A stretch of DNA of 37,182 bases from Deltaproteobacteria bacterium. GTDB taxonomy: Bacteria > Myxococcota > Myxococcia > Myxococcales > 40CM-4-68-19. The notes under the pieces were generated by a model that saw only the letters and a program-made list of their open reading frames with translations, did not search any database and was not told the origin of the DNA. The stretch is from positions 1 through 37,182 of the forward strand of contig VBLC01000079.1 of the NCBI GenBank assembly GCA_005879315.1, written 5' to 3'. The number at the start of each line of letters is the position of its first letter. Position 1 is the stretch's first letter. Shown piece after piece: positions 1 to 37,182 of this stretch. The translations under genes were made by a program, and so were the position numbers.

Positions 1-1
1 A

Positions 2-283
2 TCCCTCGCTTTCCGCAAAGTCGTCTTGCCGCTCGCCTTCCCCGCCATCTTCGCCAGCCTGCGCATCGCGGTGGGCCTGGCCTGGGTCACCATCGTGGTC
101 GCGGAATTGATCGACGCGCGCATGCCCAGCCTCGGCTACCTGCTCGCGCTCTCGGGCGCGTATCCGCGGGTGCCGACGATGCTCATCGCGCTCGCCACCG
201 TCGGCGCGCTGGTCCTCGGCTGCTACGCGCTCGCGCTCGCCCTTCATGCGCGCGCCACGAGCTGGATGAGACGCGCGCCGTGA
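2..283 (+). CDS. ABC transporter permease, C-terminal part (NitT/TauT/SsuC type)
   Basis: This is the last 93 codons of an inner-membrane permease whose start lies before the window; the frame is open from base 2. The visible part begins FRKVVLPLAFPAIFASLRIA, the typical cytoplasmic coupling loop of the NitT/TauT/SsuC permease family (arginine-lysine, then V-LP-A-P-IF-LR). Two hydrophobic helices follow (about AVGLAWVTIVVAELI and MLIALATVGALVLGCYALAL). The stop TGA overlaps the GTG start of the ATPase gene in GTGA, so the two are translationally coupled. Family substrates include sulfonates, taurine, nitrate, cyanate and pyrimidine precursors. The binding protein is not in view, so the substrate is unknown. 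Confidence 0.85.
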   Translation, partial: SLAFRKVVLPLAFPAIFASLRIAVGLAWVTIVVAELIDARMPSLGYLLALSGAYPRVPTMLIALATVGALVLGCYALALALHARATSWMRRAP

Positions 284-1047
284 CGGCGAACGCCGCGCCC
301 GCTCCGCTGCTCGAGGGACTGGAGATCGGCTACGTCTATCCGGGCCAGAATCCCACCCGGGCGCTGGAAGGGCTCAGCCTCGAAGTGAAGGAGGGCGAGT
401 TCCTCGCCGTGCTCGGCCCGGTCGGCTGTGGCAAGACGACGCTGCTGCGCATCTTCGCCGGATTTCTCCGTCCGACTTCGGGCGCGGTGCGCTGCGCAGG
501 CGCGCCCATCGAAGGCCCCGGCTGGCAGCGCGGATACGTGCTGCAGGAGGAGGCAATCTTCCCCTGGATGACGGTGCGCGAGAACCTCGAGTTCGGCTTG
601 CGCGCCAAGGGTCTCGAGCCGGCAGCTCGGCAGGCGGTGAGCGAGGAGCTGCTCCGGCTGATCGGGTTGTCCTCCTTCGCCGACTCTTACCCCAAGGATC
701 TGTCGGCGGGCATGTCGAAGATGGTGGAAGTCGCGCGCGTGCTGGCCACCGACCCGGCCATCCTGCTGCTCGACGAGCCCTTCGGCGCGCTCGACGCGCA
801 GACGCGCGCGCGCATGCAGGATGCGCTGGCGGATCTCTGGGAGAAGCGGCGCAAGACGGTGCTGTTCGTCACCCACGATGCGGAGGAGGCGCTCTATCTC
901 GCCGACCGCATCGTCGTGCTCTCCCAGCGGCCGGGGCGGGTCAAGGCGCAGTTCGCCGTGGAGCTCGCCCGGCCGCGCTCGCTCGAGACGCGGTTCTCGC
1001 CGGCCTTCCTCGACCTCAAGCGCAAGATCTGGGAGGCGACTGCATGA
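280..1047 (+). CDS. ABC transporter ATP-binding protein (TauB/SsuB type)
   Basis: Cytoplasmic ATPase of 255 residues that would power the permease just upstream. Walker A is GPVGCGKT at residues 46-53, the Q-loop glutamine is Q89, Walker B is ILLLDEP at 161-167, the D-loop is GALD, and the switch histidine is H199 in FVTHD. Length and order fit the NitT/TauT importer ATPases. The ABC signature reads LSAGM at 141-145 followed by [10 protein letters not shown], where the family normally has LSGGM followed by RQRV; this is a visible deviation in the nucleotide-sandwich motif. The GTG start overlaps the permease stop, and the end overlaps the glycerate kinase start in ATGA, so all three are probably one operon. 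Substrate is not determinable. Confidence 0.9.
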
Positions 1048-2195
1048 GCTTGCGCTTCCTCATCGCGCCCAACTCTTTCAAGGGGAGCGCCGGCGCTGCC
1101 GCGGCGGCGCGGGCGATGGCGCGCGGCGTGCGCTCCGTCTTCGCCGACGCCGAGGTGATCGAGCTGCCCATCGCCGACGGGGGCGACGGCACGGTCGAGG
1201 CGCTGGTCGCGGCGCGCTCGGGCCGGATCGAGCAGCGCAGCGTGCGCGGGCCGCACGGCGAAGAAGTGCGCGCCTCTTTCGGGATCATCGGCGACACCGC
1301 CGTCATCGAGATGGCCGCCGCCTCGGGCCTGACGGTGACGAAGCTGCGCGATCCGCGCCGCGCCAGCTCCTATGGCACGGGCGAATTGATCCGCGCCGCG
1401 CTCGACGCCGGTCTGCGCCGTATCATCGTCGGCCTGGGCGGGAGTGCGACCAACGACGGCGGCGCGGGGATGGCGCGCGCGCTCGGCGTCCGCTTTCTCG
1501 ACGCGCAGGGCCGCGAGCTGCCCGAAGGAGGCGCGGCGCTCGCGCAGCTCGCCCGCATCGACCTGGGCGGAATCGATCCGCGCCTCTCGCAGACGGAGAT
1601 CCTCGTCGCCTGCGACGTGGACAACCCGCTCACCGGCCCGCGCGGCGCCACGGCGGTCTACGGGCCGCAGAAGGGCGCAACGCCCGAGACGGTGCGCGAG
1701 CTCGACGCGGCGCTGGCGCGCCATGCGCTCGTGGCGCGGCAGGCGACCGGCCGCGACGTGGCCGACGTCCCCGGCGCAGGCGCAGCGGGAGGGCTGGGCG
1801 CAGGACTTCTCTTCTTCACTCCCGCGCGGCTGCGGCCGGGTGTCGAGATCGTGCTCGAAGCGGTCCACTTCGAGGAGAACTTGAAAAGGGCGGACATCGT
1901 TTTCACCGGGGAGGGCCGCAGCGATTTCCAGAGCGCCATGGGCAAGGCGCCCGCCGGCGTGGCGCGGATGGCGAAAAAGAACGGCGTGCCCGTCGTCTGC
2001 CTTTCTGGCGGCCTGGGCAAAGGCGCCGAGGACCTGTTCGCCCAAGGAGTCGATGCCCTCGCGAGCATCGTTCCGGAGCCGATGCCGCTCGAGGAGTGCA
2101 TGGCTCGCGCCGAGGAATTGATCGAGTCGTCGGCAGCGCGCGTCTGCCGCCTGCTTCGAGTCGGGGCGCTCCTACCCCAAATGCCGATCCGTTAG
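1044..2195 (+). CDS. glxK: Glycerate 2-kinase (GlxK/GarK family)
   Basis: Cytoplasmic kinase of 383 residues that phosphorylates D-glycerate to 2-phosphoglycerate, the last step of the glyoxylate-to-glycolysis glycerate pathway. It opens with LIAPNSFKGS, then PIADGGDGTVEALV, both hallmarks of this family. Further motifs are IVGLGGSATNDGG (about residues 129-141), CDVDNPLTGPRGA, and a C-terminal FTGEGRSDFQSAMGK segment. Length matches the usual 370-385 residues. The ATG overlaps the stop of the ABC ATPase in ATGA, so expression is coupled to a transporter, which suggests (inference) that the importer carries a related small acid. The genes for glycolate oxidation converge on it from the other strand. 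A hexamer repeat tract begins directly after the stop. Confidence 0.93.
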   Translation: MSLRFLIAPNSFKGSAGAAAAARAMARGVRSVFADAEVIELPIADGGDGTVEALVAARSGRIEQRSVRGPHGEEVRASFGIIGDTAVIEMAAASGLTVTKLRDPRRASSYGTGELIRAALDAGLRRIIVGLGGSATNDGGAGMARALGVRFLDAQGRELPEGGAALAQLARIDLGGIDPRLSQTEILVACDVDNPLTGPRGATAVYGPQKGATPETVRELDAALARHALVARQATGRDVADVPGAGAAGGLGAGLLFFTPARLRPGVEIVLEAVHFEENLKRADIVFTGEGRSDFQSAMGKAPAGVARMAKKNGVPVVCLSGGLGKGAEDLFAQGVDALASIVPEPMPLEECMARAEELIESSAARVCRLLRVGALLPQMPIR

Positions 2196-2197
2196 TC

Positions 2198-2275
2198 GTG
2201 CTCGAGCTCGTGCTTGACTTCGTGCTTGTCATCGAGCTCGTGCAGGTTCTCGTTTTGGTGCTCGGCGTCGGACTG
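2198..2275 (+). repeat. Degenerate hexanucleotide tract at the 3' end of glxK
   Basis: Thirteen consecutive six-base units, each beginning with G and mostly of the form GTGCTC or GAGCTC (for example GTGCTC, GAGCTC, GTGCTT, GACTTC, GTGCTT, GTCATC), start three bases after the glxK stop. The phase is kept throughout although the units differ. The tract reads as V-L-E-L-V-L in one frame, giving a spurious coding appearance. A similar tract in the opposite orientation lies at 2779-2844, and an inverted pair at 13570-13695. Function unknown; it could act in transcription termination or mRNA end protection. Confidence 0.75.
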
Positions 2276-2306
2276 GGTGAACTCAAGACCATCGCCGGCA
2301 TTTCTC

Positions 2307-2633
2307 CTACGGTGGCGTCGGAATGCTCGAACAAAACTTTTCGCCGTCAGGAACCGTGACGTGCGGTGACGTAACACACTGCATTCCCGACGGACACCCA
2401 GAGACGCCACCGCATTTGATGATGCACTCTCCGTGCGTTTCATGCGTCGAAGCATTGTAAATCGAAGCGCATGTCATTCTCGGCAAGCACTCCGAGTCAC
2501 TCGCACAATTCTTATGCTGAGACAGGACCTGCTTGTGATCGGGCGCCAGTGCCCCGGCTCCCTCGTTACGAGAGCTGCGACACCCCAACAGCATCATGCA
2601 TTCAGCCACGAGAACGACGATGCTTAGCCACAT
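2307..2633 (-). CDS. Small cysteine-rich secreted lipoprotein, function unknown
   Basis: A 108-residue product starting at ATG 2633. The N-terminus is hydrophobic and ends in a lipobox-like MMLLGC with Cys18 as the candidate lipidation site. It lacks a clear positive n-region and carries Glu11 inside the hydrophobic stretch, so the signal is imperfect; an in-frame TTG at 2651 would add six residues. The mature part has about eight spaced cysteines in a C-x-S-D-x-E-C, M-T-C, C-I-I-K-C-G, G-C-P-S-G-M-Q-C pattern, resembling the small disulfide-rich outer proteins common in Myxococcota. Codon use is less GC-biased than in its neighbours, which hints at foreign origin. It stands alone between two hexamer tracts. 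No function can be assigned. Confidence 0.6.
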   Translation of the reverse strand: MWLSIVVLVAECMMLLGCRSSRNEGAGALAPDHKQVLSQHKNCASDSECLPRMTCASIYNASTHETHGECIIKCGGVSGCPSGMQCVTSPHVTVPDGEKFCSSIPTPP

Positions 2634-2668
2634 TTGCTGGTCCGCGCCCAAATCTGCCGTACGTTAGC

Positions 2669-2737
2669 TCACGGCAGCATCGCCGCCTCGACGAACTTCA
2701 GCTTCTCCCCCATGACTCGCTGCTTTTTCCAGGGCAT
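2669..2737 (-). pseudogene. Remnant of an IS481/IS3-type transposase N-terminus
   Basis: Reading down from ATG 2737 gives MPWKKQRVMGEKLKFVEAAM, then LP and a stop at 2669-2671. The opening MPWK, a Q-R-V-M, then a K-F-V segment is the characteristic start of IS481-family transposases, just before their helix-turn-helix. In-frame codons beyond the stop (ANVRQIW) could be a decayed continuation of that helix. No inverted repeats or DDE core are present, so only a fragment survives. The match is by eye over about 22 residues, and chance resemblance is possible. Confidence 0.4.
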
Positions 2738-2778
2738 GCACCTGTACGACAGGTGTCAGCGATGTCCTGGCACCGCAC

Positions 2779-2844
2779 CACTCCCCGCACGTGCACCAGC
2801 ACCAGCTCGAATCCGGGCACCACTACGAGCACAAGCACGAGCAC
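2779..2844 (-). repeat. Degenerate hexanucleotide tract at the 3' end of glcF
   Basis: Read on the minus strand, eleven successive units all begin with G: GTGCTC, GTGCTT, GTGCTC, GTAGTG, GTGCCC, GGATTC, GAGCTG, GTGCTG, GTGCAC, GTGCGG, GGAGTG. The tract lies 23 bases after the glcF stop, the same position relative to its gene as the glxK tract but on the other strand. Because glxK and glcF converge, the two tracts form a distant inverted pair around the lipoprotein gene and transposase remnant. Confidence 0.7.
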
Positions 2845-2867
2845 GTCTTTTGATCGAGGGGACGCTC

Positions 2868-4142
2868 CTACGTCAAGAGTGTCTCGGCAGGCAAGCCGCG
2901 CAGGCTGGCGTCGAGAATCTCGATGGGATGCGCCGCCGGAATCGACTTGCCGCGCTGCTGCAAAATCTTGCCGATCTGCATGGTGCAGCCCGGATTCGCG
3001 CTGGCGATCAGCTGCGCGCCGGTGGCGAGGACGTTGTCCGCCTTGCGCGCGCCGATCTCGTCGGCGCTCTCCGGCTGGATGAGATTGTAGATGCCGGCGC
3101 TGCCACAGCACTGCTCGCTATCGGCCACCTCGACCAGCACGGCGCCGGGGATGCCGGAGAGCAGGGCGCGCGGCTGCGCGCGGATGCGCTGCGCGTGTAC
3201 CAGGTGACAGGGATCGTGCATCGCGATGCGCAGGTTCAAAGGATGGCGCCGCGCGCGCGGAGGGAGCGCCGCGAGATATTCGTTGATGTCGCGCACCTTC
3301 GCCGAGAAGGCCCGCGCGCGGTCGTCCTTCAAGAGCCGCCCGTAATCCTTGAGGTGCGACCCACAGCCCGCCGCATTGACGACGACGGCGTCGAGCTCGA
3401 GCTTCTCGAACCGCTCGACGAGGGCGCGGGCGAAGCGCAGCGACTCCTCCTCGCGCCCCGCGTGCATCGAGAGCGCGCCGCAGCAGCCCTGCTCTTCGGG
3501 GACGAGCACCTCGCAGCCCTCGGCGGAGAGCACCCGCACGGTGGCTTCGTTGACGCCCGGGAAGAAGACGCGCTGCACGCAGCCGGCGACCAGAGCGACG
3601 CGCGCGCGCCGCTCCCCTTGCGCGGGGGTCAAGGCTGGCAGCCGCGCGAAGACCTGGTGCGCGCTGAGCGGCGGCAAGAGCTCGTCGAACTGCGCCAGCC
3701 GCCTGGGCAACAGCTTGTAGAGGCCGAGCGCGCGCAAGAGCCAGCGCAGTCCCGTCTTCACATAGGCGAGAAGGACGACGACCAGAGCGCGAAGCCGCCC
3801 GGGATAGGGAAAGAGCGCGAAGATGAGCTCGCGGTGCAGCCGATCGAAGAGGCCGCGCGAATGGCGATGCTCGATCATCGCCCTCGTCTCCTCGATGAGG
3901 ACGTCGTACTTCACGCCCGAAGGACAGGCGGTGACGCAGGCCATGCACCCCAGGCACTTGTCGAAATGGCCCACCACCGCGTCGGTGAGCTGGATCTTCT
4001 TCTCGCGTACGCCGCGCATCAGATCGATGCGGCCGCGCGGCGAGTCCATCTCCTCCGCCCAGCTCTGGTAGGTGGGGCAGTGCGGCAGGCAGAATCCGCA
4101 GTGCACGCAGTCGTCGATCAGATCCCGCTCGGGCGCCCTCAC
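2868..4142 (-). CDS. glcF: Glycolate oxidase iron-sulfur subunit GlcF
   Basis: Iron-sulfur subunit (424 residues) of the membrane-associated glycolate dehydrogenase, which relays electrons from the flavin subunits oxidising glycolate to glyoxylate. Two ferredoxin-type 4Fe-4S motifs are clear: Cys12, 15, 18, 22 and Cys63, 66, 69, 73, each followed by proline (C-x2-C-x2-C-x3-CP). Two cysteine-rich CCG domains follow, with GCCGALSMHAG in the first and QCCGSAGIYNL in the second. Length is close to E. coli GlcF (407). The GTG start at 4142 follows the glcE stop TGA with no gap, so translation is coupled. It is last in a glcD-glcE-glcF operon, and a hexamer tract sits after its stop. Confidence 0.93.
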   Translation of the reverse strand: MRAPERDLIDDCVHCGFCLPHCPTYQSWAEEMDSPRGRIDLMRGVREKKIQLTDAVVGHFDKCLGCMACVTACPSGVKYDVLIEETRAMIEHRHSRGLFDRLHRELIFALFPYPGRLRALVVVLLAYVKTGLRWLLRALGLYKLLPRRLAQFDELLPPLSAHQVFARLPALTPAQGERRARVALVAGCVQRVFFPGVNEATVRVLSAEGCEVLVPEEQGCCGALSMHAGREEESLRFARALVERFEKLELDAVVVNAAGCGSHLKDYGRLLKDDRARAFSAKVRDINEYLAALPPRARRHPLNLRIAMHDPCHLVHAQRIRAQPRALLSGIPGAVLVEVADSEQCCGSAGIYNLIQPESADEIGARKADNVLATGAQLIASANPGCTMQIGKILQQRGKSIPAAHPIEILDASLRGLPAETLLT

Positions 4143-5243
4143 TCAGATGCCTCCCACGAAGCTGCCCGGGGCGAGCAGCCCTTCCGGATCGAGCCGCGCC
4201 TTGACGGCCTTCTGCAGGCGCAACGACTGGGGCGGCGGGCCCCAGCGATCGAGCGTCGATCCGGCCGGCGCGGCCTCCACGACGACCCTGAAGCTGCGCC
4301 GCGCGAATTCCAGCTCGGCAGCGATGGGCGCGGCGTCCATCGAGACGAAGCCGAGACCCAGCGTCGGATACCAGGCCGCGCGCGCGCCGGGCAGCCGGGA
4401 AAACAATTCGCTCTCGACCTGCGGCAGCGCGGTGGGCAGGGCGGAAATCTTGAGCCGCAGCTCGCCCCTCTCGCGCAGCGCCGCGTGATCGGCCCAGGGA
4501 TCGCAGCGGTCGGCGGGGGCGACTGCGCGCAGCTTCGCTTCCTGCTGTTTGACGCCCGCCTCGAAGCCTTCGAAGAGAACGGCGACGTCCCAGCGGTCCG
4601 GACCGGTCCGGCTGGCGACCATCGCGGCGGGCTCGATCTGCGCCGCGCGAATCTTGTCGAGGAGCTGCGGCACCTGTTCGGAGGAGAGCGAGCGGACGAT
4701 GAGCGACGCCTCGGCCTCGGGCAGCGGATGGACGCGGATGGTGGCGGCCGCGATCAGCCCCAGCGTCCCGAGCGAGCCGCAGACCAGCTTGGGCAGATCG
4801 AATCCGGCGACGTTCTTCACCACCTTGCCGCCGCTCCGAGCCAATTCTCCGCCGGAGCGGACGATGCTGACGCCGAGGATGAGATCGCGCACGGCGCCGT
4901 AGCGCATGCGGCGCGGACCGCTCGACGCAGCCGCGATGATGCCGCCCAAGGTCGCTTTCGCGGCGAAGGGCGGGTCCAGCGAGAGCCGCTGCCGCTCCTT
5001 GGCGAGCGCGTTCTGCAGCGCCGCGAGCGCAATGCCCGCTTCGAAGCTCACCACTTGGTCGGCGGGCTCGTACTCGACGATGCGCGCGAGGCCTGCGGTA
5101 CGCAGCTGCGCGTCGGTCCTGGGCAGGGCGCCCAGCATGAGTTTCGTACCGCTGCCGAGGAAAGCGCAGGTCTTCTTCTCGCGCCCAAGCTGCGAGAGCT
5201 GGGCGCGCGCCTCCTCGATGGTTTGGGGCCGGAGCTCGATCAC
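4143..5243 (-). CDS. glcE: Glycolate oxidase FAD-binding subunit GlcE
   Basis: Second flavin-binding subunit (366 residues) of glycolate oxidase. It carries the PCMH-type FAD fold: FLGSGTKLMLG near residue 30, then LDPPFAAKATLGGIIAAASS (the flavin-contact region), RYGAVRDLILG and GGKVVKNVAGFDLPKL. These are typical of GlcE, which is a shortened paralogue of GlcD. The start is taken as GTG 5243, overlapping the glcD stop in GTGA. A longer open frame to 5309 lies inside glcD and has no family-like sequence. It abuts glcF directly. GlcD, GlcE and GlcF together form the three-part enzyme known in E. coli. Confidence 0.92.
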   Translation of the reverse strand: MIELRPQTIEEARAQLSQLGREKKTCAFLGSGTKLMLGALPRTDAQLRTAGLARIVEYEPADQVVSFEAGIALAALQNALAKERQRLSLDPPFAAKATLGGIIAAASSGPRRMRYGAVRDLILGVSIVRSGGELARSGGKVVKNVAGFDLPKLVCGSLGTLGLIAAATIRVHPLPEAEASLIVRSLSSEQVPQLLDKIRAAQIEPAAMVASRTGPDRWDVAVLFEGFEAGVKQQEAKLRAVAPADRCDPWADHAALRERGELRLKISALPTALPQVESELFSRLPGARAAWYPTLGLGFVSMDAAPIAAELEFARRSFRVVVEAAPAGSTLDRWGPPPQSLRLQKAVKARLDPEGLLAPGSFVGGI

Positions 5244-6796
5244 ACCCGCTCCGCCTGCCCGCTCAGCTCCGCGGCGTGCGGCTTGTAGATGCCGGGCTTG
5301 TCCCCGCACAGCCGCGGCGTCGGAAAGACCTTGCCGGGATTGAGCACGTTGTCGGGATCGAAAGCGCAGCGGACCTGCGCCATCGCTTCCAGGTCCGGCT
5401 CGGAGAACATCTCCCCCAGGTAGGCCGACTTGTCCGACCCGACGCCGTGCTCGCCGGTGATCGAGCCTCCGTAGCGGATGCAGATGCGGAGGATGTCACC
5501 GGACATCTCCTCGGCCTTCTTCTCTTCGCCGGGGACACGGGCGTCGAAGAGCACGAGCGGATGGAGGTTGCCGTCGCCGGCGTGGAAGACATTGGCGACC
5601 CGCAGGCCGTACTTGGTTCCCAGATCGGAGATCTCCTTCAGGACGCGGGCGATCTCCTTGCGCGGAATGACGCCGTCCTGCACGAGGTAATTGCGGCTGA
5701 TCCGGCCCACTGCGGCGAAGGCGCTCTTGCGGCCTTTCCACATCAGCTCGCGCTCGGCGGTGTCGCGCGGGACGCGGATCTCCATCGCGCCGCACTGGCG
5801 CGCCAGCTCGATCGCTCGCTGGGAGGTGTGCTCGCATTCCGCCAACGGACCGTCGACGTCCATCAAGAGCGCCGAGCCCACTTCGGGCCAGTCGACGCCG
5901 GTGGCGGCTTTGGCGGCGACGATGGCGAGCGTATCCATCATCTCGATGGCGGCGGGCACGATGCCCGAGGCGATGATGGCCGAGACCGCGTTGCCCGCCT
6001 CTTCGTTGGAAGGGAACGTCGCGAAGAAGGTGCGCGTGGCTTCGGGCTTGCGCAGGATGCGCAGCACCACTTCGGTCACGACCCCGAGCAGCCCCTCGCT
6101 GCCGACGACCACGCCGAGCAAGTCGTAACCTGGCTCATCGAGCGTAGGGCCGCCGATGGTGACGATCTCGCCGTCGGAGAGGACCATGCGAACGCCGAGG
6201 ACATGATTGACGGTGAAGCCGTACTTGAGGCAGTGCGCGCCGCCGCTGTTCTCGGCGACGTTGCCGCCGATGGTGCAGACGCTCTGCGACGAGGGATCGG
6301 GCGCGTAGTACCAGCCATCGGCTGCGATGTGCTTGGAGACGTCGAGGTTGGTGACGCCCGGTTGCACGCGCACGAAGGCGTTGCGCAAATCGACCTCGAG
6401 GAACTTCTTCATCCGCGACAGGCCGATCAGCGCGCAGCCCGCGACCGGCATCGCGCCGCCCGACAAGCCCGTGCCGGCGCCGCGCGCCACGATCGGCAGG
6501 CCCGCGGCGCGGGCGATCTTCACCACCTGGGAGACTTCCTCGCTGGTGGCCGGCAGCAGCACGACGCCCGGCGTGACGCGATAGGTGGCGAGGCCGTCGG
6601 CTTCGTAGACCCGGAGATCCTCGGGCTCGCGGATGACGTTCTCTTCGCCCACTGCGGCGCAGAAGCGGGCGATCACCTCCGCCGGCAGCCGCTTCGACGG
6701 CGACTCGAAATGCGCCTGGGTCCCTCCCGGTTTCTGCTCGTCGAGGTCGTGCGGCGGGGGCGCGCGGCGGTCCTGCGACTCAGTCCGAGGAGGCAT
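5240..6796 (-). CDS. glcD: Glycolate oxidase catalytic subunit GlcD
   Basis: FAD-linked subunit (518 residues) that oxidises glycolate (or D-lactate type 2-hydroxy acids) to glyoxylate. FAD-binding elements are RGAGTGLSGGAMP at 105-117 and PSSQSVCTIGGNVAENSGG at 168-186. The C-terminal oxidase domain has HAGDGNLHP at 405-413 and TGEHGVGSDK at 447-456, the last typical of GlcD/LldD-like enzymes. ATG 6796 was chosen because GGGAGAG lies about eight bases upstream and sequence before it is not family-like. About 30 N-terminal residues rich in P, R and Q precede the conserved fold. It is first in the operon and diverges from the efflux genes. The operon composition supports glycolate rather than D-lactate as substrate. 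Confidence 0.93.
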   Translation of the reverse strand: MPPRTESQDRRAPPPHDLDEQKPGGTQAHFESPSKRLPAEVIARFCAAVGEENVIREPEDLRVYEADGLATYRVTPGVVLLPATSEEVSQVVKIARAAGLPIVARGAGTGLSGGAMPVAGCALIGLSRMKKFLEVDLRNAFVRVQPGVTNLDVSKHIAADGWYYAPDPSSQSVCTIGGNVAENSGGAHCLKYGFTVNHVLGVRMVLSDGEIVTIGGPTLDEPGYDLLGVVVGSEGLLGVVTEVVLRILRKPEATRTFFATFPSNEEAGNAVSAIIASGIVPAAIEMMDTLAIVAAKAATGVDWPEVGSALLMDVDGPLAECEHTSQRAIELARQCGAMEIRVPRDTAERELMWKGRKSAFAAVGRISRNYLVQDGVIPRKEIARVLKEISDLGTKYGLRVANVFHAGDGNLHPLVLFDARVPGEEKKAEEMSGDILRICIRYGGSITGEHGVGSDKSAYLGEMFSEPDLEAMAQVRCAFDPDNVLNPGKVFPTPRLCGDKPGIYKPHAAELSGQAERV

Positions 6797-6989
6797 GGGA
6801 TTCTCTCCCGCCTTGCTCGCGGCGGGAGGCGGAGTTTGCGCGAGGCGCCCGTCGAGAGCAAGGCCTTCAGGGCCTCTTCTCCGGGAGGCTGGAGCAGGCG
6901 GGCGGTCTCTCGAGGGAGCCGTCGCTTGACGCCGCTGCGCGAATCCACTTTCTTGCTCCCCCCCCATCTGAGCGAAACCGGGAGGGGTC
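6797..6989. other. Divergent intergenic region between glcD and the efflux operon
   Basis: About 190 bases containing the start signals of two divergent operons. A CCCGCC / GGCGGG inverted repeat sits close to the glcD start. TTGACG at 6927-6932 is a possible -35 for the efflux genes, but no convincing -10 follows. I see no operator that I can name. Confidence 0.4.
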
Positions 6990-8411
6990 TTGCGGAAGGA
7001 ACTGCTCTTGATGGCCTTCTCTGCCGGAGCTTGCGTGACGGTGGCCGAACGGCGCATCGACGGCGACGTCGCCCCCTCGCCGGCGGTGCGGAGCGGCGAG
7101 CATCGGCCGGCGCCGGCGCAGACGGGTCCGAGCCAGGAAGTCCTGGCGCAGGTGGCGCGCGCCGGCGGCACCGTCTCGCTGGCTCAATTGATCGGTTTCG
7201 CTCTGCGCACCAGCCCCGCCACGCGAGCGACCTGGTCGGACGCGCGCGCCGCCGCTGCGATGGTGGGCTCGAAGCGCTCGGCCTTTTTTCCCCAAGTCGA
7301 GGTCGACGGGAACATCGGCTTCACCCACCAGACCTTCGGTCTGAGCGGCATCCAGTTCGAGTACAAGAGCTGGGGGCCGAGCGCGCAGCTCACCTGGCTC
7401 TTGCTCGATCTGGGCACGCGCTCTTCCGACGTCGACGAGGCGCAGGCGCTGCTCGCCGCGGCCAATCTTTCGCACGACACGCAGGTGGCCGATCTGATCC
7501 TCGGCGTCGAGCAGGCCTACACGCAGTATCAGGGCGCCAAGGCGCTGCTCGCGGCGCAGAAGACGAGCGTCGGCGAGGCGCAGACGAATTACCAGGCTGC
7601 GCAGGAACGGCGCCGCGCCGGCGTGGCCACGGCCGCGGACGTCCTGCAGGCCAAGACCGCGCTCTCGCAGGCGCAGCTGCAGCTGCAGCTGCTGGATGGG
7701 CAGGTGAATACTTTGCGCGGCGCCGTGGCGACGTCGGTGGGAGTCCCCGCCACCGTGAACATCGAGGTGGAAGACTTGCCGCAAGTCTCGCTCGAGACTC
7801 AGCTGGCGCGCATCGAGGAGCTGGTCGCGCAGGCGGAGCGCGATCGGCCGGAGCTGGCGCGCGCCCGGGCGCAGGCGGGCGCGGCGCAGAGCCATGCGGA
7901 CTCGGTGCGCTGGCGGGGATGGCCGCAGCTGGTGCTCAATGCCAATGCGCAGCGGAACTACTTCATTACCCAGGGCGCGCCGCACGGCGACAACTACTCC
8001 GCCGCACTGGTCTTGCGCATTCCGCTCTTCACGGGATTCAAGGACAGCTTCGATGCGGTGCAGGCCGAGGAGCAGGCGAGGGCCGCGATGGCGCGCGCCG
8101 AGAGCGTGGAGCAACAGGTGATCCTGCAGGTCTGGAGCAGCTACCACGGCGTGCGCACCGCCGCGCAGCGAGTGCGGACGGCGCAGGATCTGCTGGCCAG
8201 CGCCTCGGAGTCGGAGCAGATGGCGGCGGGCAGGTACAAGGAAGGAGTGGGCAGCATCCTCGACGTGCTCACCGCGCAGTCGGCGCTGGCTTCTGCTCGG
8301 GCCCAGGAGGTGCAGGCGCGCGGGGACTGGCTGCTCTCCGTGGCCAGTCTGGCGCACGACACTGGTTCGCTCGGGCCCCCTGCGCAGAGTCCCGAGAAGA
8401 GCCCAAGATGA
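6990..8411 (+). CDS. TolC-family outer-membrane efflux protein
   Basis: Outer-membrane channel component (about 473 residues) of the RND pump encoded with the next two genes. The chain has the internally repeated helical architecture of TolC/OprM proteins: long Ala/Gln/Glu-rich coiled-coil stretches and two similar halves, each with a beta-barrel-like segment (FFPQVEVDGNIGFTHQ and WPQLVLNANAQRNYF, then LVLRIPLFTGF). The TTG start at 6990 gives a short signal with RK and a lipobox-like AGAC at Cys15, as in OprM-type lipoproteins, but its GGAGGGG lies only two bases upstream. ATG 7011, with AGGA ten bases upstream, is an alternative. It is first in a three-gene operon. Confidence 0.88.
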   Translation: MRKELLLMAFSAGACVTVAERRIDGDVAPSPAVRSGEHRPAPAQTGPSQEVLAQVARAGGTVSLAQLIGFALRTSPATRATWSDARAAAAMVGSKRSAFFPQVEVDGNIGFTHQTFGLSGIQFEYKSWGPSAQLTWLLLDLGTRSSDVDEAQALLAAANLSHDTQVADLILGVEQAYTQYQGAKALLAAQKTSVGEAQTNYQAAQERRRAGVATAADVLQAKTALSQAQLQLQLLDGQVNTLRGAVATSVGVPATVNIEVEDLPQVSLETQLARIEELVAQAERDRPELARARAQAGAAQSHADSVRWRGWPQLVLNANAQRNYFITQGAPHGDNYSAALVLRIPLFTGFKDSFDAVQAEEQARAAMARAESVEQQVILQVWSSYHGVRTAAQRVRTAQDLLASASESEQMAAGRYKEGVGSILDVLTAQSALASARAQEVQARGDWLLSVASLAHDTGSLGPPAQSPEKSPR

Positions 8412-8439
8412 AATTGAGTCTCAGGATCGGATTGCCCTG

Positions 8440-9573
8440 ATGAAATGGATTCTCATTCTCATCCTCATCCCGGCGGCGCTCGCGCCCGCCTGCTCGGGGT
8501 CGAGCAAGGGCGCGCAAGGCCCCGAGGCCGTTCCGGTCACCGTCGCCAAGGTGCAGAAAAAGACGGTGCCGCTCTCGGTGCGCGCCATCGGAAATGTCGA
8601 GCCGATCGTGTCGGTCACGGTGCGTTCGCAGGCCACGGGCGTGCTCGAGCGCGTCTATTTCGCCGAAGGCGAGGAGGTGAAGAAGGGCGACCCGCTCTTC
8701 GACATCGACCCGCGCCCCTTCCAGGCCTCGCTGGCGCAGACCGTGGCGCAGCTGGCGCGCGACCGGGCCAGCCTGCAGGACGCCGAGGCCACCGTCCGCC
8801 GCTACACCGTGCTGGTCAAGCGCGAGTACGTCACCCAGGCGCAATACGAGCAGGCCGAGGCGCAAGCAGCGGCGCTGCGCGCGGCAGTCGCGGCCGACGA
8901 AGCCGCCATCCGCAATGCGCGCGTCGGTCTCGGCTACACGCAGATCCGCGCTCCCCTCTCCGGCCGCACCGGCAGCCTGCTCATGCACCTGGGAAATCTG
9001 ATCAAGGCCAACGACGACAAGCTGGTGGTGATCGATCAGATGCAGCCGATCTACGTCTCCTTCGCGGTGCCCGAACAGCTCTTGCCGCAGATCCGCGCGC
9101 GCGGCGGAGCGAGGCTCCCGGTGGAGGCGCTGCCGCCGCAGCAGGGGCCTTCCGGGGTGGAGCAACGCGCGAGCGGCGCGATGGCGGCCCAGCCCGCTTC
9201 CGGCGTCCTCACCTTCATCGACAACGCCGTCGATCCCACGACCGGAACGATCCGCCTCAAGGGAACCTTCGAGAACAAGGACGAGGCGCTCTGGCCCGGC
9301 CAGTACGTCGACGTCACGCTGACCCTGGGCGAGCGCGAGGACGCCATCGTCGCGCCCACCGAGGCGGTGCAGCGGGGCCAGAACGGCGACTACGTCTTCG
9401 TCGTCAAGCAGGACGGGACGGTGGAGTCGCGGCCGGTCACCGTCTCGCGCAGCGACGCCCGCGATGCGGTCATCGACAAGGGCCTCTCCGCCGGTGAGAC
9501 GGTGGTCACCGACGGGCAGTTGCGCTTGCAGCAGGGGAGCAAGGTACAGATCAAAGGAGCAGCCGGATCATGA
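8440..9573 (+). CDS. RND efflux periplasmic adaptor (membrane fusion protein, MdtA type)
   Basis: Periplasmic linker of 377 residues joining the inner-membrane pump to the outer channel. It begins with a lipoprotein signal, MKWILILILIPAALAPAC, lipidation site Cys18. The family order follows: a first beta-barrel/lipoyl strand (V-T-V-R-S-Q-A-T-G-V-L), a GEEVKKGDPLFDIDPRPF segment, an alpha-helical hairpin rich in Ala and Gln, the second lipoyl half (YTQIRAPLSGRTG), then the barrel and membrane-proximal parts (VDPTTGTIRLKGTFEN, LWPGQYVDVTL). Its stop overlaps the pump start in ATGA. Homology to MdtA-like adaptors suggests drug or bile-salt type substrates, which the sequence cannot resolve. Confidence 0.92.
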   Translation: MKWILILILIPAALAPACSGSSKGAQGPEAVPVTVAKVQKKTVPLSVRAIGNVEPIVSVTVRSQATGVLERVYFAEGEEVKKGDPLFDIDPRPFQASLAQTVAQLARDRASLQDAEATVRRYTVLVKREYVTQAQYEQAEAQAAALRAAVAADEAAIRNARVGLGYTQIRAPLSGRTGSLLMHLGNLIKANDDKLVVIDQMQPIYVSFAVPEQLLPQIRARGGARLPVEALPPQQGPSGVEQRASGAMAAQPASGVLTFIDNAVDPTTGTIRLKGTFENKDEALWPGQYVDVTLTLGEREDAIVAPTEAVQRGQNGDYVFVVKQDGTVESRPVTVSRSDARDAVIDKGLSAGETVVTDGQLRLQQGSKVQIKGAAGS

Positions 9574-12500
9574 GCGACCTCTTCATCCGCCGGCCGGTCA
9601 TGACCACGCTGGTCATGGTCGGTCTCTTCCTCTTCGGCGCGGTGGCCTACAACGCCCTGCCGGTCAGCGATCTCCCCAACGTCGATTTCCCCACCATCCA
9701 GGTGAGCGCGTCCTTGCCCGGGGCCAGCCCCGAGACGATGGCCTCGTCGGTGGCGACGCCGCTCGAGCGGCAGTTCACCACCATCGCCGGCCTCGATTCG
9801 ATGACCTCGGCGAACGCGCAGGGAGCGACGCAGATCACCCTGCAGTTCAACCTCTCCCGCCAGCTCGACGCGGCCGCGCAGGACGTGCAGGCGGCCATCG
9901 CGGGGGCGGCGCGACAGCTGCCGCCCAATCTTCCCACGCCGCCCAGCTATCAGAAGGTCAATCCCGCCGATCAGCCCATCCTCTATCTCGCGCTCACCTC
10001 CGCCACCCTGCCTCTCTCCGAGCTCGACGAGTACGGCGAGACCATGCTCGCGCAGCGCATCTCCACCATCTCCGGCGTGGCGCAGGTGCTGGTCTACGGC
10101 TCGCAGAAATACGCGGTGCGCCTGCAGGTCGATCCCAAGGCGCTGGCCACGCGCGACATCGGCATCGATGAAGTCGCCAGCGCCGTGAGCGCGCAGAACG
10201 TCAACCTGCCCACCGGAACGCTCTATGGTCCGCACACCGCCTATACCGTGCAGGCGAACGGCCAGCTGACGCAGGCCAAGAGTTATCGAGGCCTGATCGT
10301 CGCTTATCGAAACGGCAATCCGGTCCGCCTCGACCAGCTGGGAAGGGTGGTGGACAGCGTCGAGAACGACAAGACCGCCGCCTGGTTCATCGATCAGCGC
10401 TCGGTCATTCTCGCCATCCAGCGGCAGCCGGGGACCAACACCGTGGCGGTGGCGGACGCGGTCAAGCGGCTCCTGCCGCAGGTGTCGCAGCAGCTTCCCG
10501 CTTCGGTCGCGCTGAAGATCCTCTACGACCGCAGCGAGTCGATCAAAGCCTCGGTCGCCGACGTCAAGTTCACCCTCGGTCTCACGCTCGCGCTGGTGGT
10601 GCTGGTGATCTTCCTCTTCCTCCGCAACGTCCGCGCCACCATCATCCCCAGCCTCGCCTTGCCGATGTCGCTGGTGGGGACCTTCATCGTCCTCTCCCAG
10701 CTGGGATATTCGCTCGACAACCTCTCCTTGATGGCGCTGACGCTCTCGGTCGGCTTCGTCGTCGACGACGCCATCGTCATGCTGGAGAACATCGTCCGCC
10801 ACATCGAGCACGGCGAAGGCGTCCTCGAGGCCGCCTTCAAAGGCTCGCGCGAGATCGGCTTCACCATCCTCTCGATGACCATCTCGCTCGCCGCCGTCTT
10901 CATCCCCGTCCTCTTCATGGGCGGCATCATCGGCCGGCTCTTCCACGAGTTCGCCGTCGCCATCGGCGCCTCGATCCTCGTCTCCGGCTTCGTCTCGCTC
11001 TCGCTGACGCCGATGCTCTGCAGCCGCTTCCTCAAGCCGCACGCGGAGGCCCATCACGGCCGCGTCTACCAGATCTCCGAGCGCGCCTTCACCGGCATGC
11101 TCGACTTCTACGAGCGCGGGCTGAAGTGGTCGCTGCGCTACCGCGCGCTGGTGATGGTCTTCTCCGCGCTGGTGCTGGTGGCGATGGTTCCGCTCTTCAT
11201 GATGGTGCCCAAGGGATTCCTGCCGAGCGAGGACATCGGCATGGCCATCGCCTTCACCGAAGCCCAGGAGGGCATCTCCTTCCAGTCGCTGGCGCGCCAC
11301 CAGCAGCAGGTGGCGGAGATCGTCAAGCAGGACCCGAACGTGCAGGAGTTCATGTCCAGCGCCGGCTCGCGCGGCGCGACCGGCTCCAATCAGGGGATCA
11401 TCTTCATGCATTTGAAGCCGCGCAGTCAGCGAAAGCTCTCCGCCGACGAGGTCATCCAGGAGCTGCGGCCCAAGCTGGCCCAGGTTCCGGGCATGCGCGT
11501 CTATCTGCAGAACCCGCCGCCCATCCGCATCGGCGGGCAGTTCACCAAGGCGCAGTATCAATTCACGCTGCAGGATCCCGACACGCGCGAGCTCTACAAA
11601 GTGGCCCCGATCCTCGAGCAGAAGATGCGGCAGCTCCCCGGACTGCAGGACGTGAACAGCGACCTGCAGCTGAAGAACCCGCAGATCGAGGTCAACATCG
11701 ACCGCGACAAGGCCGCGGCGCTGGGAGTGTCGCCGCAGGCGATTGAAACGGCGCTCTATACTTCCTATGGGACGCGGCAGATCTCGACCATCTATGCGCC
11801 GACCAACGAGTATCAGGTCATCATGGAGCTGTTGCCGGAATATCAGGCCGACCCGGCGGCGCTCTCGCTCATCTACGTGCGCTCGCAGAACGGCAAGCTG
11901 GTGCCGCTCCCCTCGGTGGCGACGCTCAGCCAGGACCTTGGGCCGCTCTCCATCCAGCACGCCGGCCAGCTTCCCTCGGTGACGCTCTCCTTCAACCTGC
12001 GCCCCGGCACTTCCATCGGAGATGCCGTGTCGGCGGTGAACCGCCTCTCGCTGCAGACTCTGCCGGCGACGGTCCTCACCTCCTTCCAGGGCACCGCGCA
12101 GGCATTCCAGTCTTCGTTGCAAGGGCTGGGCATGCTGCTGCTTCTCGCGATTCTCGTCATCTACATGGTGCTCGGCATTCTCTATGAAAGCTTCATTCAT
12201 CCCTTGACGATTCTTTCGGCGCTGCCTTTCGCTGGATTCGGCGCCTTGCTCACGCTCCTGGTCTTCAAGACCGAGCTGTCGATCTATGCCTTCGTCGGGA
12301 TCATCATGCTGGTCGGTCTGGTGAAGAAGAACGGAATCATGATGATCGACTTCGCTCTCGATGCGCAGCGGGCCGACCCGCGCAAGAGTCCGGCCGACGC
12401 CATCTACGAGGCCTGCGTGGTGCGCTTCCGCCCGATCATGATGACCACCTTCGCGGCCTTGATGGGAACCCTGCCCATCGCGCTCGGCTTCGGAGCGGGG

Positions 12501-12662
12501 GCGGAGTCGCGGCGGCCGCTCGGCCTGGCCGTGGTCGGCGGGCTGCTCTTCTCGCAGATGCTGACGCTCTACGTGACGCCGGTCTTCTATACGTACATGG
12601 AACAGCTGCGCGAGCGGCTGGGCGGCGCAAAGGCGGAAGCGCTGACGCAGCCGGCGGTATAG
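9570..12662 (+). CDS. RND-family inner-membrane efflux pump (MdtB/MdtC-like)
   Basis: Proton-driven pump of 1030 residues, the usual length for the HAE1 family, with twelve predicted transmembrane helices and two large periplasmic loops. It opens MSDLFIRRPVMTTLVMVGL as in MdtB/MdtC. The proton-relay pair is D399-D400 in GFVVDDAIVMLEN, and the partner lysine lies at K919 or K920 in LVGLVKKNGIMMIDFA. The hydrophilic sequence is complete, with no frameshift. It follows the adaptor with a 4-base overlap and the TolC-family gene before that, so the operon encodes a whole tripartite pump. No regulator is adjacent. A -10-like TATAGAAT for the next gene overlaps its stop codon. Confidence 0.95.
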   Translation: MSDLFIRRPVMTTLVMVGLFLFGAVAYNALPVSDLPNVDFPTIQVSASLPGASPETMASSVATPLERQFTTIAGLDSMTSANAQGATQITLQFNLSRQLDAAAQDVQAAIAGAARQLPPNLPTPPSYQKVNPADQPILYLALTSATLPLSELDEYGETMLAQRISTISGVAQVLVYGSQKYAVRLQVDPKALATRDIGIDEVASAVSAQNVNLPTGTLYGPHTAYTVQANGQLTQAKSYRGLIVAYRNGNPVRLDQLGRVVDSVENDKTAAWFIDQRSVILAIQRQPGTNTVAVADAVKRLLPQVSQQLPASVALKILYDRSESIKASVADVKFTLGLTLALVVLVIFLFLRNVRATIIPSLALPMSLVGTFIVLSQLGYSLDNLSLMALTLSVGFVVDDAIVMLENIVRHIEHGEGVLEAAFKGSREIGFTILSMTISLAAVFIPVLFMGGIIGRLFHEFAVAIGASILVSGFVSLSLTPMLCSRFLKPHAEAHHGRVYQISERAFTGMLDFYERGLKWSLRYRALVMVFSALVLVAMVPLFMMVPKGFLPSEDIGMAIAFTEAQEGISFQSLARHQQQVAEIVKQDPNVQEFMSSAGSRGATGSNQGIIFMHLKPRSQRKLSADEVIQELRPKLAQVPGMRVYLQNPPPIRIGGQFTKAQYQFTLQDPDTRELYKVAPILEQKMRQLPGLQDVNSDLQLKNPQIEVNIDRDKAAALGVSPQAIETALYTSYGTRQISTIYAPTNEYQVIMELLPEYQADPAALSLIYVRSQNGKLVPLPSVATLSQDLGPLSIQHAGQLPSVTLSFNLRPGTSIGDAVSAVNRLSLQTLPATVLTSFQGTAQAFQSSLQGLGMLLLLAILVIYMVLGILYESFIHPLTILSALPFAGFGALLTLLVFKTELSIYAFVGIIMLVGLVKKNGIMMIDFALDAQRADPRKSPADAIYEACVVRFRPIMMTTFAALMGTLPIALGFGAGAESRRPLGLAVVGGLLFSQMLTLYVTPVFYTYMEQLRERLGGAKAEALTQPAV

Positions 12663-12665
12663 AAT
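12658..12665 (+). promoter_or_regulatory. Candidate -10 box for aguB, overlapping the pump stop codon
   Basis: TATAGAAT ends ten bases before the aguB ATG, there is no Shine-Dalgarno sequence between them, and the TAG inside it is the stop of the RND pump gene. The spacing suggests a very short leader or a leaderless mRNA. The same arrangement recurs before two other genes in this window (25504 and 28567). Confidence 0.4.
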
Positions 12666-12675
12666 CCGCCGCTCC

Positions 12676-13545
12676 ATGCCGGGAAACTTTCGCGTCGGCC
12701 TCATCCAGATGTCCATGTCGGCCGATCCGCAGGTCAACCTGGAAAAGGCGGCCGCGCGCATCGAGGAGGCGGCGGGCAAGGGCGCGCAGGTGGTCTGCCT
12801 TCCCGAGCTGTATCGCTCGCAGTATTTCTGCCAGCGCGAGGACGCGGCGCTCTTCGATCTGGCCGAGCCGGTGCCCGGACCGAGCACGCAGCGGCTCTCG
12901 CAGGTCGCGCGCAAGGCTGGCGTCGTCCTGGTGGTGCCGGTCTTCGAGAAGCGCGCGCCGGGCCTCTACCACAACAGCGCCGTCTTTCTCGACGGAGGCG
13001 AGCAGGTCGGCCTCTACCGGAAGATGCACATCCCCGACGACCCGGCCTTCTACGAGAAATTCTATTTCGCGCCCGGCGACCTCGGCTTCCGCGCCTTCGA
13101 CACGCGCGCCGGCCGGATCGGCGCGCTCATCTGCTGGGACCAGTGGTATCCGGAAGGCGCGCGGCTCACCGCGCTGCAGGGCGCCTCGGTGATCTTCTAT
13201 CCGACGGCGATCGCCTGGCATCCGCACGAGAAGGCGCAGCACGGCGCCGTGCAGCGGGACGCCTGGAAGACGGTGCAGCGCGGGCACGCCATCGCCAACG
13301 GAGTGTACGTCGCGGCCGTCAACCGCGTCGGCCACGAGGGGCAGCCTGGGCTGGAATTCTGGGGCACTTCCTTTCTTTGCGACCCCTTCGGCGTCGTGGT
13401 CGCCGAGGCCTCCAGCGACAAGGAGGAGATCCTCATCGGCGAGATCGACCTTGCCCGCATCGAGGAGGTGCGGCGCAACTGGCCTTTCCTCCGCGACCGC
13501 CGCATCGACGCGTACTCCGGCCTGGAGAAGCGCTATCTCGACTGA
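12676..13545 (+). CDS. aguB: N-carbamoylputrescine amidase AguB
   Basis: Nitrilase-superfamily enzyme of 289 residues that hydrolyses N-carbamoylputrescine to putrescine, CO2 and ammonia. The Glu-Lys-Cys triad is visible as E44 in CLPELYRSQYFC, K116 in LYRKMHIPDDP and C153 in ALICWDQWYPEGAR. The sequences LYRSQYFCQ, HIPDDPAFYEKFYF and WDQWYPE are characteristic of AguB rather than of other nitrilases. Length is normal. The adjacent downstream gene is agmatine deiminase, which makes its substrate, so the pair forms the two-step agmatine route to putrescine. There is no ribosome-binding site before ATG 12676, but a -10-like box lies close by. Confidence 0.95.
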   Translation: MPGNFRVGLIQMSMSADPQVNLEKAAARIEEAAGKGAQVVCLPELYRSQYFCQREDAALFDLAEPVPGPSTQRLSQVARKAGVVLVVPVFEKRAPGLYHNSAVFLDGGEQVGLYRKMHIPDDPAFYEKFYFAPGDLGFRAFDTRAGRIGALICWDQWYPEGARLTALQGASVIFYPTAIAWHPHEKAQHGAVQRDAWKTVQRGHAIANGVYVAAVNRVGHEGQPGLEFWGTSFLCDPFGVVVAEASSDKEEILIGEIDLARIEEVRRNWPFLRDRRIDAYSGLEKRYLD

Positions 13546-13569
13546 AGCGCATCTCATAACGTCCCAAAA

Positions 13570-13695
13570 CCGGGCCCAGGTTCGGGCGCGTACTCGGGTC
13601 CGCGGACGTGGACGGCGACGGGTCCGGCCTACCAGCAACGCGCCCGTCGGCGTCCCCGTTCCCGTGAACGAGTACGAACCCGGGCCCTGGCCCGG
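13570..13695. repeat. Long inverted repeat built of phased hexamers between aguB and aguA
   Basis: Two 58-base arms (13570-13627 and 13638-13695) separated by ten bases are complementary at 41 of 58 positions without any gap. Within them, six-base units of the form GNNNNC keep phase: GTACTC, GGGTCC, GCGGAC, GTGGAC, GGCGAC on the left, and GTACTC, GTTCAC, GGGAAC, GGGGAC, GCCGAC on the complement of the right arm. The transcript could fold into one long imperfect GC-rich hairpin. It may attenuate or terminate transcription between the two genes, or protect the aguB message. Confidence 0.75.
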
Positions 13696-13719
13696 CGCTT
13701 GTGCTCCTTGAGGGGCGAG

Positions 13720-14715
13720 ATGTCTTCCGTACTGCCCGCTGAATGGGAGCCGCACGAAGCCACCTGGCTGGCCTGGCCGCACAACGCGAGCGACTGGCCG
13801 GGAAAGTTCGCCGCCATCCCTTGGGTCTACGCGGAGATCGTGCGGCGCATCGCCGAGGGCGAGAGGGTGCGCCTGTTGGCCGGCGCGTTCGAGGAGAAAG
13901 CGCGGGCGGTGCTGCGGCGCTCGGGTGTGCCCTTCGATAAGATCGAGTTCCTGCGCATTCCCACCGACCGCGTCTGGACGCGCGACTCGGGGCCGTTGTT
14001 CGTGCGCAAGGACGGCCGAAAAGCGATCGCGCATTTTCGCTTCAATGCGTGGGCAAAGTATCCCGACTGGAAGCGCGACGGGCGCATTCCCGAGCGTGCC
14101 GCGAGGTTCTTGCAAGTGCCGCTCTTGCCCATGGGCGGGGTCGTTCTCGAGGGCGGAGCCATCGACGTCAACGGCGAAGGGTTGCTGCTCGCCACCGAGG
14201 AATGCCTGCTCGACAGCGAAGTGCAAGTGCGCAATCCCGGCTTTTCGCGCGCCGATTATGAAAAGCTATTCAGGGATGGTTTGGGCATTACCAGGACGAT
14301 CTGGCTAGGCAAAGGCATCGCGGGGGATGATACCCACGGCCATGTCGACGATCTGGCCCGATTCGTCAATCCGCGGACCATCGTCCTCTGCGAGGAAAAA
14401 AACCCGGAGGACGCCAATCATCCCGCGCTGCAGGAGAACGCTGAGCGGCTGCGCGGTTCGGGCCTCGAGATCGTGCCGCTGCCGATGCCGCAGCCGGTCC
14501 ATTTCGACGGCCGCCGTCTTCCCGCAAGCTATGCGAACTTCTATATCTGCAATGCTGCGGTGCTGGTGCCAACCTTCGACGATCCGGCCGACCGGACCGC
14601 GCTGGGGATCCTCGCCGAGCTGTTTCCAGATCGCGCGGTGGTGGGAATCCACTCGCGCGACCTCGTCTGGGGCCTGGGGACGCTCCACTGCCTCTCGCAG
14701 CAGGAGCCACGGTAA
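13720..14715 (+). CDS. aguA: Agmatine deiminase AguA
   Basis: Guanidino-group-modifying enzyme of 331 residues that converts agmatine to N-carbamoylputrescine and ammonia in the cytoplasm. Family motifs are in order: LPAEWEPHEATWLAWPHN at the start, DRVWTRDSGP, LEGGAIDVNGEG, GDDTHGHVDD, and the C-terminal nucleophile C324 in GLGTLHCLSQQEP. The usual motif around the cysteine is GGGNIHC; here Thr replaces the Asn, a substitution near the active site. ATG 13720 is preferred over GTG 13699 because GAGGGGCGAG sits just before it. It follows aguB after a 174-base gap filled by a long hairpin-forming repeat, so co-transcription is likely but possibly attenuated. Confidence 0.94.
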   Translation: MSSVLPAEWEPHEATWLAWPHNASDWPGKFAAIPWVYAEIVRRIAEGERVRLLAGAFEEKARAVLRRSGVPFDKIEFLRIPTDRVWTRDSGPLFVRKDGRKAIAHFRFNAWAKYPDWKRDGRIPERAARFLQVPLLPMGGVVLEGGAIDVNGEGLLLATEECLLDSEVQVRNPGFSRADYEKLFRDGLGITRTIWLGKGIAGDDTHGHVDDLARFVNPRTIVLCEEKNPEDANHPALQENAERLRGSGLEIVPLPMPQPVHFDGRRLPASYANFYICNAAVLVPTFDDPADRTALGILAELFPDRAVVGIHSRDLVWGLGTLHCLSQQEPR

Positions 14716-14731
14716 GGCCTCAGGCCCGAAC

Positions 14732-16363
14732 TCAGGCGAATTGCTCGGCGTGGATCTTCACGTCCTTCGTCTCGTGCACGAAGAGCGTGCCGATGACGAA
14801 AGTCATCACCGCGACCACGATGGGATACCAGAGGCCGTAGTAGATGTTGCCCGCCTTCGCCACCATCGCCGTCGCGAGCAAAGGCAGCATGCCGCCGAAC
14901 CAGCCGTTGCCGATGTGGTACGGCAGCGACATCGAGGTGTAGCGGATCTTGGCGGGGAACAGCTCGACGAGAAAAGCCGCGATCGGCCCGTACACCATCG
15001 TCACGTAGATGACCATGATGATGAGCAGGAGCTCCGCCATCACCCAGTTGACTTTGGAGGGATCGGCCTTGGGCGGATATCCGGTCGAGGCCAGCGCCGC
15101 TTTGTATTTGGCCTCATCCCAGCCGCGCAATTCGATGTTCCCGAAGCGGGTGACGACGTCGCTGCCCGGCTCGGCCGGCACGGAGGTGAACGACAATCCC
15201 GCCTTCCCGAGGAAGTCCTTTGCCTTGTCGCAGGCGCTGAGCCGGGACCAGGGGCCGATGAAGATGTGGAAGTTGCAGTCGCTGGCGGCGACGGTGATGG
15301 GCGTCGCCTCTTGGTATCTCTCCAGCCCGGGATTGATGTAATGGGTGAGCCCGCGAAAGAGCGGGAAATACGTGACGGCCGCGATGATGCAGCCGGCCAG
15401 GATGATCTTCTTGCGCCCGATCCGGTCCGAGAGCCTGCCGAAGACGAGGAAGAATGGGGTGCCGATGACGAGCGAGATCCCGATCAGCAGATAGGTCGGA
15501 ATGAAATCGAGCTTGAGATAAATGAGGATGAAGAAGAGCGCGTAGAACTGGCCGGTGTACCAGACGACTCCCTGGCCGGCGGTGGCGCCGAGCAGCGCGA
15601 GCAGCACGTATTTGTTGTTGGGGTACTTGAAGAAGCTGTCGCGGATGGGTTGCTTCGAGCGCTTCCCCAAGGTCTTCAGCCGCGAGAAGATGGGCGACTC
15701 CTGCAGCTTCAACCGGATGTAGATGGAGATGGCCAGAAGCGGAATGGAGAACCAGAAGGCAATCCGCCAGCCCCAGCTGGCGAAGGTGGCCGGCTGCATG
15801 TTGGCGCGGCAGAGGAGAATGACCACCAGCGCCATCAGCATGCCGACGGTGGCGGTGGTCTGGATCCAGCTGGTGTTGTAGCCGCGCTTGTTGTCCGGAG
15901 AGTGCTCGGCGACGTAGGTGGCGGCGCCGCCGTACTCGCCCCCCAGCGCCAGGCCCTGGGCAAGGCGCAACGCCACCAGGATGATGGGCGCCGCGTATCC
16001 GATCGACTTGAACGTGGGCAAGAAGCCGACCAGCACGGTGGAGGTTCCCATCACCACGATGGTGACGAGGAAGGTGTATTTGCGGCCCACCAGATCGCCG
16101 ATGCGGCCGAAGATGAGCGCGCCGAACGGCCGCACCAGAAAACCCGCCGCATAAGTGGCGAAGGCGGCGAGCAGCGCCGCGGTCTGGTTGCCGGGCGGGA
16201 AGAAGAGGCCTGCGAAGAAGGGCGCGAGAATGGCGTAAAGGTAGAAGTCGTACCATTCGAAGACGGTGCCGACCGACGACGCGATGATGACTCGGCGCTC
16301 TTCGGCGGCGTCGATCATTCGATCGCCCGCGAGAATCCCGGGAGCTCGGATCGCTTCGCTCAT
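14732..16363 (-). CDS. MFS transporter, metabolite:H+ symporter (MHS) family
   Basis: Inner-membrane carrier of 543 residues. The MHS signature FEWYDFYLYA is at residues 35-44, and the loop motif GRIGDLVGRKYTF and a GGEYGGAATYVAEHSP segment follow, as in ProP, KgtP and ShiA-like symporters. A second loop motif, GRLSDRIGRKK, starts the C-terminal half. A hydrophilic stretch of about 100 residues (roughly 345-450, with two Cys and many charged residues) interrupts the C-terminal half, explaining a length greater than the usual 430-500. ATG 16363 has AGGTGA six bases upstream. It converges with aguA. The substrate, probably an organic acid or zwitterion, cannot be read from sequence. Confidence 0.88.
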   Translation of the reverse strand: MSEAIRAPGILAGDRMIDAAEERRVIIASSVGTVFEWYDFYLYAILAPFFAGLFFPPGNQTAALLAAFATYAAGFLVRPFGALIFGRIGDLVGRKYTFLVTIVVMGTSTVLVGFLPTFKSIGYAAPIILVALRLAQGLALGGEYGGAATYVAEHSPDNKRGYNTSWIQTTATVGMLMALVVILLCRANMQPATFASWGWRIAFWFSIPLLAISIYIRLKLQESPIFSRLKTLGKRSKQPIRDSFFKYPNNKYVLLALLGATAGQGVVWYTGQFYALFFILIYLKLDFIPTYLLIGISLVIGTPFFLVFGRLSDRIGRKKIILAGCIIAAVTYFPLFRGLTHYINPGLERYQEATPITVAASDCNFHIFIGPWSRLSACDKAKDFLGKAGLSFTSVPAEPGSDVVTRFGNIELRGWDEAKYKAALASTGYPPKADPSKVNWVMAELLLIIMVIYVTMVYGPIAAFLVELFPAKIRYTSMSLPYHIGNGWFGGMLPLLATAMVAKAGNIYYGLWYPIVVAVMTFVIGTLFVHETKDVKIHAEQFA

Positions 16364-16583
16364 GCAATCACCTATGGGCCTGCAGGGCAGGGGGGAGGGA
16401 ACGGCGAACGCTCCTCTAGCACGGATTTAGCCGGAAGTTCGATATAAGCCTCAAGTCATATGCCTTGGACAATGTATCTTTTCGGTAAGTGACGGTTTTT
16501 GCAGAAGTCAATGATGAGACCTGCGTCTTGACAACCGCATCCGCCCCGGAGCAGGCTCTGCGCGAAAAAAAACCGGAGGCTCC
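16364..16583. other. Divergent regulatory region between the MHS transporter and formate dehydrogenase
   Basis: About 220 bases, noticeably more AT-rich than the flanks between 16420 and 16540. The fdnG ribosome-binding site GGAGG is at 16575-16579, five bases from its start. TTGACA at 16528-16533 looks like a -35 element, but no -10 of acceptable quality follows. A weak sigma-54-like arrangement around 16489-16502 lacks the invariant GG. No FNR-type palindrome is evident. Confidence 0.4.
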
Positions 16584-19500
16584 ATGAAGCGCCGAGCGTT
16601 CCTCAAGGGGTCGGCAGCGGCAGTCGGTGGAGCGGCGGCTCTCGGCTTCGATCTGCGCAGCGCGAGAGCGGAGTTGCGCGAGCTGAAGATCTCGCGCACG
16701 AGCGAGACGAGAAGCACCTGTCCCTATTGCTCGGTCTCCTGCGGGGTGATCATCCATACCCTCGGCGATCGGGCGAAGAACGTCACGGCAGCGGTGGTGC
16801 ACGTGGAGGGCGATCCCGACCATCCCATCAACCGCGGCACGCTCTGCCCCAAAGGAGCGGCGCTCAAGGACGACATCAACAACCCCAACCGGATCAAGCG
16901 GCCGCTCGTGCGCAAGCCCGGGTCCGACAAGTGGGAAGAGGCCAGCTGGGAAGAGGCGATTCCGCGCATCGCGCGATTGATCAAGGACACGCGCGACCGC
17001 ACCTTCGTCGCCAAGAACGCGGTCGGCCAGACCGTCAATCGCTGCCCGGGCCTGGCCTGGATCGGCGGCTGCACCGATACCAACGAGTTCAATTACCTCC
17101 AGTGGCGGGTGATCACCGCCTTGGGCGTGCCCTATCGCGATTCACAGGCAAGGGTTTGACACGGTCCCACGGTGGCCAGTCTGGCCGCCACCTTCGGCCG
17201 CGGGGCGATGACCAACGGCTGGGTCGACATCAAGAACTCCGACGTGATCTTCGTGATGGGCGGCAATCCGGCCGAGAACCATCCTTGCGGATTCAAGTGG
17301 GCCATCGAGGCGAAGAAGACGCGCAACGCCAAACTCGTCGTCGTCGATCCGCGCTTCACCCGCACAGCTGCGGTGGCCGATTACTACGCGCCGATGCGCG
17401 CCGGCAGCGACATCGCGATCCTGCTCGGGATCATCCGCTACGCCATCGAGACCAAGCGCTTCCACGAGGACTACGTCAAGGTCCACACCAACGCCCCCTA
17501 TGTCATCGACGAGGCCTTCTCCTTCAGCGACGGGCTCTTCTCCGGATGGGACGAGGGCAAGCACGAGTACGACAAGTCGAAGTGGCCCTACCAGCCCGAC
17601 GAGCAGACCAAGGCGTACAAGGTCGACCTGACGCTGCAGCATCCGCGCTGCGTCTTCCAGCTCCTCAAGAAGCACGTCGGCCGCTACACGCCGGAGATGG
17701 TGGAGAAGATCGCCGGCATGCCCAAGGAGAAATTCCTCAAGGTGGCCGAGCTCGTCACCTCCACCGGCAACGCCGAGAAGGCCGGCACCATCCTCTACGC
17801 GCTGGGCTGGACGCAGCACTCGAGCGGCGTGCAGATCATCCGCGCGGCCGCGATGTTGCAGCTCTTGCTCGGCAACGTCGGCCGCCCCGGCGGCGGGGTG
17901 AATGCGCTGCGCGGCCATTCCAACATCCAGGGCGCAACCGACATCGCCGGCAATACCGAAATCCTCCCCGGCTATCTCAAGACGCCCATCGGAGCCTGGC
18001 AGACGGTGGCCGACTACGTCGAGAAGACCACGCCCACCACCTTGAACAAGCAGTCGTGGGCCTCGATGAACTTCTGGCAGAACACCGGGAAGTTCATGGT
18101 CTCCCTGCTCAAGGCGCAGTACGGGAAGAACGCCACCAAGGAGAACGACTTCCTCTACTCGCTCTTCCCCAAGGTCGACGGCAGTTATGCTGGGTATTCG
18201 TGGATGCACTTGTTCGACGACATGTACCGGGGATCGTCGACGAAGCTGGGCAAGCAGGAGCCCGGCCCCGAGGGCTTCCTCACCTTCGGCATGAATCCGG
18301 TCGCCATCGGGCCGAATTCGCCGAAGATGGTGGCGGCGCTCGCCAAGCTGAAATGGATGGTGGTGGTCGAGAACCACGAGACGGAGACGGCCGGCTTCTG
18401 GAAGGCCCCAAAGGACCAATACGGCACGCCCGACGCCGCGCAGATCAAGACCGAAGTGTGGATGCTGCCGGCGGCGACCTTCGCCGAAAAGGACGGCACC
18501 TTCACCAACTCGGCCCGCTGGATGCAGTGGAAGTGGAAGGCGCTCGACCCGCCGGGGCAGGCCAAGGGCGATCCGGAGATCGTCGGCCGCATCTTCCTCG
18601 CCGTGCGCGAGCTCTATCGCAAGGAGGGCGGCGCGGTCCCCGAGCAGATCCTCAACGTCGCCTGGAACTACACCAACCCGATCGCGCCCGATCAGGGCGA
18701 GGTGCTGAAGGAGATCAACGGCAAGGCGCTCGCGGACATCCACGATCCGAAGGATCCGACCAAGCTCATCCGCGCCGCCGGGCAGCAGCTGGAGAACTTC
18801 GGCCAGCTGCAGGACGACGGCACGACCATGTGCGGCAACTGGCTGCACCTCGGCGTCTACACCGAGGCGGGGAACAACACCCAGCGGCGCAACAACGCCG
18901 ACCCGAGCGGTCTGGGCATGTTCCACAACTGGGCCTTCTCCTGGCCCGCCAACCGCCGCATCATGTACAACCGCGCCTCGGCCGACGCGCAGGGCAAGCC
19001 GTGGGATCCGTCGCGGCCGGGCATCTCGTGGAACGGCGAGAAGTGGGTCGGCGACGTCCCCGACATCAAGCCCGACTCACCGCCGGGCCAGTTCGGCGCC
19101 TTCATCATGCTGCCCGAGGGAGTCGGTCGGCTCTGGTCGCCGGTGCTGAATGACGGGCCCTTCCCCGAGCATTACGAAGCCGTCGAGGCCGCCACCGACA
19201 ATCTATTGCACCCGAAAGTAACCTCCAATCCGGTGAGCAAGCGCTTCTCCAGCGACAAGGACAAATACGCCGATAGGAAGGACTATCCCGTCATTTGTAC
19301 GACCTATCGATTGACCGAGCACTTCCACTACTGGACGCAGCACCAGCACAACGGCCGTCTCAACGTCACCCAGCCCGGATTCTTCTTCGAGATGCCGGAG
19401 GCGATGGCGCGGCAGATGGGCGTGGAGAACGGCCAGCACATCCGCGTCAGCTCGCCGCGCGGCTCGATCACAGGTCCGGCCATCGTCACCAAACGGCTCC

Positions 19501-19679
19501 TCCCGCTCACCCTCGCCGGAGAGCAGCGGTGGCAGATCGGCATGCCCATCCACTGGGGGTATGCCGGCGATCCGGCCCACACCGGTCCGCTCGCCAACCT
19601 GCTCACGCCCAGCGCGATGGACCCCAACACCTGGACGCCCGAGTTCAAGGTCTTCCTCGTCAAAGTGGAGAAGGCATAG
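16584..19679 (+). CDS. fdnG: Formate dehydrogenase-N/O type catalytic subunit, selenoprotein
   Basis: Molybdopterin (or tungstopterin) selenoenzyme of 1031 residues oxidising formate to CO2 on the outer face of the inner membrane. An in-frame TGA at 17157-17159 is selenocysteine 192: flanking residues are SQARV before and HGPTVASLA after, exactly as in E. coli FdnG, and reading continues to 19679. The N-terminus has a Tat signal (RRAFLKG), so it is exported folded. A 4Fe-4S motif CPYCSVSCG leads the catalytic fold, and the NPAENHP segment and C-terminal cofactor-binding domain are intact. The start has GGAGG five bases upstream. It heads the fdnG-fdnH-fdnI-fdhE operon. The cell must have SelA, SelB, SelC and SelD elsewhere. 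Confidence 0.95.
17157..17192 (+). promoter_or_regulatory. UGA selenocysteine codon with bacterial SECIS hairpin
   Basis: TGA at 17157-17159 is followed by a stem-loop at 17171-17192: GGTGG pairs with CCACC, CC with GG, and the apical loop is AGTCT, containing the GU pair that SelB recognises. The hairpin starts 11 bases after the UGA, the expected distance for a bacterial SECIS. The downstream frame continues as formate dehydrogenase without any shift, which argues against a nonsense mutation. Confidence 0.88.
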
Positions 19680-19681
19680 CC

Positions 19682-20554
19682 ATGGCGACCACCCAGCAGG
19701 GGATGGAGATCCGCCAGTCGTCCGCCTCGCTCCGGGGGACGGCGACCGGCGCGCGCAAGCTGCCCGTCGTCGCCAAGTACATCGACACGACCATCTGCAT
19801 CGGCTGCAAGGCCTGCGAGGTGGCCTGCGCCGAATGGAACGACCTGCCGCCGGTGCAGACCGAGCAGCGCGGCTCGTACCAGACGATGCCCACGCTGCAC
19901 GCGCAGTATTGGAACCTGATCAAGTTCAACGAGATCGAGATCGGCGATTCGCTGGCCTGGTTGATGCGCAAGGACCAGTGCATGCACTGCGCCGATCCGG
20001 GCTGCCTGCGCGCCTGCCCGGCGCCCGGCGCCATCGTCCAGTACGAGAACGGCATCGTCGATGTGAACCCCGACGCCTGCATCGGCTGCGGTCTGTGCGA
20101 GACGGGCTGTCCGTTCGACGTGCCCCGCTACCACGCGCGCACTGGCAAAATGGCCAAGTGCACGCTCTGCGTCGACCGCGCCAGCGTCGGCCTCGAGCCG
20201 GCCTGCATCAAGGCCTGCCCCACCGGAACGCTTCACTTCGGAAACAAGAACGCGATGCTGGAGATGGCCGAGCACCGCGTCGATCAATTGCACAAGAACG
20301 GCTTCCCCGCGGCGGCGGTCTACGATCCCCCCGGCGTGGGCGGCACCTCGGTCGTCACCATCCTCGCCTACGGCGATCATCCCGAGTGGTATGGCCTGCC
20401 CAAGGATCCCTCGGTGCCCGCCAGCGTGAGGTTCTGGAAGCGCGTGCTCAAGCCGGTGGGGCTCATCGCCATGGCCGGAGCGGTGGTGGCCGCCGTCGGG
20501 CACTATCTCACCGTCGGTCCGAAGGAGCCGAAGGACCAGGAGCGGCCGTCATGA
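19682..20554 (+). CDS. fdnH: Formate dehydrogenase iron-sulfur (beta) subunit
   Basis: Electron-transfer subunit of 290 residues carrying four 4Fe-4S clusters. Cysteine sets are C39-42-45-49 (CIGCKACEVAC), CMHCADPGCLRACP, CIGCGLCETGCP and CTLCVDRASVGLEPACIKAC, the pattern of FdnH/FdoH. A single hydrophobic helix near the C-terminus (VGLIAMAGAVVAAVG) anchors it in the membrane beside the cytochrome subunit. The start is ATG 19682, two bases after the fdnG stop, with GGAGAAGG upstream. A longer open frame from 19295 lies inside fdnG and is rejected. Its stop overlaps the fdnI start in ATGA. Confidence 0.95.
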   Translation: MATTQQGMEIRQSSASLRGTATGARKLPVVAKYIDTTICIGCKACEVACAEWNDLPPVQTEQRGSYQTMPTLHAQYWNLIKFNEIEIGDSLAWLMRKDQCMHCADPGCLRACPAPGAIVQYENGIVDVNPDACIGCGLCETGCPFDVPRYHARTGKMAKCTLCVDRASVGLEPACIKACPTGTLHFGNKNAMLEMAEHRVDQLHKNGFPAAAVYDPPGVGGTSVVTILAYGDHPEWYGLPKDPSVPASVRFWKRVLKPVGLIAMAGAVVAAVGHYLTVGPKEPKDQERPS

Positions 20555-21234
20555 CCGACTTTGCTGCGGGCGCAGCGCCACCGCGCACGGCGCCGCAGGA
20601 GAACACCGTCTGGAACGGCAAGCTGGTGCGCCACAGCGCGGCAAGCCGTGTGATTCACTGGACCGTCGCGCTCTTCTTCTTCCTCGCGCTCTTCACCGGC
20701 ATGCCCATCTGGTCGCCCATCTTCAGCTGGATGGGAAATCTCATGGGCGGCCTGCACGTCTGCCGCTGGCTGCATCCCTGGGTCGCCTGCGCCTTCTTCG
20801 TCGCCACCATCGTGATGTGGACGCACTGGCACGCCGACATGAAGATGACCGAGGCGGACCGCGGCTGGTTCGGCCCCAAGCTGATCGAGTACTTGAAGTT
20901 CTCCGGCGAGGATCCCAACGTCGGAAAATACAACGGGGGGCAGAAGCTCTTCTTCTGGTTTGCCTTGCTCGACGCGATCTTGCTCCTCTTGACGGGCATC
21001 GTGCTCTGGTTCTCCACCAGCTTCGGCGCGGGGCTGCGCGAGGCGTCCATCCTCCTGCACGACGTGGCGTTCATCCTCTTCGGCGTCGCGATCGTCGCGC
21101 ACATCTATCTGGGCACGGCGGCGGAGCCGGGAACGTTCACGGCGATGTCCCGCGGCACCGTCTCCAAGGCGTGGGCGAGGCTGCACCACGGCAAGTGGTA
21201 CCGCGAGGTGACCGGCGAGGAGAAGCGCCGCTGA
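20551..21234 (+). CDS. fdnI: Formate dehydrogenase cytochrome b556 (gamma) subunit
   Basis: Membrane anchor of 227 residues that binds two b-type haems and passes electrons to quinone. Four transmembrane helices are visible, starting at WTVALFFFLALFTGMPIW and WVACAFFVATIVMW in the first half and FFWFALLDAILLLLTGIVLW and VAFILFGVAIVAHIYLG in the second. Candidate haem-ligand histidines are H36, H69 or H75, and those in LLHDVAF and VAHIYLG. The sequence RHSAASRVIHW at the N-terminus is typical of FdnI/FdoI. The ATG overlaps the fdnH stop, and the stop overlaps the proposed CTG start of fdhE. Confidence 0.94.
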   Translation: MTDFAAGAAPPRTAPQENTVWNGKLVRHSAASRVIHWTVALFFFLALFTGMPIWSPIFSWMGNLMGGLHVCRWLHPWVACAFFVATIVMWTHWHADMKMTEADRGWFGPKLIEYLKFSGEDPNVGKYNGGQKLFFWFALLDAILLLLTGIVLWFSTSFGAGLREASILLHDVAFILFGVAIVAHIYLGTAAEPGTFTAMSRGTVSKAWARLHHGKWYREVTGEEKRR

Positions 21235-21992
21235 CGGCAGAGCAACTCGAGCAACTGGCGGAGCGAGCGGCGGAGCTTTCCGCGCATTCGGAAAGCGCGG
21301 GAGAAGTGTTGCGCTTCGCCGCGGGGCTCTATCGCGAGCAAGCCGCGGCGGCGGCGCTGCTCGAGGAGACGCCGCTCTCGGGAAACCTGCAGCGCGACGG
21401 AGAGCGCGTCGCGGAGTCGGCCGTTCCCTTGCTCGGCTGGATCGCCTCGAACGCTCCGTCGCCGTTGGCGGAGGAAGCGGCGGCGCGCGCGGCGCAGGAT
21501 CCCCTCCTTCCTTTGCGGGCCTACTGGAGCGGCACCGCCGAGGACGACTATCTCTCGCGCGCGGTCCTGCGGCCTTACGTGCAGGTGCTGGCGGCGGCCG
21601 GCGCGCGGCCAGATCGCGCGCGCGCGGAGCGGATGTGTCCCTTCTGCTCGGGCGCGCCTTGGGTGGGTTCTCGCCGTTCGGCGGCCGATGCCGACGGGGC
21701 CGCGCGCTTTCTCCACTGCGCGCTCTGCGGCGGCTCCTGGCAAGTCATGCGCATCATCTGTCCCGCTTGCGGCGAAAGTGATCCCGGCAAGCTGCCCAGT
21801 TTCCAGTCGGAGAAGCACGCTGGAGTTCGCATCGAGGCTTGCGAGACCTGCAAGGCCTACGTGAAGTCGATCGATCTCACGCTCGATGCGCGCCGCGTCC
21901 CCGAGGTCGACGAGCTGCTCTCGCTCGGCATGGACCTGTGGGCGGCGGAGCAGGGGTTCATGCGGATCGAGCCCGGGCTGGCAGGTCTGTGA
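21231..21992 (+). CDS. fdhE: Formate dehydrogenase accessory protein FdhE, probable CTG start
   Basis: Rubredoxin-like maturation protein of 253 residues required for active formate dehydrogenase. Four CxxC pairs bind iron: C136/C139 (CPFCSGAP), C163/C166 (CALCGG), C177/C180 (CPACGES) and C204/C207 (CETCKAY). No ATG or TTG opens the frame near the expected N-terminus. CTG 21231 overlaps the fdnI stop in CTGA and has a strong GAGGAG at 21217-21222, eight bases upstream, so CTG is the best start. GTG 21195 is possible but would put a 40-base overlap on fdnI. Its end overlaps the convergent homoserine dehydrogenase gene by 35 bases. Confidence 0.9.
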   Translation: MTAEQLEQLAERAAELSAHSESAGEVLRFAAGLYREQAAAAALLEETPLSGNLQRDGERVAESAVPLLGWIASNAPSPLAEEAAARAAQDPLLPLRAYWSGTAEDDYLSRAVLRPYVQVLAAAGARPDRARAERMCPFCSGAPWVGSRRSAADADGAARFLHCALCGGSWQVMRIICPACGESDPGKLPSFQSEKHAGVRIEACETCKAYVKSIDLTLDARRVPEVDELLSLGMDLWAAEQGFMRIEPGLAGL

Positions 21993-23124
21993 GGTCGTAG
22001 AGATCGGCCAGCACGGCTTCGGCAGTCGGCCAGCGGCCGGCGCCCTTCGCGCAGAGCAGGAGAGGATGGGCGCCGCGCCGCTCGACGAAGAGACGGTTCT
22101 CGGCGCCGGCGGTGGTCGCGAGCGGGTGATCGAGCGGCAAGAGCTGCGGCGAGACCTCCGCTTCGTCTCCGCGGCAGGAGGCGACCAGCCGCACCGCCTT
22201 GCCCTGCTCGCGGGCCGCGCGGATTCGAGAGGGCGCGAGCCGCGAGATTCCCTCGCAGCGCACTCGCAAGGGATCGCGACCGAAGGCAGCGCGCGCCAGG
22301 AGGGTGAGCTTCTGCGCGGCGTCGGTGCCGTCGAGATCGAGGCGCGGATCGGCTTCGGCATATCCCGCTCGCTGCGCCGCCACGACCGCCTGCCGCGGCG
22401 TCAGACCGCGAGCGATGCCGTCGAGCACGAAGTTGCTCGTGGCGTTGAGCACGCCGCTGAAGGAATGGACCGCCCCGCGCTCGCGCCGCAGCGTTTCCAG
22501 CGCCGGCAGCGCCCCGCCCACGCTGGCCGAGTAGAGGAGCTGCACGCCGCGCTTTCTCGCCAGCTTCTCCAGCTCCGGAGCGCGCGGCGCCATCACCGCC
22601 TTGTTGGCGGTGACCACGTGCCGGCCCAGCTCCAGCGACCAGTGGATGACGCGAGCGGCGCGGACGGTCCCTCCGATCAGCTCGACCACCACGTCGGCAG
22701 GCTTGCGCAAGACGCGCCAGCAGCGGTCGTGCAGGAGGCGCGCGGGGGCGCCGGCCCGCTCGGCCTTGCGCACGTCGCGTACGGCGATGCCGACGACGGT
22801 GAAGCGCTCCGGCAACTGGGCGACGCGCCGGTAGAGGCCGGTGCCGACGGTGCCATGGCCGAGCAGCGCGACGCGCAGCGGCTCGCCGCGCGGCGCATCG
22901 TTGCACAACTCGCAGCGGCTCACCTCCTCTTCGACGATCGAGATGCAGTCCAGCTCGGGCGGTAAGCCAAGGCGAGCCTTGAGGCCCACTTCTTCGAGCG
23001 CGGCGCGCAGATCTTCCCCGCGGCTGCAGACGGCGACCACCCGCTCGCCGCTGCGGAAGACGCGATAGATCCGGTGCACCGCGCGCGCGAGCGGATGTCC
23101 GGCACAGAAGCGGAGCTCGGTCAC
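21958..23124 (-). CDS. hom: Homoserine dehydrogenase with an extra N-terminal domain
   Basis: NAD(P)-dependent enzyme of 388 residues reducing aspartate semialdehyde to homoserine. The Rossmann motif LRVALLGHGTVGTG begins at residue 83. K175 in VTANKAVM, GVLNATSNFVL at 224-234, and AGYAEADPRLDLDGTDAAQK at 253-272 carry the catalytic Lys/Asp and substrate residues. The regulatory ACT domain is missing. About 80 residues precede the Rossmann fold and contain five cysteines (including CELC at 71-74); I do not recognise this part. The start GTG 23124 is supported by a GTGA overlap with the upstream gene, so the extension is probably translated. With the neighbour it serves methionine and threonine synthesis. 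Confidence 0.85.
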   Translation of the reverse strand: MTELRFCAGHPLARAVHRIYRVFRSGERVVAVCSRGEDLRAALEEVGLKARLGLPPELDCISIVEEEVSRCELCNDAPRGEPLRVALLGHGTVGTGLYRRVAQLPERFTVVGIAVRDVRKAERAGAPARLLHDRCWRVLRKPADVVVELIGGTVRAARVIHWSLELGRHVVTANKAVMAPRAPELEKLARKRGVQLLYSASVGGALPALETLRRERGAVHSFSGVLNATSNFVLDGIARGLTPRQAVVAAQRAGYAEADPRLDLDGTDAAQKLTLLARAAFGRDPLRVRCEGISRLAPSRIRAAREQGKAVRLVASCRGDEAEVSPQLLPLDHPLATTAGAENRLFVERRGAHPLLLCAKGAGRWPTAEAVLADLYDLTDLPARARSA

Positions 23125-24302
23125 GCGGCCTCCAGCGCCTGCGCCAGATCCGCGATGATGTCCTCCGCATCCTCCAGCCCCACCGAGAGGCGCACCAGGT
23201 CGTCGGTGATGCCGACCTCCTCGCGCTGCTCGCGGGTCAGCTCGAAGTAGGACATCAGGGCCGGCTGCTCGATGAGCGTCTCCACCGCGCCCAGCGAAGG
23301 CGCCAGCGTCGCGAGCTTGCAGGCATCGACCAGCCGCGAGGCGTCTCCGCGCACGCGGAAGCTCACCACCCCGCCGAAGCCGCTCATCTGCTTCGCCGCC
23401 AGGAGGTGGTCGGGATGGCTGGGCAAGCCGGGATGGAAGACCTGCTGCACGCGCGGGTGAGCCTCGAGCCAGCGCGCGATCTGCAGCGCGCTCTCGTTCT
23501 GCCGCGCGATGCGCAGGGGCAAGGTCTTCAAGCCGCGCAAGAGGAGAAAGGCGCTCTGCGGATCGAGCACGCCGCCGAGCACGCCGCGCAGATCGCGGAT
23601 GGCTGCGACCAGCGGCGCGCGGCCGCTCACCGAGCCGGCCAGCAGATCATTGTGGCCGCCGAGATACTTGGTGCAGGAGTGGACCACCAGATCGGCGCCT
23701 TGCTCCAGCGGCCGCTGGTTGATCGGCGTCGCGAAGGTCGCGTCGATGATCAGATTCGCGCCCGGGCAAGCGTCGCGCGCTTTCGCCAGAAGGGCGATGT
23801 CCGCCACGCGCAGATACGGGTTCGTCGGCGACTCCGAGAGGATGACGCGCGTGCGGCCCGGACGAAGTGCCGCGAGTAGCGCGCGCTCGTCGTTGGGCGC
23901 CACCAGCGTGTGCTCGACGCCGAGCCGCGCCAGCACGATGCGCACGAACTGGCGCGTCCGCCGGTAGCTGTCGCTGGTGACGACGAGATGGTCGCCTGCC
24001 TTGAGCAGCTCGAAGAGCGCGGTCGTGACCGCGGCCATCCCGCTGGAAAAGAGGGCGCTCTCGGCGGCGCCCTCGAGCGCGGAGAGCTTCTCTTCCGCGG
24101 CGCGCACGGTGGGATTGCCGTAGCGGCCGTACTCCTCGCGATCGATCTCGCCGTTGAAGTAGCGGATGATCTCGGCACTGTCGTCGAAGGCGTACGTCGC
24201 GCTGTGCACCACCGGCGTGGTGACCGATGCAAAGGCCTTGCGCCTCGGCTCGGCGCCGCGCACTGCCAGCGTTCCCCAGTTTCTCGAGCGGACATCGGCC
24301 AC
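23121..24302 (-). CDS. metB: Cys/Met metabolism PLP enzyme, probable cystathionine gamma-synthase
   Basis: PLP-dependent enzyme of 393 residues. Landmarks are YGRYGNPT at 58-65, SSGMAAVTT near 86-94, the aspartate of DATFATPINQ at about 187, and the PLP lysine K212 in HSCTKYLGGHNDLLAG. The family includes MetB, MetZ, MetC and MetY. The position directly before homoserine dehydrogenase in an overlapping operon favours a role in making homocysteine from activated homoserine. SYRRTRQF at 112-119, where MetB usually has a YGGT motif, makes the exact reaction uncertain. The start is GTG 24302, with GGAGAGG nine bases upstream. A palindrome lies about 100 bases upstream. Confidence 0.82.
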   Translation of the reverse strand: MADVRSRNWGTLAVRGAEPRRKAFASVTTPVVHSATYAFDDSAEIIRYFNGEIDREEYGRYGNPTVRAAEEKLSALEGAAESALFSSGMAAVTTALFELLKAGDHLVVTSDSYRRTRQFVRIVLARLGVEHTLVAPNDERALLAALRPGRTRVILSESPTNPYLRVADIALLAKARDACPGANLIIDATFATPINQRPLEQGADLVVHSCTKYLGGHNDLLAGSVSGRAPLVAAIRDLRGVLGGVLDPQSAFLLLRGLKTLPLRIARQNESALQIARWLEAHPRVQQVFHPGLPSHPDHLLAAKQMSGFGGVVSFRVRGDASRLVDACKLATLAPSLGAVETLIEQPALMSYFELTREQREEVGITDDLVRLSVGLEDAEDIIADLAQALEAA

Positions 24303-24386
24303 GGCGGACTACCTCTCCGCCCACCAACCAAAGCCGGATCCTCTGCGGATCGTCCGCCGCATCTTCGCGGCAGGCCCATCGGCTTA

Positions 24387-24413
24387 GGGTGATATTTGTA
24401 ACGCGCGTCACCC
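24387..24413 (-). promoter_or_regulatory. Candidate operator upstream of metB-hom
   Basis: GTAACGCGCGTCAC at 24398-24411 is palindromic at 12 of 14 positions, and it overlaps a second inverted repeat, GGGTGA (24387-24392) with TCACCC (24408-24413). The intervening TATTTGTA is the only AT-rich patch in this upstream region and could hold a -10 on the minus strand. No known methionine riboswitch pattern fits. Confidence 0.35.
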
Positions 24414-24491
24414 AAGGTGGGCGAAAGTCCGCGCGGTCCCCCGGTGGGACGCCCCCGTTGCTAGCAGCCGTGGGTCACGCCGTCAAGAGCG

Positions 24492-25400
24492 CTACTTGGG
24501 GGGAACGGCCGTGGCCGCAGCCACGCCCGGCGGATTCTGCTGCGGAGCCTCGCGCACCAGCGGACAGGTCGGTCCCTGCTTGGCGATCTTCAATCGTAGA
24601 TTTTGCTCGCGGCAGACGTAGCGGCAGTTGCCGTCCTCGCCGCGGCCTTCGTCCTCGACGACGCAGCGGCCGGCATTGTCGATCTCGAGCAGCGCTGCCT
24701 TGATCTTGCCGCGCTCCTGCTCGTCGGTCTCGGTGCCGTAGGCCTTCTGCAGATCGCCGCGCGCTGCCGGATCCTTCTTCGCGCGGATCTGCTCGATCAA
24801 GAGCTCCTTCGCCTCCCAGTCGGTCTCGCCCGGGAGCATGGCGGCGAGCTGCGGAGTGGTGTGCCATCCCGGCGACGCCATCAGCCGGAAGAGCGCGCCC
24901 AGGTAGACGTTCTTCCGCGCTTTGTCCTTGTTGGTCAGCGCCTTCTCCATCGCGGCGACGGCTTCCTTGCTGCCGTCGAAGCCGAGCGCGTCGAGGGCGA
25001 AGCAGGGATAGACCGGGTACTGGTCCTTGACCACCGGGCACTTCTCCATCACCTCGGTGTAGAGGGGCAGCGCCTGCGGGCCGAGCGCTTTCACCAGCCG
25101 CTGCACGGTGGCGTTGTTGTTGCCGCGGATGCAGTCGTGCTTGATGGCGGTGCGTCGGACGACGTCGTCATTCAGGCTCTCCGGCGCGCGCTGATCGTTC
25201 TTGATCGCCGCGGCGAGGAGCTTGGCGTGCGGATTCGCCGGGAAGCACGCCGGCGGCTGCACGTCGGGCTGGAGCTTCTGGATCTCGCTCAGCTCGCGCG
25301 CCTTCTTCGAATCCGCGCTGTAGTAGTCCATGAGGGCGAGCCCGCCGAGGGCCGCCGCCGCCAAAACGATGATGATTGTCCGGAGGTTCATGGCGCGCAT
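24492..25400 (-). CDS. Exported protein with HEAT-like helical repeats, function unknown
   Basis: A 302-residue product that begins MRAMNLRTIIIVLAAAALGG, an uncleaved anchor or signal peptide placing the rest in the periplasm. The body is alpha-helical with repeat-like segments (VVRRTAIKHDCIRGNN, ALDALGFDGSKEAVAAMEKA, AAMLPGETDWEAKELLIEQI) resembling weak HEAT repeats. About eight cysteines are scattered, including a C-terminal cluster around GNCRYVCREQNLRL. ATG 25400 is chosen because GGAGG lies six bases upstream. It stands alone, divergent from the Kdo hydroxylase operon. The helical-repeat reading is inference; no enzymatic motif is visible. Confidence 0.7.
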   Translation of the reverse strand: MRAMNLRTIIIVLAAAALGGLALMDYYSADSKKARELSEIQKLQPDVQPPACFPANPHAKLLAAAIKNDQRAPESLNDDVVRRTAIKHDCIRGNNNATVQRLVKALGPQALPLYTEVMEKCPVVKDQYPVYPCFALDALGFDGSKEAVAAMEKALTNKDKARKNVYLGALFRLMASPGWHTTPQLAAMLPGETDWEAKELLIEQIRAKKDPAARGDLQKAYGTETDEQERGKIKAALLEIDNAGRCVVEDEGRGEDGNCRYVCREQNLRLKIAKQGPTCPLVREAPQQNPPGVAAATAVPPK

Positions 25401-25452
25401 GCTACGCCTCCGATAGGGCATTGACCAAAAGCAAAAAGGCGTCGCGCCGCCA

Positions 25453-25480
25453 CTGAACTGTGGTTCAGCCAACGGAACCA
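25453..25480. promoter_or_regulatory. Overlapping inverted repeats in a divergent promoter region
   Basis: CTGAAC TGTG GTTCAG (25453-25468) is a perfect palindrome with a four-base centre. Its right arm also forms a second perfect inverted repeat, TGGTTC (25461-25466) with GAACCA (25475-25480). The two pairings share bases and exclude each other as hairpins; as DNA they could be three half-sites (GAAC, GTTC, GAAC) for a dimeric regulator of the flanking divergent genes. Confidence 0.35.
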
Positions 25481-25503
25481 ATTCTGCTCGCGGGCAGGCA
25501 TGC

Positions 25504-25509
25504 TAAGGT
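25504..25509 (+). promoter_or_regulatory. Candidate -10 box (TAAGGT) for the Kdo hydroxylase operon
   Basis: TAAGGT ends ten bases before ATG 25520 and no Shine-Dalgarno sequence intervenes, suggesting a leaderless or near-leaderless transcript, as for aguB and truB in this window. Confidence 0.35.
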
Positions 25510-25519
25510 CCGCCACCCG

Positions 25520-26383
25520 ATGCTTTACCAGGCAGCACCCGGCGAGGATTGCTCGGAACAGCTCGAGCGTGGACGGATCGTGCAGTTTGCCCGCTGCCCC
25601 ATCGACCTGCCGACCGCCGCCGAGCAGGAATTCCTCCGCAACGGGCTGGCCGCGCATTTGAAGCGAAAGAACGTCAGCTACTATCCCGATGCCGATCGCG
25701 TCACGGGCTTGCAGGCGTCCGAGGGAGCGGCCGCGCGCGTGCGGCAGATCCTCCGCGCCCACTCGGCGCGGGTGCGCGAGTTTCTCCAGGGAGCGATGCC
25801 GGAATTCACCGCCGGCTGGCGGATCGGCACCTCCAGCTATCGCCCGCTCGAGGAGAAAGGCCGCGATCTTTCCGCTCATGCGAGCAACGAGCTGGTCCAC
25901 GTCGACGCCGGCGCCTACGGCGCGACGCACGGCGACCGCATCCTTCGCTTCTTCGTCAATCTCAATCCCAGCTCCGATCGCATCTGGATCAGCAAGGGGA
26001 CGTTCGCCGACCTGCTCGGCCGCCATGGCGCCGAGGCGGGGATCGCTTCCGGCGATCTGCAGGCGTCACTTCCCGAGCGCGCCTATCGCGGGCTGCTTCG
26101 CGCCGCCGGGCGCGCCTTTCCCATGCTGCGCGTGATCGAATCTTCTCCTTACGATCGTCGCATGCGCCGCTTCCACAACTGGATGAAGGACACGCCCGCC
26201 TTCCAGGAAGGGCCGAGCGAGCGATTGTCCTTTCCGCCGTTCTCCGCCTGGATGGTGTTGACCGATGGCGTGAGCCACGCCTGTATCGCCGGGCAGCATG
26301 CGCTCGTCGATACCTTCCTGGTGCCGCTGCGGAACTGCAAGCTGCCGGCGCCCTTTCATCTGCTCTCGGGCGCGCGGGCGTGA
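25520..26383 (+). CDS. kdoO: Kdo hydroxylase family Fe(II)/2-oxoglutarate dioxygenase (KdoO type)
   Basis: A 287-residue protein resembling KdoO, the dioxygenase that hydroxylates carbon 3 of 3-deoxy-D-manno-octulosonic acid (Kdo) in the LPS inner core. Family landmarks are KRKNVSYYPDADRVTG at 48-63, TSSYRPLEEKGRDLS at 104-118, the iron-binding HVD at 127-129 in LVHVDAGAYG, RILRFFVNLNP at 140-150, and a late SHACIAGQHALVDTF that supplies a distal histidine. The stop overlaps the heptosyltransferase start in GTGA, which ties it to LPS-core assembly. In this protein the segment around HVD differs from the usual LHVDAFPS. Identification is by motif memory and context. Confidence 0.78.
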   Translation: MLYQAAPGEDCSEQLERGRIVQFARCPIDLPTAAEQEFLRNGLAAHLKRKNVSYYPDADRVTGLQASEGAAARVRQILRAHSARVREFLQGAMPEFTAGWRIGTSSYRPLEEKGRDLSAHASNELVHVDAGAYGATHGDRILRFFVNLNPSSDRIWISKGTFADLLGRHGAEAGIASGDLQASLPERAYRGLLRAAGRAFPMLRVIESSPYDRRMRRFHNWMKDTPAFQEGPSERLSFPPFSAWMVLTDGVSHACIAGQHALVDTFLVPLRNCKLPAPFHLLSGARA

Positions 26384-27408
26384 GAGGAACGATCGTCGTC
26401 TTGCGCTTCAGCGCGGTGGGCGACGTGATCCTCGCTGCGCCGGCGCTCGCGGCCTTGCGCGCGGCCTGGCCGCAGGCGCGCATCGTCTACGGCATCAAGG
26501 AACGGCTCGTGCATCTGGTGAAGCACAACCCCAACGTCGACGAGGTGCTCGAGCTGCGGCAGGGGGAGGGCCCCTGCAGCTTCGCTCGGCGCATCCGCGC
26601 TCTCGCCCCGACCGCGGTGCTCGATCTGCACAACAAGATCCGCAGCAAGCTCTTGCGCCTGCTCTTGCCCGGCGTGCCTTCCGTCATCTGGCACAAGCGC
26701 GACTTCCGCGACACGCTGCCCGTCAAGCTGGCGCTGCGGCCCTATCGCGCCTCGATGCTCTTCGCCGACCGCTATCACGCCGCGGTCGAGGAGCTGGTGG
26801 GCCGGCCGCTGCCGCACGGCAAGCTGGAATACTTTCTCGGCCCGGGAGATCGCGCCGCCGCCGATGCCGCCCTGCGCGCCAACGGGCTCGATCCCGATCG
26901 ACCGCTGCTCGGCCTTTCGCCTGGCGCGAACTGGGAGACCAAGCGCTGGCCGGTGGAGCGCTTCGCCGGCATCGCCCGCCGCGCGCTCGCGCAAGGCCTG
27001 CAGGTCGCGGTGCAGGGCAACGAAGAAGAAGCCGATCTCGGCCGCCGCATCGCAGAGCAGGCGAGGGGCGCGGTCGATCTCTCCGGCAAGCTCGATCTGC
27101 GCGCGCTGGGCGGATTCATCTCCCGCTGCGTCGCTTTCGTCGCCAACGACAGCGGGCCGATGCACATGGCCCGCGCCTTGGGCGTGCCCACGCTCGCTCT
27201 CTTCGGCTCGACCGATCCGGCCATGTTCGACTTCCGCGGACACTCGGCGCTCTTCGCCGGCGTTCCCTGCGCGCCCTGCTCGTTCTTCGGCCGGTCGCGC
27301 TGTCCGCGCGGTCACTTCCGCTGCATGCTCGATCTCGACGAGGACCGCGCCTGGAGCGCGCTCACGCCGCTGCTCGGGTCCGGACGGTTGCCGCTGCTCT
27401 CCGCGTGA
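26380..27408 (+). CDS. LPS heptosyltransferase family glycosyltransferase (GT9)
   Basis: A 342-residue cytoplasmic-face enzyme of the WaaC/WaaF family, adding ADP-heptose to the growing LPS core. The N-terminal fold starts IVVLRFSAVGDVILAAPALA (acceptor side; R, D conserved). LSPGANWETKRWPVERFA and VANDSGPMHMARALGVPTLA with LFGSTDP form the donor-binding site, and this last region is the GT9 signature. The C-terminus has four cysteines in CAPCSFFGRSRCPRGHFRC, a pattern seen in WaaF-like proteins (CxPC and C-x-x-H-x-C-M). GTG 26380 overlaps the upstream stop, and its end overlaps the next glycosyltransferase, so translation is coupled along the operon. Confidence 0.9.
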   Translation: MRGTIVVLRFSAVGDVILAAPALAALRAAWPQARIVYGIKERLVHLVKHNPNVDEVLELRQGEGPCSFARRIRALAPTAVLDLHNKIRSKLLRLLLPGVPSVIWHKRDFRDTLPVKLALRPYRASMLFADRYHAAVEELVGRPLPHGKLEYFLGPGDRAAADAALRANGLDPDRPLLGLSPGANWETKRWPVERFAGIARRALAQGLQVAVQGNEEEADLGRRIAEQARGAVDLSGKLDLRALGGFISRCVAFVANDSGPMHMARALGVPTLALFGSTDPAMFDFRGHSALFAGVPCAPCSFFGRSRCPRGHFRCMLDLDEDRAWSALTPLLGSGRLPLLSA

Positions 27409-28550
27409 GCTGGCCGCGCGCCCCGCTCTTGCTCGTCTCCAGCTCGTCGCGGACCGGGCCGGCCGAGGGACTCATCTCGCTGGCCCGGCAGCTGCGCGCG
27501 CTGGGGATGGACGCGCGCTTCGCAGGCGACACCGTACGTCCGGGAGAGAACCTGGGCGAGCACCTCGCGCAGGCGGGCGTGCCGTGGGCGGAGGAGCTGC
27601 GGCTCTCCCGCAAGGTCCGCCTTCTCGACCTGCTCCACGACGCGCAGATGCTGACCCGCTGGGCGCGCGAGGGGCGCCACGATCTCTTTCACGCAGCCTT
27701 CGCGCACGATCATTCGCTCTGCCTCTGGGCCAAGCGTCGCGCGCGCAACCCCGACCTGCGCGTCGTGCGCGCGGCGCAGCGAAGGGTGGACGTCGAGCCG
27801 GGCGCGCTGGGCTTGCGCCGGCGAGCGTTGCGCCGGAGCGACGGGATCCTGGTTCACTGTGAGTCTTATCGATCGTTGCTGCTCCAACAATCTCTCGATC
27901 CGTCGCGCGTGGCCTCCGTCTATGGCAGCGTCGATGGCGCGTGGTTCACGCCGGGGCGCGCGCCCGATCTGCGCTCGGCCTGGGGCATCCCCGAATTCGC
28001 GCCGCTCGCCGGGATCGTGGCCCGGATGAAACCGGAGCGCGGCCATCGGGCGCTCTTGCAGGGCTTCGCCCGCGCCCTCGAGCACGTCCCCGAGGCCTGG
28101 CTGGTGCTGGTGGGCCGCGGCGAGGAGGAGGAGCCGCTCCGCCAGCTCGCCAGCGAGGTGGCACCCGGACGCATCGTCTTCGGCGGATATCTGCGCGGTC
28201 CGGGTCTCGTCGAGGCCTATCGCGCGCTCGACGTGGCGGTCTGGCTGCGCGAAGGCAACGACGGTGCTTGCCGCGGCGTGCTCGAGGCGATGGCCTGCGG
28301 TCTGCCCCTGGTGGTGGGCAGCGAGGGCGCACCGGCCGAGCTCGTCCGGGACGGGATCGACGGCCGTACCGTCGGTGCGGACAACGTGCCGGCCATCGGC
28401 AATGCGCTGGCCGAGCTGCTCGGCGACCTGCGCCGCGCGCAGCAGATGGGCCGCGTGGGGCGAGAGCGCGCGCTCGAGTTCACCCCTCGACGCGCCGCCG
28501 AAGAGACGTTGGCCTTCTGGCGGCGCGTTCGCGAGTTGCCTCCTGCGTAG
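27405..28550 (+). CDS. GT4-family glycosyltransferase
   Basis: A 381-residue GT-B enzyme that probably adds a sugar to the LPS core. The acceptor-binding half contains SSSSRTGPAEGLISLARQLR. The donor-binding half is clear: GIVARMKPERGHRALLQGFA, WLVLVGRGEEEEPLR, IVFGGYLRGPGLVEAYRALD and EGNDGACRGVLEAMACGLP, where the E-x7-E pair typical of GT4 is present (E258-x7-E in the predicted chain, by eye). GTG 27405 overlaps the stop of the heptosyltransferase in GTGA. Substrate and linkage cannot be deduced; the operon position after Kdo hydroxylase and heptosyltransferase argues for core oligosaccharide synthesis. Confidence 0.87.
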   Translation: MSWPRAPLLLVSSSSRTGPAEGLISLARQLRALGMDARFAGDTVRPGENLGEHLAQAGVPWAEELRLSRKVRLLDLLHDAQMLTRWAREGRHDLFHAAFAHDHSLCLWAKRRARNPDLRVVRAAQRRVDVEPGALGLRRRALRRSDGILVHCESYRSLLLQQSLDPSRVASVYGSVDGAWFTPGRAPDLRSAWGIPEFAPLAGIVARMKPERGHRALLQGFARALEHVPEAWLVLVGRGEEEEPLRQLASEVAPGRIVFGGYLRGPGLVEAYRALDVAVWLREGNDGACRGVLEAMACGLPLVVGSEGAPAELVRDGIDGRTVGADNVPAIGNALAELLGDLRRAQQMGRVGRERALEFTPRRAAEETLAFWRRVRELPPA

Positions 28551-28566
28551 CCGCTCCGCTCGCACG

Positions 28567-28572
28567 TAGAAT
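28567..28572 (+). promoter_or_regulatory. Candidate -10 box (TAGAAT) for truB
   Basis: TAGAAT ends six bases before the GTG start at 28579 and no ribosome-binding site lies between. The distance places the transcription start at or next to the start codon, as in leaderless genes. No good -35 is seen at 16-18 bases. Confidence 0.45.
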
Positions 28573-28578
28573 GTCCGG

Positions 28579-29472
28579 GTGAAGCCGGGCATCTATCTCG
28601 TCCACAAGGAGCCGGGCGCCACCAGCTTCGCGAAAGTCCGCTCCTTCATGGAGGAGGTTCGCGCTGCGGGCATCCGGCGCGACAAGCTGCCCGCCTGCCA
28701 CGGCGGTGCGCTGGATCCTTTCGCGGAAGGGCTCCTGCTCATCCTCGCCGGCGAAGCGGCGCGGTTGATGGAGCTGCTCCATCCCGTGCCCAAGACGTAT
28801 CAGGCGGAGATCGCCTGGGGTGCGGAGACGGACAACGGCGACCTGCACGGGCGCGTCGTCGCGCGCGGCGACCCTGCGGTGCTCGCGCCGGCGCTGCTCG
28901 AAGAGGTGCTGCGAGGATTCGTCGGCTGGCGCGATCAGGTGCCGCCCGCGACCAGCAACAAGCGCGTCGGCGGCGAGCGTGCCTACCAGTTGGCCCACCG
29001 CGGCGAGCAGGTGATGCTGTCTCCCTCCCGCGTCTATCTTCACCAAGCGAGCTGGCTCGAGCATGATCTGCCGCGCTCCTCCAGGCTCCATCTTCTCTGC
29101 GGTGGCGGATATTACCTGCGCGCGCTCGCGCGGGATCTCGGCCGCGCGACGGGCGCCCTCGGTCATCTGACCGGATTGCGGCGGACAGCGATCGGGCCGT
29201 GGAAGGATCCGACCGGTCGGGTGCATCTGCAGGGCGCGCAGCTTTATCCCTGGTGCGCTTCGCGCGAGGTCAGCGAGAAAGAGCTGGCGCGCCTGCGAGC
29301 GAGAGAGCCGATCCCACGCGGCGCGATCGAGCCGCCGGCCTGGGCGCCACCGATGGGCTGGCCCGATTTCGAGAGACCGATCCGCGGACTCGCCGGCGGA
29401 TTCATCGTCGCCATGCTCGCGGAGCGCGAGGGCCAGCTCGTCGGCTCTCCCGTCCTGCGCGGCCCGCTCTAG
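28579..29472 (+). CDS. truB: TruB-family tRNA pseudouridine synthase, divergent
   Basis: A 297-residue protein of the family that isomerises uridine 55 in tRNA T-loops. It begins IYLVHKEPGATSFAKVR (family K-P-x-G-x-T-S) and has the catalytic aspartate D46 in HGGALDPFAEGLLLI, where most TruB have GTLDPLATGVL. Other landmarks are TYQAEIAWGAETDNGDLHG, PPATSNKRVGGERAYQLAH and GGGYYLRALARDLG followed by GALGHLTGLRRTAIGPW. The usual PUA domain is replaced by a short distinctive C-terminus. Divergence at the catalytic loop suggests it may be a second TruB-like paralogue with another target. A -10-like TAGAAT lies six bases before the GTG start. Confidence 0.85.
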   Translation: MKPGIYLVHKEPGATSFAKVRSFMEEVRAAGIRRDKLPACHGGALDPFAEGLLLILAGEAARLMELLHPVPKTYQAEIAWGAETDNGDLHGRVVARGDPAVLAPALLEEVLRGFVGWRDQVPPATSNKRVGGERAYQLAHRGEQVMLSPSRVYLHQASWLEHDLPRSSRLHLLCGGGYYLRALARDLGRATGALGHLTGLRRTAIGPWKDPTGRVHLQGAQLYPWCASREVSEKELARLRAREPIPRGAIEPPAWAPPMGWPDFERPIRGLAGGFIVAMLAEREGQLVGSPVLRGPL

Positions 29473-29523
29473 CCCCGGCCGCCGCACTTTGTGGTGTTGG
29501 GCGGATCGGCGCATGCTGCCCGC

Positions 29524-29985
29524 ATGGCGGTCATCGCTGGACGTTGTCACTGCGGCAATGTCGAGATCTCGCTCGAGACGCGCATCGACCCTCGCCAGCT
29601 GCCTCTGCGCGCCTGTCAATGCAGCTTCTGCAGACGGCACGGCGCGCGGACCACGGCCGATCCTGCCGGGCGAGCGGCCATCAAGGTGCGCGACGTCGAG
29701 GAGCTGTCGCGCTATCGCTGGGGACTCGCCACCGCAGACTTCCTCGTCTGCCGCCGCTGCGGCGTCTATCTCGGCGCGCTCTTGAGCGAAGGCGGCCGCG
29801 GCTGGGCCACGCTCAACGCCAACGCCTTCGATGACCAGGAGCCGTTCCGCCGCGAGGCCGAGCCGGTCTCGTACGAAGGCGAGACTGCGGAGCAGCGCAT
29901 CGCCCGCCGCAAGTCGGGCTGGACGCCGTCAGCCGAAGTGCAGGCAGCTATGCCTTGCGGCGCCAGGCACCGAGGATGGCGGTGA
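29524..29985 (+). CDS. GFA/CENP-V family zinc-binding protein
   Basis: A 153-residue protein of the glutathione-dependent formaldehyde-activating (GFA) fold. Zinc ligands are in the family order: C8 and C10 in GRCHCGNVEI, C31, C33 and C36 in CQCSFCRRHG, and C76 with C79 in VCRRCGVYLG. Many members of this family have no proven activity on formaldehyde, so only the fold is assigned. ATG 29524 is preferred to the upstream GTG 29491 because homology begins there and a -10-like CATGCT lies six bases upstream. The C-terminus runs 38 bases into the convergent DUF1761-type gene. The neighbours give no functional hint. Confidence 0.82.
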   Translation: MAVIAGRCHCGNVEISLETRIDPRQLPLRACQCSFCRRHGARTTADPAGRAAIKVRDVEELSRYRWGLATADFLVCRRCGVYLGALLSEGGRGWATLNANAFDDQEPFRREAEPVSYEGETAEQRIARRKSGWTPSAEVQAAMPCGARHRGWR

Positions 29986-30793
29986 TGACGAGCTCGTTCG
30001 CGAGTCCGTGACCGGCATGGATGGCGTAGAGCTTCAGCGGCATGTCCTGGTGGATGACGGAGAAGAGGATGAGGGTGGCGTGAAACCCCAACCACACCCA
30101 GCCGCCGAGAAGCACGGTTCCCTTCCAATCGCTGATCCTGAATCGCGCGGCGAAGCGCGCGAGCGCATACGCGACGATACCGGAGCGAACGAGCTCGCCT
30201 AGAACCGCCGCGGGGGGAACCTTCGCGCCTCCCGCTCCGGCGCTGGGATTCAGCTCTGCCCACGCCGCGCCGAAGAGGAGCGGGCTGTACCACAGGGCGC
30301 CGACCACGATGGCCGCGACCGCCGCCAGCGCCACCGCCTTGATGTTGATGCCAGGCTCAGCCCTCGCCAAAGCGCCGGTCTCGCGAGTCGGCCCCGAGGC
30401 CCTGGACGCGACGGACTCGTCAGGCCTCTGCCTGAACTGCCACGCGCCCAGGACGGCGACGATGACGAGCGCGCTCACGAGCGCGTAGCCGGCGCGGAGG
30501 GCGTAGGCTGCAAAGGGCATCTGCTCGTGGAGAAGGGAGCCGAGCAGAATCGTGGCCTGAAACGCGAACCACACGGTCCCGGCGAGGACGAAGGCACCCT
30601 TCCAGTCGGCAATCCGGGAGCGCACGAAGAAGCGCGCGAACACGTAGGCGATGAGGAGAGAGCGGGCAAGCTCGCCCAGCACCTCCCACGGGTTCACGGA
30701 CTGCGGCTTCATCCACTCCGGCGCGCCCACCACCAGCGCTGCCCCGGCCGCCAGGAGAACCGCTTTGTAGTTCACGTGGAGCGCCGGCATCAT
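29948..30793 (-). CDS. Duplicated DUF1761-type integral membrane protein
   Basis: A 281-residue membrane protein made of two similar halves of about 130 residues joined by a charged linker (around residues 125-150). The second half carries GALWYSPLLFGAAWAEL, a hallmark of DUF1761; the first half has VVGAPEWM at that place. Both halves then share an A-x-L-G-E-L-x-R-S segment, A-R-F-x-R-x-I-D-W-K-G (RIADWKGAFVLAG and RISDWKGTVLLGG), and an H-x-Q-M-P or H-Q-D-M-P turn. About eight hydrophobic helices are expected. Function is unknown. The gene starts four bases after the kbl stop on the same strand, so it may belong to the threonine operon. Confidence 0.8.
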   Translation of the reverse strand: MMPALHVNYKAVLLAAGAALVVGAPEWMKPQSVNPWEVLGELARSLLIAYVFARFFVRSRIADWKGAFVLAGTVWFAFQATILLGSLLHEQMPFAAYALRAGYALVSALVIVAVLGAWQFRQRPDESVASRASGPTRETGALARAEPGINIKAVALAAVAAIVVGALWYSPLLFGAAWAELNPSAGAGGAKVPPAAVLGELVRSGIVAYALARFAARFRISDWKGTVLLGGWVWLGFHATLILFSVIHQDMPLKLYAIHAGHGLANELVITAILGAWRRKA

Positions 30794-30797
30794 CGAT

Positions 30798-32015
30798 CTA
30801 GCGGAATCGTGAGAGCACGCCGAGCACCTCGTCGATGTCGGCGGCGGTGTGGTCGGCGTTGACCTGGAAGCGGATGAGCTGTTCCCCCTTCGGCACGACC
30901 GGGTGGTTGAGCCCCGTCGCGAGCACGCCGTTCTTGCGGAGGAAGGCGACCAGCGATCGCGTCTTGTCGGTGTCGCGCACGAGCAGCGGCACCACCGGAT
31001 GCTGCCCGGCGATGGTCTCGAACCCGAGCTCGAGCAGGCCGTCGCGGAACCGCTGCGTCATCTCGCGCAGGTGCGCGAGCAGCTGTGCCCCCGCATCGCC
31101 GCGGAGGACCTGCAGCGACTGCAGCGCCGCCGCCGCCTCGCCGGCCGCGATCGGGTTGCTGTAGATGTAGAGCGGGTTCTTCTCCCGCAAGAAGCTCACC
31201 ACCGGCGCGCTGCAGACGATGTACCCGCCGTTGACGCCGAAGGCCTTGCCGAGGGTCCCGATGAGGATGTCGGCGCGGCCGCCGGTGACTTCCTCGGTGC
31301 CGCGGCCGGTCGGGCCGAAGCCGCCGACGCCGTGCGAGTCGTCGACGAGAAAGACCACGCCGCGAGGGAAGCGCGCGTCGAACTTCTCGCAGATGCGCGC
31401 GATGCGATCGAGCGGCGCGTGGTCGCCGCGCATGCTGAAAACTCCATCGGTGATGACGATGGCGCCCTGCGCGCCGGCAGACTCGGCGAGGGCCGCTTCC
31501 AGCTTGAGCACGTCGAGATGCGGATAGACCTTGCGCGCCTTCGAGGGCGCGAGCTTCATCCCGTTGACGATGCAGTTGTGGTTCAGCTCGTCGCTGATCA
31601 GCACCGTCTCCGGCGTCGAGAGCGAGACCAGCGCGCCCATCACCGCCGTGTACGCCGCGCCCATCAGCTGCGCCGCTTCGCGGCCGTGGAATTCGGCGAG
31701 CGCGCGCTCGAGGCGGACGTGCGGGTCGGTCGTGCCGCTGATGAAGCGGACCGCGCCGGGGCCGACGCCGAAGGCGTGCGCCGTGCGCTCCTCGGCCTGC
31801 AGCAGCTCGGGACGCAGCGAGAGGCCGAGATAGGAATTCGAGTTCATGCGGATGAACTCGCGCTCGCCTTCTCCTTCGAGGAGGAAGCGCGGCCCGTGCC
31901 CCTCGCGCGCCGGTTTCACCGCAGTGAAGATCGACTCGCGCCCCTTGGCGGTCCCGGTTTTCTCCAGCTCGGCGAGCTGCGCCGCGATTTGCTGTTCGAG
32001 TCTGGCGAGCGGCAT
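30798..32015 (-). CDS. kbl: Glycine C-acetyltransferase / 2-amino-3-ketobutyrate CoA ligase
   Basis: PLP enzyme of the alpha-oxoamine synthase family, 405 residues, that splits 2-amino-3-oxobutyrate with CoA into glycine and acetyl-CoA. It has MNSNSYLGLSLRPELL at 57-72, RFISGTTDPHVRLERALAEF near 90-109, the aspartate of FLVDDSHGVGGFGPTGRG at 222-239, and PLP lysine K257 in GTLGKAFG. The start is ATG 32015, one base after the tdh stop. Family members also include KAPA and aminolevulinate synthases; the adjacent threonine dehydrogenase remnant favours Kbl. With tdh broken, the enzyme may use another source of aminoketobutyrate or run in reverse, which is inference. Confidence 0.88.
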   Translation of the reverse strand: MPLARLEQQIAAQLAELEKTGTAKGRESIFTAVKPAREGHGPRFLLEGEGEREFIRMNSNSYLGLSLRPELLQAEERTAHAFGVGPGAVRFISGTTDPHVRLERALAEFHGREAAQLMGAAYTAVMGALVSLSTPETVLISDELNHNCIVNGMKLAPSKARKVYPHLDVLKLEAALAESAGAQGAIVITDGVFSMRGDHAPLDRIARICEKFDARFPRGVVFLVDDSHGVGGFGPTGRGTEEVTGGRADILIGTLGKAFGVNGGYIVCSAPVVSFLREKNPLYIYSNPIAAGEAAAALQSLQVLRGDAGAQLLAHLREMTQRFRDGLLELGFETIAGQHPVVPLLVRDTDKTRSLVAFLRKNGVLATGLNHPVVPKGEQLIRFQVNADHTAADIDEVLGVLSRFR

Positions 32016-32016
32016 G

Positions 32017-32884
32017 TCAGGCCCCCTTGCGCAGCTGGCGGAGCATGTCGTCGACCATGGCGGAGAGCGCGTACTCCGGCTTCCAGTTCCATTCCTCGCG
32101 CGCTGCCCCGTCGTCGAGCGTCTCGGGCCAGGAGTCGGCGATGGCCTGCCTCCGCGGATCGACCGCGTACTCCATCCGGAAGGCAGGCATCCGCGCGCGG
32201 ATCTCCGCGCCCAGCTCCTCGGGCGTGAAGTCGATCGCGGAGAGGTTGTAGGCGTTGCGGTTGCGCAGCCGGGAGGGGTCCGCCTCCATCAGCTCGATCA
32301 TCGCGCGGATGGCGTCGGGCATGTACATCATCGGCAACCGCGAGTCGGCCCGCAGGTAGCAGGTGTACTGCCTGTGCGCGATGGCCTGGCGGAAGATGTC
32401 CACGGCGTAGTCGGTGGTGCCGCCTCCGGGATCGGTCTTGTACGAGATCAACCCGGGAAAGCGCAGCCCGCGCGTGTCCATGCCGAAGCGGCGGTGGTAG
32501 TCGTCGCAGAGCAGCTCGCCCACCACCTTGGTGACGCCGTACATGGTGGTGGGCGCAGTGATACTGCCGCCCCGCCTCGAGCACGTTGTAAAGGCCGTTG
32601 ACGTTGATCTGCCACGCCTGGGTGGGCCGCGTCTCGCCCACGGCGGAGAGCAGCGCCGCCAGGTGGTAGATGGTGTCGATCTGGTGGATCTGCATCACTC
32701 GAGTGATGTGGTGCGGATCGAGGACGTCGACGAACTCGAAAGGGCCGCTGTCGCGCAGCCGGATTTCGCTGGGCAGCCGCACGTCGCTCGCGACCACCGC
32801 CGCGTCGCCGTACTTCCTGCGCAGCGCGAGGGTGATCTCCGAGCCGATCTGTCCGCAGGCGCCGGTGACGAGAATGCGCTTCAT
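32017..32884 (-). pseudogene. tdh: L-threonine 3-dehydrogenase (SDR type), internally deleted and frameshifted
   Basis: Two frames together encode a short-chain, NAD-dependent L-threonine dehydrogenase. The first frame starts at ATG 32884 with the Rossmann motif LVTGACGQIGSEI and runs through NVNGLYNVLEAGRQYH. It then shifts at about 32555-32575. The second frame resumes at APTTMYGVTKVVGELL and continues to the normal C-terminus at 32017. Compared with archaeal and bacterial homologues, about 29 codons are missing, including the P-S-S-I-A-V-F-G-type catalytic segment, although the YGVTK tyrosine and lysine remain. The ATG overlaps the MFS stop. An assembly or read error is possible; otherwise the gene is dead. 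Confidence 0.8.
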
Positions 32885-34110
32885 GAGGCGCGTTTTACCT
32901 GATCTTCCGGCGGCAGGCGGTGGGCAAACTGCGAAAAGAGCAGCAAATCATACGCGCCCTTGAGAGCGCCGGCGCAGAGGAGCGGCCAGCCGAAGCTGCT
33001 CCGGTCGAGCAGCGCGCCGGCGAGCAGCGGGGCGAGCGCCGAGGCAAGGCTGCGCGGGACGTTGGTGACGCTGGAGGCAGCGGCGCGCTCCTCGCGGGGC
33101 ACCATGGCCATGACGTAGGCCTGGCGCGCGGGAACGTCCATCTGCGAGAGCAGCGCACGGAGGAGGAGGAAGAAAACCGCCAGCGGCGCGCTGGGCATCA
33201 GCCCGGCGAGGATGAGGAACAGGTTCGAGGGCAGGTGCGTGAAGACCATGGTCCGCACATGGCCGATACGGGCGGCGATGCGCGAGGAGACCAGCTGGGA
33301 GACCGCGGCGAAGATTCCGGTGACGAAGAAGATCGCGCCGGCGGTGGCGAGCGGCAGGTCGAAGCGGCGGAAGAGCCAGAGCGCGAGCAGCGACTGGACG
33401 ATGAAGCCGCCGCCGAAAGAGTCGAGGCTGAAGAGCGCCGAGAGCTGCAGTACGATGCCGCGGGATTTTCGCAAAGGCGCCGCGCGCTCCTCAGGGGCGA
33501 GCTCGACGGCATCCGAGAGCCGGCGGTAGGCGAGCGCGCTGAGCGCGCCAAAGAGCGCGTAGAGGAGAAATCCGGCCCGCTCCGTCTGGGCCGGATCGAC
33601 GATGCGCGCGAGCGCGTCGGGAAATCCTGCGGCCAGTGCCCCCAGCGCTCCGGCGAAAGCGCCGGCGAGGTTGTACCAGGCGAACATCGCGGTCCGATCC
33701 TGCGCCGCCACGGTCTCGGCGAGCACCGCCTGCTCCATCGGCAAGAAGAGGGTGACGTCGCCCGCCGAAGGATTGAGGGTGCCGACGAAGCCGATCAGGA
33801 GCAGCGGCCAGAAGCTGCTGGCGGCGAAGAAGCCGACGCCGGTTGCGACCATCAAGGCCGAGGCGCCGAGGAGCACCGCCCGACGGCGGAAGCGATTGGA
33901 GAGGAGGCCCATCGCGAGCGTCAGAGCTGCCGACCCGAACAGGGTGGCGGCGACGATGGCCCCGATCTGGACCGCGCTGAATCCCAGACGGCTGAGGTGG
34001 CTGGCGAGCAGCACGCTGGCCGCTCCGTCGGCGAAGCCGCGCGCGGCGCGGGTGGCGGTGAGGCGCAGCGCATCGGCGCCGGCGGAAGAAGGAAACCAGG
34101 AATGCTCCAC
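32881..34110 (-). CDS. Major facilitator superfamily transporter, substrate unknown
   Basis: A 409-residue inner-membrane protein with twelve hydrophobic helices. The loop after helix 2 (LLSNRFRRRAVLLGA) corresponds to the MFS loop motif, and the second half contains SSRIAARIGHVRTM. The protein resembles sugar or drug/proton antiporters, but no diagnostic substrate motif is seen. The start is GTG 34110; no clear Shine-Dalgarno sequence precedes it. Its stop overlaps the tdh start in ATGA, so it heads an operon with tdh, kbl and the DUF1761-type gene, which suggests that it could move an amino acid. An imperfect palindrome lies just upstream. Confidence 0.8.
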   Translation of the reverse strand: MEHSWFPSSAGADALRLTATRAARGFADGAASVLLASHLSRLGFSAVQIGAIVAATLFGSAALTLAMGLLSNRFRRRAVLLGASALMVATGVGFFAASSFWPLLLIGFVGTLNPSAGDVTLFLPMEQAVLAETVAAQDRTAMFAWYNLAGAFAGALGALAAGFPDALARIVDPAQTERAGFLLYALFGALSALAYRRLSDAVELAPEERAAPLRKSRGIVLQLSALFSLDSFGGGFIVQSLLALWLFRRFDLPLATAGAIFFVTGIFAAVSQLVSSRIAARIGHVRTMVFTHLPSNLFLILAGLMPSAPLAVFFLLLRALLSQMDVPARQAYVMAMVPREERAAASSVTNVPRSLASALAPLLAGALLDRSSFGWPLLCAGALKGAYDLLLFSQFAHRLPPEDQVKRAS

Positions 34111-34120
34111 TTGACGCCGC

Positions 34121-34138
34121 CTGATACGACTGAATCAG
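34121..34138. promoter_or_regulatory. Imperfect palindrome upstream of the MFS-tdh-kbl operon
   Basis: CTGATAC GACT GAATCAG has six of seven arm positions complementary. It lies 11 bases before the MFS GTG, in the divergent space shared with the oxidoreductase gene, where a repressor would act. Size resembles GntR-type half-sites, but no regulator gene is present. Confidence 0.3.
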
Positions 34139-34149
34139 ATGGCAAGCAA

Positions 34150-34170
34150 CGGGGTAACCTTTTCACCCCG
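34150..34170. promoter_or_regulatory. CGGGGT/ACCCCG inverted repeat upstream of the oxidoreductase gene
   Basis: CGGGGT at 34150-34155 pairs with ACCCCG at 34165-34170 around AACCTTTTC. It ends just before the ribosome-binding site of the gene starting at 34188 and could be an operator or a short RNA hairpin. Confidence 0.3.
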
Positions 34171-34187
34171 CGAGCATCGGAGTGAGC

Positions 34188-35294
34188 ATGGGCGATTACC
34201 TGATCGTCGGAGGCGGCATGACGGCGGCCGCGGCGGCGCGCGGCATCCGCGAGGTGGACGCGACGGGGAGCATCGCCATTCTCGGCGAGGAGCCGCACCG
34301 GCCGTACGCACGGCCGCCGCTCTCCAAGGCGCTCTGGCAAGGCAAACCCGAGGAGAGCGTCTGGCTGGAGCTGCCCGCCGGGGTCGAGTTGCTCAGCGGG
34401 CGACGAGCGATCGCGATCGATCGGAAAGAAAGGCGCGTGCTCGACGATCGCGGCGCCGCGCACGGCTACCGCAAGCTCTTGCTCGCCACCGGCGGCCTCC
34501 CGCGCAGACTGCCCTACGGCGAAGGGCGCATCATCTATTATCGCAAGCTCGACGACTATCGCGCGCTCCGCGCCCTGAAAGGCGAGCGCGTGGCCGTCAT
34601 CGGCGGCGGATTCATCGGCTCGGAGATCGCTGCGGCCCTGGCGCAGAACGGAAAGAAAGTCACGATGATCTTTCCCGACAGCGGCATCTGCGCGCGCGCC
34701 TTTCCCAGGGATCTCTCCGATTTCGTCACCGACCAGTATCGAAAGAAGGGCGTCGAGGTGCTCGCCGGCGAAGGAGTGAAGGACGCGGGCGTGACCACCG
34801 CAAGCGGGCGGCGCATCGAGGTGGACGCGATCGTGGCCGGCATCGGCATCGCGCCCAACGTCGACCTGGCCAGGCAGGCGGGCCTTCAAGTGAGCGACGG
34901 CGTCGAGGTGGACGAGTCGCTGCGCACCAGCGACCCGGAGATCTTTGCCGCCGGCGATGTCGCCAATTTCTACAATCCCGCTCTCGGCCGCAGAGTGCGC
35001 ATCGAACATGAAGACAACGCCAACACCATGGGCGCGGCCGCGGGGCGCAGCATGGCCGGGGCTCCGACGAAGTACACGCACCTGCCGTTCTTCTATTCGG
35101 ACCTCTTCGAATTCGGCTACGAAGCCGTGGGCGATCTCGATTCGCGTCTGCAGACGGAAGCGGAGTGGAAGGACCCCTTCCGCGAAGGCATCATCCATTA
35201 CCTCGCCGAGGGCAAGGTCCGCGGCGTGCTGCTCTGGAATACCTGGGGCCAGGTCGATCGGGCGCGCGAGCTGATCGGCAGGCCGCGCCGCTAG
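34188..35294 (+). CDS. FAD/NAD(P)H-dependent oxidoreductase, ferredoxin/rubredoxin reductase type
   Basis: A 368-residue flavoprotein of the pyridine nucleotide-disulfide oxidoreductase superfamily. FAD-binding YLIVGGGMTAAAAARGI is at the N-terminus; a second Rossmann motif, VAVIGGGFIGSEIAAAL, binds NAD(P)H; and EIFAAGDVANFYNP closes the FAD site. No redox-active CxxC is present, so it fits the rubredoxin/ferredoxin reductase or apoptosis-inducing-factor-like branch rather than glutathione or lipoamide reductases. ATG 34188 is preferred to GTG 34182 because GGAG lies five bases upstream. Its TAG stop lies in the CTAG target at the left border of the 339-base mobile element, so the gene ends exactly where the insertion begins. 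Confidence 0.87.
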   Translation: MGDYLIVGGGMTAAAAARGIREVDATGSIAILGEEPHRPYARPPLSKALWQGKPEESVWLELPAGVELLSGRRAIAIDRKERRVLDDRGAAHGYRKLLLATGGLPRRLPYGEGRIIYYRKLDDYRALRALKGERVAVIGGGFIGSEIAAALAQNGKKVTMIFPDSGICARAFPRDLSDFVTDQYRKKGVEVLAGEGVKDAGVTTASGRRIEVDAIVAGIGIAPNVDLARQAGLQVSDGVEVDESLRTSDPEIFAAGDVANFYNPALGRRVRIEHEDNANTMGAAAGRSMAGAPTKYTHLPFFYSDLFEFGYEAVGDLDSRLQTEAEWKDPFREGIIHYLAEGKVRGVLLWNTWGQVDRARELIGRPRR

Positions 35295-35307
35295 TACAGC
35301 TGCCCGG

Positions 35308-35410
35308 AAGTTCGTTCCGCATTGGAACCCGTCGAGTGTCAGGGGTCACTGGTAAGTTGTTCCCCATTGGGACCCGTCGAGTGTCAGGGGTCAGTGGTAA
35401 GTTGTTCCGC
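35308..35410 (+). repeat. Tandem 45/46-base repeat inside the MITE-like element
   Basis: Copy one (35308-35353, 46 bases) and copy two (35354-35398, 45 bases) share the core ACCCGTCGAGTGTCAGGGGT and differ at a few positions, with a third partial copy at 35399-35410. Each begins with the inner part of the left terminal inverted repeat (AAGTT, GTTCC), so the block seems to have arisen by duplication next to the terminus. Two and a quarter copies is too few for a CRISPR, and there are no spacers. Confidence 0.8.
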
Positions 35411-35414
35411 TGAT

Positions 35415-35564
35415 GGAGCCCCCGGCTAAAGCCGGGGGCTAGAGAAGCACGAAGCCTCCTTCGGAGGCTGGGCCGGGGCGATCCATGGAAAATCGGGTCA
35501 TCGCTGCCAAGAGTCTCGAGTAGGCTTCGTGCCCTTCTAGCCCCCGGCTTCAGCCGGGGGCTCC
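35415..35564. repeat. REPIN-like pair of inverted REP hairpins
   Basis: The 43-base left unit (35415-35457) and the complement of the right unit (35522-35564) agree at 39 positions with no gap. Each contains a strong hairpin, CCCCCGGCT and AGCCGGGGG around a two- or three-base loop, followed by TAG and CACGAAGCCT. A further hairpin, AGCCTCC TTC GGAGGCT, is at 35453-35469. This is the layout of REP doublets moved by TnpA-REP (RAYT) enzymes; the enzyme is not in the window. Confidence 0.78.
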
Positions 35565-35631
35565 AGAAAGCTGAGAAAGCACGTCCAATGGTGGCGAGCG
35601 CGGAACGAACTTGCAGGCGGGTGTACTAGCC

Positions 35632-35982
35632 GTGCTCAAGGAGGCGCCGGCCGCGGAGTCAGGCAGCGGAGTGCGCGAGGAGCGCGCCTGCCGCTGTGCC
35701 GCCTGCTCGCACGAGCTGGCACTGCTGCGCGATCGCATCGAGGTGGAGGGCGCAGCCTCGCGCAGGTTCGTCAATCCCGAAGGCATCGAGTTCGAGATCG
35801 CCGCGTTCCGCGACGCGCCCGGATGCTCGCTGATCGGCGAGCGCTCGGCTTACTGGAGCTGGTTCGCCGGCTACGACTGGCAGGTGGCGCTTTGCGGCCG
35901 CTGCGCGGGGCACGTCGGCTGGAGCTTCACCGGCCCTTCCGGCCGCTTCTGCGGGCTCATTCTCGAGCGGATCCAGCTCTGA
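35632..35982 (+). CDS. Cereblon-type CULT-domain protein
   Basis: A 116-residue protein (GTG 35632) consisting almost only of a CULT domain, the ligand-binding fold of cereblon that recognises thalidomide-like glutarimides and cyclic imides. Zinc ligands are C22/C25 (CRCAAC) and C88/C91 (CGRC). The three-tryptophan cage is W77 in SWFAGY, W83 in GYDW and W97 in HVGW; human cereblon reads SWFPGYAWTVAQC and HIGWKF at the same places. RFVNPEGIEFE and SLIGE also match. TTG 35611 (inside the inverted repeat) or GTG 35671 are other possible starts, and no Shine-Dalgarno sequence is evident. No partner such as Lon or DDB1-like regions is attached. The cell role is unknown. Confidence 0.88.
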   Translation: MLKEAPAAESGSGVREERACRCAACSHELALLRDRIEVEGAASRRFVNPEGIEFEIAAFRDAPGCSLIGERSAYWSWFAGYDWQVALCGRCAGHVGWSFTGPSGRFCGLILERIQL

Positions 35983-37182
35983 GCAACGCCAGCTTGTTGC
36001 GCGCCGCCCGGGCGAGCTTGCCGCGGCCGCCCGACGATAGACCTTCGAGGAGCGAGATGCCTTGCGCGCGCACCTCGGGCGCATGGTGCTCGGCGAAGTG
36101 GAAGCCGACGTGATAGCGCGCCTCCGGAGAAAGCGACTTGTCTTTTTCCAGGGCGCGAGCGAGCGCGATGCCGTCGGCCGCGAGCTTCTCCAGCTCGATC
36201 AGCGCCGGGTCCGACTGCCGCGCGCGCGGATGTGGATCGAGGGACGAGCGGCGCAAGAGCAGGCAGGCGTGCGCGAGGCGATCCTCGGCGGTGGCGTGTC
36301 CCGAGCGCACGAGAATGTCGCCGATCGCCTCGCCGCGCGCCGGGTCCGCCTTGCGCGCGGCCTGGCGCAGCGCTTTGGCCCAATCCTGCGGGTCGGTCCG
36401 CCGCAGCGGCTCGAGCTGCCGCCGGGCGATGGCCAGCGACTTGCGCAGCATCTTCGTGCCTGCCTCGCGGAGCTTGCCGATCTCCTGGGCCGAGAGCTGG
36501 ATGCGCTCGAGCGCGTCCGCGATGGCGTGCGCGCCTGCCTCCTCCTCGGCTTCCGCCAGCGCCTCGGCCAGAAGTGGTCCGGAGCCGGGCAGGGCAGCCA
36601 GCGCTTTCACCGCCGCCTCTGCGCGCGGCCGATCGCCATCGCGCGCGATCTCCGCCAGCTGCTTGGACGCTCCGGAAGCGCCGAGCAGCCCGATGGCCCA
36701 GAGCGCCAGCTCGGCATCCTTCGCTCGCGCGAGCCGTACCAGGTCCTTGGCCAGCGCATCGGCGCCGCGCATGACGGTGAGCGTGTCGCGGGCGGCGCGC
36801 GCGACGAGCGGGTCGGAATCCTCGAGCAGATCGACCAGCGCGCGGACGGCCTTGGCCGGCGGCTTCTCCCCCAAGGCGAAGCGCAGCGCAGTGATCGCCT
36901 CCACGCGCACCGCGGCGGAATGCTTCTTTCCCAGATATTTCTGCAGCGTCGTCGCAGCCCGCGGCAGCTCCAGGAAGCCGAGGATCTTCAGCGCTCCGCG
37001 CAGCGCCGGCTCCTGGTTCGTACCATCGCTCCGCTGCTGCGCCATCTTGCGCAACAGCGATTCGACTTTGGCAGCCATCGACTTGCGCTCCGGCAACGGA
37101 GAGGTGCGCGCGCTATGCCGCACCGAGAGCGCCACTCGATTGACCACCTCGAAAGGCTGGCCGCTCAGCCCCTCGAGCACCA
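35957..37182 (-). CDS. HEAT-repeat protein, 5' end beyond the window
   Basis: An all-helical protein of at least 408 residues, still open at the right border. Repeat units are recognisable by A-V-R-V-E-A-I-T-A-L, D-P-L-V-A-R-A-A-R and A-E-A-A-V-K-A-L-A-A-L patterns in the first 150 residues after MAAKVESLLRKMAQQ, followed by longer helices and a C-terminal pair of repeats (YHVGFHFAEHHAPEVRAQGI). Such scaffolds bind proteins or nucleic acids, but no partner can be named. An in-frame ATG at MAAKV could be the real start, yet sequence before it also looks protein-like (SGQPFEVVNRVALSVRHS). The 3' end overlaps the CULT gene by 26 bases on the opposite strand. Confidence 0.8.
   Translation of the reverse strand, partial: VLEGLSGQPFEVVNRVALSVRHSARTSPLPERKSMAAKVESLLRKMAQQRSDGTNQEPALRGALKILGFLELPRAATTLQKYLGKKHSAAVRVEAITALRFALGEKPPAKAVRALVDLLEDSDPLVARAARDTLTVMRGADALAKDLVRLARAKDAELALWAIGLLGASGASKQLAEIARDGDRPRAEAAVKALAALPGSGPLLAEALAEAEEEAGAHAIADALERIQLSAQEIGKLREAGTKMLRKSLAIARRQLEPLRRTDPQDWAKALRQAARKADPARGEAIGDILVRSGHATAEDRLAHACLLLRRSSLDPHPRARQSDPALIELEKLAADGIALARALEKDKSLSPEARYHVGFHFAEHHAPEVRAQGISLLEGLSSGGRGKLARAARNKLALLRAGSARE

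Follow-up and report, generated by a model that had tools for sequence, protein, structure and literature searches.

Introduction

Intervening sequences (IVSs) of 23S rRNA are located in helix 9, 25 or 45, and shorter ones without an ORF also exist. Proteins of the family PF05635, for which we know of no function, are known mainly from such insertions and for their relationship to Avd. The IVS of Coxiella burnetii is a 428-nt hairpin with inverted ends, which carries the S23 gene in its loop and is cut by RNase III in its stem (PMC4990558).

Here we analyze an inverted repeat between aguB and aguA in the window, which is the whole stretch of 37,182 nucleotides under study, together with its relatives (family A and others). 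In our view, the repeat is probably a miniature, gene-less version of an IVS-like element located in intergenic DNA. The long forms resemble the 23S rRNA IVS in their terminal inverted repeats, long hairpin and S23/IVP four-helix-bundle gene in the loop (PMC4990558), but the elements lie between protein genes, exist in many copies per genome and have arms made of GNNNNC words. REPINs and REP sequences are likewise intergenic, with two inverted units, an RNA or single-stranded DNA hairpin, solo-unit remnants and a gene-less short form (PMC3116915); the present elements differ in their length of about 130 bp, their six-base words, their IVP-bearing long forms and the absence of family A copies from the Y1 flanks examined. 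Bacterial MITEs and RU-1 and RU-2 have a similar size of 100-200 bp, terminal inverted repeats and multiple intergenic copies (PMC2759123), whereas no parent transposase with the same ends was found here and the gene sharing the arms is IVP. The Avd protein of diversity-generating retroelements is resembled by PF05635 proteins (PMC10053308), but the genome containing the window (G000) has no match to the reverse transcriptase family PF00078. In the open-access literature, we found no description of an intergenic hairpin element with arms of GNNNNC words.

Structure of the inverted repeat

The features of the locus are listed below.

12676..13545, plus strand: aguB, carbon-nitrogen hydrolase (PF00795); its stop codon precedes the element by about 20 bp
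13566..13700: family A hairpin element, probably a gene-less miniature copy, with the stop codon of aguB on one side and the ribosome-binding site of aguA on the other; aligned as A1 among 10 full copies
13566..13569, minus strand: TTTT (AAAA as written on the plus strand) at the left end, a remnant of the family terminus CCAAAAACCGGG...CCCGGTTTTTGG
13570..13627, plus strand: left arm, 58 bases, 41 of them complementary to the right arm without a gap
13584..13625: left-arm run of seven consecutive GNNNNC words, with junction columns almost invariant from copy to copy
13628..13637, plus strand: loop; its place is taken by the IVP gene in the C38 copy
13638..13695, plus strand: right arm, 58 bases; 91% (57 bp) and 84-86% identity to the arms flanking the IVP gene at G000:C38
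13640..13687: right-arm run of eight consecutive GNNNNC words, likewise with almost invariant junction columns
13720..14715, plus strand: aguA, agmatine deiminase family (PF04371); its ribosome-binding site, GAGGGG at 13710, is about 10 bp past the element

The sequence-only reading had described gapless 58-base arms complementary at 41 positions, with a GNNNNC rhythm. Recounting gave exactly 41 of 58 at 13570-13695, with no better placement among those tried, and the rhythm was present as the seven-unit run on the left (GGGCGC, GTACTC, GGGTCC, GCGGAC, GTGGAC, GGCGAC, GGGTCC) and the eight-unit run on the right (GCGCCC, GTCGGC, GTCCCC, GTTCCC, GTGAAC, GAGTAC, GAACCC, GGGCCC). That reading also expected shuffled sequences to fall short in both complementarity and phase. 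The best score for 50-bp arms was 36, compared with a mean of 24.4 (sd 1.6, maximum 30) for 300 dinucleotide shuffles, and a run of eight units was found in none of 5000 shuffles. The expectation was thus borne out for complementarity and longest run, which exceeded all dinucleotide shuffles, but not for the total number of units in one phase; this was 9, a value reached by 39 of 5000 shuffles, and is unexceptional because the loop puts the two arms in different absolute phases. The proposed comparison of folding energy with shuffled controls gave -98.3 kcal/mol (z = -4.5), and none of 200 shuffles was as good.

Both strands of the element can be folded into a long hairpin, and 19 hairpins of families A and C (the latter described below) had folding z values from -3.8 to -13.3. 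Judging from folding and arm complementarity, the long inverted-repeat stem typical of the 23S rRNA IVS is present in the window element and its family. The search of Rfam with the window element gave no match above the gathering score, and its one weak viral match, far below threshold, is attributed to chance; no known RNA family was recognized.

Copies of family A and the agu site

When the G000 assembly (125 contigs) was searched with the window element, 7 further full-length matches (8 full copies including that of the window) and about 10 partial ones were found. The covariance model built from ten full family A copies recovered those ten, on both strands. Remnants were also observed, namely solo arms (twice on C52, once on C65), one copy reduced to its left half (C22) and another interrupted where its contig stops (C92), and one copy (C38) is split by a gene between its arms. 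The copies lie in intergenic gaps, often nearly filling the gap, and a stop codon is usually only a few bases away. Outside G000, no family A copy was found in 40 relatives beyond short matches at chance level, and none in a wider scan of genome contigs, although near relatives may be hidden in that set. On sequence comparison, the inverted repeat is not peculiar to agu and is one copy of a dispersed small hairpin element in a soil myxobacterium-like genome. As a separate observation, the copies of C118 (L010) and C92 (L018) have nearly identical flanks, with one contig ending inside the hairpin, reflecting an assembly break or strain variants at the palindrome.

In the congeners G001 and G003, whose aguA proteins are 70-72% identical to that of G000, aguB and aguA are immediate or near neighbors, and nothing is inserted between them. 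The element would have been gained in the G000 lineage or lost in both congeners, and gain is the simpler reading. No target-site duplication could be fixed at this site, the empty congener sites being too diverged to place the element ends. The sequence-only reading had taken the location between two genes of one pathway to suggest effects on relative expression. A special role for that pathway was not supported, since the same element occurs in more than 10 unrelated gene gaps and is absent between the adjacent genes of the two congeners. Regulation specific to agu was rejected as the primary reading for the same reasons.

The position of the copies bears on the explanation that the hairpin is a bidirectional intrinsic terminator or an mRNA 3'-end stabilizer, selected at gene ends. 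The hairpin is strong, and the family ends read CCGG followed by T tracts, with TTTT at 10 of 22 ends compared with 0.23% of the 8-mers of the window. The copies mostly follow stop codons and occur at convergent genes; by our reading of 12 sites with clear neighbor orientation, the neighbors were convergent at 5, tandem at 6 and divergent at 1. However, the agu mRNA strand has CGCTTGTG after the stem at the right end and no U tract, so that the hairpin is not read as an aguB terminator; the other ends of the family are mixed, and families B and C are without T tracts. This explanation also leaves the word phase, the IVP cargo, the half copies and the absence from congeners unaccounted for, and we regard it as distinctly unlikely.

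An effect of the element on the expression of aguA and aguB is nevertheless possible. Transcription would place the hairpin between the two reading frames, and, by analogy with IVS and REP hairpins, it may be a target of ribonuclease III or a protector of the mRNA 3' end. On that analogy, RNase III processing or protection of the aguB end would be a reasonable outcome.

The six-base word rule

Across nine aligned family A copies, the junction columns (word positions 1 and 6) were invariant in 25 of 26 cases, compared with 23 of 52 inner columns (Fisher, p = 4e-6). The contrast persisted when only G- or C-dominated inner columns were compared (12 of 31 invariant), and CpG columns outside the phase were conserved in 9 of 17 cases, compared with 28 of 31 junctions. 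Among ten copies, word positions 1 and 6 had a pairwise divergence of 0.00-0.03, compared with 0.14-0.44 for positions 2-5. The frozen junctions are not a selection effect, because the copies were collected by similarity and not by pattern. Since the C|G junction is almost frozen across the nine copies, the phase is a property of the family.

The manner in which the inner bases vary was also characteristic. Transversions outnumbered the remainder, transitions, by 41 to 17, and 16 of 36 variant words were changed at two or more positions, often with 2-4 changes per unit. Left-arm words 3 and 7 were identical to each other in 5 of the 9 copies (permutation, p = 0.002). By eye, the C118 copy and the interior of the window copy seem to run in the opposite orientation to the other copies, with borders at word junctions. 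Compensatory covariation between the arms was weak, as both sides had changed in only 4 of 42 pairs and the covariation term was slightly unfavorable; selection for exact arm pairing was not borne out. Coding selection was discarded as well, the inner-base changes being non-synonymous in every frame read by eye.

The sequence-only reading had suggested selection for the pattern rather than for exact bases, or a unit-wise replication mechanism. Its first half stood in so far as the pattern is kept while the inner bases vary, and the transversions, the multiply changed words and the identity of words 3 and 7 fit unit-wise exchange; selection on the junctions is the alternative. The data appear to favor whole-word exchange rather than point changes, and are compatible with selection on the junctions too.

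The genome-wide search for such runs, which had also been proposed, gave 85 runs of eight GNNNNC words in G000, compared with 3 for the reversed-pattern control; this control leaves some codon-phase effect, and small excesses should not be over-read. Two more hairpin-forming families follow the same rule, B (GTGCTC, GAGCTC, GATGTC and others) and C (GTTGAC, GGCGAC, GTGGCC and others), and both are also present in congeners. Large excesses were found in some other Myxococcota (1132 versus 1 in G033, 399 versus 5 in G016). The excess is missing from many genomes of one family (f4), and is therefore not general to GC-rich genomes. Long arrays of GACCNC or GNGGTC words, some inside reading frames, were also seen in G033, G016 and G129, members of a related genome family (L086-L091, L267, L268).

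Near-tandem arrays of this kind raise the question of whether the arms are degenerate hexanucleotide microsatellites, inverted by chance and kept in phase by slippage only. Long near-tandem GNNNNC arrays do occur in related lineages (992 twelve-unit matches in G033 compared with 0 in the control). However, the family A words are not tandem copies of a single unit, and a 130-bp sequence is homologous between unlinked sites, with its ends and both arms in common and a near-constant length. The microsatellite explanation is disfavored and appears very improbable.

The window itself contains a second, decayed element, with inverted family B arms at 2178-2285 and 2784-2855. Its start coincides with the stop codon of the 1044-2195 gene, and its arms enclose about 500 bp that are not IVP-like. 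Between them, on the minus strand at 2307-2651, lies an ORF of 114 aa, cysteine-rich and with a lipobox-like start (MLLGC), which is possibly cargo.

IVP genes between the arms

In C38 (family A) and C62 (family C), the arms are about 365-380 bp apart and each pair encloses a gene for an IVP (23S rRNA intervening-sequence protein, a four-helix bundle). The Pfam E values for PF05635 were 7.6e-20 and 4.1e-21, respectively, and the C38 protein matched the solved structure 2GSC (E = 1e-6). In the profile search of G000, C62 (E = 2e-20) and C38 (E = 3e-19) were the best two PF05635 matches; the split arm pairs had been recorded before this search was made. The C38 arms share 84-91% identity with those of the window element, the C62 arms are 78-88% identical to family C hairpins, and the arms of the IVP loci on C84 and C76 match family B hairpins (best matches 90-94%). 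Gene-bearing copies thus recur in families A, B and C. The only in-frame ATG seen in C38 sits at the edge of the left arm, and this IVP gene may be translated through the arm or may be degenerate.

Among 38 PF05635 loci from seven genomes, 17 were flanked by inverted arms with a score higher than any of 196 control places, and the period of these arms was mostly 6 bp; the other types were (GGGAAA)n/(TTTCCC)n and units of 7 bp and 5 bp. PF05635 was found in 12 of 17 genomes with GNNNNC excess and in 31 of 129 without it (p = 2e-4, by a statistic that ignores phylogeny). Compared with the 23S rRNA IVS, C38 and C62 have an IVP/S23 ORF in the loop and the window copy does not; none of the elements lies inside 23S rRNA, the window copy being between aguB and aguA and the others between protein genes. 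Several observations count against the IVS-like reading: the window copy is without an IVP gene, the remaining 21 of the 38 loci had no arms above the control maximum, the word length of some arms is 5 or 7 bp, and cargo other than IVP is possible between arms, as at 2178-2855 of the window. No IVP was detected in G004, G006 and G008, assemblies that are 74-89% complete, despite their family C hairpins.

A second group of IVP loci was observed in G000 (C40, C28, C85 and C77; L232, L233, L235 and L238), with (GGGAAA)n ends and the conserved inverted core GCAGGCGCGCGCCAACGCC...GGCGTTGTCACTGGCGCCTGCAT. Similar cores lie upstream of IVP in G001, G002 and G009, and an Rfam scan of three representatives (L232, L256, L265) gave no match. 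Paired PF05635 matches, close together on opposite strands, were seen at G033 C1:1810679-1811307 and similar places.

Search for transposases and reverse transcriptases

The hairpin of two inverted units, its scattered intergenic copies and the solo arms as remnants would also suit a palindromic repeat of REPIN or MITE type that is mobilized by a transposase, Y1 (RAYT) or another, with the IVP genes as passengers. Y1_Tnp matches numbered 13 in G000 and 21 in G001, and one Y1 copy (C69) has a fragment of family B immediately upstream. Nevertheless, none of the flanking sequences retrieved for the 13 Y1 genes of G000 contained a family A repeat. Family A therefore has the inverted-unit, multi-copy intergenic hairpin of REPINs and not the REP-type repeat flanking a RAYT, and no RAYT link was found for this family in those flanks. 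The main Y1 family is multi-copy, unlike the single-copy RAYTs; it comprises about eight active-looking copies with 83-90% DNA identity (L186-L195). In addition, IVP between arm pairs recurs in all three families, and movement by such a transposase seems unlikely.

No parent transposase sharing the element ends was found, and between homologous arms the 125-contig assembly contained only IVP genes. The incomplete G000 assembly had 0 matches to PF00078, so that a reverse transcriptase acting in trans was set aside and a diversity-generating retroelement route through the Avd-like fold is not supported here.

Discussion

The insertion and the identity of the element are well supported by comparison of its copies and sites, whereas we infer the role of the protein, the mode of movement and the effect on mRNA. 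As an IVS-like intergenic element, the complete form would consist of two inverted arms, each of about nine GNNNNC words, around a small IVP gene (PF05635), and the short form of the arms and a small loop alone. The element would have been inserted as a unit, and an arm-recognizing factor acting in trans probably moved or copied it. The arms would diverge by whole-word exchange, slippage and inversion, beyond point mutation alone, and the phase would thereby be kept.

The IVP-carrying relatives suggest a little-known kind of bacterial mobile element. Going further, we propose only tentatively, as an idea on the doubtful side, that this is a hitherto unrecognized class of bacterial mobile hairpin element, with IVP as the sole gene acting on arms of short-period words, the arms evolving word by word under the rule of one C|G per six bases, and the gene-less hairpins as its parasites. 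If this is true, the orphan IVP/S23 family gains a role outside ribosomal RNA. The repeated occurrence of IVP inside intergenic inverted word arrays, together with many gene-less hairpins that have the arms in common, would offer a genomic context for testing the function of PF05635 and the mobility of IVSs. The phase rule means that a repeat holds its six-base frame while its words change, a pattern that ordinary point mutation does not produce.
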